Shown here: in pieces, positions 1-47,926 of the stretch
Layout: each line of letters opens with the position of its first letter
Position numbering within the stretch: position 1 is the stretch's first letter
Assembly (NCBI GenBank): GCA_947624395.1
Contig: CANQKA010000005.1
Location: forward strand, 1-47,926
Source: an uncultured Oscillospiraceae bacterium
GTDB lineage: Bacteria > Bacillota > Clostridia > Oscillospirales > Oscillospiraceae
Length of the DNA stretch: 47,926 bases
Direction of reading: 5' to 3'
The notes under the pieces: generated by a model
Seen by the model: only the letters and a program-made list of their open reading frames with translations
Databases searched by the model: none
What the model was told of the DNA's origin: nothing
Position numbers and translations under genes: made by a program

Positions 1-1217
1 CGGGCGATGGTGACGGGCCCCTGGCCGGAGCGCACGTCGTACTCCTCGATGAGCTTCTCGGCGTAGGCGCGGATGGGCCCGCGCTTCAAAAATCCGGCCT
101 TGCTGGTGAATTCCGGCTCAAAGTACCGCTGGAGTACCAAGTTGTCCTCCAACGTGTAATCCAGCACCAGACCGTGCTTGTGCCGGTCCTCGGGGATATG
201 GCTCATGCCGGAGGTGGAGCGCTTGCGGATAGAGGCGTGGGTGATGTCCTGGCCGCACAGCTCGATGCTGCCGCTGACCAGGGGCTCCAGACCCGTCAGG
301 CCGTAGACGAACTCCGTCTGGCCGTTGCCGTCGATGCCGGCGAGGCACACGATCTCGCCCCGGCGGACGGTCAGGGACACGTCCTTGACGGCGTTGTTCT
401 TGTGGACCTTGCTGGCCACGGTCATGCCCTTCACCCGCAGCACCACGTCGCCGGGGTTGGCGGGGCCCTTTTCCACGTGGAAGTTCACGTTCCGGCCCAC
501 CATCATGGCGGACAGCTCCTCCATGGTGGTGTTTTTCGTCTCCACGGTGCCGATGTACTTGCCCTTGCGCAGCACGCTGCACCGGTCGGCCACGGCCATG
601 ATCTCCGCCAGCTTGTGGGAGATGAACAGAATGCTCTTGCCCTCAGCCGCCAGGTTGCGCATGATCTGCATGAGTTCCTCGATCTCCTGGGGCGTCAGCA
701 CGGCGGTGGGCTCGTCGAAGATCAGGATCTCGTTATCCCGGTAGAGCATCTTCAAGATCTCCGTGCGCTGCTGCATGCCCACGGTGATGTCCTCTATGAG
801 CGCGTCCGGGTCCACCTGCAGGCCGTATTTCTCCGACAGGGCCAGGACCTTTTCCCGCGCCTCCTTTTTCTGGAGAAAGCCGTGTTTGGTGGGCTCCACG
901 CCCATGATGATGTTGTCCAGAACGGTGAAGCACTCCACCAGCTTGAAGTGCTGGTGTACCATGCCTATGCCCAGATCGTTGGCGTCGTTGGGGTCGTTTA
1001 TTTTGACCACCTGGCCGTCCTTCTTGATGACGCCCTCCTCCGGCTGGTACAGGCCGAACAGCACGCTCATCAGCGTGCTCTTGCCGGCGCCGTTCTCGCC
1101 CAGAAGAGCGTGTATCTCACCCTTTTTCAGCTGCAGGGTGATGTTGTCGTTCGCGATGATGCCCGGAAACTTCTTGGTGATGTTGAGCATCTCGATCGCG
1201 TATGGTGTTTCCGCCAT
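1..1217 (-). CDS. Simple sugar/nucleoside ABC transporter ATP-binding protein (partial)
   Basis: Cytoplasmic ATPase of a BMP-type (nucleoside/simple sugar) importer with two fused nucleotide-binding domains. The 3' end lies outside the window; 405 codons are visible. The start ATG at 1217 follows a GGAGG site. The first domain has a clear Walker A (GENGAGKST, about residues 40-48), a Q-loop region (VHQHFK), a Walker B (ILIFDEPTAVL) and a switch His (ISHKLAE). The second domain carries a degenerate P-loop (GIDGNGQTE) and IPEDRHKHG, as is normal for RbsA/YufO-like proteins, where only one site is fully active. It follows the binding protein gene on the same strand, separated by a terminator, so it is probably expressed at a lower level. 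The permease genes are expected beyond base 1. The family is certain; the nucleoside specificity is inferred from the BMP neighbour and the adjacent udk-tdk. Confidence 0.93.
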   Translation of the reverse strand, partial: MAETPYAIEMLNITKKFPGIIANDNITLQLKKGEIHALLGENGAGKSTLMSVLFGLYQPEEGVIKKDGQVVKINDPNDANDLGIGMVHQHFKLVECFTVLDNIIMGVEPTKHGFLQKKEAREKVLALSEKYGLQVDPDALIEDITVGMQQRTEILKMLYRDNEILIFDEPTAVLTPQEIEELMQIMRNLAAEGKSILFISHKLAEIMAVADRCSVLRKGKYIGTVETKNTTMEELSAMMVGRNVNFHVEKGPANPGDVVLRVKGMTVASKVHKNNAVKDVSLTVRRGEIVCLAGIDGNGQTEFVYGLTGLEPLVSGSIELCGQDITHASIRKRSTSGMSHIPEDRHKHGLVLDYTLEDNLVLQRYFEPEFTSKAGFLKRGPIRAYAEKLIEEYDVRSGQGPVTIA

Positions 1218-1289
1218 GTCATCCTCCTTCCCTGTGTCAGCGCCGCACGCAGCAAGCGCGGCGTGTCAAAAGTTTGTCGTTCCTGTTTT

Positions 1290-1322
1290 AAAAAAAGCAG
1301 ACGCGGCAGGGGCCGCGTCTGC
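1290..1322 (-). terminator. Intrinsic terminator between BMP and ABC ATPase genes
   Basis: An 11-bp perfect GC-rich stem (1297-1307 with 1312-1322, loop of 4) is followed on the minus strand by seven T residues (1290-1296). It lies 20 bases after the BMP stop and 72 bases before the ATPase start. It would stop most transcripts after the binding protein gene and let a fraction read through, a usual way to make more binding protein than ATPase. Confidence 0.85.
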
Positions 1323-1342
1323 TGTTGTTGCGGGGGATGAAA

Positions 1343-2440
1343 TTACTTGATGTTGCCCTGATAGTCCACGGTCACGGTGGTGACGGCGGGCTCGACCTCG
1401 GTGTCGTTGGAGACGGTCACGTCGCCATTGAACATAGCGGCGACCAGCGCGTTGTAGTCCTCCTCGGTGAAGCTGTCGGACCACTGGGTGGTGCCCAGCT
1501 GGACGTAGTTGTCAGCGGGGGTCTCGGAGACCAGGCCCAGGGTGTCGATCTTGCCGCCGTACTCGCTGAACAGGCCGTCCTGCACCGCAGCCAGCATGGT
1601 CTGCACGGTGGGAGCCAGGCCCTTCATGGCGGAGGTAACGGTCATGCCCTCGCCGTAAGCGCCGTCGATGATGCCGACCTGGTCAACGTCCACGCCGATG
1701 ACCTTGCCCTCGACCTTGGCGGCCGCCTCGGCAACGGAGGTGTACACGCCGCCGCCGCAGGCGAAGACGATCTCGGTGCCGCCGTTGTACCAGGTGTCCA
1801 TAGCGGCAGTGATGTCCGCGTCGCCGAAGAACTGGTTGGCGTAAGCGTAGTTGATGGAGACTTCAGCGTTCAGCTCGGCAGCGGCGGCGTCAGCGCCCTG
1901 CACGAAGCCGTAGCCATAGCGGATGACGGCGGGAACAGCCATGCCACCGCAGAAGCCCAGCTTGGTGTAGCCCAGCTTCACAGCCGCATAACCGGCCATG
2001 TAGCCGCACAGCTCTTCCTGGTAAGTAGCGCAGTACAGGTTCGCGGGGACCTCGAAATCCTCGCCCAGGTCGCCGGCGCCCACGTCCAGCGCGATGAAGG
2101 TGATGTCGTCATAATCGCCGGAGCCAGCGGTCTCCTTGATGGCGTTGGCAAAGGCGTAACCGGGCATCACGATGACGTTGAAGCCGTCGTCGATGGCCTG
2201 CTCGATGGAGGACACACGGTCGGCGTCGGAGTCAGAGGCGGGCTTGTAGTACTGGAAGTCCACGCCGTTAGCCTCGGCATAGGCCTTGCAGGCCTCATAG
2301 GTGGTCTGGTTGAAGGACTGGTCGGTGATGTCGCCGTAGTCGGTGATCATGGCGACGGCCATGCCGTCATCCGCAAAAGCGGTGGCGCCAAGGGCCAGGA
2401 CCATCGTCAGAGCCAGAACAAGCGCAAGGATCTTTTTCAT
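1343..2440 (-). CDS. BMP family ABC transporter substrate-binding protein
   Basis: Extracytoplasmic binding protein of a nucleoside/simple-sugar importer (PnrA/Med, BMP family), 365 residues. The N-terminus is a signal peptide: MKK, a hydrophobic stretch, then ALGATAFA before an acidic mature start. Mature features fit the family: MITDYGDITDQSFNQ near the start, FIALDVG, GYMAGYAAVKLG, FACGGGVYTSVAEAA and VIGVDVDQ. The start at 2440 was chosen because it begins the signal peptide and has an AGGAGG site just upstream; a longer in-frame reading upstream is not plausible. Oddity: there is no lipobox cysteine, whereas most Gram-positive BMP proteins are lipoproteins. It is preceded by a strong promoter and followed by a terminator and the matching ATPase gene. 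Confidence 0.93.
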   Translation of the reverse strand: MKKILALVLALTMVLALGATAFADDGMAVAMITDYGDITDQSFNQTTYEACKAYAEANGVDFQYYKPASDSDADRVSSIEQAIDDGFNVIVMPGYAFANAIKETAGSGDYDDITFIALDVGAGDLGEDFEVPANLYCATYQEELCGYMAGYAAVKLGYTKLGFCGGMAVPAVIRYGYGFVQGADAAAAELNAEVSINYAYANQFFGDADITAAMDTWYNGGTEIVFACGGGVYTSVAEAAAKVEGKVIGVDVDQVGIIDGAYGEGMTVTSAMKGLAPTVQTMLAAVQDGLFSEYGGKIDTLGLVSETPADNYVQLGTTQWSDSFTEEDYNALVAAMFNGDVTVSNDTEVEPAVTTVTVDYQGNIK

Positions 2441-2498
2441 GGGGTTCCTCCTTAAAAAATAAATGAATTTTCGGCTTTGTACGGCCTCGTACGTGTTC

Positions 2499-2527
2499 AT
2501 TATAGCATGTCCATCTGCGCCGCGCAA
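2499..2527 (-). promoter_or_regulatory. Sigma-A promoter of the BMP transporter operon
   Basis: On the minus strand: -35 TTGCGC (2522-2527), 17-base spacer, extended -10 TGC-TATAAT (2499-2504). A short inverted repeat GTACG/CGTAC (2479-2492) sits just downstream of the start point and could be an operator, though this is only a possibility. Confidence 0.75.
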
Positions 2528-2608
2528 CGGAAAAACCCATAAAAAAACAGCAACAGAAATTGCAAATTGTTTCAAAACTGCCAGTTGGTTTCCAACCGGT
2601 CCCCCGCC

Positions 2609-2637
2609 TTGCGTCCGCCGTCGATTTATGGTAAGAT
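2609..2637 (+). promoter_or_regulatory. Promoter of udk-tdk
   Basis: -35 TTGCGT (2609-2614), 17-base spacer, -10 TAAGAT (2632-2637), about 35 bases before the udk start. It diverges from the BMP promoter, so uptake and salvage of nucleosides are controlled from one 230-base intergenic region. Confidence 0.65.
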
Positions 2638-2672
2638 ACATATCAATAATAGATAGCACAGGGGGCTCGCCC

Positions 2673-3302
2673 ATGGGAAAGATCCTCATCATCGGCATCG
2701 CCGGCGGTACCGGCAGCGGCAAGACCACCATCACCCGCCGCCTCCAGCGCCAGTTCGCGGACCATGTCACGGTCCTGTACCACGACAACTACTATCGCGC
2801 CCACGACGACCTGACCATGGAGGAGCGGTCCAAGCTCAACTACGACGAGCCCGCCGCCTTTGAGACGGACCTGCTGGTGCAGCACCTGGCGGCGCTGCGC
2901 CGGGGCGAGGCGGTGGACGGGCCGGTGTACGATTACACCGTGCACAATCGCGCCCCGGAGACCCAGCACCTGGAGCCGTCGCCGGTAATACTGGTGGAGG
3001 GCATTTTGATACTGGCGGACAAGCAGCTTTGCGAGAGCATGGACATCAAGGTCTTCGTGGACGCGGACGCGGACGTGCGCATCCTGCGCCGTATCGTCCG
3101 GGACGTGCGGGACCGGGGCCGGAGCCTGGAGAGCGTGGTCAACCAGTATCTCACCACGGTCAAGCCCATGCACGAGCTGTACGTGGAGCCATCCCGCCGT
3201 CGGGCGGACGTTATCATTCCCGAGGGCGGGCACAACGACGTGGCCGTGGAACTGCTGATACGGCGGGTCCAGGCCCATTTGCAGGAGGAAGAAAATGGCT
3301 AA
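2673..3302 (+). CDS. udk: Uridine kinase
   Basis: Phosphorylates uridine and cytidine to UMP and CMP in the pyrimidine salvage pathway; cytosolic. The protein has 209 residues, the normal Udk length. It has a P-loop GGTGSGKT (residues 11-18), the nucleoside-binding YHDNYYR segment, YDEPAAFE, VEGILIL as the Walker B region, and the RIVRDVRDRGR lid-type segment. The ATG at 2673 begins exactly where Udk homology begins; an upstream in-frame extension would pass through the promoter and is rejected. The gene overlaps tdk by 8 bases, so the two are translationally coupled. The nucleoside-type importer is encoded divergently. Confidence 0.95.
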   Translation: MGKILIIGIAGGTGSGKTTITRRLQRQFADHVTVLYHDNYYRAHDDLTMEERSKLNYDEPAAFETDLLVQHLAALRRGEAVDGPVYDYTVHNRAPETQHLEPSPVILVEGILILADKQLCESMDIKVFVDADADVRILRRIVRDVRDRGRSLESVVNQYLTTVKPMHELYVEPSRRRADVIIPEGGHNDVAVELLIRRVQAHLQEEENG

Positions 3303-3888
3303 GCTATACTTTAAATACGGTGCCATGGGCTCCAGCAAGTCCGCCCAGGCCCTCATCGCCAAATTCAATTACGAGGAACAGGGCATGCGCTGCTGGCTCA
3401 TAAAGCCCGCCACCGACACCCGGGACGGCGTGGACGCTGTGCGCTCGCGCATCGGCCTGGAGGCCTCCGGGGACGTGATCGCCCCCGAGGACAACATCGG
3501 CGACCTCTACCAGGACGCCGGCTGGTGCGACGTTATCATCGCCGACGAGGCCCAGTTCTTCACCCCCGCCCAGATCGACCAGCTGCGGGACATCGTGGAC
3601 CAGGCGGACGTGCCGGTGATGTGCTTCGGCCTGCGCACGGACTTTTTGACCCACCTGTTCCCCGGCGCACGGCGGCTCATGGAGGTGGCCGACTCCATCA
3701 CGGAGATCAAGACCATCTGCACCTGCGGCCGCAAGGCCGTGGTCAACGCCCGCCTGGACGAGAACGGCGACGTGGTCACCCAGGGCCAGCAGGTCCTTCT
3801 GGGCGGCAACGACACCTATACCGCCATGTGCCATCGCTGCTGGAAAAAGAAGATACGCGAGCAGGAAGAGCGCCGGCAGCAGAGCTGA
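3295..3888 (+). CDS. tdk: Thymidine kinase (type II)
   Basis: Converts thymidine to dTMP (salvage); cytosolic homotetramer in the known family. The protein has 197 residues. Seen: P-loop-like GAMGSSKS (9-16), Walker B/catalytic DEAQ (84-87), and the structural zinc site of type II enzymes, C142/C144 and C179/C182. The start overlaps the end of udk by 8 bases and uses a GGAGGAAG site inside udk. A strong promoter and an initiator tRNA follow. Function is clear from motifs. Confidence 0.95.
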   Translation: MAKLYFKYGAMGSSKSAQALIAKFNYEEQGMRCWLIKPATDTRDGVDAVRSRIGLEASGDVIAPEDNIGDLYQDAGWCDVIIADEAQFFTPAQIDQLRDIVDQADVPVMCFGLRTDFLTHLFPGARRLMEVADSITEIKTICTCGRKAVVNARLDENGDVVTQGQQVLLGGNDTYTAMCHRCWKKKIREQEERRQQS

Positions 3889-3905
3889 ACCGACAGAAAA
3901 AGAAC

Positions 3906-3934
3906 TTGACAAACCGTCCGGCGTATGATACTAT
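3906..3934 (+). promoter_or_regulatory. Strong promoter of tRNA-fMet
   Basis: A perfect -35 TTGACA (3906-3911), a 17-base spacer and -10 TACTAT (3929-3934), placed 14 bases before the mature tRNA 5' end. The tRNA thus has its own promoter and does not rely on udk-tdk. Confidence 0.85.
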
Positions 3935-3948
3935 GACAGTCCCAATGA

Positions 3949-4025
<77 letters not shown>

Positions 4026-4029
4026 AACA

Positions 4030-4070
4030 GGAAACCCTGGAGCCGCAACGGTTCTAGGGTTTCCTTTATT
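4030..4070 (+). terminator. Terminator after tRNA-fMet, probably bidirectional
   Basis: A long stem (GGAAACCCT...AGGGTTTCC, 4030-4064) is followed by CTTTATT on the plus strand. The stop codon of the opposing Fic gene (4069-4071) abuts it, so it may also end Fic transcription. Confidence 0.75.
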
Positions 4071-5310
4071 ACCAGTGTTTCTCAGGAGCTGCAAATAGAG
4101 CCTTGTCCAAAGCGGCTAAGTCCATCTTATAATACTTCTCTTTTCCGTCTTTTACTGAGAGGAGGAGAGAATGTTCATTAACGAAATCCAATTTCTTGCG
4201 GATCGTCCCGCTGCTAAGGTTCATATTGCTCATTAGTTCTTTCATGGTTATCCCCTGCTCACCGAACAGTGCTGCTTGTACAAGCAGACTATATAGCCTC
4301 CGCATGTGGGGAGAACTGCCATCCGGTAACTCTGATGCAGCGTTTTCATAGCGTTCCCAACTGATACACTTTCTGTCCAGGGACGCATGCAGTTCCATAG
4401 CAGCATCCCGGATCATCCCAAGCATCATAAGGAGAAATGGCGTCAAGTCGCCCATATTATGGGGATCGTTACAGATTTTGAACGCTTCGTAATAATCCTT
4501 GACATTTTCCTTGATCGTCTCTGAGATTCGATATGCAAGCAGGGGCGTCATGGTCTCTGCGATATAATAGCTCACAATGAACCGACCAAGCCGACCGTTT
4601 CCATCATAAAACGGATGGATGTATTCCAGCAGATAGTGAAACAGACATATACGATACATGCTATCGATCGTGTCATCATGCAAAAACGCCAGCGCCTTTT
4701 CCAGAGACGCTATAATGGCGCTTTCCGGCGTCAGGCCTGAATGTATGACCCTGTCTGTTACACTGCAGACCGTTGCCTGATCTTTCCTGAATATCCGACC
4801 GTCTGGCAGGTTGTTCTTGTTCTCGGCAACAACTTCTGCCAGAACAAGCTCGTCATAAAGGGCACGGACATCGTTACAGCTGGATAGGGACACTTTCTCA
4901 TTCCGAAGGAGCTTATTATACTTATTTACCATTCCAAGGAACCGGGGCGCACGCTTCTTTTTTGCCGATTGCTCCTCTAAAACTGTCAGTGCCGCGCCAA
5001 TTTCTTTCCTGCTGCTGTATACGCCTTCAATGTCATTTGTTATCACGATCTCATCGATAAGGCATTTTCTGGAATACTGTTGTAGGGCCTTTCCTGGGAG
5101 AAAGCTACACAGTCTGGAGATTTCCTTGTCCAGGCGAAGGATGTTGAACATAAGTTCAGCGACCTCGTTGCTGGCTACGAAAAACGCGGGCATACCTGCG
5201 ATGGAGAAATCTATCTTGGTGGTCCACTCCGAGTCAAAACGGGCTCTGTATGTCTTTTTATAGTCCTCTTTGTCGCCGTAATAGAGCTTTCTCAACGATT
5301 CATATGCCAT
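4069..5310 (-). CDS. Fic family protein (AMPylase-type, class II inhibitory motif)
   Basis: Predicted to transfer a nucleotide monophosphate (usually AMP from ATP) to a target protein; 413 residues. The core motif HPFYDGNGRLGR is complete at about 232-243. An N-terminal inhibitory helix motif TNDIEG (about 91-96) matches the (S/T)xxxE(G/N) class II rule, so activity should be self-restrained. A C-terminal winged-helix-like region (GITMKELMSNMNLSSGTIRKKLDFV) is common in Fic proteins of this group. Start ATG 5310 has a GGAGGCGATCAT leader; an upstream extension is unlikely. The gene lies alone in the islet bounded by repeated tRNA 3' ends and has lower GC than udk-tdk, which suggests transfer. 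The target is unknown. Confidence 0.9.
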   Translation of the reverse strand: MAYESLRKLYYGDKEDYKKTYRARFDSEWTTKIDFSIAGMPAFFVASNEVAELMFNILRLDKEISRLCSFLPGKALQQYSRKCLIDEIVITNDIEGVYSSRKEIGAALTVLEEQSAKKKRAPRFLGMVNKYNKLLRNEKVSLSSCNDVRALYDELVLAEVVAENKNNLPDGRIFRKDQATVCSVTDRVIHSGLTPESAIIASLEKALAFLHDDTIDSMYRICLFHYLLEYIHPFYDGNGRLGRFIVSYYIAETMTPLLAYRISETIKENVKDYYEAFKICNDPHNMGDLTPFLLMMLGMIRDAAMELHASLDRKCISWERYENAASELPDGSSPHMRRLYSLLVQAALFGEQGITMKELMSNMNLSSGTIRKKLDFVNEHSLLLSVKDGKEKYYKMDLAALDKALFAAPEKHW

Positions 5311-5350
5311 ATGATCGCCTCCTTCACAAAAACGGGTCGAAATTGAGTGT

Positions 5351-5372
5351 GTTTTGTAGGATAACACAAAAC
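5351..5372. promoter_or_regulatory. Inverted repeat in the Fic leader
   Basis: GTTTTGT (5351-5357) and ACAAAAC (5366-5372), 8 bases apart, about 40 bases upstream of the Fic start in an A/T-rich stretch that should hold its promoter. It could be an operator for a dimeric repressor. Weak evidence. Confidence 0.35.
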
Positions 5373-5378
5373 GTGCAA

Positions 5379-5864
5379 AAAATCAATCGTTTTTTGACGT
5401 TGTTCTATTAAAACTTTACGTATGAGGGCAAATATGAGCCAAAAATCACTTGATATTCGGTAAAACATGTTCTGGTTTGTAGACTATTAATGGCCTGCGG
5501 CATAATTCTCCCCGGGGAAAGGCCCGCCAAGTTTTGCCGACGAAACCAAGACTGATACAAGCCGCAGACCGTGACCAGGCCGCCCGGCGGCAGTGAAATG
5601 CGTCAGCGTTGACGGATTTGACAAAGTCTTGCGCCTGGTGTATACATAAAACAAACTGGTCGTTGCTGGTTATTCTCCTTTGTGAGATGTGGCGGCGTGT
5701 CAGCGGTTCAAAATGGTCAGGGGACGGTACCAGCACATAGGCCAGTGTTCCCAGACGCCATGTGGGTGCCGATGTGCCGGCGCTCATTTTTTCGGCGTTG
5801 AAAAACCTAAAGCAGAAGAGCCGCTTTCGGTGTGCGGAATGTTGCGCATATGATGTACTGTGAA
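5379..5864. other. Non-coding remainder of the tRNA islet
   Basis: About 490 bases between the Fic promoter region and the second tRNA fragment. An open frame runs through part of it on the minus strand but has no ribosome site, starts in the tRNA fragment and shows no recognisable motif. I see no gene, integrase or integrase remnant here. It may be decayed cargo. Confidence 0.5.
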
Positions 5865-5878
5865 CTCCCGCCACCAAA
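5865..5878 (+). repeat. tRNA 3'-end direct repeat, copy 2 (putative attR)
   Basis: The same 14 bases as 4014-4027, without the rest of a tRNA. It is followed at once by a 19-bp hairpin terminator (5876-5917), which may be the original terminator of the tRNA before the islet was inserted. Confidence 0.65.
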
Positions 5879-5917
5879 AGAACAAGGGATGCTCACAAGA
5901 GCATCCCTTGTTCTTTT
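5876..5917. terminator. 19-bp perfect hairpin, bidirectional terminator
   Basis: Arms 5876-5894 and 5899-5917 are perfectly complementary with a 4-base loop. The ends read AAAAG on one side and CTTTT on the other, so it can terminate on both strands. It ends the XRE gene on the minus strand, whose stop is 7 bases away. Confidence 0.8.
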
Positions 5918-5923
5918 ATCCTG

Positions 5924-6166
5924 TTATACGACTCGATCATCGTCATCCAGCAGCATTCCAGGCTGGATATCAAGCACGTCGCATATCTTGAAAAGCGTCT
6001 CCAGAGAGATCCCGCGGGTGGTGCTGTAGCCTTCTACCTGGGCCAGGAAGTTCAGGCTCCTGTCGATCTTCTCCGCAAAGACCTCCTGCGTATAGCCGGC
6101 TTTCTTGCGGTAGTACGCGATCCGCAGACCCATGACCCTGTAGCGTTCTGGATAATCCGTGTGCAT
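5924..6166 (-). CDS. XRE family HTH transcriptional regulator
   Basis: Small DNA-binding protein, 80 residues. One helix-turn-helix of the Cro/CI type: LRIAYYRKKAGYTQEVFAEK (about 13-32), then the recognition-helix region SLNFLAQVEGY and ISLETLFKICDVLDIQPGMLL. The acidic tail DDDDR is usual in single-domain XRE proteins. Start ATG 6166 has AGGAGG 8 bases upstream; a 15-codon longer reading would pass through the likely operator. It is transcribed away from the membrane protein gene at 6316 and probably represses itself through the palindrome at 6179-6197. Confidence 0.88.
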   Translation of the reverse strand: MHTDYPERYRVMGLRIAYYRKKAGYTQEVFAEKIDRSLNFLAQVEGYSTTRGISLETLFKICDVLDIQPGMLLDDDDRVV

Positions 6167-6178
6167 GGCAGTCCCTCC

Positions 6179-6197
6179 TGATACTATGATTGTATCA
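6179..6197. promoter_or_regulatory. Palindromic putative XRE operator
   Basis: TGATAC (6179-6184) and GTATCA (6192-6197), spaced 7 bases, 12 bases upstream of the XRE start. Size and position fit an autoregulatory operator of an XRE dimer. Confidence 0.5.
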
Positions 6198-6238
6198 AGA
6201 GAGGCTGTCAAAATTTATACATTCTTAGACAATGATTA

Positions 6239-6267
6239 TTTACTTTTAATAAATAATCTGATATACT
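6239..6267 (+). promoter_or_regulatory. Promoter of the 170-aa membrane protein
   Basis: -35 TTTACT (6239-6244), 17-base spacer, -10 TATACT (6262-6267), about 50 bases before the ATG at 6316, in an A/T-rich stretch. Confidence 0.6.
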
Positions 6268-6315
6268 AATTGCCACTTAATGATTTGCGCTGCACGAGAA
6301 AATGGAGGAATGGAC

Positions 6316-6828
6316 ATGAGAGGCGAATTCATTGGAACAACAAAATGTGACAAGACGATAGAAGTTGGGTGCCTGATATCACTTGTGTGCATTATTTCGT
6401 TCTTGCTAAGGTTGAGTGTTTCTATGCCTACTGAGTACAACGATTGGGATGACGTGGCAGAGGGGTTAAGTATACTCGGTTTCTGGTACAAATATGGCGA
6501 TGCTTTTGCATTGATCAAAATCGTTGTCATATGTGCTGTTTGCTTTTTTGGTGGTAAGTTCTACTTAATGCTACGCTTATCATATTGCGATGTATATGAA
6601 TATGGAATAACAGGCAGGGCAATATGGGAGTTTTCCAAAGGAATGCCGATATTTGATTTAGGCTACGACGAGATCGTTAACATCACCGCAACAAAACATA
6701 CACTGATGATCTATACCAAATATGAGAAGTTGAAAGTGATGGCATTTAAGAATCGTCAAGAGACCTTCATGGAAATACGTGACCGAGTTGCCTGTGAGAG
6801 AGGAAGATCGAATGCAAGTAAGCAATAA
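6316..6828 (+). CDS. Hypothetical two-TM membrane protein, PH-like C-terminus
   Basis: 170 residues; not recognised by name. Two hydrophobic segments (about CLISLVCIISFLLRLSV and FALIKIVVICAVCFFGG) are separated by a short acidic, probably external loop. The C-terminal half is soluble with alternating strands (YEYGITGRAIWEF, IFDLGYDEIVNITATK, TLMIYTKYEKLKVMAF), a pattern like bacterial PH/YokE-type domains in membrane proteins. Start 6316 was chosen over upstream ATGs because GGAGG lies 7 bases before it. Base composition is clearly lower in GC than the core genes, suggesting transfer. It is divergent from the XRE regulator. Function unknown. Confidence 0.7.
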   Translation: MRGEFIGTTKCDKTIEVGCLISLVCIISFLLRLSVSMPTEYNDWDDVAEGLSILGFWYKYGDAFALIKIVVICAVCFFGGKFYLMLRLSYCDVYEYGITGRAIWEFSKGMPIFDLGYDEIVNITATKHTLMIYTKYEKLKVMAFKNRQETFMEIRDRVACERGRSNASKQ

Positions 6829-7203
6829 CCATCAAGACATAGCTACAGGCTCTTCTTTCCCTACGCAGCAAGCGCCAAATATGCGCTAAAACGAAAAAAT
6901 CAGCTGACCGGCAAAACAGCAAAACCCCGCGATCCCTTGTGGATCGCGGGGTTCCTTTGCCTTTGCACGCCAGGTTTGGAGATTGAATCCCCCGCCCGTG
7001 CAAATTGTCACGGCTGCACCAGTTTTGGAGGCAGCCGTGAAAAACAGGGAAATGGAGAAAAACATTCAAAGCACATCGGGGTTATTATACGAGCACGGAA
7101 CAGCTTTAGACTGTTTCGTGCTCTTGCTTGAGATACAGGGCGGCTGGCGTAGTCCCCAAAATATTTAATATTATGTCAACCGCCCCTTTTGCGTATAAGA
7201 CTG
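6829..7203. other. Gene-free stretch with several hairpins
   Basis: I see no gene. It holds the terminator at 6923-6953, an inverted pair CACGGCTGC/GCAGCCGTG (about 7008-7052), and a near-perfect hairpin with arms 7091-7103 and 7111-7123 (GAGCACG...CGTGCTC). GGGCGG and CCGCCC arms then surround an A/T-rich centre (about 7138-7188). These look like stacked terminators or the junction of mobile pieces. Confidence 0.5.
6923..6960 (+). terminator. Terminator after the membrane protein gene
   Basis: A 13-bp perfect stem (6923-6935 with 6941-6953, 5-base loop), followed by a weak T-rich tail (CCTTTGCCTTT). Confidence 0.65.
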
Positions 7204-7725
7204 TTATTTCTCTGAAGACCAGTCCATGTAGCGGCGCCGGATATTGCCGAGAACCTTCTCTAACTGGTATACGCTCATATCCAACGCTCTGGATGTCTCC
7301 TTTCTCCCGTACCCAGACATCCGAAGAAGGACCATCTGCCTCTCGTTGTCAGGCAGAGACGCCAGGAACTCGACCACTGACAGCCTGCTGAAATCAGAGA
7401 GATGTGAGTGTAAGATACTGTACCCATTGACACCGTCATTCTTGGCGCCGGCGATGATGGCATCCAGCGAGAAATGGCCAAACAGCATGGATGGCGTCTT
7501 CCGGTTCAGAGCGTCCATGTACGCAGAAAACAGGTCCCAATAATCTTTGAAGAAATGACCCGTTGTCAGCGGCATGGAACGAAGCATCTCAACAAGAAAC
7601 AGCAACGCTTCAGCCACCCTGTCCTCATATTCCAGATTGAGCCATCTCCTCTGACAAAGGCCCCTTATGACCGGGAGCGCGGCTGAAACGATCCTGTCCT
7701 CAGCCGTCTCACCTGCGCTTGCCAT
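7204..7725 (-). CDS. Sigma-70-like / region 4 HTH protein
   Basis: 173 residues. The C-terminal 50 residues read as sigma region 4: LPDNERQMVLLRMSGYGRKETSRALDM followed by a basic recognition helix ending in RRRYM. The middle (LDAIIAGAKNDG... SILHSHLSDFSRLSVVEF) is weakly region-2-like at best. It may be a small ECF-like sigma factor or a mobile-element regulator. Start ATG 7725 lies inside the end of the 142-aa gene (17-base overlap), with GGAG upstream, so the two genes are translationally coupled. The operon is divergent from the type I R-M operon and shares its control region, so a role in regulating that locus is possible but unproven. Confidence 0.6.
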   Translation of the reverse strand: MASAGETAEDRIVSAALPVIRGLCQRRWLNLEYEDRVAEALLFLVEMLRSMPLTTGHFFKDYWDLFSAYMDALNRKTPSMLFGHFSLDAIIAGAKNDGVNGYSILHSHLSDFSRLSVVEFLASLPDNERQMVLLRMSGYGRKETSRALDMSVYQLEKVLGNIRRRYMDWSSEK

Positions 7726-8137
7726 CCTTCAACTCCTTCAGAATACTATCCTCTGCGGACTTGCTGATCCGCCGCGGATTTTTGGCCGGCGGGCGCTTTT
7801 TCGGCGCCGGGGCCTGCAGCTCGGCGATCCAGCAGTTATCCTCCTTGCGCATGGCATATCGCGCCGGAAGAACGATGCCTGCGGAGATGATGTGTTTGAC
7901 CAACTCCGGGCCGCAAATCTTGCCGCTTTTTGGAAGCGTGTACCTGGACGCAGGGTCCTCCACGACGCAAACAGTCTTGCCGTCCGGCTTTATGCCGATT
8001 TTGATATGAGACGGCAGCACCTCCCGGGCCGGACGGTTGAACGTAAAGCCGCCTGTCTCCGACACGTTGATCGTCATCGCTGGCGGCTTGGGCCCCAAAT
8101 CAAACCAAATAAAGTCCTCAAATTTAATGTTTGGCAT
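7709..8137 (-). CDS. Hypothetical 142-aa protein coupled to the sigma-like gene
   Basis: Not recognised. 142 residues: an N-terminal beta-rich part (TINVSETGGFTFNRPAREVL, then IKIGIKPDGKTVCVVE), a middle helix (GPELVKHIISAG) and a lysine/arginine/proline-rich tail (PKKRPPAKNPRR) likely to bind nucleic acid or be disordered. Start ATG 8137 has AAAGGAGG 7 bases upstream and a good promoter at 8168-8196. It is the first gene of a two-gene operon with the sigma-like protein. A regulatory or partner role for the sigma-like protein is inferred only from coupling. Confidence 0.6.
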   Translation of the reverse strand: MPNIKFEDFIWFDLGPKPPAMTINVSETGGFTFNRPAREVLPSHIKIGIKPDGKTVCVVEDPASRYTLPKSGKICGPELVKHIISAGIVLPARYAMRKEDNCWIAELQAPAPKKRPPAKNPRRISKSAEDSILKELKDGKRR

Positions 8138-8167
8138 ATTAATCCTCCTTTTTTGGGGACTGGAGGA

Positions 8168-8196
8168 ATCATAGGGGAAAACCGGCGAAATGTAAA
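8168..8196 (-). promoter_or_regulatory. Promoter of the 142-aa/sigma-like operon
   Basis: Minus strand: -35 TTTACA (8191-8196), 17-base spacer, -10 TATGAT (8168-8173). Its -35 is 2 bases from the left arm of the 20-bp inverted repeat. Confidence 0.75.
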
Positions 8197-8197
8197 G

Positions 8198-8241
8198 ACG
8201 CTTAATTTAATCATTTTCGCAAAAATGATTAAATTAAGCGT
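8198..8241. promoter_or_regulatory. 20-bp perfect inverted repeat between divergent promoters
   Basis: Left arm 8198-8217 and right arm 8222-8241 are perfectly complementary over 20 bp with a 4-base loop; core sequence ACGCTTAATTTAATC. It lies exactly between the two -35 boxes and its last base is the first base of the rightward TTGACA. As DNA it suits a repressor or activator controlling both operons. It is not a terminator: there is no T-run after either arm and no gene upstream needs one. Confidence 0.7.
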
Positions 8242-8270
8242 TGACAGGTACCTATTTCCAGAGATATAAT
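8241..8270 (+). promoter_or_regulatory. Consensus promoter of the fic-hsd operon
   Basis: Perfect -35 TTGACA (8241-8246), 18-base spacer, perfect -10 TATAAT (8265-8270), 35 bases before the fic start. Such a strong promoter before an R-M operon suggests that a repressor acts here. Confidence 0.85.
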
Positions 8271-8305
8271 CGAAGCGTGATAAGTTCTTTTGTCCAGGTG
8301 ATTTT

Positions 8306-9364
8306 ATGCGCAATTACGACTTTACTAGCAGATATGACACCCTTCTCTGCCCTGACATCGTGGCGCTTCTGTCCCAGATCCACGAGTTCAAGGGCGAGCA
8401 GGCCAAGCTCATGGGCGCCAAGGAGGACACGCTCACCCAATTGGTGGAGATCGCTAAAATCCAAAGCACAGAGGCATCCAACAAGATCGAGGGGATTTAT
8501 ACCTCGGACGAGCGGCTGAAGAAGATCGTTCGGGAGAAGACCATGCCCATGACCCGCAGCGAGAGGGAGATCGCAGGTTACAGGGACGTTCTGGCTGCCA
8601 TCCACGAAAGTTATAACTATATTCCTCCGCGGCCCTCCGTCATTTTGCAGCTGCACCGGGACCTCTATAAATACAGCGGTCTCTCCATTGGCGGGCACTA
8701 TAAGAATTCCGACAACATCATCGAGGAAACAGACGCCGCAGGGAACCAAACAGTGCGCTTTCAGCCAGTCCCCGTCTGGGAAACCTCCGAGGCCATGGAC
8801 CGGCTGTGCACGGCCCATGACGAGGCTCTGCGGGACCCGGCGCTGGACCCGCTGCTGCTCATGCCAGTATTCATCCTGGACTTTCTCTGCATCCATCCTT
8901 TCAACGACGGCAATGGCCGCATGAGCAGGCTTCTGACACTGTTGCTCCTGTACCGGGCCGGTTACGCCGTCGGGAAATACATCTCCATTGAGCGGCTCAT
9001 TGAGGCATCCAAAGAGACCTATTACGAGGCACTGCAGGAAAGCTCCGCTGGATGGCATGAGAACGCCAACGACTACGCCCCCTTTGTCCGGTATATGCTG
9101 GGCGTGGTAGTGGCGGCCTACCGGGAGTTTAACGATCGGGCGCGGCTGCTGACCGCCCCGGAGCTGTCCAAGCCCGACCGGGTACGGGCCATCATCAGGG
9201 GAACGCTTGGGAAGATCACCAAGGCGGAGATCATGGAAAAGTGCCCGGACATCGCCCAGATCACCGTGCAGCGGGCGCTGAGCGAGCTGGTGAAGGCCGG
9301 CGAGATCATCAAAATCAGCGGCGGACGATATACGTCGTACACTTGGAACAGGGAGAGAGACTGA
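8306..9364 (+). CDS. Fic family protein, first gene of the type I R-M operon
   Basis: 352 residues. Core motif HPFNDGNGRMSR (197-208) is complete, so nucleotide transfer is expected. Class II inhibitory motif SNKIEG (58-63) is present. The N-terminus (LLSQIHEFKGEQAKL) and the C-terminal winged-helix region (ITKAEIMEKCPDIAQITVQRALSELVKAG) match the Fic/winged-helix group. Start ATG 8306 has AGGTGA upstream. It ends one base before hsdM and is clearly co-transcribed with it. Known type I loci do sometimes carry accessory genes, including Fic genes. Whether it modifies an Hsd subunit, a phage protein or a host target cannot be told from sequence. Confidence 0.92.
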   Translation: MRNYDFTSRYDTLLCPDIVALLSQIHEFKGEQAKLMGAKEDTLTQLVEIAKIQSTEASNKIEGIYTSDERLKKIVREKTMPMTRSEREIAGYRDVLAAIHESYNYIPPRPSVILQLHRDLYKYSGLSIGGHYKNSDNIIEETDAAGNQTVRFQPVPVWETSEAMDRLCTAHDEALRDPALDPLLLMPVFILDFLCIHPFNDGNGRMSRLLTLLLLYRAGYAVGKYISIERLIEASKETYYEALQESSAGWHENANDYAPFVRYMLGVVVAAYREFNDRARLLTAPELSKPDRVRAIIRGTLGKITKAEIMEKCPDIAQITVQRALSELVKAGEIIKISGGRYTSYTWNRERD

Positions 9365-9365
9365 C

Positions 9366-10862
9366 ATGGTGACGGGAGAACTGAAAAACAAAATCGACAG
9401 CCTCTGGGAGATATTCTGGACCGGCGGTCTAACCAACCCCCTGGACGTGATCGAGCAGATGACATACCTCATGTTCATCCACGACCTGGACGAGGCGGAC
9501 AGCCTTAGGGCCAGGGAGAGCGCCATGCTGGGTTTGCCCTACGAGAGCATGTTTCCCCCGGAGGTACGGATCGGTGGGCGGACTGTGGACGGCAGCCAGC
9601 TGAAATGGAGCGTGTTCCACGACTTTCCCGCCGGCAAGATGTACTCTGTTGTCCAGGAATGGGTGTTCCCGTTCATCAAAGAACTGCACGGCGACAAGCA
9701 GAGCGCTTATTCCAAGTACATGTCCGACGCCATCTTCAAGCTGCCCACGCCGCTTATCCTGGACAAGGTGGTCACGGCCATGGACGGCATCTACGAGCAG
9801 ATGGAGCAGGTCAAGTCCTCCGATGTGCGGGGCGACGTGTACGAGTATCTGCTGTCCAAGCTCTCCACCGCCGGTGTCAACGGCCAGTTCCGCACGCCCC
9901 GGCACATCATCCGCATGATGGTGGACATGCTTGGGCCACGGCCGGACGACACGGTCTGCGACCCGGCCTGCGGCACCTCCGGCTTTCTGGTGGCCGTCAG
10001 CGACTATCTGAAAGAAAATCGCAAAGCGGACGTGTTTTTTGACCGGCAGAACAAGGACCACTATATGAATCACATGTTCCACGGCTACGACATGGACCGG
10101 ACCATGCTCCGCATCGGCGCCATGAACATGATGACCCACGGCGTGGACAACCCCTTTATCGAGTACCGGGACAGCCTCAGCGACCAGAACCCGGACCGGG
10201 ACAAGTATTCCATGATCCTGGCCAATCCCCCCTTCAAGGGCAGCCTGGACGCGGACATCGTCAGCACGGACCTTTTGAAGGTCTGCAAGACGAAGAAAAC
10301 GGAGCTGCTGTTTCTGGCGCTGTTCCTGCGGATGCTCAAAGTGGGCGGCCGCTGCGCCTGCATCGTCCCGGACGGGGTGCTGTTCGGTTCCTCCAAGGCC
10401 CACAAGGACATTCGGAAAGAGCTCATCGAGCACAACCGTCTGGAGGCCGTGGTGTCCATGCCCTCCGGGGTGTTCAAGCCCTACGCCGGCGTGTCCACCG
10501 CCGTGCTGGTGTTCACAAAGACCGGCCACGGCGGCACGGATAAGGTCTGGTTTTATGACATGCGGGCCGACGGCTTCAGCCTGGACGACAAGCGCACGCC
10601 CACGAAAGAAAACGACATTTCTGACATCGTGACCCGGTTTCACGACCTGGCCGCTGAGGGATCCCGCACCCGCACGGACCAGAGTTTTCTCGTCCCCAAG
10701 GACGAGATCGCCGGGAACGATTACGACCTGTCCATCAACAAGTACAAAAAGACCGAGTACGTCCCCGTCCAGTACCCGCCCACCAGCGAGATCATGGCGG
10801 AGCTGAAACAGTTGGAAGCCGAGGTCGGCAAGAGCTTGGCAGAGTTGGAGGCGATGCTATGA
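9366..10862 (+). CDS. hsdM: Type I restriction-modification system methyltransferase subunit
   Basis: N6-adenine DNA methyltransferase subunit, 498 residues, the normal HsdM length. An N-terminal helical HsdM_N domain (ELKNKIDSLWEIFW...VIEQMTYLMFI) is followed by the SAM-binding motif DPACGTSGF (199-207) and catalytic NPPF (287-290). It works with HsdS to methylate the recognition site and with HsdR to cut unmethylated DNA. The ATG at 9366 is one base after the fic stop, with GGGAGAG upstream; the end overlaps hsdS by 4 bases (ATGA). GC is close to the core genome, unlike hsdS. Confidence 0.97.
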   Translation: MVTGELKNKIDSLWEIFWTGGLTNPLDVIEQMTYLMFIHDLDEADSLRARESAMLGLPYESMFPPEVRIGGRTVDGSQLKWSVFHDFPAGKMYSVVQEWVFPFIKELHGDKQSAYSKYMSDAIFKLPTPLILDKVVTAMDGIYEQMEQVKSSDVRGDVYEYLLSKLSTAGVNGQFRTPRHIIRMMVDMLGPRPDDTVCDPACGTSGFLVAVSDYLKENRKADVFFDRQNKDHYMNHMFHGYDMDRTMLRIGAMNMMTHGVDNPFIEYRDSLSDQNPDRDKYSMILANPPFKGSLDADIVSTDLLKVCKTKKTELLFLALFLRMLKVGGRCACIVPDGVLFGSSKAHKDIRKELIEHNRLEAVVSMPSGVFKPYAGVSTAVLVFTKTGHGGTDKVWFYDMRADGFSLDDKRTPTKENDISDIVTRFHDLAAEGSRTRTDQSFLVPKDEIAGNDYDLSINKYKKTEYVPVQYPPTSEIMAELKQLEAEVGKSLAELEAML

Positions 10863-11983
10863 TGGCAAGACTGGGGGATTTGGGTGAAATAATTACAGGA
10901 AACACACCAAAAACTTCTGAACCTGAAAACTATGCATCAGATGACATATGTTTTGTAAAGCCAAGCGATATTTCAGATGGGAACGTTACTATAATCGAGC
11001 GCTCTGAATTTTATATTTCAGAGCATGCCAGGAAAAAAGCCAGAATTCTCCCCCCTGGCAGCGTATTGGTCACATGCATCGGTATTATTGGCAAGGTCGC
11101 AATCAACAGCGTAGAATGTGCGTTTAACCAACAAATCAATGCTATTATTCCCGACAAAAGTAAATGCACAACCGAATATCTGGTATATGCGATCCAATCT
11201 CAAAAAAAACAACTGCAAAGCATTGCGAACGCGCCCGTAGTTCCTATAATCAATAAATCACAGTTTTCCGATATCACGATCCCTGTTCCCACAATATCTC
11301 AACAGAAATATATATCTTACACTCTGGAAAATGTTTCACGTTTAATTTTCCTACATAAGCAGCAACTATCTGATTTGGACAAGCTCATCACGGTCCGATT
11401 TGTTGAAATGTTTGGTAATCCAGCAAAAAATGATTATGCATGGGAACAACAAGAGATGTACAAAGTCGCTCCTGTTGATGCCGCGTCTGGCGTAAAATCG
11501 GGTAGTATATGGCTGCTTAACTTAGATGCGATAGAGCCCAACACGGGGAGGATTATTGATTATTATTATACGGATATCAGTAATGTTGGAGCATCCACAT
11601 ATGCATTTGATACTGAAAATGTTTTGTATTCTAAGTTGCGCCCGTATCTAAATAAAGTTGTTGTCCCAAGACAAAGCGGATACTGTACTACAGAGTTAAT
11701 TCCGCTACGACCCAACGAAAGATTAAATAAGCAATTCTTGGCATTTCTACTTAGAAGCGATTCTTTTGTAGCATACATAAATGAAAAAGTCACGGGAGCG
11801 AAGATGCCTCGTGTTTCAATGGACGTGTTTAGAGAGTATAAATGCATCTTACCGCCCATTGATCTTCAAAACCAGTTCGCCGACTATGTCACCCAAGTTG
11901 AAAAATCAAAAGCCGCCGTACAGAGCGCGCTGGACAAGGCCCAGCTGCTCTTCGACAGCCTGATGCAGAAATATTTTGGATGA
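10859..11983 (+). CDS. hsdS: Type I restriction system specificity subunit
   Basis: Target-recognition subunit, 374 residues. It has two recognition domains: the first about 1-150 (LGDLGEIITGNTPKTS start, ITIPVPTISQQKYIS end), the second about 195-345 (VAPVDAASGVKSGSIW... YKCILPPIDLQNQFADYV end). Each is followed by a conserved helix (LDKLITVRFVEMFGNP; SALDKAQLLFDSLMQKYFG). It starts by a 4-base overlap with hsdM. The body is much richer in A/T than hsdM and hsdR, while its last 80 bases return to high GC, as expected if the recognition domains were swapped in by recombination. The DNA sequence recognised cannot be predicted. Confidence 0.95.
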   Translation: MMARLGDLGEIITGNTPKTSEPENYASDDICFVKPSDISDGNVTIIERSEFYISEHARKKARILPPGSVLVTCIGIIGKVAINSVECAFNQQINAIIPDKSKCTTEYLVYAIQSQKKQLQSIANAPVVPIINKSQFSDITIPVPTISQQKYISYTLENVSRLIFLHKQQLSDLDKLITVRFVEMFGNPAKNDYAWEQQEMYKVAPVDAASGVKSGSIWLLNLDAIEPNTGRIIDYYYTDISNVGASTYAFDTENVLYSKLRPYLNKVVVPRQSGYCTTELIPLRPNERLNKQFLAFLLRSDSFVAYINEKVTGAKMPRVSMDVFREYKCILPPIDLQNQFADYVTQVEKSKAAVQSALDKAQLLFDSLMQKYFG

Positions 11984-11992
11984 GGTGAAAAT

Positions 11993-12943
11993 ATGTCATT
12001 CTCTCAAAAGATTTTGGTTATTATACAGTTTTGCAAAAAATGTGCAAAACGTGTGTTCAAGACTGTAAAATTTGAAGGCGGTACATATCATGTTAATCTC
12101 TCAGATAAACTGAGGATTGTATCTCATGAAATATGCGGATTATTTAACAGGCAATTCCATAGAATTTCAGAGATCGTTGTTCGTGACAACCGATACACAT
12201 TGAGCATTGTATTAGTTTTATGGATTGTATTCATTCTTATTTCGTGGTATTGGGGATTACAGCGTAACGGCGCTTTCTCTCTTGGAGATGCAATATGGGA
12301 CGCGAGAAACCCGTTCTTTACGTCCGTCGTAGTCGTAGTAATTGTGAATGCATATGGACGGGCAAAAGTGCATAGAACCAAATTGTATACACAACATCAA
12401 ATCTATGTGAATCTAATGAGAGGATTTGACGTCGGCTTATTTGAGTCATTCATTGATGGAAATCTATGTAACTATATGCCATTCTACTGCAAAAAGACTT
12501 TAGATGATACTCTGGCATATTGCCACCATTGTTTTGAAGAAAAGCAATACTTAGATGCTACAGATTACGATTTCACACAACGCGTCAGTAATTTGAATTC
12601 TGAATTAAGTAGAGCTGAAGACGCATTTAATCATGATAGTTTTGTAGGGATATGGGATCCCGTGTCGGCTTTGACGCTGATTAGAGAAATTGAAGATAAA
12701 CTTGAAAATATACGAATTTCACAAAAATTGTACTATTTTGATCTTCAAGATATCTCTGTTGATTTTTTGCTACTGACGGACATGATGCGTCGTCCTTGGC
12801 GCTGGAATATAAAGAACAAAATGAAGATTTTAAAGATACTTTCAAAATATCCAAATAATTTGATAGCTGATGATTTTTATTACACCATGTTACTTTCCGG
12901 GCATGAGTTCCCGGACAAGGTGCCCTCCTATGACCAATTTTGA
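11993..12943 (+). CDS. Hypothetical membrane protein inside the hsd operon
   Basis: 316 residues; no family recognised. A basic N-terminal part of about 65 residues is followed by two hydrophobic segments (LSIVLVLWIVFILISWYW; PFFTSVVVVVIVNAYG). A long soluble C-terminal domain comes next with scattered Cys/His (YMPFYCKKTLDDTLAYCHHCFEE) and a helical acidic region. Start ATG 11993 has AGGTG 7 bases upstream and lies 10 bases after hsdS; its end overlaps hsdR by 14 bases, so it belongs to the operon. It is A/T-rich like hsdS. Position between hsdS and hsdR and membrane anchoring suggest an accessory defence effector or a protein that places the complex at the membrane; both are inference. Confidence 0.65.
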   Translation: MSFSQKILVIIQFCKKCAKRVFKTVKFEGGTYHVNLSDKLRIVSHEICGLFNRQFHRISEIVVRDNRYTLSIVLVLWIVFILISWYWGLQRNGAFSLGDAIWDARNPFFTSVVVVVIVNAYGRAKVHRTKLYTQHQIYVNLMRGFDVGLFESFIDGNLCNYMPFYCKKTLDDTLAYCHHCFEEKQYLDATDYDFTQRVSNLNSELSRAEDAFNHDSFVGIWDPVSALTLIREIEDKLENIRISQKLYYFDLQDISVDFLLLTDMMRRPWRWNIKNKMKILKILSKYPNNLIADDFYYTMLLSGHEFPDKVPSYDQF

Positions 12944-15900
12944 TTTCCTCCTATCCTCCCCCGACTTTGCCTCCTTTGGGGAGGTGGCGGCGTCGGCGGA
13001 GAAGCTGCTGCATATGGACCTGGACGCCTGCGTACTCAACTGCCGCAGAGCGATGGAGTTCGCCGTCAAGTGGATGTACTCTGTGGACAAGGACCTGGAA
13101 ACGCCCTGGCAGAGCACGCTGGTGAGCCTCATGAACGCCGAGGCCTTCCGGGACATCGTAGGCGCAGACATATGGCGGCGGATGGATCTCATCCGCAAAA
13201 TCGGCAACAACGCCGCCCACGGCGGGAAGAATGTCACGCGGGAGCAGGCGGAGCTGTGCCTGGAAAACCTCTTTGTATTTCTGGACTTCGTGGCATACTG
13301 CTACGGCGAAAACTATACGGAGGGGACCTTTGACCGCTCGCTGCTTCAACAAGAACTCCAGACAGCGCCGACGATACCGCCAGAGGTAGAGGCGGACCTG
13401 GAAAAGCTCATGGCAGAGAACCGGGCTCTCAAGGAAGAGCTTTCCGCCCGCCGGACCCAACAGCAGCAGACCTATGTACCCAAGCCTTTGGAGCTGTCCG
13501 AATATGCCACCCGCAAGCTCTATATCGACCAGATGCTCACGGACGCCGGCTGGACCGAGGGCAAGGATTGGCTGAACGAGGTGGAGTTGTCCGGCATGCC
13601 CAACCAAAGCGGGGTGGGCTATGCCGACTATGTGCTCTACGATAACGACGGTCGCGCCCTGGCGGTCATCGAGGCCAAGCGCACTTGCGTGGATGTGTCC
13701 AAGGGCCGTCAACAGGCATCGCTGTACGCGGATATCATTGAGAAAAAGCAGGGCCGCCGGCCTGTCGTATTCCTCACCAACGGCTTTGAGACCCGCATCG
13801 TGGACAATCAATATCCCGAGCGGAAGGTGGCGGCCATCTACTCCAAGCGGGACCTGGAAAAGCTGTTCAACCTCCAGACCATGCGTTCCAGCCTGAAAAA
13901 CATCGTGGTGGACCGGGCTATCGCCGGGCGCTACTATCAGGAGGGCGCCATCAAGGCGGTGTGCGACGCCTTTGGGCGAAAAAACCGCCGCAAGGATCTG
14001 CTGGTCATGGCCACCGGCTCCGGCAAGACCCGGACCGTCATCGCCCTCACCAAAGTCCTGCTGGAACAGGGCTGGATCAAAAACGTTCTCTTCCTGGCCG
14101 ACCGCAACAGTCTGGTCACCCAGGCCAAGCGCAGTTTTGTCAACCTCCTGCCCGACTTCTCCGTCACGAACCTGTGCGAGGAAAAGGACAACTACACCGC
14201 CCATGGGGTATTCTCCACATACCAGACCATGATGAACTGCATCGACACGGTCCGGGACGAGGAAGGAAAACTGTTCACCTGCGGCCACTTCGACCTGGTC
14301 ATCTGCGACGAGGCCCACCGCTCCATCTACAACAAATACAAGGATATCTTCACATACTTCGACGCGCCCCTGGTAGGCCTCACCGCCACACCCAAGGACG
14401 AGATCGACAAGAACACCTATAACGTCTTCGAGCTGGGCCCCGGCGAACCCACCTACGGCTACGAACTGGCCCAGGCGGTGAAGGATGGGTATCTGGTGGA
14501 CTTTATGTCGGTGGAGACCACGCTGAAGTTCATCCAGGAGGGCATCATATACGACGAGCTGTCCGAGGAGGACAAGCTGGCCTATGAGGACACCTTTGAG
14601 GACGAAAACGGCGAGCTGCCGGAGCGCATCGCCTCCTCCGCCCTCAACGAGTGGATATTCAATGAGGACACCATCCGCCAGGTGCTGCATGTGCTCATGA
14701 CGGAGGGCCTCAAAATCGACTACGGCAACAAGATCGGCAAGACCATCGTCTTTGCGAAGAATCACGCCCACGCGGAAAAAATATTGGAGGTATTCGGCAA
14801 GGAATACCCCCATCTGACCGGTTATGCAAAGGTCATCGACAACCACATCAAATATGCCCAGAGCGCCATTGACGAATTCTCGGACCCGGACAAGCTGCCC
14901 CAGATCGCCATCTCCGTGGACATGCTGGACACCGGCATCGACGTGCCGGAGGTGCTGAATCTGGTGTTTTTCAAAAAGGTCATGAGCAAGGCCAAGTTCT
15001 GGCAGATGATCGGCCGGGGCACCCGGCTTTGCCCGGGGCTCATCGACGGCGAGGACAAGAGCAAATTCTATATCTTCGACTTCTGCGGCAACTTTGAATT
15101 CTTCCGCATGAACAAAGACCGGCCCACCGCCAACATGATTGCCCTGTCCGGCGCTATCTTCCAGCTGAAGGCGCAGATCGCTTTCAAGCTACAGGACCTG
15201 GCCTATCAGACGCAGGAGCTGATCGCCTTCCGCGCCTCGCTGGTGGAGGATATGGCGGGCAAGGTCCGGGAACTGAACCGGGAGAATTTCGCCGTGCGGC
15301 AGCATTTGAAATATGTGGCGCTATACGCCGAGCCAAGCAATTACCAGACGCTCACCTATGAGGACACACTGCTCATGGGCCAGGAGCTGGCGCCGCTGAT
15401 CGTGCCGGAGCGGGATGACCCCAAGGCGCTGCGATTCGACGTGCTGATGTATGGCATCGAGCTGGCATATCTGGCAGGAAAGAAGCGCACCCGCGCCCGC
15501 AACGACCTTTTGAAGAAAGCGGCCGCCGTAGCAAGCGTCGCCAACATCCCGGCGATCATGATGCAGGCGGAGCTGCTCAACAAGCTCCTGCACACGGATT
15601 ATCTGGACAACGCCGGTATCAACGAGTTCGAGCTCATCCGGCAATGCCTGCGGGACCTGATAAAGTATATCCCCGTCGTAAATCTCCGGTATGACACGGA
15701 TTTTGGGGACACGATCCTGTCCATGGACTGGAAGGACGCCGATCTGGACAGCGATGAGCTGCAGGGGTACCGGTTCAAGGCAGAACACTATGTGCAGCAC
15801 CATCTGGACAATGCCGCCATCGCCAAGCTACGCAGCAATGTGCCGCTGACCGAAGCGGACGTGAAACAGTTGGAGGACATTCTCTGGAGCGAGGTGGGCA

Positions 15901-16223
15901 CGCGCCAGGATTACGAGGCGGAGTTTGGTTCCAAGCCCCTGGGCGAGTTTGTCCGGGAGATCGTGGGGATGGATATGAACGCCGCCAAGGCTGCCTTTGC
16001 GGAATACCTGGAAAGCGCGAATCTGGACAGCCGCCAAATTTACTTCGTCAACCAGATCGTGGAGTACATCGTCCACAACGGACTGATGAAGGATCTGTCC
16101 GTGCTGCAGGAGCCCCCCTTTACCGACCAGGGCAGCATCGTGGAGGTGTTTACGGACCTGTCCGTTTGGATGGGCATCCGCCGGATCATCGACCGCATCA
16201 ACGCCAACGCCAAGGCGGCATAG
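12930..16223 (+). CDS. hsdR: Type I restriction endonuclease subunit R (EcoEI-like)
   Basis: DNA translocase and nuclease, 1097 residues. Domains in order: an N-terminal DUF4145-like helical domain (about 10-115), a coiled linker (about 150-180), the PD-(D/E)xK nuclease with D233 and EAK (248-250), and SF2 helicase lobe 1 with Walker A GSGKT (K366) and DEAH (460-463). Lobe 2 contains IGRGTRLCPG, and an EcoEI-type C-terminal region follows. All key residues are present, so the system should be active. The ATG at 12930 begins the DUF4145-like homology and overlaps the membrane protein gene by 14 bases; upstream in-frame starts are rejected. Followed by four hairpins. Confidence 0.95.
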   Translation: MTNFDFLLSSPDFASFGEVAASAEKLLHMDLDACVLNCRRAMEFAVKWMYSVDKDLETPWQSTLVSLMNAEAFRDIVGADIWRRMDLIRKIGNNAAHGGKNVTREQAELCLENLFVFLDFVAYCYGENYTEGTFDRSLLQQELQTAPTIPPEVEADLEKLMAENRALKEELSARRTQQQQTYVPKPLELSEYATRKLYIDQMLTDAGWTEGKDWLNEVELSGMPNQSGVGYADYVLYDNDGRALAVIEAKRTCVDVSKGRQQASLYADIIEKKQGRRPVVFLTNGFETRIVDNQYPERKVAAIYSKRDLEKLFNLQTMRSSLKNIVVDRAIAGRYYQEGAIKAVCDAFGRKNRRKDLLVMATGSGKTRTVIALTKVLLEQGWIKNVLFLADRNSLVTQAKRSFVNLLPDFSVTNLCEEKDNYTAHGVFSTYQTMMNCIDTVRDEEGKLFTCGHFDLVICDEAHRSIYNKYKDIFTYFDAPLVGLTATPKDEIDKNTYNVFELGPGEPTYGYELAQAVKDGYLVDFMSVETTLKFIQEGIIYDELSEEDKLAYEDTFEDENGELPERIASSALNEWIFNEDTIRQVLHVLMTEGLKIDYGNKIGKTIVFAKNHAHAEKILEVFGKEYPHLTGYAKVIDNHIKYAQSAIDEFSDPDKLPQIAISVDMLDTGIDVPEVLNLVFFKKVMSKAKFWQMIGRGTRLCPGLIDGEDKSKFYIFDFCGNFEFFRMNKDRPTANMIALSGAIFQLKAQIAFKLQDLAYQTQELIAFRASLVEDMAGKVRELNRENFAVRQHLKYVALYAEPSNYQTLTYEDTLLMGQELAPLIVPERDDPKALRFDVLMYGIELAYLAGKKRTRARNDLLKKAAAVASVANIPAIMMQAELLNKLLHTDYLDNAGINEFELIRQCLRDLIKYIPVVNLRYDTDFGDTILSMDWKDADLDSDELQGYRFKAEHYVQHHLDNAAIAKLRSNVPLTEADVKQLEDILWSEVGTRQDYEAEFGSKPLGEFVREIVGMDMNAAKAAFAEYLESANLDSRQIYFVNQIVEYIVHNGLMKDLSVLQEPPFTDQGSIVEVFTDLSVWMGIRRIIDRINANAKAA

Positions 16224-16241
16224 TATGGCCGCGAGTCAAAA

Positions 16242-16364
16242 CCTCCGGCGAAGCCGGAGGCTTGAATAGGCCCTAGAAGGGCCTGGTACTAGCAAGCCCC
16301 TGGACGGGGCTCTGAAAGTTTGACACCGCATTACCATCTCAGGCAGCCACTTCAAGCGGCTGTC
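16242..16364 (-). ncRNA. Run of four stem-loops: candidate structured RNA or mobile-element end
   Basis: Four hairpins lie within 123 bases: 16242-16249/16253-16260 (8 bp, loop GAA), 16268-16273/16279-16284 (6 bp), 16295-16300/16306-16311 (6 bp), and 16342-16348/16358-16364 (7 bp). Spacers are short and A/T-rich. No protein is encoded. The layout recalls the scaffolds of HEARO/omega-type RNAs and IS200/IS605-family ends, but no iscB or tnpB gene is near. Strand is uncertain. The last hairpin is followed by TTTT on the plus strand and may end the hsd transcript. Confidence 0.4.
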
Positions 16365-16504
16365 TTTTCATAATGTCTGTAGTTCATACTTTTCTCCTCT
16401 GTAGCTTGTTAGTATGACAACTTCCATTCTACACGAGATTTGTATGAATTTCTCTATTTCTTTCTCCTGTTGCACTTGATACTATAATTCATCCTCTATT
16501 GAAA
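16365..16504. other. A/T-rich spacer without a gene
   Basis: 140 bases of low GC between the hairpin run and the aminotransferase terminator. I see no gene. It marks the right-hand limit of the accessory region by base composition. Confidence 0.4.
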
Positions 16505-16524
16505 GCCCCCTTTCACAAGGGGGC
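16505..16524 (-). terminator. Terminator of the MalY/PatB-type gene
   Basis: Perfect stem GCCCCCTT/AAGGGGGC (16505-16512 with 16517-16524). The minus-strand tail is only CTTTC. The stem matches the core of the larger repeat elements at 32368 and 36666, so it may be a fragment of that family. Confidence 0.55.
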
Positions 16525-16535
16525 CATAAGCAGTA

Positions 16536-17759
16536 TTATTTTCCCGCGTTAAACACGTATTTATCCAACCTGTCCATGGCCTCGACCACCAGCTTATGGG
16601 GCAGGGCGAAATTCATGCGCATGGCCCAGGGGTCGTGGAAATCGGCCCCGTCCTGCCAGGCCACGCCCACGTCCCAGCCGGCACGCAAAAGCTGGGCCTG
16701 GGTCAACCCCGCCTTTTTGCAAAATTCCTCGCAGTGCAGGAACATCATATAGGTCCCCTCCGGCTTTGCCACGGTGACGCCGGGGAACCGCCGGAGGATG
16801 AAATCATAGGCGTAGTTGATATTTTCCGACAGCACCTGGCACAGCTCGTCGGTCCACGCCTTGCCCGTATCGGAGTACGCGCCCATGAGCGCGTACATGC
16901 TCAGCACATTCATCTGGTTATAGTGAAACGTTGCGGACATGTGGTCCATCCGATCCCGCAGACGGCGGTCGTAAATGACGTGATAGCTGCCCACCAGACC
17001 GGCCAGGTTGAATGTCTTGCTGGGGGCGTACACGGCGATGGTGCGGCTTTTCGCGTCGGCGCTGACGGTCTGGGTGGGGATGTGCTTATGGCCGTTCAGG
17101 ATGATGTTGGACCATATCTCGTCGGATATCACGATGCAGTCGTTTTCCCGGTAGACCTCCATGGCCTTTTCCAGCTCCCACCGCTCCCAGACCCGGCCGC
17201 AGGGGTTGTGGGGCGAGCAGAACACGGCCAGGTGGATGCCGTTTTTCTTCAGCCGCCGGTCCATGTCCTCGTAGTCCATGCGCCACACGCCCTGGTCGTC
17301 CAATTTCAGCGGGGACAATTCCGCGGTGCGGCCGGTGTCCTCCAGCACGTGGGTGAAGCCGACGTAGGTGGGGCTGTGCAGGAGTATCTTCTCCCCCGGC
17401 GCGGAAAACGCCAGCATGGCGCTGGCCACGCAGCCCAGCACGCCGTTTTCATAGCCGATGTGTGCCGGTTCCATGCCCTGGACGCCGTGGCGGGACCGAT
17501 GCCAGTCGATGATGGCGTCGTAATACTCCTGGCGGGGCATAAAATAGCCGTACAGGGGATGCTCCGTGCGCTCTATGATGGCCTTGGGGATGCTGGGGGC
17601 CGTGGCAAAATTCATGTCCGCCACCCACATGGGGATGGGGGCAAAGCCATCCTTCGGCGCGCCGGGGGCGTTGCCCCAGGCGCCGTCCTGCCCTATCATG
17701 TCCACGGCGGAGGCGTCCTTGCCCCGCCGGTCCCACACAGTCTCAAAATCGAATTGCAT
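16536..17759 (-). CDS. MalY/PatB family C-S lyase (PLP-dependent aminotransferase fold)
   Basis: Probably a cystathionine/cysteine beta-lyase releasing pyruvate, ammonia and a thiol; cytosolic PLP enzyme. The protein has 407 residues, the usual length. Seen: PIPMWVADMNFATAPSIPKAI typical of the MalY/PatB start region, CSPHNPCGRVW (NPxG region, about 181-191), SDEIWSN (PLP aspartate, 212-218) and SKTFNLAGL with Schiff-base Lys248. Start ATG 17759 has AAGGAG 8 bases upstream; a longer reading would cross the promoter at 17790-17818. It is divergent from the esterase gene. Lyase rather than aminotransferase is inferred from family. Confidence 0.88.
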   Translation of the reverse strand: MQFDFETVWDRRGKDASAVDMIGQDGAWGNAPGAPKDGFAPIPMWVADMNFATAPSIPKAIIERTEHPLYGYFMPRQEYYDAIIDWHRSRHGVQGMEPAHIGYENGVLGCVASAMLAFSAPGEKILLHSPTYVGFTHVLEDTGRTAELSPLKLDDQGVWRMDYEDMDRRLKKNGIHLAVFCSPHNPCGRVWERWELEKAMEVYRENDCIVISDEIWSNIILNGHKHIPTQTVSADAKSRTIAVYAPSKTFNLAGLVGSYHVIYDRRLRDRMDHMSATFHYNQMNVLSMYALMGAYSDTGKAWTDELCQVLSENINYAYDFILRRFPGVTVAKPEGTYMMFLHCEEFCKKAGLTQAQLLRAGWDVGVAWQDGADFHDPWAMRMNFALPHKLVVEAMDRLDKYVFNAGK

Positions 17760-17789
17760 ATCCCGCGCTCCTTGTGTTCTTTTTTGTCC

Positions 17790-17818
17790 ATTGTACCGGA
17801 AACAGGCAGGAAAAACAA
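17790..17818 (-). promoter_or_regulatory. Promoter of the MalY/PatB-type gene
   Basis: Minus strand: -35 TTGTTT (17813-17818), 17-base spacer, -10 TACAAT (17790-17795), about 30 bases from the start codon. Confidence 0.65.
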
Positions 17819-17823
17819 GATAC

Positions 17824-17852
17824 TTGCCAGAAGCAGGTCGTTGTTGTACAAT
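17824..17852 (+). promoter_or_regulatory. Promoter of the esterase gene
   Basis: -35 TTGCCA (17824-17829), 17-base spacer, -10 TACAAT (17847-17852). Its -35 is 5 bases from the divergent -35, so the two promoters are back to back. Confidence 0.7.
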
Positions 17853-17880
17853 ACGGTTGCACATTAAGGAGGAAACGTCC

Positions 17881-18714
17881 ATGGCTTTACTACAGATGAA
17901 CCTGATGAGCCAGATGCTCATGCGCACGGTGCCGGTGAACGTGATATTGCCGGCGGATAAGCTCTATATGCCCGGTATGCCCAAACGGGAGGACAAACCA
18001 TACAAGACCCTGTACCTGCTGCACGGGGTGTTCGGCAACTACACCGACTGGGTCTGCGGCACCCGTATCCAGCGCTACGCCGAGGAGCACGACCTGGCGG
18101 TGGTGATGCCCTCCGGGGACAACGCCTTTTACGTGGACCGGCCCGCCGGAGGCAACAACTACGGCCGGTTCGTAGGGGAAGAGCTGGTGGAACTGACCCG
18201 AAAGATGTTCCCGCTGTCTCATGCGCGGGAGGACACGTTTATCGCCGGCCTTTCCATGGGCGGGTACGGCGCCATGCGAAACGGCCTGAAATACGCCGAT
18301 ACTTTCGGGTACATCGCCGCTCTGTCCGGGGCCATGCATCTGGAAGAGATCGCCTCCCGGACGGACGAGGGCGACGGATTTTTGTCCAGCAAGGGCTACG
18401 CCGAGTCCTGCTTCGGGGACCTGAGCAAGCTTCTGGGCAGCGACAAGGACCCCAAGGCCCTGGTCAAGGCCCTGCATGAGGCGGGCAAGCCCATCCCGAA
18501 AATTTATATGGCATGCGGCACCGAGGACGGCCTGCTGGCCGCCAACCGGGATATGGCGGCCTATCTCAAGAGCCAGGGCGCGTCCGTGACATACGTGGAA
18601 GGTCCCGGCGGCCACGAGTGGGACTTCTGGGACACGTACATCAAAAAGGCCATCGAATGGCTGCCCACGGAGGGCGCCGGTCTGGGCCTGAACAGCGGCA
18701 ACGTGGGACTTTAA
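17881..18714 (+). CDS. Alpha/beta-hydrolase esterase (EstA/esterase D type)
   Basis: Cytosolic serine esterase of the acetyl/tributyrin esterase type, 277 residues, no signal peptide. Catalytic triad visible: nucleophile Ser125 in GLSMGGYGA, Asp216 in GTEDGLL, His245 in GGHEWDFW. The oxyanion segment YLLHGVFGNYTDW (about 45-57) is typical. Start ATG 17881 has AAGGAGG 8 bases upstream. The aldo/keto reductase follows 15 bases later, so the two are likely one operon. The natural substrate is unknown; short acyl esters or S-formylglutathione-like esters are family possibilities. Confidence 0.9.
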   Translation: MALLQMNLMSQMLMRTVPVNVILPADKLYMPGMPKREDKPYKTLYLLHGVFGNYTDWVCGTRIQRYAEEHDLAVVMPSGDNAFYVDRPAGGNNYGRFVGEELVELTRKMFPLSHAREDTFIAGLSMGGYGAMRNGLKYADTFGYIAALSGAMHLEEIASRTDEGDGFLSSKGYAESCFGDLSKLLGSDKDPKALVKALHEAGKPIPKIYMACGTEDGLLAANRDMAAYLKSQGASVTYVEGPGGHEWDFWDTYIKKAIEWLPTEGAGLGLNSGNVGL

Positions 18715-18729
18715 ACAAGGAGGAACAAC

Positions 18730-19863
18730 ATGAACGAAAACGCGAAAAAGCTGGGCTTCGGGCTGATGCGGCTGCCCCAGCTGGACCCCAACGACCCGGC
18801 AAACGTGGACGTGGAGCAGGTCAAGGAAATGGTGGACCTGTTTCTGGAAAAAGGCTTTACATACTTTGACACCGCCTGGATGTACAACGGCTTTGCCAGC
18901 GAGGGCGTGGCGAAAGCGGCCCTGGTGGACCGGCATCCCCGGGACAGCTTCACCCTGGCGACCAAGCTGCACGCCGGGTTTTTCGACAGCTTTGAGGACC
19001 GGGACAAGGTGTTCAACGCCCAGCTGGAGAAAACCGGCGCGGGGTATTTCGACTACTATCTGCTCCACGGCATCGAGGCGGACATGTACCCCAAATACGA
19101 AAAATTCGACTGCTTCAACTGGCTGTTGGAGAAAAAGGCCAGGGGGCTGGTGAAGCACGCGGGCTTTTCCTTCCACGACACCCCGGAGCTGCTGGACGAG
19201 ATACTCACAAAGCACCCGGAGATGGAGTTCGTGCAGCTGCAGGTGAACTATCTGGACTGGGAGAGCCAGTGGGTCCGGTCCAGGGCCTGCTACGAGATGG
19301 CCCAGAAGCACGGCAAACCCGTCATCGTCATGGAGCCCGTCAAGGGCGGGACGTTGGCCAAGGTGCCGCCTCAGGCGGAAAAGCTCTTCAAGGACCATGA
19401 GCCTGATATGAGCCCCGCCAGCTGGGCCATCCGGTTCGCGGCCAGCCTGCCGGGGGTGATGATGGTCCTGTCCGGCATGTCCAACCTGGGACAAATGCGG
19501 GACAATCTGGGCTATATGCAGGACTTTAAGCCCCTGACGGAGGCGGAAAAGGCCCTGTGCTTCCAGGCGGCGGACATCATAAACGGCAAGATAGCCATCC
19601 CCTGCACGGGCTGTTCTTACTGCACCGAGGGCTGCCCCATGCACATCGCCATCCCCCAGTACTTCTCCCTTTATAACGAGGACATGCGGGAGGACCTGCG
19701 GCAAAAGGGCTGGACGATCAACTTCAGCAATTACGATATGCTGGCCGGCAAGTTCGGCAAGGCCTCCGACTGCATCGGCTGCGGCCAGTGCGAGGGCGTG
19801 TGCCCCCAGCATCTTCCCATTATTGACAATTTGAAGAAGGTGGCGGCCCACTACGGCAAATGA
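18730..19863 (+). CDS. Aldo/keto reductase with C-terminal 4Fe-4S domain
   Basis: 377 residues. Residues about 1-280 form the aldo/keto reductase barrel (FGLMRLPQLD, TYFDTAWMYNG with the catalytic Asp and Tyr, LATKLH with the Lys, YLLHGI with the His). The C-terminus has two cysteine clusters of the ferredoxin type: CTGCSYCTEGCP (about 298-309) and CIGCGQCEGVCP (about 346-357), expected to hold two 4Fe-4S clusters. This fused form is common in anaerobic Firmicutes and is thought to reduce aldehydes or ketones using NAD(P)H or ferredoxin electrons. AAGGAGG lies 8 bases upstream. Substrate not predictable. Confidence 0.92.
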   Translation: MNENAKKLGFGLMRLPQLDPNDPANVDVEQVKEMVDLFLEKGFTYFDTAWMYNGFASEGVAKAALVDRHPRDSFTLATKLHAGFFDSFEDRDKVFNAQLEKTGAGYFDYYLLHGIEADMYPKYEKFDCFNWLLEKKARGLVKHAGFSFHDTPELLDEILTKHPEMEFVQLQVNYLDWESQWVRSRACYEMAQKHGKPVIVMEPVKGGTLAKVPPQAEKLFKDHEPDMSPASWAIRFAASLPGVMMVLSGMSNLGQMRDNLGYMQDFKPLTEAEKALCFQAADIINGKIAIPCTGCSYCTEGCPMHIAIPQYFSLYNEDMREDLRQKGWTINFSNYDMLAGKFGKASDCIGCGQCEGVCPQHLPIIDNLKKVAAHYGK

Positions 19864-19864
19864 C

Positions 19865-19893
19865 TTGCAAAGCGGGACGAAAACAGCTATAAT
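19865..19893 (+). promoter_or_regulatory. Promoter of the acyl-CoA dehydratase activase
   Basis: -35 TTGCAA (19865-19870), 17-base spacer, perfect -10 TATAAT (19888-19893), beginning 2 bases after the preceding stop codon. Confidence 0.75.
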
Positions 19894-19959
19894 GCAAGCT
19901 GTTTCGCGTCGCTTTGTGTCGAACGCGCACAATGATAGTCTTTAGAAGGGATAGCATCC

Positions 19960-22900
19960 ATGCCCCACGCGCCTGAACCTTTTGCCCTTGGGATCGATAT
20001 CGGTTCCACCACGGTCAAGATCGCCGTGCTGCGCCCTCAGGACGGCCGGCTGGTCTTTTCCGATTATGAGCGCCACCACGCCAATATCCAGCACACCCTC
20101 TCCGGCCTTCTGCGCAAGGCCGAGAAGGAGCTGGGCGATATTCCCCTGCGCCCCGTCATCACAGGCTCCGGCGGCCTGACCATGGCGGGGCTTTTGGGCG
20201 TGCCCTTCACCCAGGAGGTGGTGGCCGTGGCAACGGCCCTGCGGGACTACGCGCCCCAGACGGACGTGGCCATCGAGCTGGGCGGCGAGGACGCCAAGAT
20301 CGTCTACTTCACCGGCGGCGTGGACCAGCGCATGAACGGCATATGCGCCGGCGGCACCGGCTCGTTCATCGACCAGATGGCGACGCTGCTGCAGACCGAC
20401 GCGGCGGGGCTCAATGACTACGCGGCCCATTACAAGGCCATCTATCCCATCGCCGCCCGGTGCGGCGTGTTCGCCAAGAGCGACATCCAGCCGCTCATCA
20501 ATGAGGGGGCCACCAGGGAGGACCTGGCGGCGTCCGTGTTCCAGGCGGTGGTGAACCAGACCATAAGCGGCCTGGCCTGCGGCAAGCCCATACGGGGCAA
20601 CGTGGCCTTTCTGGGCGGACCGCTGCACTTCTTGCCGGAATTAAAAAACGCCTTCGTGCGCACATTGAACTTAACGCCCGAACAGACCATCGCCCCGGAA
20701 AACGCCCATTTATTCGCCGCCATCGGCTCGGCCATGACCGCCCAGCCGGAGGCCAAGAGCGTCTCTATCTCCGCCCTTCGGACCATGCTGGAAAACCAGA
20801 CCCAAATGCGCTTTGAGATAAAGCGCCTGGCCCCGCTTTTTGAGAGCGAATCAGAGTACGCCGCGTTCCGGGACCGGCACGCCAAGCATAAGGTCCCCGC
20901 CGCGCCGTTGGAGAGCTACAGCGGCAACTGCTTTTTGGGCGTGGACGCCGGGTCCACCACCACAAAGCTGGCGCTGGTGGGCGAGGACGGCACGCTGCTC
21001 TACAGCTTTTACAGCAACAATAACGGAAGCCCCCTGGCCACGGCCATCCGGGCCATCGGGGAGATCAAAAGCCGTCTGCCGGACAGCGCCCATATCGCCT
21101 GGTCCTGCTCCACGGGCTATGGCGAGGCCCTCATCAAGGCCGCGTTTTTGCTGGACGAGGGCGAGGTGGAGACCATCTCCCACTACACCGCCGCCGCCTT
21201 TTTCGAGCCGGAGGTGGACTGTATTCTGGACATCGGCGGGCAGGACATGAAGTGCATCCGTATCCGGGACAGGGCCGTGGACAGCGTGCAGCTGAACGAG
21301 GCCTGCTCCTCCGGCTGCGGCTCGTTCATCGAGACCTTCGCCGTGTCCTTGGGCTACACCGCGCCGGAATTCGCCCAAGAGGCCCTGTTCGCCAAAAACC
21401 CCATCGACCTTGGCACAAGGTGTACGGTGTTCATGAACTCCAACGTGAAGCAGGCCCAAAAAGAGGGCGCGCCGGTCTCAGATATCTCGGCGGGCCTTGC
21501 CTATTCGGTGATAAAAAACGCCCTTTACAAGGTCATGAAGATCGCGGGGCCGGAAGATCTGGGCCGGCACACGGTTGTCCAGGGCGGGACATTTTATAAC
21601 GACGCGGTGCTGCGCAGTTTTGAGCGCATCAGCGGGTGCGAGGCCGTCCGGCCGGACATCGCCGGCATCATGGGGGCCTTCGGCGCGGCGCTGATCGCCC
21701 GTGAGCGCTGGCAGGGTCGGAAAAGCGCCATGCTGTCCCTGGACGATATCTTATCGCTGCAATACGACACCCGCATGACCCGCTGCCAGGGCTGCGTCAA
21801 CCACTGCATGCTCACCGTCAATTTATTTGACGGCGGAGCGCGGCGGTACATATCCGGCAACCGGTGCGAGCGTGGTCTGGGCGAGGAGCGCAAGCGGGGC
21901 GACGCCATCCCCAACCTGTTCGCCTATAAGCTGAAGCGGGTGTTCGACTATGAGCCACTGCCGGAGCGTGACGCGCCACGGGGCACGGTGGGCATACCAC
22001 GGGTGCTCAACATGTACGAAAATTACCCCTTCTGGGCGGTGTTCTTCCGGGAGCTTGGCTATCGGGTGGAGCTGTCCCCTCAGTCCACGCGAGCCATCTA
22101 TGAGATGGGCATCGAGTCCATCCCCAGCGAGTCGGAGTGCTACCCGGCCAAGCTGGCCCACGGCCATATCCAGTGGCTGCTGCGCCAGGGGGTGAAGTTC
22201 ATCTTCTACCCCTGTGTGCCGTACGAGCGCAACGAGACGCCGGGGGCCAACAACCACTATAACTGCCCCATCGTCACCTCCTACGCGGAGAACATCAAGA
22301 ACAACGTGGAGGAGCTGGCGGACCCGTCGGTGCGGTTCATGGACCCGTTCCTGCCCTTCACGGACGAGCAGGTGCTGACAAAGCAGCTTGTGCGGGAATT
22401 TGCCGCGCTCAATATTCCGGCGGGTGAGATACGCGCCGCGTGCCGCAAGGCGTGGGCGGAGCTTGCTCAGGCGCGGGAGGACATTCAACAGCAGGGGGAA
22501 AAGACCCTGCGCTACATGGAGCAGACCGGACGCCGGGGCATCGTCCTGGCTGGCCGGCCATACCACATCGACCCGGAGATCAACCACGGCATCCCGGAGA
22601 TGATCGCCTCTTACGGGGTGTGCGTGCTGACGGAGGATTCGGTGTCCCACCTGGCGGAGCCGGAACGGCCCCTCATCGCGGTGGACCAGTGGATGTACCA
22701 CTCCAGGCTCTACCGTGCAGCTCAGTTCGTCAAAACACGGGACGATCTGGACCTGGTGCAGCTCAATTCCTTCGGCTGCGGCCTGGACGCCATCACCACC
22801 GATCAGGTCAGCGACATTTTGACCCGCTCCGGCAAGCTCTACACCGTGCTGAAGATAGACGAGATGAACTCCCTGGGCGCGGCCCGTATCCGGGTGCGCT

Positions 22901-24228
22901 CGCTGCTGTCCGCCCTGCGCCTGCGGGAAAAGGCCGGCGCGCCCCGGCGTATCACCTCCGCCGGGTATGAGCGGACCGAGTACACGAAAGCCATGAAGGA
23001 CGCGGGCTACACCATTTTGTGCCCCCAGATGTCCCCCATCCACTTCAAAATGATACAGGCGGTGATAGGCTCCTTCGGCTACAATATCGCCCTGCTGGAC
23101 AGCCCCCGGCAAAGCTCGGTGGACGTGGGACTCAAATACGTCAACAACGACGCCTGCTACCCCTCCCTTCTGGTGGTGGGCCAGATCATGCAGGCGCTTC
23201 TCTCCGGCAGGTACGACACCCACCGGACCGCCGTGTTCATCACCCAGACCGGCGGTGGTTGCCGTGCGACCAATTACATCGGCTTCATCCGCCGCGCCCT
23301 GGAAAAGGCCGGCATGGGCCACGTGCCCGTTATCTCCATCAGCGTCCAGGGGCTGGAGAGCAACGAGGGGTTCCACTTCACGCCCACCATGCTCTTAAAG
23401 GCCGCACAGGCGCTGGTGTACGGCGACCTCTTTATGCGGGTGCTGTACCGCATGCGGCCATATGAGCTCGAACCGGGCTCCGCCGACGCGCTGCACGAAA
23501 AGTGGGAGAAGATATGCATGGACGCGCTGGGGGACCATTTCTCCATGGGCCGGTTCCGCCAGAACGTGGAGGGCATCGTCCGGGAATTTGACGCCCTGCC
23601 CATACACGAGGACATGGTAAAGCCCCGTGTGGGCGTGGTGGGCGAGATACTGGTCAAGTTCGACCCGGAGGCCAACAACCACCTGGTGGAGCTGTTGGAG
23701 AGCGAGGGCGCGGAAGCGGTGGTGCCCGATCTGGTGGACTTTTTGCTCTACTGCTTTTATAATTCCAATTTCAAGGCGGAGCATTTGGGCCAAAAACGGT
23801 CCACGGCCCGGCTTTCCAATTTGGGCATCGACGCCATCGAGCACATGCGGGCCCACGCCCGGCGGGAGCTGGAACGCAGCCGGCATTTCACGGCCCAGTC
23901 CCGTATCGGCCAGCTGGCCGGGTATGCCAGGGATTACGTGTCCCTGGGCAACCAGACCGGGGAGGGGTGGTTTTTGACCGGGGAGATGCTGGAACTCATT
24001 CACTCCGGCACCACCAACATCATCTGCACCCAGCCCTTCGGGTGTCTGCCCAACCATATCGTGGGCAAGGGCGTGATCAAGCAGCTGCGGGCCAGCTTCC
24101 CCCAGGCCAACATCATCGCCGTGGACTACGACCCCGGAGCCAGCGAGGTCAACCAATTGAACCGTATCAAGCTCATGCTGTCCTCGGCCCGTGAGAAAGA
24201 AAAAGCCCGTTCTGAAAGCGTGTCGTGA
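19960..24228 (+). CDS. Acyl-CoA dehydratase activase (BadF/HgdC-like, 1422 aa)
   Basis: Large fused protein. Two ASKHA-fold BadF/BadG/BcrA/BcrD ATPase domains: the first opens with [10 protein letters not shown] (about 10) and has CAGGTGSF at about 129; the second opens with [10 protein letters not shown] (about 327) and has CSSGCGSF at about 449. About 595-1400 holds a DUF2229-like region ([31 protein letters not shown]) and HgdB-like segments near the end ([16 protein letters not shown]). Such proteins use ATP to fire low-potential electrons into 2-hydroxyacyl-CoA dehydratases or related enzymes; oxygen-sensitive, cytosolic. No separate dehydratase alpha/beta genes are nearby, so its partner is unknown. 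AGAAGGGA lies upstream of the ATG. Family certain, target not. Confidence 0.92.
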
Positions 24229-24274
24229 TCGTCAGGGCCGTCAAAAAACATTAAGCCGGGGAGGCGCGTGACCC

Positions 24275-25378
24275 ATGAAGTTCAAAGCGTTTCTGGCCAG
24301 GAAAAATATTGAGATATCCGTACGCCGGTATCTGGTGGACGCCCTGGGCGCCATGGCCCAGGGACTGTTCTGCTCGCTGCTCATCGGCACCATATTGAAC
24401 ACGCTGGGCCAGCAGCTGCACATCGGGTTTCTCACCGTGACCGTGGCCAACATAAACGGCACGGACTACACCGTAGGGGGCCTTGCCTCCGCCATGGTGG
24501 GGCCGGCCATGGCCGTCGCCATCGGCTACGCCCTGCAGGCGCCGCCGCTGGTGCTGTTTTCCCTGATACCCGTTGGCATCGCCACCAACGCCATCGGCGG
24601 CGCTGGCGGTCCGCTGGCCGTGCTGGCGGTTGCCATCCTGGCGGCGGAGCTGGGCAAGGCCGTGAGCAAGGAGACAAAGGTCGATATTCTGGTGACGCCG
24701 CTGGTGACCATTCTGGCCGGTCTGGGCGTGGCATGGCTGATCGCGGCGCCCATTGGCAGGGCCGCCAGCTGGTGTGGCAGGGTCATCATGCTGGCCACGC
24801 GGCTGCAGCCTTTCTGGATGGGCATCGTCGTTTCCGTGACGGTGGGCGTGCTGCTGACGCTGCCGGTGTCCTCGGCGGCCATATGCGCCGCATTGAGCCT
24901 GACCGGCCTTGCCGGCGGCGCGGCGCTGGCCGGCTGCTGCGCCAATATGATCGGCTTTGCCGTCATGAGCTTTCGGGAGAACCGCTGGGGCGGGCTGGTC
25001 AGTCAGGGCCTGGGCACCAGCATGCTCCAAATGGGCAACATCGTCAAAAACCCCCGGATATGGCTGCCGGCCATCGTCACCAGCGCCATTACCGGCCCCA
25101 TCGCCACCTGCGTGTTCAAGCTGGAGATGAACGGCGCGGCGGTGAACGCCGGCATGGGCACCTGCGGTCTGTGCGGGCCCATTGGGGTGTGGACCGGCTG
25201 GGTGACCCCCTCGGAGGCCGCCGTGGCCAACGGCGCCGCCGCCATCGTCCCGGGCGTTATAGATTGGCTGGGTCTGGCGCTGGTGTGCTTCGTTCTGCCG
25301 GGGCTTTTATGCTGGGCGCTGGGCCTTGTGTGCCGCCGGCTGGGCTGGATACGGGAGGGGGACCTGACGCTGGAGTGA
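24275..25378 (+). CDS. PTS EIIC-like membrane protein (PTS_EIIC_2 type)
   Basis: 367 residues, almost wholly hydrophobic with about nine to ten membrane segments. The N-terminus (KFKAFLARKNIEISVRRYLVDALGAMAQGLFCSLLIGTI) and the conserved GLSxxA-like and GPIGVWTGW regions match the stand-alone PTS_EIIC_2 family of Firmicutes. No EIIA or EIIB gene is adjacent, so ordinary PTS sugar uptake is doubtful and the substrate is unknown. GGGGAGG lies 9 bases before the ATG. It lies 46 bases after the activase with no clear terminator, so read-through from that gene is likely. Confidence 0.8.
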   Translation: MKFKAFLARKNIEISVRRYLVDALGAMAQGLFCSLLIGTILNTLGQQLHIGFLTVTVANINGTDYTVGGLASAMVGPAMAVAIGYALQAPPLVLFSLIPVGIATNAIGGAGGPLAVLAVAILAAELGKAVSKETKVDILVTPLVTILAGLGVAWLIAAPIGRAASWCGRVIMLATRLQPFWMGIVVSVTVGVLLTLPVSSAAICAALSLTGLAGGAALAGCCANMIGFAVMSFRENRWGGLVSQGLGTSMLQMGNIVKNPRIWLPAIVTSAITGPIATCVFKLEMNGAAVNAGMGTCGLCGPIGVWTGWVTPSEAAVANGAAAIVPGVIDWLGLALVCFVLPGLLCWALGLVCRRLGWIREGDLTLE

Positions 25379-25395
25379 GCGACGCGCCATAATTC

Positions 25396-25425
25396 TTGAC
25401 ATATCCGTCCGGCTTGGACTATAAT
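25396..25425 (+). promoter_or_regulatory. Consensus promoter of the riboswitch-controlled permease
   Basis: Perfect -35 TTGACA (25396-25401), 18-base spacer, perfect -10 TATAAT (25420-25425). Transcription would start at about 25431-25433, exactly at the 5' end of the riboswitch. Confidence 0.88.
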
Positions 25426-25432
25426 ATGAACT

Positions 25433-25573
25433 GTAAGAGGGAGTAGTTTGCGCGGGTATATTATCCGCGTCCGGCGGCTCGTCAGTACGGTCCCATGGGA
25501 CCCGGGCCGCCGCAGAAGACGGTTCTGAAACGAGACTTTTACCGCGTCCAGTCATGCGGTAAAAGTCTTTTTT
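25433..25573 (+). promoter_or_regulatory. yybP-ykoY-type (Mn2+) riboswitch with terminator
   Basis: The 5' part carries GAGGGAGTAG and the 3' part ACGAGACTTTTACC, the two conserved ends of the yybP-ykoY aptamer. P1 is GTAAGAG (25433-25439) with CTTTTAC (25536-25542). Two GC-rich internal hairpins lie between, with a TCAGTA loop-strand segment near 25492-25497. The expression platform is a 12-bp terminator (25534-25545 with 25556-25567) plus TTTTTT. Its left arm includes the 3' strand of P1, so aptamer and terminator exclude each other: ligand binding should keep transcription on. Known aptamers of this class sense Mn2+. Confidence 0.85.
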
Positions 25574-25594
25574 GATGACGGAAGGAGTGCGCTT

Positions 25595-26863
25595 ATGTCC
25601 GTATTGGCCCTGGTCCTGTTCATCCTCACCTACTGCCTGATGATCGCGCTGCCCAAATTCCGGCCATGGGTGGCCCTGTCCAGCGCGGCGCTGTATGTGA
25701 TACTGGGCTTCGTGTCCCCCGCCGGGCTGGGTGACGCCATCGACTGGAACGTGCTGATGATGCTGTCCGGCACCATGGGCACGGTGAGCCTGTTCATCGA
25801 GTCGCGCATGCCCAATCGGATGGCGGAGGTATTGCTCGCCAAGACGCCAAACGTCATGTGGGTGGCGGTGGCTATGAGCCTGTTCGCCGGGGTGGTCTCC
25901 GCCTTCGTGGACAATGTGGCGACGGTGCTCATGCTGGCGCCGGTGGGCCTCGCCATCGCGAAAAAGCTGAACACCAGCCCAGTGCCGCTGCTCATCTGCA
26001 TCGCCGTAAGCTCCAATTTGCAGGGCGCGGCCACCCTGGTGGGCGACACCACCAGTATCATGCTGGGCGGCTACGCGGACATGGACTTTCTGGACTTCTT
26101 CTTCATGGACGGCAGGTTCAGCATCTTCTGGGCCGTGGAGCTGGGCGCGCTGGTGACGGTGCCCATCATCATGTGGATGTTCCGGGACCAGCGCTCGCCT
26201 GTCAGCATCCCGGACAGGACCGAGGTCACGAACTACGTGCCTACATACCTGCTGCTGGGTACGGTGCTGCTGCTGATCGCCGCGTCCTTCATCCCCGGCA
26301 AGCCGGCCATTACCAACGGCCTTATCTGCATCGGCGTGTTTCTGGTGGGGGCGGTCCACTCCCGGCTGCGGGAGAAGAGCTGGCACAACGTGAAGGCCGC
26401 CTTTTTGGAGATCGACTACCAGACCCTTCTGCTGCTGGCGGGGCTGTTCGTGGTGATAGCGGGCATCACGGCCGGCGGCGTCATCGACGCCATCGCGGCC
26501 CTGTTCGTCCGGGTGGGCGGCAGCAACCTTTTCGTCATGTACTCCATCATCGTGTGGGGCTCGGTGCTGTTTTCCGCGTTCGTGGACAACATTCCCTATG
26601 TGGCCACCATGCTGCCCGTTGTCACCGGCATCGCCGCCAGCATGGACTGCTCCCCCATTTTGCTGTACTTCGGCCTGCTCACCGGCGCGACCCTGGGCGG
26701 CAATATCACCCCCATCGGCGCGTCCGCCAATATCACCGCCATCGGCATTTTGCGCCGCCAGGGCCACGAGGTCAGCACCAGGGACTTCATGCGCGTGGGC
26801 GTGCCCTTTACCCTGGCTGCGGTCATGACCGGCTACCTCTTCTGCTGGTTTATATGGAAATGA
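25595..26863 (+). CDS. ArsB/NhaD/SLC13-superfamily ion transporter under riboswitch control
   Basis: 422 residues, polytopic (about 11-12 segments). Two related halves carry the superfamily signatures: VVSAFVDNVATVLMLAPV and AVSSNLQGAATLVGDTTS in the first, VLFSAFVDNIPYVATMLPV and TGATLGGNITPIGASANI in the second. These are the helical-hairpin substrate sites of the ion transporter superfamily. Substrate cannot be read from the motifs: arsenite, citrate-metal, sodium and dicarboxylate carriers all share them. Control by a Mn2+-type riboswitch suggests a role in manganese handling, perhaps export (inference). GGAAGGAG lies 8 bases before the ATG. Confidence 0.85.
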   Translation: MSVLALVLFILTYCLMIALPKFRPWVALSSAALYVILGFVSPAGLGDAIDWNVLMMLSGTMGTVSLFIESRMPNRMAEVLLAKTPNVMWVAVAMSLFAGVVSAFVDNVATVLMLAPVGLAIAKKLNTSPVPLLICIAVSSNLQGAATLVGDTTSIMLGGYADMDFLDFFFMDGRFSIFWAVELGALVTVPIIMWMFRDQRSPVSIPDRTEVTNYVPTYLLLGTVLLLIAASFIPGKPAITNGLICIGVFLVGAVHSRLREKSWHNVKAAFLEIDYQTLLLLAGLFVVIAGITAGGVIDAIAALFVRVGGSNLFVMYSIIVWGSVLFSAFVDNIPYVATMLPVVTGIAASMDCSPILLYFGLLTGATLGGNITPIGASANITAIGILRRQGHEVSTRDFMRVGVPFTLAAVMTGYLFCWFIWK

Positions 26864-26948
26864 AAGGCTGACACCGGCGGGCAGCAAAAGTCAGGACAAC
26901 GTTCTGCTTTTCCGCTAAAATGACGCCAGCACGGAAGGAGGCGGAGCC

Positions 26949-27821
26949 ATGGACTGGGCCGCGGGCATCCAGCGGGCACTGGACTACATCGAATCGCACC
27001 TGACGGACGGCGAGCTGGACTACGGCGACATCGCCCGACAGGCGGCCTGTTCCCCCTTCTACTTCCAGCGCATCTTCGGGGCCCTGTGCGGCATGAGCCT
27101 GGGCGAGTACATCCGGGCACGGCGGCTGACCCTAGCCGGCAGGGAGCTGGCCGCCGGGGGCGCGAAGGTGCTGGACACGGCGCTGAAGTACGGCTACGAG
27201 AGCCCGGAGAGTTTCGCTCGCGCCTTTGCCCGCTTCCACGGCGTGACCCCCTCGGAGGCCCGGCGGGACGGCTCCCGGCTGCGGTCCTTCTCCCCGCTTT
27301 CCGTGCATCTCACACTGAAAGGCGGTACCATCATGGACTATCAAATCGCGGACAAACCCGGCTTCACCCTTTTGGAAAAGGTGGAGCGCCACACCATCGC
27401 GGACAGCGAGAACCTGAACACCATCCCGGACTTCTGGACCCGTGTCCAGGCCGACGGGACCATAGAAAAGCTCCTGTCCCTGGCCTCGGACAAGACCTGT
27501 GTTTTGGGCGTCTGCTACGGCGATCAGCCCACCGACGACAAGACCTTCGACTACGCCATCGCGGTCCCTGTGGACCCGGAAACGCCCGTCCCGGAGGGCT
27601 TTCGGCGCACGGCTATCCCCGCCCGGACCTGGGCGGTATTCGACTGCGCCGGGGCCATGCCGGACGCCATTCAAGCTCTCTGGCATCGGATCATCACCGA
27701 GTTCTTCCCCGGCTCCGCCTACGAGCCCACCTGTGAGCTGGACATGGAGGCATACCCCGACGGGGACATGACGGCCCCGGACTACCACAGCCAGATCTGG
27801 GTCCCAATTACCAGAAAATAA
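26949..27821 (+). CDS. AraC family regulator with GyrI-like effector domain
   Basis: 290 residues. The N-terminus has two helix-turn-helix motifs of the AraC/XylS type (about 8-105: LDYGDIARQAACSPFYFQRIF and VLDTALKYGYESPESFARAFARFHGVTPSEARR). The C-terminus (about 125-290) is a GyrI/Rob-like effector-binding domain (YQIADKPGFTLLEKVERHTI... ending YHSQIWVPI), which in relatives binds small hydrophobic molecules. Start ATG 26949 has GGAAGGAGG upstream. Stand-alone gene with its own terminator; targets unknown. Confidence 0.92.
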   Translation: MDWAAGIQRALDYIESHLTDGELDYGDIARQAACSPFYFQRIFGALCGMSLGEYIRARRLTLAGRELAAGGAKVLDTALKYGYESPESFARAFARFHGVTPSEARRDGSRLRSFSPLSVHLTLKGGTIMDYQIADKPGFTLLEKVERHTIADSENLNTIPDFWTRVQADGTIEKLLSLASDKTCVLGVCYGDQPTDDKTFDYAIAVPVDPETPVPEGFRRTAIPARTWAVFDCAGAMPDAIQALWHRIITEFFPGSAYEPTCELDMEAYPDGDMTAPDYHSQIWVPITRK

Positions 27822-27826
27822 GAAAC

Positions 27827-27862
27827 GGAGGCACGGTCACAATGACCGTGCCTCCTGCATTT
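27827..27862 (+). terminator. Terminator of the AraC-type gene
   Basis: A 13-bp perfect stem (27827-27839 with 27843-27855, 3-base loop) followed by TGCATTTT. It may serve both converging genes. Confidence 0.75.
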
Positions 27863-27870
27863 TAATGCTG

Positions 27871-28158
27871 TCAAAGCTCCGCACGGAGCTCAAATTCCCG
27901 GGCCTGACGGCGCTTTCGGTCGTGGGTATAGTACACCGCCACGCCCAGCGCGGCCAGCGTCAGCACAAAGTGCAGCGCGCAGCACTCCCGCGCCGTGGGC
28001 AGTCCGCCCAGGGGCACCGCGTCCTCCCGGACCACCACTTCTTCCGTTATCGTATAGCCCTTGTCCGGCTCTTCCGCTGCCAGCGCCGTGACGCCCAGCG
28101 CGCCAAAGGCCAGCACGAAAGCCAGCGCCAGCGCCAACAACCGTCTTGTCCTGTTCAT
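27871..28158 (-). CDS. Small secreted/membrane protein with a sortase-signal-like tail
   Basis: 95 residues. A signal peptide (MNRTRRLLALALAFVLAFG, cut after TALA or ALAA) is followed by about 30 acidic residues. The end has VPLGGLPTA, a hydrophobic helix (CALHFVLTLAALGVAVYY) and a basic tail (RKRRQ). That order resembles cell-wall sorting signals, but the TG of LPxTG is absent. Start 28158 was chosen as the start of the signal peptide; ATGs at 28167 and 28170 are closer to the GGGAGG site and also possible. Function unknown. Confidence 0.6.
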   Translation of the reverse strand: MNRTRRLLALALAFVLAFGALGVTALAAEEPDKGYTITEEVVVREDAVPLGGLPTARECCALHFVLTLAALGVAVYYTHDRKRRQAREFELRAEL

Positions 28159-28231
28159 GATACCCATCATCCTCCCGGTCCGCCAATGGCGGTCTCCATG
28201 ATAGTAAGACGGGCAAAGGCGCAAAAACGGC

Positions 28232-28459
28232 TCACTTTTCCGAAAAATTTTCAAAATCTGTATACCGCTTGCTCATCGCCCCGTAGCGGAACCGGGCCAG
28301 CTCGTTCTTGGCCAGCACGTCCGCCTCGCTGCCCCGGTACTGGCAGCGGATGCAATAATACTCGCCCTTTTCCTTGTCGTAGAACATGTCGATGTCCAGG
28401 TCCCGCATGAAGCAGGACGGGCACCGGTAATTCAGTCTGCCCTTTCCAGCCTGAGCCAT
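28232..28459 (-). CDS. Small zinc-ribbon-like protein
   Basis: 75 residues with two CxxC pairs (CPSC at 13-16, CIRC at 36-39), spaced as in a zinc ribbon. The intervening segment is acidic/aromatic (DLDIDMFYDKEKGEYY). AGGAGG lies 10 bases before ATG 28459. The start lies inside the end of the preceding 612-aa gene (28-base overlap), so translation is probably coupled. Role unknown. Confidence 0.65.
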   Translation of the reverse strand: MAQAGKGRLNYRCPSCFMRDLDIDMFYDKEKGEYYCIRCQYRGSEADVLAKNELARFRYGAMSKRYTDFENFSEK

Positions 28460-30270
28460 GTGCTGAACGCCTCCTTTTCTTGCAGTGTGCCCGTATAGCC
28501 CAGGGTGAACATGGGACTGAAGGCGTAGCCCTCCCGGACGTAGCCTGTCTTGTCCCGGCCCTCGCAGGTCATGGTCACCTTCGTCTTGATGGGCGGCAGG
28601 GTGCAGTTCACCTCGTCCGCCCCGGCCAGCGACGCCTCCCGACACCGGTAGGCGTAGGGAATGATCTTTTTCTGCTGCCCCGCCTGTACCGCCAGGGTCA
28701 GGCTCGTCATGTCCTCCGGGTACTCGGTGGTGCCGTAGCACGCCACCATGTACTCGTTGACGGTGACAACCGCGGTCGGGTCGCTCATGGAAAGCACCCT
28801 CCGCTCGACCTTCACCGCACCAGTGCCCTCCGGGAAGGTGAGCACCGTCTGCAATTTCACAGTCAGGTCGGAAAACTCTATCTCCACCGGGTCCAATGTC
28901 AGGATGCGGTCGTTGCCAGCTTTCGAGAAATGGCCGTGGGTCCTGCAAAGGCACAGGTCCACTTCCTCCCCGTTGTGGCATATCTTGGCGCTGCGGATGG
29001 TCCCCTCTCCGGCGTAGTGGGTGAAGTACCCGGCCCGGTATTTCTCCTGAATGAGGAACGGGTAGCTGGCGTCCTGGACGTGGGGCGTGCCGATGCCCAC
29101 GGGCCACTCCAGCTTGGCCGCATATGGCCGCAGGTCCACGATAGCCCCGCCCTGGTCCATGTTCACGCACACACGCATGTACGGGTCGCAGTACCAGAAA
29201 AGCTGCTTGTCGCTGCCGTACAAAATATCCCGCCACAGGGCGCACTCCGGCTCGGTGTAGTGCTTATTCTCCCGGTAAAAGTCCGCGAACTCGCTCATGG
29301 TCATGTCCGTGAGCTTGCCCTCTTTTTTGAGCTTGCCATAGTACGCGCACCCGTCCTCGTAGGACTTCTTCAGCAGCTCGTATGGCGCCTCCCACCGGCC
29401 CATCTTGTTCATCCAGCCGGGACCTACGAACATCATGTTGTAGGCATAGCCGTTGTTGAACTTCGCCAGATACCGGTACTGGTCGATGAGGTTATAGAGG
29501 TACGGGTATTCCCAGGTCTTTGTGTCGTAGATCATGCCCCGCAGGACGTTTTGCGGGTGGGTGCCAAAGTTGGAGCCGTTGCCGTCGTAGCACGCCAGCA
29601 GGTCCCGGCTCAGGTGGGGTATAGCCACGATGCCGCTGTCCTCCGATTCGTTGGCGGCGGGCGCGTGGGTATTCTGCTTCGAGGGTATCCATGGGGCCCA
29701 TGGTCCGCCGTCCATAAAGGTGTACCAGCTGTTGTTGCAGGTGTGGTAGGCCTTGGGCCCTTCCTCCCAGCAGGTGGCCACGGCGCACTTGACGGACGGG
29801 TACGACCCCTTGATGAAGTTAATGAGGTCCGCGTCCATATAGTAGGACCCGGTGGACTCCGGGTAAAAGCCGAACCGGTCGTAAAACTTGCCGAACACAT
29901 CCCGGACGATGGTCTTCTTTTCCTCCATAGAGAACATCCAGATGCAGAAATCCTTGGTCTGGTACTTCTCCCGGAACTGCTCGCATGGAAGCCCCAGCAG
30001 GCTCAGGGATATCTCGTCGCCGTACTTTTCGTGGTGCTCCTTGGCGATGGTCACGGCCTCGTCGTTAAAAAGGCTGGCGTAGGTCATTTGGATGGTGGTC
30101 TTGAGCCCATTTTTGTGGGCAATTTCCTGTTGGGTCTTGAAGATGTCCAGGCTTTCGGTCAACAGCGCACCGCGGCCGATGTCCTCCGCCCTGCCCTGGC
30201 CCGTGACCTTCTCGGCGTACTCCGGCACCATCTCCGGCCGGTGGACGATGTTGACGATGAACCGATCCAT
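28432..30270 (-). CDS. Probable carbohydrate-active enzyme, family not identified
   Basis: 612 residues, no signal peptide, cytosolic. The N-terminal 330 residues look like an (alpha/beta) barrel with acidic residues at strand ends (RFGFYPESTGSYYMDADLI, AVATCWEEG, MTYASLFNDEAV). The rest is beta-rich (VKLQTVLTFPEGTGAVKVERRV), as in glycosidases with beta-sandwich tails. A polysaccharide deacetylase-like or distant glycosidase fold is likely; I do not recognise the family. Start ATG 30270 has AGGAGG 9 bases upstream. It is divergent from a GH42 beta-galactosidase with interleaved promoters, which supports a shared carbohydrate role. Confidence 0.55.
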   Translation of the reverse strand: MDRFIVNIVHRPEMVPEYAEKVTGQGRAEDIGRGALLTESLDIFKTQQEIAHKNGLKTTIQMTYASLFNDEAVTIAKEHHEKYGDEISLSLLGLPCEQFREKYQTKDFCIWMFSMEEKKTIVRDVFGKFYDRFGFYPESTGSYYMDADLINFIKGSYPSVKCAVATCWEEGPKAYHTCNNSWYTFMDGGPWAPWIPSKQNTHAPAANESEDSGIVAIPHLSRDLLACYDGNGSNFGTHPQNVLRGMIYDTKTWEYPYLYNLIDQYRYLAKFNNGYAYNMMFVGPGWMNKMGRWEAPYELLKKSYEDGCAYYGKLKKEGKLTDMTMSEFADFYRENKHYTEPECALWRDILYGSDKQLFWYCDPYMRVCVNMDQGGAIVDLRPYAAKLEWPVGIGTPHVQDASYPFLIQEKYRAGYFTHYAGEGTIRSAKICHNGEEVDLCLCRTHGHFSKAGNDRILTLDPVEIEFSDLTVKLQTVLTFPEGTGAVKVERRVLSMSDPTAVVTVNEYMVACYGTTEYPEDMTSLTLAVQAGQQKKIIPYAYRCREASLAGADEVNCTLPPIKTKVTMTCEGRDKTGYVREGYAFSPMFTLGYTGTLQEKEAFSTWLRLERAD

Positions 30271-30292
30271 AGGCATTTCCCTCCTGGTGTGC

Positions 30293-30320
30293 TTGCATAG
30301 CGCGGAAATTATTGTATAAT
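30293..30320 (+). promoter_or_regulatory. Promoter of the GH42 gene
   Basis: -35 TTGCAT (30293-30298), 16-base spacer, perfect -10 TATAAT (30315-30320). The -10 lies 3 bases from the divergent -10. Confidence 0.7.
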
Positions 30321-30322
30321 CA

Positions 30323-30351
30323 GTTATAACAATAAATTTTTCCCACGTCAA
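30323..30351 (-). promoter_or_regulatory. Promoter of the 612-aa carbohydrate gene
   Basis: Minus strand: -35 TTGACG (30346-30351), 17-base spacer, -10 TATAAC (30323-30328). The transcripts of the two divergent promoters would start within each other's promoter, so they should compete. Confidence 0.7.
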
Positions 30352-30366
30352 GTGGAGGTATTTCTT

Positions 30367-32382
30367 ATGACGGAAAAATTGCTGTACGGCGCGGCCTATT
30401 ACGCCGAGTACATGCCCGTGGAGCGTATCGACAGGGACATGCAAATGCTGTCCGACGCGGGCTTCAACACCATCCGCGTGGCGGAGTCGGCCTGGAGCAC
30501 CTGGGAGCCGCGGGACGGCCAGTTCGACTTCTCCCTTTTGCTGCGGGTGCTGGACGCCGCCCAAAAGCACGGCATAAGCGTGATCGTGGGCACGCCCACC
30601 TACGCCATACCCCCCTGGCTTGCCAACAAATACCCGGACATTTTATCCGACACCCACGCCGGCCCCAACCGGTACGGGCCAAGGCAGAATTTCGACATCA
30701 CCCACCCCGGCTACCGCTTCCACGCCGAGCGCATCATCCGAAAGCTGGCGGAGGCGGTCAGCGGCCACCCAAGCGTCATAGGCTGGCAGATCGACAACGA
30801 GACAAAGCCATACGACACCTGCTCCCCAAGGGCCCAGGCGCTTTTTAAGGACTGGCTTCAGGACAAGTTCGGCACGGTGGAAAATTTGAATCAGGCCATG
30901 GGCCTTGCCTACTGGTCCAACTCCCTGGGCAGCTGGGACGATCTGCCCGACGTGCGCGGGACCATCAACGCCAGCCTGGGCGCGGAATACCAGGCGTTCC
31001 AGCGCTATCTGGTGACGGAATTTCTGCTGTGGCAGCGGTCCATTCTGGACGAATACAGGCGCCCGGACCAGTTCGTCACCCACAACTTCGACTACGCCTG
31101 GCGGGGCTATTCCTACGGCTACCAGCCGGACGTGGACCAGTTCGACGCCGCCGAGGCCGTGACCGTGACCGGGTGCGACATCTACCACCCCGGCGCGGGG
31201 GACTTAACTGGCGCGGAGATCGCCTTCGGCGGCAACGTGGCAAGGGGGCTTAAAAAGGCCAACTATCTGGTCCTGGAGACCCAGGCCCAGGGACCCTTTG
31301 GCCGTCTTCCCTACCCCGGCCAGCTGCGTTTACAGGCCCTCAGCCACTTAGCCGGCGGCGCGGACGGCATAGAATACTGGCACTGGCACAGCATCCACAA
31401 CGCCATAGAGAGCTACTGGAAAGGCGTTTTGAGCCACGACCTGGCCCCCAACGAGACATACCGGGCGTGCGCCGCCATCGGCGCGGAGCTTCGGGCGCTG
31501 TCGCCAAACGTGCTGCACCTCAATAAGCGCTCTCACGTGGCCGTGATGGTCAGCAACCGGTCCCAGACGGGCCTGCAGTGGTTCCCCGCCGCGCCCATGA
31601 ACACCCAGCCAAAGCGGGACTACAGCGACTATCTGCGCTGGCTGTGCGACAGTCTATATCGCCTGAACATAGAATATGACATCATCTCCGACGCAGAGCG
31701 GGACTTCTCCGATTACGATCTGGTGGTCCTGCCCTGCCTGTACGCCGCGCCGGAGGACCTGCTGCGGGCCGTGGACGGCTACGTGCGCCAGGGCGGGCAC
31801 ATTCTGGTCACGTTCCGCACGGGCTTTGCGGACGAAAACCTGAAGATCTACCACGACGCCCAGCCCCATATGCTCACGGACTGCCTGGGGCTGACCTACG
31901 ACCGGTTCACGTACCCGGAATCGGGCACGGCCCTTGCCTCCGACAGCGTGAAATTGCCCGCGCACGTGGCGGTGACGGACTGGATGGAGCTTTTGGAACT
32001 GCGGGGCGCCGAGGCCCTTTGCGTCTATCAGCACCCGGTGTGGGGCGGCGTGCCTGCCGTGACAACGCACGGATATGGAGCAGGTCAGGCCGCCTATCTG
32101 GCCGCGTACTTTGACCCGGCGGGTCTGGATGCGGTGCTGGAAGCGTTGCTGCCCAAACTGGGCGTGACAGTGCCGCAAGAGCGCTTCCCGCTCATCGTCC
32201 GCCGTGGGACCAACGCGCAGGGCCGCCAAATCGTATTCTATATGAACTTCTCCGGCGCGTCCCTGACCGTGGAAAAGCACCCCGCCGGCGTGTTCCTGCC
32301 GGAAAACGAGCCCATCGCCGAAAACGAACCGTTCACCCTTCCCCCCTGGGGCGTGCGGGTGCTAAAAGCCTCCCCTGTGTAA
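30367..32382 (+). CDS. Beta-galactosidase, glycoside hydrolase family 42
   Basis: Retaining beta-galactosidase, 671 residues, cytosolic (no signal peptide). The catalytic barrel covers about 1-380: the acid/base is Glu145 in GWQIDNE and the nucleophile Glu304 in LVLETQ. The GH42 trimerisation (Rossmann-like) domain follows (about 395-600: VAVMVSNRSQTGLQWF, DYDLVVLPCLYAAPEDLL) and then a short beta C-terminal domain. Start ATG 30367 has GGAGG 8 bases upstream. The last five codons and the stop fall inside a repeat element (32368-32538), so the native C-terminus may have been altered by its insertion. Confidence 0.93.
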   Translation: MTEKLLYGAAYYAEYMPVERIDRDMQMLSDAGFNTIRVAESAWSTWEPRDGQFDFSLLLRVLDAAQKHGISVIVGTPTYAIPPWLANKYPDILSDTHAGPNRYGPRQNFDITHPGYRFHAERIIRKLAEAVSGHPSVIGWQIDNETKPYDTCSPRAQALFKDWLQDKFGTVENLNQAMGLAYWSNSLGSWDDLPDVRGTINASLGAEYQAFQRYLVTEFLLWQRSILDEYRRPDQFVTHNFDYAWRGYSYGYQPDVDQFDAAEAVTVTGCDIYHPGAGDLTGAEIAFGGNVARGLKKANYLVLETQAQGPFGRLPYPGQLRLQALSHLAGGADGIEYWHWHSIHNAIESYWKGVLSHDLAPNETYRACAAIGAELRALSPNVLHLNKRSHVAVMVSNRSQTGLQWFPAAPMNTQPKRDYSDYLRWLCDSLYRLNIEYDIISDAERDFSDYDLVVLPCLYAAPEDLLRAVDGYVRQGGHILVTFRTGFADENLKIYHDAQPHMLTDCLGLTYDRFTYPESGTALASDSVKLPAHVAVTDWMELLELRGAEALCVYQHPVWGGVPAVTTHGYGAGQAAYLAAYFDPAGLDAVLEALLPKLGVTVPQERFPLIVRRGTNAQGRQIVFYMNFSGASLTVEKHPAGVFLPENEPIAENEPFTLPPWGVRVLKASPV

Positions 32383-32538
32383 GGAGAGGTGGCGCGGCGC
32401 AAGCCGCACTACTTATGGCCCCCTTGTCAAAGGGGGCTGGCAGCGCAAAGCGCTGACTGGGGGATTGTCTTTCGTCCAACAGCAATCCCCCCGGCCGCCG
32501 ATGGCGGCCACCCCCCTTTAACAAGGGGGGCTTTCAAT
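32368..32538. repeat. Compound GC-rich repeat element, copy A (MITE/REP-like)
   Basis: Three modules. Module 1 (32368-32409) is GCCTCCCCT...GAGAGG then TGGCGCGGCGCAAGCCGC. Module 2 (32417-32466) is a GGCCCCCTT/AAGGGGGC hairpin then a CAGCGC/GCGCTG hairpin and CTGGGGGATTG. Module 3 (32483-32538) is a module-2-like unit in inverse orientation (CAATCCCCC... AAGGGGGGCTTTCAAT). Modules 1 and 2 recur at 36666-36795 in a different arrangement. Confidence 0.75.
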
Positions 32539-32596
32539 AAGGGAGGGCCGTCAATAATGTGCGCCCAATGGCCCGTGTTTTTGGCGAAAATCCCTC

Positions 32597-32626
32597 TTGT
32601 GCGCATTGGCGGGGACAGTGTACAAT
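32597..32626 (+). promoter_or_regulatory. Promoter of the ParB-like/BMP fusion gene
   Basis: -35 TTGTGC (32597-32602), 18-base spacer, -10 TACAAT (32621-32626), 48 bases before the start codon. Confidence 0.55.
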
Positions 32627-32673
32627 GCGCGGTGAACGGAAGGCGTGACCTGCCAGGCCAGAAAGGAAATTCC

Positions 32674-34596
32674 ATGCAAACTTCCTACTATTCCGAGGCG
32701 CTGAAGCTGGCGCAAAAAGAATTTCACCGCTGCACCTCCGCGGGCGAACACCCCTACCCCGCGGTGCTGGACGCCTTTGTGCCGTCGGAGCGCCTTTCCG
32801 GCGGGGTGGACCTGGGCATCATGTCCATCCCCATGGACTTTGTGGTGGGCACCCGTACCGCCGCCAGGACCAACGCCTTTGCCCGTAACTTCCTGCCCCT
32901 GCTGCCCGTGGACTCCGAGTTCGCCGCCAAGTGGAACAATCTCTGTCAGGCCCACCTGGACGAGGGCATCCGGGAGCCCGTCAAGGTCTACGAGTACCTG
33001 AACCGGTACTATGTGGAGGAGGGCAACAAGCGCATAAGCGTCTTGAAATTCTTCGGCGCGGAGGCCGTGGAGGCCCACGTGCTGCGGGTACTGCCCGAGG
33101 CACGGGGCGACGCGGAGACGACGCTGTATTTTGAACTCATTGACTTTTACCGGCTCAGCCGGACCAATTTCATCGAATTCACAAAGCCCGGAAGCTGCGC
33201 CCGCCTGCAGCAGCTTCTTGGCAAGTCCCCCGGCGAGACATGGTCGGACAACGACCGGGCGGCTTTCCGCGCCGCCTACTTCTCCTTCCGTCAGGCATAC
33301 GAGGCCAACGGCGGCAAGCACCTGGCATCGACGGTGGGCGACGCGCTGCTGGCCTATGTGGAGGTCTACGGCTATCAGGTCCTGCGGCAAAAATCCGGTC
33401 AGGAGCTGAAAAAGTCCGTGGCCAGCGTGTGGCAGGAGATCACCCTCCAACAGGAGAGCACCCCCATCGACGTGAAGCTGGACCCGGCGGCGGAAAAGCC
33501 GGAGAGCCTGCTGGCGAAAGTCCTGCCCAAGGCGGAAAAGCCCCTGCGGGTGGCCTTCATCCACGACAAGGACCCCGGTCTTTCCGGCTGGACTTTCGGC
33601 CACGAGCTGGGCCGCCAGCACGTGCAGCGGGTATTCGGGGACAAGATCGAGACAAGGGCCTATTTCAACGCCCTGGACGCAGACCCTTTGGAGGTCATAC
33701 ACGAGGCGGCCCAGGACGGGTGCACGGTGCTGTTCACCACCTCCCCCCGGCTGCTGCCCGCCAGCCTCCGGGCCGCGGTGGAAGATCCCAAGCTCACCAT
33801 TTTGAACTGCTCGCTCAACATGTCCCACCGGTATATCCGCACGTATTACGCCCGGATGTACGAGGCCAAGTTCATCGCCGGCGTTATCGCCGGGAGTTTG
33901 ACCGGTGGCAACGACGTGGGCTATATCTGCGACTATCCCATCTTCGGCCAGGTGGCCGGTATCAACGCCTTCGGTCTGGGCGTGCAGGCCGTGAACCCCC
34001 TGGCAAAGGTCCGGCTGGAGTGGTCCTCCGTGGGCGGGCTGGACAGCGCCATGGCGCGGCTGAAAGAAAACGGCGTGCGCCTGGTGTCCTCCCAGGACCT
34101 GGCGCGGCTGCGGGACAACGGACACACCCCCTTCGGTCTTGCCATCGTCACGGACAGCGGCACGGTGAACCTGGCCCGGCCCGTGTGGCAGTGGGGCGTG
34201 TATTATGAGACGATACTGCGCCGTATCCAGGACAAGAGCTTCCAGGCCGAGGCGGAACACAGCCCCAGGGCGCTGAATTACTACTGGGGCATGTCCGCCG
34301 GCGTGGTGGAGATGCGCTATTCCGAAAAGCTGCCCGAGAGCACCCGGAAGATGGCGGAATTTCTGGGCCGGAGCTTCCGGGCCGGCACGTGCGAACCCTT
34401 CCGTGGGCCGCTGTTCGACCAGTCCGGCCGGCAGGTGCTGGACCAGGGCGATGTCCTCACCCCGGACAAGGTCATCGACATGAGCTGGCTCAACGAGAAC
34501 ATCGTCGGCGCCATCCCCGCCTGGGAAGACCTGGACGAGACGGCGAAAGACACGGTGGATATCGTCGGGATAATGTCGTCGAAACAAGCAGAATAA
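32674..34596 (+). CDS. Cytosolic ParB-like / BMP periplasmic-binding-domain fusion
   Basis: 640 residues, no signal peptide. About 100-140 holds a ParB/Srx-like strand-helix motif (VKVYEYLNRYYVEEGNKRISVLKFFGA). A linker follows, and from about 289 (RVAFIHDKDPGLSGWTFGHELGRQHV) to about 560 is a BMP/PnrA-type binding domain (EAKFIAGVIAGSL, GLAIVTDSGTVNLARPVWQW). BMP proteins normally sit outside the cell; here the fold is cytosolic and joined to a DNA/nucleotide-type domain. A sensor of nucleosides or a related ligand is a reasonable inference; catalysis is not excluded. ATG 32674 has GAAAGGA 7 bases upstream. Followed by a phosphoesterase and MATE gene. Confidence 0.7.
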   Translation: MQTSYYSEALKLAQKEFHRCTSAGEHPYPAVLDAFVPSERLSGGVDLGIMSIPMDFVVGTRTAARTNAFARNFLPLLPVDSEFAAKWNNLCQAHLDEGIREPVKVYEYLNRYYVEEGNKRISVLKFFGAEAVEAHVLRVLPEARGDAETTLYFELIDFYRLSRTNFIEFTKPGSCARLQQLLGKSPGETWSDNDRAAFRAAYFSFRQAYEANGGKHLASTVGDALLAYVEVYGYQVLRQKSGQELKKSVASVWQEITLQQESTPIDVKLDPAAEKPESLLAKVLPKAEKPLRVAFIHDKDPGLSGWTFGHELGRQHVQRVFGDKIETRAYFNALDADPLEVIHEAAQDGCTVLFTTSPRLLPASLRAAVEDPKLTILNCSLNMSHRYIRTYYARMYEAKFIAGVIAGSLTGGNDVGYICDYPIFGQVAGINAFGLGVQAVNPLAKVRLEWSSVGGLDSAMARLKENGVRLVSSQDLARLRDNGHTPFGLAIVTDSGTVNLARPVWQWGVYYETILRRIQDKSFQAEAEHSPRALNYYWGMSAGVVEMRYSEKLPESTRKMAEFLGRSFRAGTCEPFRGPLFDQSGRQVLDQGDVLTPDKVIDMSWLNENIVGAIPAWEDLDETAKDTVDIVGIMSSKQAE

Positions 34597-34629
34597 AGCA
34601 CGCCCAATACAGAGAAAAGAGGTGATCCC

Positions 34630-35223
34630 GTGCGGATTCTGGCCGTGTCAGACGTGGCTGCTCCCCGCTATTACGATTATTTTCAGGCCGGCTCGCTGGA
34701 CGGGTTCGACCTCATTCTGGCGTGCGGCGACCTGCGGCCGGCGTACCTGGAATTTCTGGTGACCATGGCCCACTGCCCGCTGGTGTACGTCCGGGGCAAC
34801 CACGACGACATGTTGCTGACCCACCCGCCGGAGGGCTGTGTCTGCGCGGAGGACGACATCATCGAGGTCAAGGGCGTGCGCATTCTGGGCCTGGGCGGGT
34901 CCTACCGGTATCACCGGGAGGGCGAGTGCATGTACACCGAGCAGCAGATGCAGCGGCGGGTCCGGAAGCTGTGGCGCAAGCTGCGCAAGCACGGTGGGTT
35001 CGACATCCTGCTGACCCACGCTCCCGCACGGGGGCTCAACGACTTCGACACCCTCTCCCACCGGGGTTTCGAGTGCTTTTTGACGCTGCTGGACAAATAC
35101 AGGCCCAAGTACTTCATCCACGGCCATATCCACCGCACCTATGCCCACAACGTCCCCCGGCGGGACCAGTACGGCGACACGACCGTCATCAACGCCTATG
35201 AGTATTGCGAGATAGAATATTGA
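34630..35223 (+). CDS. Metallophosphoesterase (calcineurin-like)
   Basis: 197 residues, cytosolic. Dinuclear metal site motifs of the family: SDVAAPRYYDYF (Asp8 near the N-terminus), GDLRP, GNHDD, THAP and HGHIH near the C-terminus, in the correct order. The first motif lacks the usual DxH histidine (DVA rather than DxH), which may change one metal ligand. Starts with GTG at 34630, with AAGAGGTG upstream. It lies 33 bases after the BMP fusion and 17 bases before the MATE gene, so the three are probably co-transcribed. Substrate unknown: a nucleotide or phosphodiester is likely. Confidence 0.85.
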   Translation: MRILAVSDVAAPRYYDYFQAGSLDGFDLILACGDLRPAYLEFLVTMAHCPLVYVRGNHDDMLLTHPPEGCVCAEDDIIEVKGVRILGLGGSYRYHREGECMYTEQQMQRRVRKLWRKLRKHGGFDILLTHAPARGLNDFDTLSHRGFECFLTLLDKYRPKYFIHGHIHRTYAHNVPRRDQYGDTTVINAYEYCEIEY

Positions 35224-35240
35224 TAATGAAAGGCCAGAGC

Positions 35241-36626
35241 ATGCGCACTGCCGGCAAAAATGAACTTTTCCGCTCCGTACCCGTATCGCGGGCGGTGATC
35301 GCCATGTCCATCCCCACGGTCATAAGCCAGCTTATCAACCTGGTCTACAACGTGGTGGACACCTTCTTCATCGGCCGCACGGGCAATTCCTACATGGTGG
35401 CGTCCGTGACCGTGGCCTTCACCGTGTTCATGATGACCGTGGCCATGGGGAACCTGTTCGGCATCGGCGGCGGCAGTCTGCTGGCGCGGCTGATGGGCCA
35501 GGGCCGGACCGACGACGCCCGGCGGGTGTGCGCCTTCAGCTTTTACGGGGCCATTGCCATCTCCCTGCTGTATTCGGCGCTGGTGGGCGTTTTTCTCCAC
35601 CCGCTGCTGGATATCCTGGGCGCTTCGGACGCCACGGCAAAGTACGCGGTCCAATACCTCTGGCTGACCGTGATAGTGGGCACGCTGCCGGTGGTCCTGT
35701 CCGCCGTGTGCGGACATCTATTGCGCAACGCGGGCTACTCCCGTCAGGCCAGCATCGGCCTTTCCGGCGGCGGGCTTTTGAACATCGCCCTGGACCCGCT
35801 TTTCATGTTCGTGCTGCTGCCCAGGGATTGGGAGGTATTCGGCGCGGCGCTGGCCACGCTGCTTTCCAACATCGCCGCATGCGCGTACATGCTGGTGACG
35901 CTCAAAAAAGTCTCCCGCACCGCGCCGCTGAGCATGCGTCTGGCCGACGCACGGGCCATCCGGCGGGAGGATAAGCGGGGCGTGTTCGCCGTGGGCGTAC
36001 CCTCCGCGCTGCTGACGGCTTTGTTCGACGTGGCCAACGTGTTCCTGAACGCCCTGATGGCCGCCCACGGGGACCTGCCCCTGGCCGCCATCGGCATCGT
36101 CATGAAGGCGGAGCGGCTGCCCAACGCCATCTGCATCGGCATCTGCCAGGGCATGCTGCCCATCGTGGCATATAATTACGCCTCCGGCGACAGGACCCGC
36201 ATGCAGGACACCATACGCTTCGCCCGGAACATCGGTCTGATCATCACGGTTTTTTGCGTGGCCTTCTTCCGGCTGTGCGCCGGACCCATATGCCGGCTTT
36301 TCATCAGCACCTCCGGCTCTCACGCCCAACAGGCCATTGAGACCGTGACATACGCCACCGCCTTTATGCGCATCCGGTGTCTTGTCTCGCCGGTTCAGTT
36401 CATGAACTACCACACGTCCTATTGCTTACAGGCCATGGGCGACGGGCGGGACACCCTGGCCCACTCCGTGGTCCGGCAGATCGTGTTCTATATCCCCTTC
36501 ATGTTCCTGCTGGACCGGCTCTTTGGCCTGACCGGGCTTGTCAGCGCCGTCATCGCAGGAGAGACATGCGGCGCGGTCTTCGCCCTGTGGCTTCTGCGCC
36601 GGTGGCTGAAAAAAGTGGGGAAATGA
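35241..36626 (+). CDS. MATE family efflux transporter
   Basis: Multidrug/toxin exporter of the MATE (NorM/DinF-like) superfamily, 461 residues, 12 expected membrane helices in two halves. Seen: IPTVISQLINLVYNVVDTFFIGR at the start of the first half, GIGGGSLLARLMGQG in the first loop, LRNAGYSRQASIGLSGGGLLNIALDPL, and AIGIVMKAERLPNAICIGICQG...YNYASG in the second half, all typical. The ATG at 35241 is preferred for an AAAGG site 7 bases upstream; ATG 35226 is also possible. Substrate unknown. Confidence 0.93.
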   Translation: MRTAGKNELFRSVPVSRAVIAMSIPTVISQLINLVYNVVDTFFIGRTGNSYMVASVTVAFTVFMMTVAMGNLFGIGGGSLLARLMGQGRTDDARRVCAFSFYGAIAISLLYSALVGVFLHPLLDILGASDATAKYAVQYLWLTVIVGTLPVVLSAVCGHLLRNAGYSRQASIGLSGGGLLNIALDPLFMFVLLPRDWEVFGAALATLLSNIAACAYMLVTLKKVSRTAPLSMRLADARAIRREDKRGVFAVGVPSALLTALFDVANVFLNALMAAHGDLPLAAIGIVMKAERLPNAICIGICQGMLPIVAYNYASGDRTRMQDTIRFARNIGLIITVFCVAFFRLCAGPICRLFISTSGSHAQQAIETVTYATAFMRIRCLVSPVQFMNYHTSYCLQAMGDGRDTLAHSVVRQIVFYIPFMFLLDRLFGLTGLVSAVIAGETCGAVFALWLLRRWLKKVGK

Positions 36627-36632
36627 AAAAAT

Positions 36633-36661
36633 CGGGGCTGTTCAAACAGCCCCGGTTTTTA
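36633..36661 (+). terminator. Terminator after the MATE gene
   Basis: GGGGCTGT/ACAGCCCC stem (36634-36641 with 36646-36653) followed by TTTTTATTG. It starts 7 bases after the stop codon. Confidence 0.85.
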
Positions 36662-36665
36662 TTGT

Positions 36666-36795
36666 CTCTCCCTCCGACGCGGCTTGCGCCGCGCCACCTC
36701 CCTCGTCAGAGGGAGGCTTTTTCAATGAATTTTCCATATAAAAAGGCCCCCTCTGACGAGGGGGCTGTCAGCGCTCTGCGCTGACTGGGGGAGAG
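36666..36795. repeat. Compound GC-rich repeat element, copy B (MITE/REP-like)
   Basis: Module 1 in inverse orientation (about 36668-36717: GCGGCTTGCGCCGCGCCACCTC then CCTCGTCAGAGGGAGG) and module 2 in direct orientation (about 36745-36791: GGCCCCCTCTGACGAGGGGGCTG, then CAGCGC..GCGCTGACTGGGGGA) around a short A/T-rich centre. Same units as copy A but arranged back to back, bounded by A/T-rich ends. Confidence 0.75.
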
Positions 36796-36805
36796 AAAAA
36801 TACTC

Positions 36806-37390
36806 TTAGTACAATCCCGCTATAATATCCACGCACTTGTCCACGCCCAGCGTGCCGCTGTCCAGGGCGATGTGGTAGTGCTGGACCTTGCCCCACTCCA
36901 TGTCCGTGTAGAACTGGTAATAGGCGGCGCGGCGCTTGTCCTTGTCCCGCAGACGCTTCTCCGGGCTGTCGCCAGTCTCACCATAGAGCTTCACGATGCG
37001 CTCGGCCCGCTTTTCCATGGACGCGTAGACGAACACCTTCAAAAGGTCCTGTTTCCCGTCCAGAATATAGTCCGCGCACCGGCCCACGATGACGCAGGAC
37101 TCCTTGGCCGCGATCTCCAAAATGAGCTTGCGCTGCACGGTCCAGAGGTAATCCTGGATGGAAAGGCCGTTGACGGACCGGTCCGCAAAGGCGGTGGCCA
37201 GCCAACCGCCCCTTGGCGTATACTCGCCCCGCTCGGCTATGTACTCCTTGGCAAGGCCGCTCTCCTCCGCGATCTTCTCCAAAAGCTCCTGATCGTAGCA
37301 GGGGATGCCCAGCTTTTCCGCCAGGTGCTTGCCCACCGTGCGGCCGCCGCTGCCGAACTCCCGGCTGATGGTGACGATCCTGTTTGCCAT
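36806..37390 (-). CDS. Cytidylate kinase-like family protein
   Basis: 194 residues. N-terminal P-loop-like segment ISREFGSGGRTVGKHLAEKLG (about 8-28), then VIVGRCADYIL (about 95-105) and DKDKRRAAYYQFYT, the pattern of the cytidylate-kinase-like family, which differs from Cmk itself. Probably a cytosolic nucleotide or nucleoside-phosphate kinase; the true substrate is not established for the family. ATG 37390 has AAGGAG about 12 bases upstream (long spacing). It has its own promoter inside the end of the SGNH gene. Confidence 0.82.
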   Translation of the reverse strand: MANRIVTISREFGSGGRTVGKHLAEKLGIPCYDQELLEKIAEESGLAKEYIAERGEYTPRGGWLATAFADRSVNGLSIQDYLWTVQRKLILEIAAKESCVIVGRCADYILDGKQDLLKVFVYASMEKRAERIVKLYGETGDSPEKRLRDKDKRRAAYYQFYTDMEWGKVQHYHIALDSGTLGVDKCVDIIAGLY

Positions 37391-37453
37391 AGTTATTTAT
37401 GCTCCTTCCTCCGGCGGGCGTTGTTGCCCCGCCGGGCCATTTTCTAACGGTTT

Positions 37454-37482
37454 ATGATAGCATAAAATGAGGTTTTCGTCAA
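37454..37482 (-). promoter_or_regulatory. Promoter of the cytidylate kinase-like gene
   Basis: Minus strand: -35 TTGACG (37477-37482), 17-base spacer, extended -10 TGC-TATCAT (37454-37459). The -35 overlaps the stop codon of the SGNH hydrolase. Confidence 0.7.
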
Positions 37483-38123
37483 CCGTCGATAGCCGCCCGG
37501 ACCACGGGGCACGCCGCCCGATATCCGGCGTCGTTGGGGTGCAGGCCGTCGTCGGAATAGCGCCCGTCCAGCCGGCCGTCAGCCGTTTGCAGCGCCGCGT
37601 ACACGTCCGCGTACGTATAGTCCAGCTCCGCCGCCATGGCCCGCAGGGCGTCGTTCACGGCGCATATGATGTCCGTATAGTAAAGGTCAACACTGTCCGC
37701 GATGGGATAGATGGACTGGACCACGATCCGGGCATTTGGCAGGTTATCGTGGATATTCTGCACGATGGTGCGCAGATTGGCCGTGACCTGACCGGCGCTG
37801 TAGCCCGAGAGCAGGTCGTTGACGCCGCCTAAGACCACCACGACGGACGGGTCGGCCCCGTACACCCGGCCCATGCGCTCCAGCATGCCGCCGGTGGTGT
37901 CCCCGGCGATGCCCTCGTTGACGGTGCGCAGACCCGGATAATAGGTTTGCAGGTCGCAGTACTCCGTGATGCTGTCGCCGAAAAACACGGCCGTCTCCCC
38001 TTCCCCTTGGGCCACCCGGCCCGCTCTTGGTCCGGCCCAGAAGATGGCCGCGGCCATACCGGCCAGCGCGGCCGCCGCCAGTACACGGACCGTGACGCGC
38101 CCACGGCGCTGGCCCCGCGTCAT
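37479..38123 (-). CDS. SGNH/GDSL hydrolase, membrane-anchored or secreted
   Basis: 214 residues. A basic N-terminus and one hydrophobic segment (VLAAAALAGMAAAIFWA, about 14-30) act as signal anchor or signal peptide. Hydrolase blocks: FFGDSITE with Ser51, GIAGDTTG, VLGGVNDLL with Asn102, and DDGLHPN with the Asp/His pair near 192-195. Likely an external esterase/deacetylase on cell-envelope glycans. It starts by a 4-base overlap (ATGA) with the DUF5808 membrane protein and is last in the GntR operon. Confidence 0.88.
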   Translation of the reverse strand: MTRGQRRGRVTVRVLAAAALAGMAAAIFWAGPRAGRVAQGEGETAVFFGDSITEYCDLQTYYPGLRTVNEGIAGDTTGGMLERMGRVYGADPSVVVVLGGVNDLLSGYSAGQVTANLRTIVQNIHDNLPNARIVVQSIYPIADSVDLYYTDIICAVNDALRAMAAELDYTYADVYAALQTADGRLDGRYSDDGLHPNDAGYRAACPVVRAAIDG

Positions 38124-39469
38124 GGCGCACGCCTCCCCTCGGACAGGCTTTCATACATGCCCAGCGCGTCGGACGCGCCCCCGCCCAGCAGGTACACCGT
38201 CCCGTCCGTCATGGTCACCTTGAGCCACGGTCCCGTCCGCGGGTCCAGACACAACGTGGCACGGCCAAAGGGGGTGGTAAAAGCGCCCTTCAAAATGCTG
38301 TCCGCCCCGGTGCCCAGCACCCGCGTCATGCCCTTGGGCAGCGCGTCCAGGACCTCCGCGTCCGCGATATCCTCCAGGGGCAGGGCGTAGTCCTTGCCCC
38401 AGCTCTCGGCCAGCAGGGTCCCTCCCTCGACCCGCAGGGGCTGGGGCGCCGCGCACATCTCGTCAAGAACCAGACCCATGACGGGCAGGGCCAGCAGTAG
38501 GACCAGGGACAGGACCATGAACGCTTTGCCGCCCGGCCGGGCCAGGTTCACGGTGGAGTTGACGCCGGTGCGGGCGTTGATGATGGTCCGGCTGTCGTTG
38601 GGGTCATAGTAGAGCTGGCCCCAGAGCCACTTGTCGTCCTCGTCCACATAGAAGCCCTGGCCGCTGGCGGCGGTGAGCTTTTCCTGCACGTGCCGGACCC
38701 GAAACTCGATGGCCACGGCCGCGGCGCACACGCCCACCGCCAGGGCGATCGTGAGCCAGAACAGGACCTGGCTGTCGGAGAAGAATCTCGTGCTCAGCCA
38801 TATGCCCAGGTCGAGGGCCGCCAGCGTCCAGGCGCACAGCAGCCACACCCGGTCCCACGCCCGCCGGCGGACCCGGGTCAGAGCCGCCGTCACGGCCTCG
38901 TTCTCGTCCACCGCCTCCGCCCGGTTGCGGTAAAGATATTTGGCCCCCAGGCCGCAGCAGAACGCCATGACCCCGTCCAGAAGATACATCCACCACAGGT
39001 CCCGGTCAAATATCGCCGGGACCGCCGCGAGGATAGCCGCCGCCACGAACCACCAGATACGCACCCGCCTGACCGGCTCCGCCGCCGCGGTGACGCTGGC
39101 GGTCCGTATGGCAGGCACGGCCCAGCCCCGGGCCTTTTTCACCGCCTTGAGCTTGCCGTTCCACCGGGCGGTGCAGGCAAATTCCCCCACGATCAGCAGG
39201 TCTACCCACAGAAACAGCAGGCAGAAGTTGATCCCCGGCCAACAGAGCGCCGCGAACAGGACCGCCAGCGCCGCCAAACCTAAGCACACCAACAGCTGCG
39301 CACGCTTATAGCCTTTCAAAAGCCGCAGGACCTCCGGGTCCGCTCGGCCCGCCATGGGGAACGTGACCCCCACGACGATGTTTTTCTTGAATTTCGCCTC
39401 GTTGACGTTCAGGGCGTACAGCACGGGCAAGAGCACGATGCATGTACCCCATGAGATCAGCGCCGTCAT
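38120..39469 (-). CDS. DUF5808-containing membrane protein (DUF1648-like)
   Basis: 449 residues, seven or more hydrophobic segments in two groups (about 1-90 and 135-265, plus one near 320-340). Between them and the last helix is DEDDKWLWGQLYYDPNDSRT..., the DUF5808 signature seen at the end of DUF1648/YhdP-type membrane proteins. The C-terminal 110 residues are external or cytosolic and beta-rich, PH-like. Coupled by 4-base overlaps to GntR upstream and the SGNH hydrolase downstream. Function of the family is unknown; an envelope-stress-linked role is a guess from the GntR (YtrA-type) context. Confidence 0.8.
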   Translation of the reverse strand: MTALISWGTCIVLLPVLYALNVNEAKFKKNIVVGVTFPMAGRADPEVLRLLKGYKRAQLLVCLGLAALAVLFAALCWPGINFCLLFLWVDLLIVGEFACTARWNGKLKAVKKARGWAVPAIRTASVTAAAEPVRRVRIWWFVAAAILAAVPAIFDRDLWWMYLLDGVMAFCCGLGAKYLYRNRAEAVDENEAVTAALTRVRRRAWDRVWLLCAWTLAALDLGIWLSTRFFSDSQVLFWLTIALAVGVCAAAVAIEFRVRHVQEKLTAASGQGFYVDEDDKWLWGQLYYDPNDSRTIINARTGVNSTVNLARPGGKAFMVLSLVLLLALPVMGLVLDEMCAAPQPLRVEGGTLLAESWGKDYALPLEDIADAEVLDALPKGMTRVLGTGADSILKGAFTTPFGRATLCLDPRTGPWLKVTMTDGTVYLLGGGASDALGMYESLSEGRRAP

Positions 39470-39837
39470 TTTATCCCCTCCTTATAGAGCTTCCGGCACA
39501 GCGCCACGGCCTCGTCCTCGTCCAGCCCCGCCAGACGAAGCTCCCCCAGCCGCAGACGAAGGCCGTCCAGGGTCTCCTTGCCCGGTCCGGCGTTCTCCGC
39601 CGGACGGGCCATCACCGCGCCGCTTCTCCGGTCCGTGGCGATGACGCCCTCCTGGCGCAAAAGCTGATAGGCCTTGCTCACGGTCATCATGTTGACGCCG
39701 CACTCCTCCGCCAACGCCCGGACCGTGGGCAGCCGGTCACCCGGCATAAGCTCGCCCCGGGCCGCGGCCAGGACGATCTGATTTCTTATCTGCATGTAGA
39801 TCGGGACATCCGCGGCAAAATCCAGCTTCAGGAGCAT
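39466..39837 (-). CDS. GntR family regulator, YtrA type
   Basis: 123 residues: an N-terminal winged helix (VPIYMQIRNQIVLAAARGELMPGDRLPTVRALAEECGVNMMTVSKAYQLLRQEG, about 11-64) and a short helical tail without a large ligand domain, as in the YtrA subfamily. Start ATG 39837 has AGAGGTGAG upstream and is the only sensible one; the long open frame upstream crosses the promoter. First gene of the operon; it most likely represses itself and the membrane protein through the palindrome at 39857-39881. Confidence 0.9.
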   Translation of the reverse strand: MLLKLDFAADVPIYMQIRNQIVLAAARGELMPGDRLPTVRALAEECGVNMMTVSKAYQLLRQEGVIATDRRSGAVMARPAENAGPGKETLDGLRLRLGELRLAGLDEDEAVALCRKLYKEGIK

Positions 39838-39856
39838 TGGTCTCACCTCTGCATTG

Positions 39857-39881
39857 TTTGTATTAGTCAGCATAATACAAA
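39857..39881. promoter_or_regulatory. GntR (YtrA-type) operator palindrome
   Basis: Perfect inverted repeat TTTGTATTA (39857-39865) / TAATACAAA (39873-39881) with a 7-base spacer. It covers the -10 box and part of the spacer of the GntR promoter, the expected place for autorepression. Confidence 0.8.
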
Positions 39882-39897
39882 TAATGCAGTTTGTCAA
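39869..39897 (-). promoter_or_regulatory. Promoter of the GntR operon
   Basis: Minus strand: perfect -35 TTGACA (39892-39897), 17-base spacer, -10 TATGCT (39869-39874). Confidence 0.8.
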
Positions 39898-39928
39898 CAA
39901 CTTTTTTGCCCCGTCTGTGATAAAGATA

Positions 39929-39957
39929 TTGCAAATGGCCCTGGGGTGTTTTATAAT
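39929..39957 (+). promoter_or_regulatory. Promoter of the TM1266/ABC importer operon
   Basis: -35 TTGCAA (39929-39934), 17-base spacer, perfect -10 TATAAT (39952-39957), divergent from the GntR operon. Confidence 0.8.
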
Positions 39958-40092
39958 GAAAATCAATAAAGCGTGGCTGACGCCAAAACGGGGAGTTGCA
40001 GCGAAAGGCACGGTCCAGCGGAGCGGCGGCTCCGCCGTTGGCCGCGCCGGTTTTTGGCGCGGCGGCGTTATTGTAAGGGGAGAGAGAAAGCT
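39958..40092 (+). promoter_or_regulatory. Structured 130-base leader of unknown type
   Basis: Between the promoter and the first gene lie at least two GC-rich hairpins: CGGCG/CGCCG (about 40024-40037) and an 8-bp perfect stem GCCGCGCC/GGCGCGGC (40041-40048 with 40056-40063). The leader is long for a plain 5' end and could be a cis-regulatory RNA, but I do not recognise a known riboswitch and see no T-run. Confidence 0.35.
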
Positions 40093-40353
40093 ATGATGGT
40101 AACACGCGTTGCCGTGATCGGCATCATTGTGGAGAACACGGACAGCGTTGAACAGCTCAACGCCATCCTGCACCGCTATTCCGGTTATATCCTGGGCCGG
40201 ATGGGGATACCTTATCGGGGCCGGGACATCAACATCATCAGCATTGCCGTGGACGCGCCCCAGGACGTGACCAACGCCCTGTCCGGCGAGATCGGAGCGC
40301 TGCCCGGCGTCAACGCCAAAACAGCCTATTCCCACGTCATTTCCCGGCCATAA
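40093..40353 (+). CDS. TM1266-type iron-only hydrogenase system putative regulator
   Basis: 86 residues, one ferredoxin-like (ACT/NikR-C-like) domain: TRVAVIGIIVEN, VEQLNAILHRYSGYILGRMGIPYRGRDINIISIAV, ALSGEIGALPGVNAKTAYS. This matches the small family annotated near FeFe-hydrogenase maturation genes. Here it heads an ABC importer operon instead. ATG 40093 or 40096 follows AGGGGAG. A ligand-sensing role is likely; the direct function is unproven for the family. Confidence 0.82.
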   Translation: MMVTRVAVIGIIVENTDSVEQLNAILHRYSGYILGRMGIPYRGRDINIISIAVDAPQDVTNALSGEIGALPGVNAKTAYSHVISRP

Positions 40354-40407
40354 CCTGAAAAGGCCGGACAGGCGGGAAAGGCCATACATAAGGAAGGAGA
40401 CCTTTCC

Positions 40408-41385
40408 ATGAAACGCCTGTATGCCACCCTGCTGGCCCTTGCCCTGTGCCTGAGCCTGTGCGCCGGAGCGTGCGCCAGCCAGGCCCGTATCGACGAGGAC
40501 CTGGCCGTGAACGTGATGGTCCTGAACGGGACCACCGGCTTCGGCATGGCAAAGCTCATGGCCGACAGCGCCGCGGGCGACGCACAGCTCAACTATTCCT
40601 TTTCCGTGGAGACGGACGCCAGCAACGTGACCGCCGCGCTCATAAGCGGCGGGTGCGACATCGCGGCTCTGCCCACCAACGCCGCGGCGGCGGTGTACAA
40701 CAAGACCCAGGGCGGCGTGCGCCTTCTGGCGCTGAACACCCTGGGCGTTTTGTATCTGGTGGTGAACGGCGAGGCCATGACCGTTCAGTCCCTGGCGGAC
40801 CTGGACGGCATGCGGGTCTATGTCCCGGCCCAGAACCCGCTGTTTCTGTTCCAGGCGCTGTGTGGCGCGGCGGGGGTGGACGTGACCATTGACGACACCT
40901 ACGCCCAGCCCGCGGACCTGCGCACGGCCCTGGCCGCCGGCGAGGTGGACGCGGCCGTGCTGCCCGAGCCCATGGTGACCATCGCATGCGCCGCCAACGG
41001 ATCGCTTATCCCGGCGCTGGACCTGACGGAGCAGTGGCAGAACTATTACCCCGAGAACAGTCTGGTCCAGGGCTGCGTGGTGGCCCGGACCGGGTTCGTG
41101 GAAGATCACCCGGCGGAGGTCGATGCGTTTTTGGAGGAATACGGCGCGTCCATCGCCTACGCTCAGGAGCAGCCGGCAGACGCCGCCGCGCTCATCGAGC
41201 AGACCGGCGTTTTCACCAATGCCGCCGTGGCCGAGAAGGCCCTGCCCCGCTGCAACCTGTGCTTTATCACAGGCGACGAGATGCAGACGGACATGGACGG
41301 ATTTTTGCAGATCCTCTATGGCGTAGCCCCCGAATCCATCGGCGGGGCCGTGCCGGACGAGGCGTTCTATTACAAAGGTCAATAG
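40408..41385 (+). CDS. ABC importer substrate-binding protein (SsuA/THI5-like)
   Basis: 325 residues. Signal peptide MKRLYATLLALALCLSLCAGACA; cysteines are present at the end of the hydrophobic stretch but the lipobox is poor, so lipoprotein status is uncertain. The mature part fits the NMT1/THI5/SsuA type-2 periplasmic fold: NVMVLNGTTGFGMAKLM, GGCDIAALPTNAAAAVY, LNTLGVLYLVV, LDGMRVYVPAQNP, GEVDAAVLPEPMV. Relatives bring in sulfonates, nitrate or thiamine precursors. The ligand is unknown here; linkage to a TM1266-type gene is unusual. AAGGAGG lies upstream of the ATG. Confidence 0.88.
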   Translation: MKRLYATLLALALCLSLCAGACASQARIDEDLAVNVMVLNGTTGFGMAKLMADSAAGDAQLNYSFSVETDASNVTAALISGGCDIAALPTNAAAAVYNKTQGGVRLLALNTLGVLYLVVNGEAMTVQSLADLDGMRVYVPAQNPLFLFQALCGAAGVDVTIDDTYAQPADLRTALAAGEVDAAVLPEPMVTIACAANGSLIPALDLTEQWQNYYPENSLVQGCVVARTGFVEDHPAEVDAFLEEYGASIAYAQEQPADAAALIEQTGVFTNAAVAEKALPRCNLCFITGDEMQTDMDGFLQILYGVAPESIGGAVPDEAFYYKGQ

Positions 41386-41386
41386 C

Positions 41387-42154
41387 ATGAAAAGCCGGAG
41401 AATACCGGGAAAAGGGATATTCGCTCTGGCTTTCTGGCTGGGAGTCTGGGCGCTGGTCGCCGCGGCCGTGGACCGGGAGCTTTTGTTCCCCGGACCCGTC
41501 ACCGTGGTCCGGCGCCTTGCGGCATTGGCCGGGGAGGGCATGTTCTGGCGCGTCACCGCCGTGAGCCTGCTGCGCATCATATGCGGCGCGGCGGCGGGCA
41601 TTTTCGCCGGGGCGGTGCTGGCCCTGGGGACGGACCGTTCAAGGCTGCTGGACGCGCTGTTCGCGCCGCTGATGGGCGTTATCCAGGCGGTGCCCGTGGC
41701 CAGCTTCATCCTGCTGGTGCTCATCTGGGTCGGGCGGGATATCCTGCCCACGGTGATCGTATTTTTGATGGTGCTGCCGGTGGTCTGGTCCAACATGTCG
41801 GAGGGGTTGCGCTCGGCGGATGGCGAATTATTGGAGCTGGCCCGGGTCTGCGGTTTTTCCCGGTGGAAGACGGCCCGGCTGGTTTACGGCCCCTCCATCG
41901 CCCCCTATTTCCTGTCCGCGTGCCGCGCCTGTCTGGGACTGGCCTGGAAGTCCGGCGTGGCAGCCGAGGTACTGACGGTCCCGGCCCAAGCCATCGGCCG
42001 GGAGCTTTACGAGGCGAAGCTTTACATGAACACGGCGGACCTGTTCGCCTGGACGGCGGTGGTGGCGGTGTGTTCGCTGGTCATCGAATACCTGCTGGAT
42101 GCCGCCATCGTGCGGCTGGGCCGGCGGCGCAGGATGGGAGGCGACGGGCCGTGA
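41387..42154 (+). CDS. ABC importer permease (SsuC-like)
   Basis: 255 residues, about six membrane segments. The cytoplasmic EAA loop (ELLELARVCGFSRWKTARLVYGPSIAPYF, about 148-176) is clear. It starts one base after the binding-protein stop and ends in a 4-base GTGA overlap with the ATPase gene. Confidence 0.92.
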   Translation: MKSRRIPGKGIFALAFWLGVWALVAAAVDRELLFPGPVTVVRRLAALAGEGMFWRVTAVSLLRIICGAAAGIFAGAVLALGTDRSRLLDALFAPLMGVIQAVPVASFILLVLIWVGRDILPTVIVFLMVLPVVWSNMSEGLRSADGELLELARVCGFSRWKTARLVYGPSIAPYFLSACRACLGLAWKSGVAAEVLTVPAQAIGRELYEAKLYMNTADLFAWTAVVAVCSLVIEYLLDAAIVRLGRRRRMGGDGP

Positions 42155-42747
42155 TACGCTTTGACGACGTTTGCCTTTCCTACGGGGACAGGCAGGTTTT
42201 ATCTGGCGTGACGCTGCACGCCGCACCGGGAGAGCACATTGCCCTGATGGGCCACTCCGGCTGTGGCAAGACCTCTCTGCTGCGGCTGGCGGCCGGCCTG
42301 GTGGGACCCACGGCCGGGACGGTCACGCGCCGCGCCAAGCGGCTGGCCTACGCCTTTCAGGAGCCGCGGCTGCTGCCCTGGTTCACGGCGGCGGAGAACG
42401 TGAACGCCGTGCTGGACGGGGGCCGGTCAAGCATGCCCAGGGCCAGGGAATGGCTGGCGGAGGTAGGGCTGGCCGACGCGGCGGACGCCCTGCCACGGGA
42501 GCTCTCCGGCGGTATGGCCCAGCGGGTGAACCTGGCCCGGACCCTGGCGCGGGAGGGGGACCTGCTGCTGTTGGACGAGCCGCTGAAGGAGCTGGACGAG
42601 GCCCTGCAGGAGGACATTTTGGCCCTGCTCAAGCGCCACGCGGAGGGCCGGACATTGCTTGTCACCACCCACGACATCCGCGCCGCCCGCGCCCTGTCCG
42701 ACCGGGTCTATACCTTCCGTGACGGCACGTTTGTGCCGATCGAGTGA
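42151..42747 (+). CDS. ABC importer ATP-binding protein (SsuB-like, short)
   Basis: 198 residues, shorter than the usual 240-260. Walker A GHSGCGKTS (about 34-42), Q-loop AFQEPRLLPW, signature LSGGMAQRVNLARTLA (about 118-133), Walker B LLLLDEPLKELD, switch His in VTTHDIRAA: all present, so it should be active. It lacks the usual C-terminal extension. The start GTG 42151 overlaps the permease stop. Confidence 0.92.
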   Translation: MIRFDDVCLSYGDRQVLSGVTLHAAPGEHIALMGHSGCGKTSLLRLAAGLVGPTAGTVTRRAKRLAYAFQEPRLLPWFTAAENVNAVLDGGRSSMPRAREWLAEVGLADAADALPRELSGGMAQRVNLARTLAREGDLLLLDEPLKELDEALQEDILALLKRHAEGRTLLVTTHDIRAARALSDRVYTFRDGTFVPIE

Positions 42748-42786
42748 TAATTGCGTTTTCCTATTATGGCCCGCTTTTTGATAATG

Positions 42787-42821
42787 TGGGCGCGGCCAAC
42801 TGCCGCGCCCATTCCTTTTTT
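42787..42821 (+). terminator. Terminator of the ABC importer operon
   Basis: A 9-bp stem GGGCGCGGC/GCCGCGCCC (42788-42796 with 42802-42810) followed by ATTCC and TTTTTT. It ends at the stop codon of the converging M56 gene. Confidence 0.85.
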
Positions 42822-45196
42822 CACGTGATGATGATTCGGAGGTCTTTTTGCTTCTCGTTTACCTGCACGTGCAGCACTGTCTCGGCGCCGGACTCGCCCA
42901 CAAGCTCGCAGTGACAGCGCAGGCCGTCCTCGTCCGGCGTGATGCGCACCACGGCCTCGTCGTCCACGGTCCAGGCCGGTGTGGCGGGCACCTGGGGATA
43001 CCAGGCGGCGTACAGGTCGATGCTCTGTCCGGCGGGCAGGGAGAACCGGTCCCCCACCTCCACATAGTTGTTGTCCCCGTTCAGGACCGCCAGGTCCGCC
43101 ACCTCCGGGGCCGGGGTGGGGGTAGCGTCAGGCGGTTGCGTTCCGGTGGGGCGGGTGTCGGCGATGAGAGAGCCATCCACGGCGCTGACGATGGCCGCGC
43201 CGCCGCCCGCGTCCTCGCTGACATAGCCGGCGCGATAGGAGGGGACCAGGTGATAGTCCCCGGAGCCGTCGGCGTCGGGCACGCGGGTATAGCAAAACCG
43301 CCAGTCCAGCTCCGCCATGCTGTCCTCCAGCCCCGCTTTCGTCAGCGCGTAGGGCAGGGACAGGAGCGTCTGCTGCTCCTGGGAGGCCACGACCTCCATA
43401 GGCGAGCTGTACAGGGCGGACAGAAGCGTGCCGTCGGCGTAAAAGTTGAACGACAGCGTCTGGTCGGCCGGGGGGTCGTGCCACCAGTCGAAAGGAAGCT
43501 GCGCCACGCCGTTGTAAGAGGGCTGGGCGGTGACGATGACGCTGCCGTCCGCTGCCTCGGCGGCCACGATGGCCCAGTTTTCCAGGCTCATTTTATCCAG
43601 CCAGCCGTTCGCCCGTTCGGCGGCGGCGTCGATCTGGGCCTGGGTAGGCGCGGCGGACGCGGCGTACCGACGGCCGTCGTCCGTCCTTTTGATCGTCAGG
43701 CTGTGCTCATTGGGCGCGTCCGGCCAGTTTGCGTTCCGGGCCGTGATGGCGTAGTCCCCGCCGTCCAGGGACGCGCTGGCCCGGATCGCCATGTCATAGT
43801 CGCTGCCCTGGGGACGGAACGTCCAGTCGCAGGGCGTGCGCTCCGACTCGTCCGGGGCGGTCGCGTATTGCCGCCGCAGGTCCGCCAGCCTGGCGGTGAC
43901 CTCGCCGATGGCCCGCTCGTCCCCGCTTTCACGGGCCTCGGCCAGATACTGCTCCGTCCACTGGATGGCCGCGGTCAGCGACTGTTTTGTCGGGCCGATG
44001 TCCTCGTAAAGATCCGTCTCGCCAAATATGGCGGCGGCGATGGTCTTCGCCTCGCCGGCGGTCACGTCCCGCGGCCGGACGGTCAGGATGGGGATAGGCT
44101 CGGGCGCGGCCAGGGCCTGTTCGGTGCGCTCGAGGGCGCCGGCAAGCTGGTCGGTTTCCGCCGTGGAGATATCGGGCGGGACCACGGCCTGGGCCGCGGG
44201 GCTGGTCAGCAGGCATATGGCGCTGGCGGCGATGAGCGCCACGGCCAGCGCGGAGGCCCAGCGGGCCGGTTTTTTGTATCGCATCACAGTCTTTATCCTT
44301 TCTTTGAGGCCCACCTCGCCAAAGGCAAGGGGGCAGACGGCCGGACCGGGCTTTTCCGCGCCCCAGTCCAGAAGAGCGCGGGCGTATTGCTGCCGCGCCT
44401 CATTGGACATATCCCGGATCACCCGCTCGTCACAGGCAAGCTCGATGTCCCGGCACAGCAGGATGTACGCGCCCCAGAACGGCCAATTGAACCAGTACAC
44501 GCTCAGGAGCAGCCACCCGAACAGCTTGGTCAGCTGGTCGCGGCGCTTGATGTGGGCCCGTTCGTGGGCGATCGCCTGTTGGGCGGCCGCCGGGTCCATA
44601 TAGAAGGGCAGGTAGACCCGCGGTCGGAAAACGCCAAGCACAAAGGGGGCGTCCACCGTCTCGCACTGCCACAGGTCTTCTTTCCAGCGCACGGCCGTGC
44701 GGACCCGGCGGCGCAGACGCAGGGTGCTGACCGCGCCGTACAGGACCATGACGCCCATGCCTGTCAACCACGCGATGCTCAGGGGCTTTGCCCATGAGGC
44801 CGGCGCTGTCTGCTGGGGCACGGTCACGGCGGCTGGCGCCGGCGATGGGACAGGTTCCGGGGGCTGGTCTGCGCCGGCGTCGGCCAGACCGTCCACAAAG
44901 TCCGTCCAGCGGTAGCTGGGGGAGCCGTAGCCAGGGGCGTCATACTCTATCCGGGCGCGGGTGATGTCCGTCACCACCTGGTCCAGGCGCGTCTGGCTGG
45001 GTTGAAGGCTCAGGGTGCTTGGCAGGGTGAAGGGGCAGACCAGCCGCAGGGCCAGCAGCCCCCACAGGGCGCAGCTGAGCCACTTGGGCGCTCGGCGCAG
45101 GGCAAGGCGCATGAGCACGACGGCCACGAACACCGGCCCGGCCAGCAGGCTCAGACGCAGCACCTGCAAAAATACGCGCACCAGCACGTCACTCAC
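42821..45196 (-). CDS. M56 family (BlaR1/MecR1-like) membrane metallopeptidase
   Basis: 791 residues. N-terminal membrane segments (about 5-60, 140-158 and 230-250) surround a cytoplasmic zinc protease with HERAH (211-215) and ELACDERVI (about 253-261). One further membrane segment (about 310-330) precedes a long outer domain of about 460 residues with repeated beta units (YDMAIRASASLDGG, PFDWWHDPPADQTLSFNFYADG) but no penicillin-binding sensor motif. It senses an external signal and destroys the paired BlaI repressor in the known family. GTG start at 45196 overlaps blaI by 8 bases. Confidence 0.88.
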   Translation of the reverse strand: MSDVLVRVFLQVLRLSLLAGPVFVAVVLMRLALRRAPKWLSCALWGLLALRLVCPFTLPSTLSLQPSQTRLDQVVTDITRARIEYDAPGYGSPSYRWTDFVDGLADAGADQPPEPVPSPAPAAVTVPQQTAPASWAKPLSIAWLTGMGVMVLYGAVSTLRLRRRVRTAVRWKEDLWQCETVDAPFVLGVFRPRVYLPFYMDPAAAQQAIAHERAHIKRRDQLTKLFGWLLLSVYWFNWPFWGAYILLCRDIELACDERVIRDMSNEARQQYARALLDWGAEKPGPAVCPLAFGEVGLKERIKTVMRYKKPARWASALAVALIAASAICLLTSPAAQAVVPPDISTAETDQLAGALERTEQALAAPEPIPILTVRPRDVTAGEAKTIAAAIFGETDLYEDIGPTKQSLTAAIQWTEQYLAEARESGDERAIGEVTARLADLRRQYATAPDESERTPCDWTFRPQGSDYDMAIRASASLDGGDYAITARNANWPDAPNEHSLTIKRTDDGRRYAASAAPTQAQIDAAAERANGWLDKMSLENWAIVAAEAADGSVIVTAQPSYNGVAQLPFDWWHDPPADQTLSFNFYADGTLLSALYSSPMEVVASQEQQTLLSLPYALTKAGLEDSMAELDWRFCYTRVPDADGSGDYHLVPSYRAGYVSEDAGGGAAIVSAVDGSLIADTRPTGTQPPDATPTPAPEVADLAVLNGDNNYVEVGDRFSLPAGQSIDLYAAWYPQVPATPAWTVDDEAVVRITPDEDGLRCHCELVGESGAETVLHVQVNEKQKDLRIIIT

Positions 45197-45548
45197 CGCC
45201 CTTGTCGATGATACGCCGCAGCTCGTCGATGTCCTCCTGGGACAGCTTCTGCCGCTTGGCAAAGGCGGCGATGAAGGCGGGCAGGGAGTTTTCAAACCGC
45301 TTTTCCATCAGCTCGTCCAGCTCCGACACCTGAGCCTCGTCCTTGCTCACCAGGGACGTGACCACGGCGTTTTTGTTTCGCACCACGCCCCGGTCGGAAA
45401 GCCGCTTGATGACCGTATAGGTGGTGGTCTTGGACCAGCCCAGCTTTTCCCGGCACAGCTCCGCTAAGTCCCGGCTGCGGATGGGTTCATGCTCCCATAA
45501 GATCAGGCAGAAACGGTACTCGCTCTCAAAAATCTTCGGCGCGGCCAT
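45189..45548 (-). CDS. BlaI/MecI/CopY family repressor
   Basis: 119 residues: an N-terminal winged helix (IFESEYRFCLILWEHEPIRSRDLAELCREKLGWSKTTTYTVIKRLSDRGVV) and a C-terminal dimer/cleavage region, the usual layout. ATG 45548 has AAGGAGG 8 bases upstream. It heads an operon with the M56 sensor-protease and has two matching operators upstream, one on the -10 box. No beta-lactamase or copper gene is nearby, so the regulon lies elsewhere. Confidence 0.92.
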   Translation of the reverse strand: MAAPKIFESEYRFCLILWEHEPIRSRDLAELCREKLGWSKTTTYTVIKRLSDRGVVRNKNAVVTSLVSKDEAQVSELDELMEKRFENSLPAFIAAFAKRQKLSQEDIDELRRIIDKGGE

Positions 45549-45574
45549 GGATAGGTCCTCCTTGATATGGTTTT

Positions 45575-45592
45575 ATTCTAACGCGTTAGTAT
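45575..45592. promoter_or_regulatory. BlaI-type operator 1
   Basis: 18-bp near-perfect palindrome ATTCTAACGCGTTAGTAT, downstream of the promoter -10. Its centre is 24 bp from operator 2. Confidence 0.75.
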
Positions 45593-45598
45593 GGCTGT

Positions 45599-45616
45599 AT
45601 TCTAACACGTTAGAAT
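45599..45616. promoter_or_regulatory. BlaI-type operator 2
   Basis: 18-bp palindrome ATTCTAACACGTTAGAAT, perfect except the centre. It overlaps the -10 box of the blaI promoter. Confidence 0.8.
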
Positions 45617-45627
45617 GGACTTGTCAA
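45599..45627 (-). promoter_or_regulatory. Promoter of the blaI-M56 operon
   Basis: Minus strand: perfect -35 TTGACA (45622-45627), 17-base spacer, -10 TAGAAT (45599-45604), buried in operator 2. Confidence 0.85.
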
Positions 45628-45675
45628 GGGGGTTCTTAAAAATGACGGAAGAATTGCAAAACGGGCCGGAACGTA

Positions 45676-45704
45676 TTGCAAACGCCATTATTTCGTAGTA
45701 TAAT
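45676..45704 (+). promoter_or_regulatory. Promoter of the nucleotidyltransferase gene
   Basis: -35 TTGCAA (45676-45681), 17-base spacer, perfect -10 TATAAT (45699-45704). Confidence 0.8.
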
Positions 45705-45740
45705 GCCTCTGTTTGAATAAAACGGGCAGGGAGTTGCGCG

Positions 45741-46652
45741 ATGGACATCACACTGGCGGTGCTGGCGGCGGGAATGGGTTCCCGCTACGGCGGCATCAAA
45801 CAGCTGGAACACGTGGGACCGGCCGGGGAGATCATCATGGACTATTCCATCCATGACGCGCTCGCGGTCGGGTTCAACAAGGTCGTGTTCATCATCCGGC
45901 GGGAGATGCAGGACGACTTTGATGAGGTCATCGGCCGGCGGCTGGAAGAAAAATTCCGGGCGCTTGGCGTCCGGTGGGCGTACGCCTACCAGCAGCCGGA
46001 GGACATGCCCGCGGGGCGGGTCAAGCCCTGGGGCACCGGTCACGCGCTGCTGTGCTGCAAGAGCTATCTGGACGGGCCATTCGCGGTCATCAACGCGGAC
46101 GACTATTACGGCCGGCACGCCTTCGAGCGGGCCTATGCGTTTTTGTCCGAGAGCAGCCCTGACAGGCCGGACAAGTACGGCATGATCGGCTTTTCTCTGG
46201 CCAACACCCTGTCTGACGCGGGGGGCGTGACCCGGGGGGTGTGTTCTGTGGACGCTTCGGGGAACCTCACCAACATCGTGGAGACCCGCAACATCGTGAA
46301 AACGCCGGACGGTCCCGCCGTCCAGTCGCCGGACGGCGCGCTGCGGCCTCTGCCCAAGGACAGCGTGGTGTCCATGAACATGTGGCTGCTGACGCCCTCG
46401 TTCCTCGCCTGTCTGGAGGATGGATTCGCCGCGTTCCGGGCTGGTTTACATGACCCGTTGAAGGACGAGTATCTTCTGCCGGACATCATCGACCGGCGCT
46501 TGCAGGCCGGGAAGGCCACGGTCCAGGTCATACGCACGGACGAGCAGTGGTACGGCATTACATACCAGGCCGACCGGGCCTGGGTGAACCAGGCGTTCCG
46601 CCGCCTGGTGGACCAGGGCGTCTACCCCCCGGACCTGTACAGCGACCTATAA
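45741..46652 (+). CDS. Sugar-nucleotide-type nucleotidyltransferase
   Basis: 303 residues, Rossmann-like GT-A nucleotidyltransferase fold. N-terminal signature LAAGMGSRYGGIKQLE (about 8-23) for NTP and Mg2+ binding, VINADDYYG (about 117-125) with the metal Asp, GMIGFSLANTLSDAGGVTRGV, and a C-terminal region with EQWYGITYQADRAWV. Unlike GalU, the signature has YGG-K rather than TR-FLP. Probably activates a sugar phosphate to an NDP-sugar; the sugar cannot be told. GGGAG lies 8 bases before the ATG. Single gene with its own promoter and terminator. Confidence 0.85.
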   Translation: MDITLAVLAAGMGSRYGGIKQLEHVGPAGEIIMDYSIHDALAVGFNKVVFIIRREMQDDFDEVIGRRLEEKFRALGVRWAYAYQQPEDMPAGRVKPWGTGHALLCCKSYLDGPFAVINADDYYGRHAFERAYAFLSESSPDRPDKYGMIGFSLANTLSDAGGVTRGVCSVDASGNLTNIVETRNIVKTPDGPAVQSPDGALRPLPKDSVVSMNMWLLTPSFLACLEDGFAAFRAGLHDPLKDEYLLPDIIDRRLQAGKATVQVIRTDEQWYGITYQADRAWVNQAFRRLVDQGVYPPDLYSDL

Positions 46653-46653
46653 A

Positions 46654-46686
46654 AACGTCCGCCGCGAACACGCGGCGGACGTTTCG
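46654..46686 (+). terminator. Terminator of the nucleotidyltransferase gene
   Basis: A 13-bp perfect stem (46654-46666 with 46671-46683, loop AACA) followed by TTC; it begins right after the stop codon. Confidence 0.7.
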
Positions 46687-46730
46687 GACTGGGGATAGAT
46701 GTTCGACAGATCGGGAGTTTATGGAGGAAA

Positions 46731-47381
46731 ATGAAGTTGAGAAGATATGCGGTCATGTTATATCCTGATTTTTCTTTGCAGGAAATTACTTGTCTCACAT
46801 CTGCGTTGACCATTTGGTTTGGAGAGACGATCGACTTTCTTGCGAGCGAGGATAAAGAATACCGGAGTGAAGAGGGGCTGCGGGTCCTTCCGACAAAAAT
46901 ATGCGATGAAGCCAAAATAACGGACTATGATTGTGTGATCCTGCCGGGGACGGTCAACCCGCTGCCCGCGTTGTTTGACGAAAAGTTGATCGATTTCCTA
47001 AAGGGCGGGCTGGATACGGATATTGTTTTTGCGGCGATCTCCTCTTCACCGCTTTTGTTATCCAAGGCGGGTATTTTGAACGGGAAAAAGTTTACCGCGG
47101 GATACTTTATGCAAATGGAGGACACGTTCCCTTTTGTTGAGAAGGAAAACTTTATACACCAAGGCATTGTGGAAGACGGAAACGTTATAACGGGGATTGG
47201 AATGTTCTTCCGTGCGTTCGCAGAAGCGGTATTAAAAAGATTTGGTTATGATATTGGCGCAAACTTTATGCGAGACAGTCCGACAGAATATACAGAGGAC
47301 GACCTGACATTTTACTGGTCTGCGGAAGAATATAGGGAATTTTTAGAAGAACTTAAAGCGTATCCCTATGAGAATAGATGA
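46731..47381 (+). CDS. DJ-1/PfpI family protein, nucleophile Cys replaced
   Basis: 216 residues, DJ-1/PfpI (class I glutamine amidotransferase-like) fold: YAVMLYPDFSLQEI at the start, DYDCVILPGTVNPLP, and the nucleophile elbow AAISSSPLLLSKAGIL (101-116). In active members the elbow is typically AIC-xGP; here Cys is replaced by Ser, so hydrolase or deglycase chemistry is doubtful. The C-terminus has a family-specific tail (YTEDDLTFYWSAEEYREFLEEL). GC is well below the neighbours, suggesting recent gain. ATG 46731 is 3 bases after GGAGGAA, a short spacing. Function unknown. Confidence 0.82.
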   Translation: MKLRRYAVMLYPDFSLQEITCLTSALTIWFGETIDFLASEDKEYRSEEGLRVLPTKICDEAKITDYDCVILPGTVNPLPALFDEKLIDFLKGGLDTDIVFAAISSSPLLLSKAGILNGKKFTAGYFMQMEDTFPFVEKENFIHQGIVEDGNVITGIGMFFRAFAEAVLKRFGYDIGANFMRDSPTEYTEDDLTFYWSAEEYREFLEELKAYPYENR

Positions 47382-47396
47382 CTTCCCATTTATTAA

Positions 47397-47442
47397 GACC
47401 GTTGACACACCGGCTTTACGGTGAAATGTCAACGGTCGTTTT
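47397..47442. terminator. Terminator between DJ-1-like gene and feoB
   Basis: An 11-bp perfect stem GACCGTTGACA/TGTCAACGGTC (47397-47407 with 47427-47437) with an inner CACCG/CGGTG stem, followed by GTTTT on the plus strand and CTTAATAAAT on the minus strand. It probably serves both converging genes. Confidence 0.75.
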
Positions 47443-47470
47443 GATGCTGTTTTGCGGGCGGCGGCGCTTC

Positions 47471-47926
47471 CTATGCCACGCCCAGCAAGTGCCCGACGAC
47501 CCGGACTACTAAGGCGGCGAGCCAAGCGATGGCGCACTGTTCGGCCACGATGGCGGCGGCCCACTTGCCGCCCAGCTCCCGGCGCACGGCGGCGATGGCC
47601 GCCACGCAGGGGGTGTACAACAGGCAGAACACCAGTAAGCTGGCCGCAGCAAGAGGCGTAAGCGCGGCGGTGATGGCCGTCTCGGCCCCGAAGAGCACAG
47701 ACAGGGCGGACACCACGTTCTCCTTGGCGATGAAGCCCGTGACCAGGGCGGTGCACACCCGCCAGTCCCCCAGGCCCAGAGGCGCCAGCACCGGCGCGAT
47801 AAAGCCCGCCAGCGCCGCCAGCATGCTGTCCCGTGATTCGGCGACGATGTTGAGCCGGAAGTCGAAGGTCTGCAAAAACCACACCACGATGGAGGCCAGG
47901 AAGATGATGGTGAAGGCCCGCTGGAG
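47471..47926 (-). CDS. feoB: Ferrous iron transporter FeoB, C-terminal part (partial)
   Basis: 151 residues are visible; the start lies beyond the window end. The sequence is the last part of the FeoB membrane domain: FTIIFLASIVVWFLQTFDF, LGLGDWRVCTALVTGFIAKENVVSALSVLFG (gate-type helix) and LLYTPCVAAIAAVRRELGGKWAA, which match FeoB C-termini closely. The N-terminal GTPase domain is not in view. FeoB brings in Fe2+ under anaerobic conditions. No feoA is seen downstream. Confidence 0.93.
   Translation of the reverse strand, partial: LQRAFTIIFLASIVVWFLQTFDFRLNIVAESRDSMLAALAGFIAPVLAPLGLGDWRVCTALVTGFIAKENVVSALSVLFGAETAITAALTPLAAASLLVFCLLYTPCVAAIAAVRRELGGKWAAAIVAEQCAIAWLAALVVRVVGHLLGVA

Follow-up and report, generated by a model that had tools for sequence, protein, structure and literature searches.

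What do a Fic gene and a membrane-protein gene contribute to the type I restriction-modification operon in which they lie? To our knowledge, the regulation of type I restriction is little understood beyond the Gammaproteobacteria, and the role of many winged-helix Fic proteins is mostly unexplained. Here, we analyzed a 47,926-nucleotide stretch of DNA (the window) from an uncultured Oscillospiraceae bacterium, and the sequence comparisons make it quite probable that this operon is controlled by its first gene, fic, through a dyad operator, and that the cargo in the slot between hsdS and hsdR is swapped together with hsdS.

The fic-hsd operon

The open reading frame check shows that the five-gene operon fic-hsdM-hsdS-316-aa gene-hsdR is real and intact. 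The junctions are +1 (fic/hsdM), -4 (hsdM/hsdS) and +9 nt (hsdS/316-aa gene), and hsdR overlaps the 316-aa gene, which bears out the overlaps or small gaps described in the original prediction. The palindrome and the 12/12 promoter ahead of fic were not noticed there. The features of the locus are as follows.

7709-8137: gene for a 142-aa protein, towards which the divergent minus-strand promoter reads
8168-8196, minus strand: divergent sigma70-like promoter TTTACA-17-TATGAT (10/12 consensus), adjoining the palindrome and directed towards the 142-aa gene
8198-8241, unstranded: palindrome with perfect 20-nt arms and a 4-nt loop, holding the predicted operator
8204-8213 and 8226-8235: operator core half-sites, AATTTAATCA and its inverse, spacer 12
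8241-8270, plus strand: predicted fic-hsd promoter TTGACA-18-TATAAT (12/12 in the consensus scan)
8306-9364, plus strand: fic, encoding a class II Fic protein that ends in a winged helix-turn-helix (Pfam PF02661, motifs, AlphaFold2)
9366-10862, plus strand: hsdM, type I methyltransferase subunit (Pfam HsdM_N/N6_Mtase)
10859-11983, plus strand: hsdS, specificity subunit, GC 41%, in an exchangeable cassette (Pfam Methylase_S, conservation breakpoints)
11993-12943, plus strand: 316-aa membrane protein gene, GC 36%, orphan cargo of the hsdS-hsdR slot (no family, no relatives, breakpoints)
12930-16223, plus strand: hsdR, restriction/translocase subunit with an N-terminal DUF4145 (Pfam HSDR_N/ResIII/EcoEI_R_C)

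The longest hsdR reading frame starts at 12870. We prefer the alternative start at 12930 (MTNFDF...), which gives a 14-nt overlap with the 316-aa gene, because DNA identity to the two closest relatives picks up again at 12918 and because in 57 of 80 loci the hsdR matches start no later than residue 3 of this version (the best 80 of 586; the query began there too). All the catalytic motifs said to be intact were located: NPPF at 287 in HsdM, ATGSGKT at 361, DEAH at 460 and QMIGRG at 692 in HsdR, and HPFNDGNGRMSR at 197 in Fic. With hsdM, hsdS and hsdR all present and carrying catalytic motifs, the locus is a type I restriction-modification operon with predicted ATP-dependent restriction and sequence-specific methylation. 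The Fic protein also carries the inhibitory motif SNKIEG at 58, and the two motifs together (HPFxDGNGRxxR and an N-terminal [ST]xxxE[GN]) make it a class II Fic protein with predicted AMPylation activity, as had been proposed for the head of this operon. The suggestion of a composite defence island is supported in the form of a composite defence-type operon; a repeat search around the island found no long direct repeats flanking it. Matches to MADS proteins (PADLOC/NCBIfam) were rejected as general HsdM/HsdS similarity.

Fic is linked to hsdM and to a dyad operator

HsdM relatives were collected mostly from draft metagenome assemblies, and the 80 loci used here are the best 80 of 586 confirmed relatives and therefore close relatives; several end at contig edges. 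Upstream of hsdM, 52 of these 80 loci carry a fic orthologue, in 43 of them no more than 33 nt away, which supports fic as integral to much of this type I operon lineage. Loci of Flavonifractor sp. An82 (L050) and Blautia sp. MSJ-19 (L088) are among those with fic ahead of hsdM. According to the AlphaFold2 model of the window Fic (pLDDT 87), the protein ends in a winged helix-turn-helix with helices at 289-299, 306-312 and 318-330 and strands at 334-337 and 344-347.

The operator was modeled as AATT-NNN-TCA / N11-13 / inverse with a cut-off score of at least 14 of 17, and loci with and without fic were scored alike. Three of the 52 fic loci (L082, L095 and L099) have no upstream DNA, so that 49 loci and the window gave 50 regions. 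An operator was found in 44 of these 50 (best 80 of 586 loci), compared to a mean of 0.38 and a maximum of 3 in shuffles. Among the 28 fic-less loci of the same set, it was found before hsdM in one (L073), and it was found before the adjacent upstream ORF of fic-less hsdM loci in 0 of 18; with a looser spacer of 2-26, 5 of the 28 also reach a score of 14. A Pfam scan covered 20 of the 28 upstream genes at fic-less loci. When distinct hsdM-linked Fics were considered, leaving out L038 (broken reading frame) and the duplicates L005, L006 and L011, the operator was present at 61 of 67; of the six below the cut-off, five score 13 and one has none. Three Fics that lack an hsdM gene within 1.5 kb (L007, L010 and L114) have the operator nevertheless, and it is weaker in L120 and L139. 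As set beforehand, new Fics at 58% identity or more were predicted to have the operator, and 9 of 10 do; L122, which rounds to 58% while lying below the cut, is outside that count and has no operator. Taken together, these computations show that the predicted operator travels with Fic rather than with hsdM. Generic dyads were also seen upstream of Fics without hsdM (e.g. TTCTCGTCAA-N11 and TTCTGCACAA-N13); they are suggestive, and many are no better than shuffles.

In the window, the operator ends 5 bp before the -35 box and its centre is near -57. Promoter placement is similar in many relatives: in 43 of 69 rows, the upstream operator is followed 3-5 nt later by the -35 box. Many of these promoters are near consensus. 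Bases N5-N7 are not fully symmetric in 23 of the 66 best operators. At 21 Fics, about a third of the relatives, a second operator lies further downstream by 61-74 bp (about 67 bp), in most cases past the -10 box; many loci, including the window, have the upstream operator only at the cut-off used. A scan of part of the window's own genome, allowing up to 3 mismatches, found a single operator copy.

An operator base covaries with the predicted recognition helix

Variation at operator base N5 goes together with variation at Fic residue 318, where the predicted recognition helix (318-330) begins. Residue 318 ranks 1 of 206 columns in an identity-stratified test and 1 of 211 for N5 on edge-disjoint tree pairs (phi 0.65), with columns 124 and 326 close to it (phi 0.61). 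On the same kind of pairs, it ranks 16 for N6 and 10 for N5+N6, and residues 319 and 322 have no support; supported-branch independent tree pairs were too few to reach significance. Of two further predictions set beforehand, the one that Q318/Q322 goes with N5=T held at all 6 half-sites of 3 such loci, and the one that E322 goes with N6=C held in 2 of 3, under the 80% mark. The window Fic itself has Q318, whereas the Fics of L046 and L067 have K318. These results favour a DNA-binding role for the C-terminal winged helix of Fic.

The 316-aa gene occupies a variable hsdS-hsdR slot

The slot between hsdS and hsdR is filled in 48 of the 57 complete loci (best 80 of 586), and its contents vary. The conservation breakpoints against close relatives fall at the ends of the 316-aa gene, which sits in this slot and differs between close relatives along with hsdS, as a cargo gene would. 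The protein was described as having two transmembrane segments, which is plausible: one is clear (71-89) and one weaker (108-126). It has no Pfam family above the curated cut-off, no PADLOC or NCBIfam family and no relative among solved structures. A Reticulon match (E 0.0038, 17.6 bits against a cut-off of 31.8) was rejected as hydrophobic-segment similarity. No relative was found in 295 order genomes, 291 class genomes, plasmids or phages, and none of 22 GTDB and 11 IMG/VR stretches picked by peptide pattern was confirmed. Following the proposal to trace the five-gene order with this protein as the query, a tblastn search over the best 80 of 586 loci gave no match at E 1e-3, and the best hit among 191 non-hsdS ORFs downstream of hsdM in the same loci (E 0.012) is at chance level. 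The structure prediction that had been proposed was uninformative, since the single-sequence fold has a pLDDT of 37.

The original prediction took both extra genes to be integral, a view that would fail if homologous operons usually lacked both and the two genes occurred at random elsewhere. This stands for fic, which is usually kept in homologous operons, and not for the membrane gene, which has no relative, lies in a variable slot and occurs in 0 of the 80 loci (best 80 of 586). It is very unlikely that the 316-aa protein serves a Fic-Hsd complex as its dedicated partner: the shared operon, the 9-nt gap before the gene and its overlap with hsdR would suit such a partner, but no relative turned up at the hsd loci or in the genome, plasmid, phage, GTDB and IMG/VR searches, its GC content is 36% and the breakpoints match the gene ends. 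Judged by these comparisons, the protein is one of many interchangeable slot occupants and not integral. The occupants would be exchanged together with hsdS, and the orphan found here is probably an additional defence effector.

Fic as a putative repressor of its operon

Because fic is linked to hsdM, a dyad operator lies at the promoter, N5 covaries with residue 318 and most hsdM-linked Fics with a damaged catalytic motif have retained the operator, Fic is most likely an autorepressor of its operon. A Fic dimer would bind the dyad ahead of the -35 box, along with the second operator in the roughly one third of relatives that have one; once bound, it would repress fic-hsdM-hsdS-cargo-hsdR and so set the dose of restriction until some signal lifts the repression. 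Repression is the direction of control that we infer, and a lone operator near -57 could also activate. That Fic activates, with the operator recruiting RNA polymerase as a C-protein or class I activator does, fits the many loci with the upstream operator alone, but we consider it improbable: the many near-consensus promoters should need no activator, the second operators of 21 Fics lie mostly beyond the -10 box, and CccR, the closest precedent, represses (PMC9755527).

It is unlikely that AMPylation is central, so that Fic modifies an Hsd subunit or, once restriction has been blocked, takes over as a back-up toxin (a PrrC/PARIS-like guard) and the winged helix only autoregulates a dangerous toxin. 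Of 100 Fics, 90 have an intact catalytic motif and 98 the inhibitory motif, the PADLOC SoFic model matches at 7e-37, and Sofic, described as a single-protein system, works in abortive infection (PMC12249575). However, in eight hsdM-linked Fics the catalytic motif is damaged while hsdM still follows, and 7 of these 8 keep the operator; fic is the first gene of the operon, the operator is single in the scanned part of the genome, and there is no known target. Since most Fics keep the catalytic motif, catalysis is probably under selection as well. The palindrome could also be an RNA hairpin or terminator, or the site of a host regulator other than Fic, given its perfect arms and a terminator-like flag on the minus strand in a scan. 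This is very unlikely, as the palindrome lies upstream of the -35 box, half-sites and spacing are what the loci conserve, the operator is nearly always absent without fic but does occur at some Fics that lack hsdM, and the recognition helix of Fic covaries with N5.

We consider it possible, though speculative, that winged-helix Fics are a widespread class of enzymes doubling as repressors, through which nucleotide state or AMPylation governs the expression of type I systems and their cargo. Infection-induced ATP binding or self-AMPylation might twist the C-terminal domain away from its operator; one protein would then sense, de-repress and possibly kill. A readable operator and residue-to-base covariation make questions of Fic and type I regulation directly testable, the operator motif can be used to find further Fic-controlled defence operons, and the orphan occupants of the slot are candidate defence genes.

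Comparison with known systems

The cargo slot is already known, as are RptR, which represses type I operons, and CccR, a Fic-HTH autorepressor; our search of the open-licence PMC literature turned up no Fic described as a dedicated repressor of such operons. CccR of Yersinia pseudotuberculosis, like the window Fic, combines a Fic domain, an N-terminal inhibitory helix and a C-terminal HTH, and as a dimer it represses its own promoter by binding a palindrome there (PMC9755527). The window likewise has a C-terminal HTH and a palindrome at the Fic promoter, and DNA binding and repression of the CccR kind are predicted for it from the covariation. The CccR site is AGATAATCAT-N26-ATGATAATCT, which has AATCAT in common with the window operator, but the half-sites are 26 bp apart there, against a spacer of 12 in the window and 11-13 in the family. 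CccR also differs as a secreted T6SS effector that acts in recipient cells too, and the available text names no restriction operon among its controlled genes (PMC9755527).

SoFic has 16-18% identity to the window Fic, in VIA-align lists that scarcely probe Fic residues 286-352; the SoFic equivalog NCBIfam NF046030 was rejected (52.5 bits against a cut-off of 550). RptR, like Fic here, is encoded at the head of a type I operon, which RptR represses, and RptR islands hold other defence genes (DarTG2) between hsdS and hsdR (PMC12255303). RptR is, however, a 9-kDa helical protein conserved in Gammaproteobacteria that binds TAGCTA repeats (PMC12255303), whereas the head gene here encodes a Fic enzyme with a winged helix and a dyad of about 32 bp. 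An RptR-controlled island was rejected, as the first gene is fic and no TAGCTA was seen by eye in 8138-8305. A type I locus of Histophilus somni contains a Fic gene and an Abi gene, listed without function in the available text (PMC3339403). Campylobacter rlo/mlo, TgvAB, PrrC and other embedded defence genes are extra genes inside type I loci, as here, and rlo and TgvAB sit between hsdS and hsdR, as the 316-aa gene does (PMC5183652, PMC11411939, PMC12707154); unlike those loci, the one described here has an orphan membrane protein in the slot and a putative Fic regulator at the head of the operon.

Composition of the hsd operon and membership of fic

A draft genome of 2.06 Mb (131 contigs, about 83% complete) supplies the window as its contig 5, and the five ORFs proposed in the original prediction (fic, hsdM, hsdS, a gene for a 316-aa membrane protein and hsdR) are all present in it. 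Pfam and PADLOC confirmed the identities of Fic, HsdM, HsdS and HsdR. GC content varies along the operon: fic, hsdM and hsdR have 58-60%, hsdS 41% and the membrane gene 36%. Further features of the window are:

3949-4025: tRNA-Met
4072-5313, minus strand: the second fic of the window, SoFic-like and next to tRNA-Met
7207-8137, minus strand: two genes divergent from fic, one sigma-region-4-like (173 aa) and one of 142 aa
8198-8241: palindrome 5' of fic
12930-13300: DUF4145 (HEPN-like) domain at the HsdR N-terminus, before the nuclease domain

HsdM was chosen as the query against GTDB genomes since it does not presuppose fic, and the best 80 of 586 confirmed relatives were kept. Among these best 80 of 586, 52/80 loci have a fic orthologue 5' of hsdM, at a distance of at most 33 nt in 43/80 and at most 66 nt in 45/80, which bears out the original view that Fic is integral; judged by gene order, fic belongs to the operon. 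The fic-hsdM loci include some titled Fretibacterium, Alloscardovia and Spirochaetales, besides Clostridia. Of the 28 fic-less loci, 20 had their upstream genes scanned: a different Fic is encoded in three (L091, L094, L103), an HTH protein in two (L049, L110) and, in L043, an AlbA_2 protein whose C-terminal domain is Fic-like. The remaining 14/20 match unrelated families or no family.

As for the second fic, a 14-nt sequence at the 3' end of tRNA-Met, CTCCCGCCACCAAA, recurs near 5866 (read by eye), and thus this gene may lie in a small tRNA-integrated insert.

A predicted operator upstream of fic

The palindrome 5' of fic adjoins a sigma70 promoter that matches the consensus at 12/12 positions. 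Palindromes are similarly placed in most of 50 fic loci (window included; 260 nt 5' of fic scanned), and they reduce to the half-site AATT-N5N6N7-TCA and its inverse, spaced by 11-13 nt. Operators scoring 14 or more out of 17 are present at 44/50 fic loci (shuffles: mean 0.38, maximum 3). In fic-less loci, such a score was reached at 1/28 in front of hsdM (L073, where a 15-point site lies 121 nt upstream) and at 0/18 in front of the ORF next upstream. With the spacer freed to 2-26, the shuffle mean was 2.48 and 5/28 fic-less loci reached 14. For distinct hsdM-linked Fics, 61/67 have an operator scoring at least 14, five others reach 13 and the last lacks a site; perfect operators occur at 32 of 100 Fics, linked and unlinked together. 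Fics without hsdM within 1.5 kb have the operator in 5/33 cases, and the 28/33 lacking it are mostly more distant Fics. It is kept at three such loci whose Fics are 67-70% identical (L007, L010, L114), and the fic of L007 and L010 is a solitary gene near a ParA-like gene.

The -35 box begins 3-5 nt past the upstream operator in 43/69 rows (three of them duplicates), and 21 Fics have a second operator 61-74 nt further downstream, mostly beyond the -10. A single operator was found in the examined part of the window's own genome (up to 3 mismatches allowed), and therefore its regulator looks local.

The divergent 173-aa/142-aa gene pair has the palindrome region in common with fic; among the best 80 of 586 hsd loci as fetched, relatives of these genes (78-80%) occur only in L033. 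More distant Fics (L025-L031; 43-46% identity) have no hsdM nearby, and several have a different upstream dyad with CCCTTA half-sites, suggesting that Fic autoregulation may be general.

A Fic residue that covaries with the operator

The bases N5-N7 differ among loci, but between the two half-sites of one operator they are fully symmetrical in 43/66. By mutual information, Fic residue 318 is top for N5, and residue 322 is first and 318 second for N6. After stratification by overall identity in the rest of the protein (C-terminal domain excluded), the ranks among 206 variable columns were 1 for residue 318 and 3 for residue 322. With 33 edge-disjoint pairs from a tree of the Fic domain alone, residue 318 again came first for N5 among 211 columns (phi 0.65 against 0.61 for the next columns; p 0.0004, uncorrected); for N6 it ranked only 16, and residues 322 and 319 were unsupported. 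Supported-branch tree pairs were too few for significance. An AlphaFold2 model of Fic (pLDDT 87) contains a winged helix (helices 289-299, 306-312 and 318-330; strands 334-337 and 344-347), and residue 318 is the predicted start of the recognition helix because the modelled helix spans 318-330.

Three predictions fixed in advance were applied to 25 new Fics. The operator was present at 9/10 new Fics with at least 58% identity, and N5 was T in 6/6 half-sites of the three loci with Q318/Q322; E322 went with N6=C in 2/3, under its preset mark.

The catalytic motif HPFxDGNGRxxR is intact in 90/100 Fics and the inhibitory motif is present in 98/100. Ten Fics depart from the catalytic motif, and eight of these are hsdM-linked; among the changes in the eight are H to Q, H to R, D to N, D to A and G to E. 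L044 has lost the operator and the other 7/8 retain it (14-17) with a similar winged helix, and thus the predicted DNA-binding role appears able to outlive catalysis, with the reservation that most of these Fics come from draft assemblies.

A variable slot between hsdS and hsdR

The 316-aa protein has a clear TM segment at 71-89 and a probable one at 108-126. It has no matches in PADLOC or NCBIfam and none over the cut-off in Pfam, and no relatives were found in any collection searched, including the related hsd loci (best 80 of 586). The closest relatives among these, L032 and L033, have HsdM 94% identical to that of the window and DNA identity of 85-89% over fic-hsdM and likewise over hsdR. 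Identity disappears across the recognition domains of hsdS, is regained for about 140 nt at the hsdS 3' end, is lost again across the membrane gene and is regained in both at 12918, 12 nt 5' of hsdR; because it resumes there, the HsdR start is most likely 12930. The place of the membrane gene is taken in L032 by a gene for an AlbA_2 protein and in L033 by one for a protein of 166 aa that matches no Pfam family. The membrane protein had also been predicted to be integral; these alignments indicate instead that its gene is cargo of a variable hsdS-hsdR slot.

Where hsdM, hsdS and hsdR are all present (57 loci), the slot is filled (at least one non-hsdS ORF of at least 100 aa) in 48/57. The 79 ORFs concerned, taken as raw calls, fall into 54 groups when linked at 1e-5. 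Among the ORFs scanned between hsdM and hsdR are those for DUF3990, DUF3800, DUF559, DUF2806, DUF2971, HipA-like, AlbA_2 and tyrosine integrase proteins. By analogy with TgvAB (PMC11411939), rlo genes (PMC5183652) and PrrC (PMC12707154), the membrane protein of the window may act in defence as an additional effector.

A PARIS-like AriAB protein is encoded between hsdS and hsdR at L104:14343-16256, and a RhuM-Fic protein (Pfam) between hsdM and hsdS at L044:11643-12641; the cluster of the latter has 8 ORFs in 7 loci (Pfam scan on the L044 member only). A tyrosine-integrase cluster (Pfam scan on the L040 member only) occurs in hsd loci L040, L043, L044, L063, L064, L065, L081, L086, L088 and L089, many with a second hsdS-like gene adjoining, and specificity shuffling is likely in these loci.

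Proposed mechanism and comparison with known systems

Three of the elements were already known: a variable slot between hsdS and hsdR, repressors encoded by the first gene of type I systems, and a Fic-HTH protein that represses itself. PMC3339403 lists a Fic gene inside a Histophilus somni type I locus. No description of Fic as a regulator of restriction operons was found in listings of open-licence PMC papers.

Given the precedents CccR and RptR, a Fic dimer most likely represses the operon, and would do so from the upstream operator, or from both where two exist. One apo structure of Sofic shows the C-terminal domain twisted outward compared with the ATP-bound structure of a homologue (PMC12249575); we infer by analogy that nucleotide state could reach the DNA-binding part of Fic through such a twist. 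CccR is a Fic-HTH protein shown to repress its own promoter via AGATAATCAT-N26-ATGATAATCT (PMC9755527). RptR represses type I operons from their first gene, and DarTG2 lies in the hsdS-hsdR interval of these operons (PMC12255303); Fic would resemble it as a head-gene repressor.
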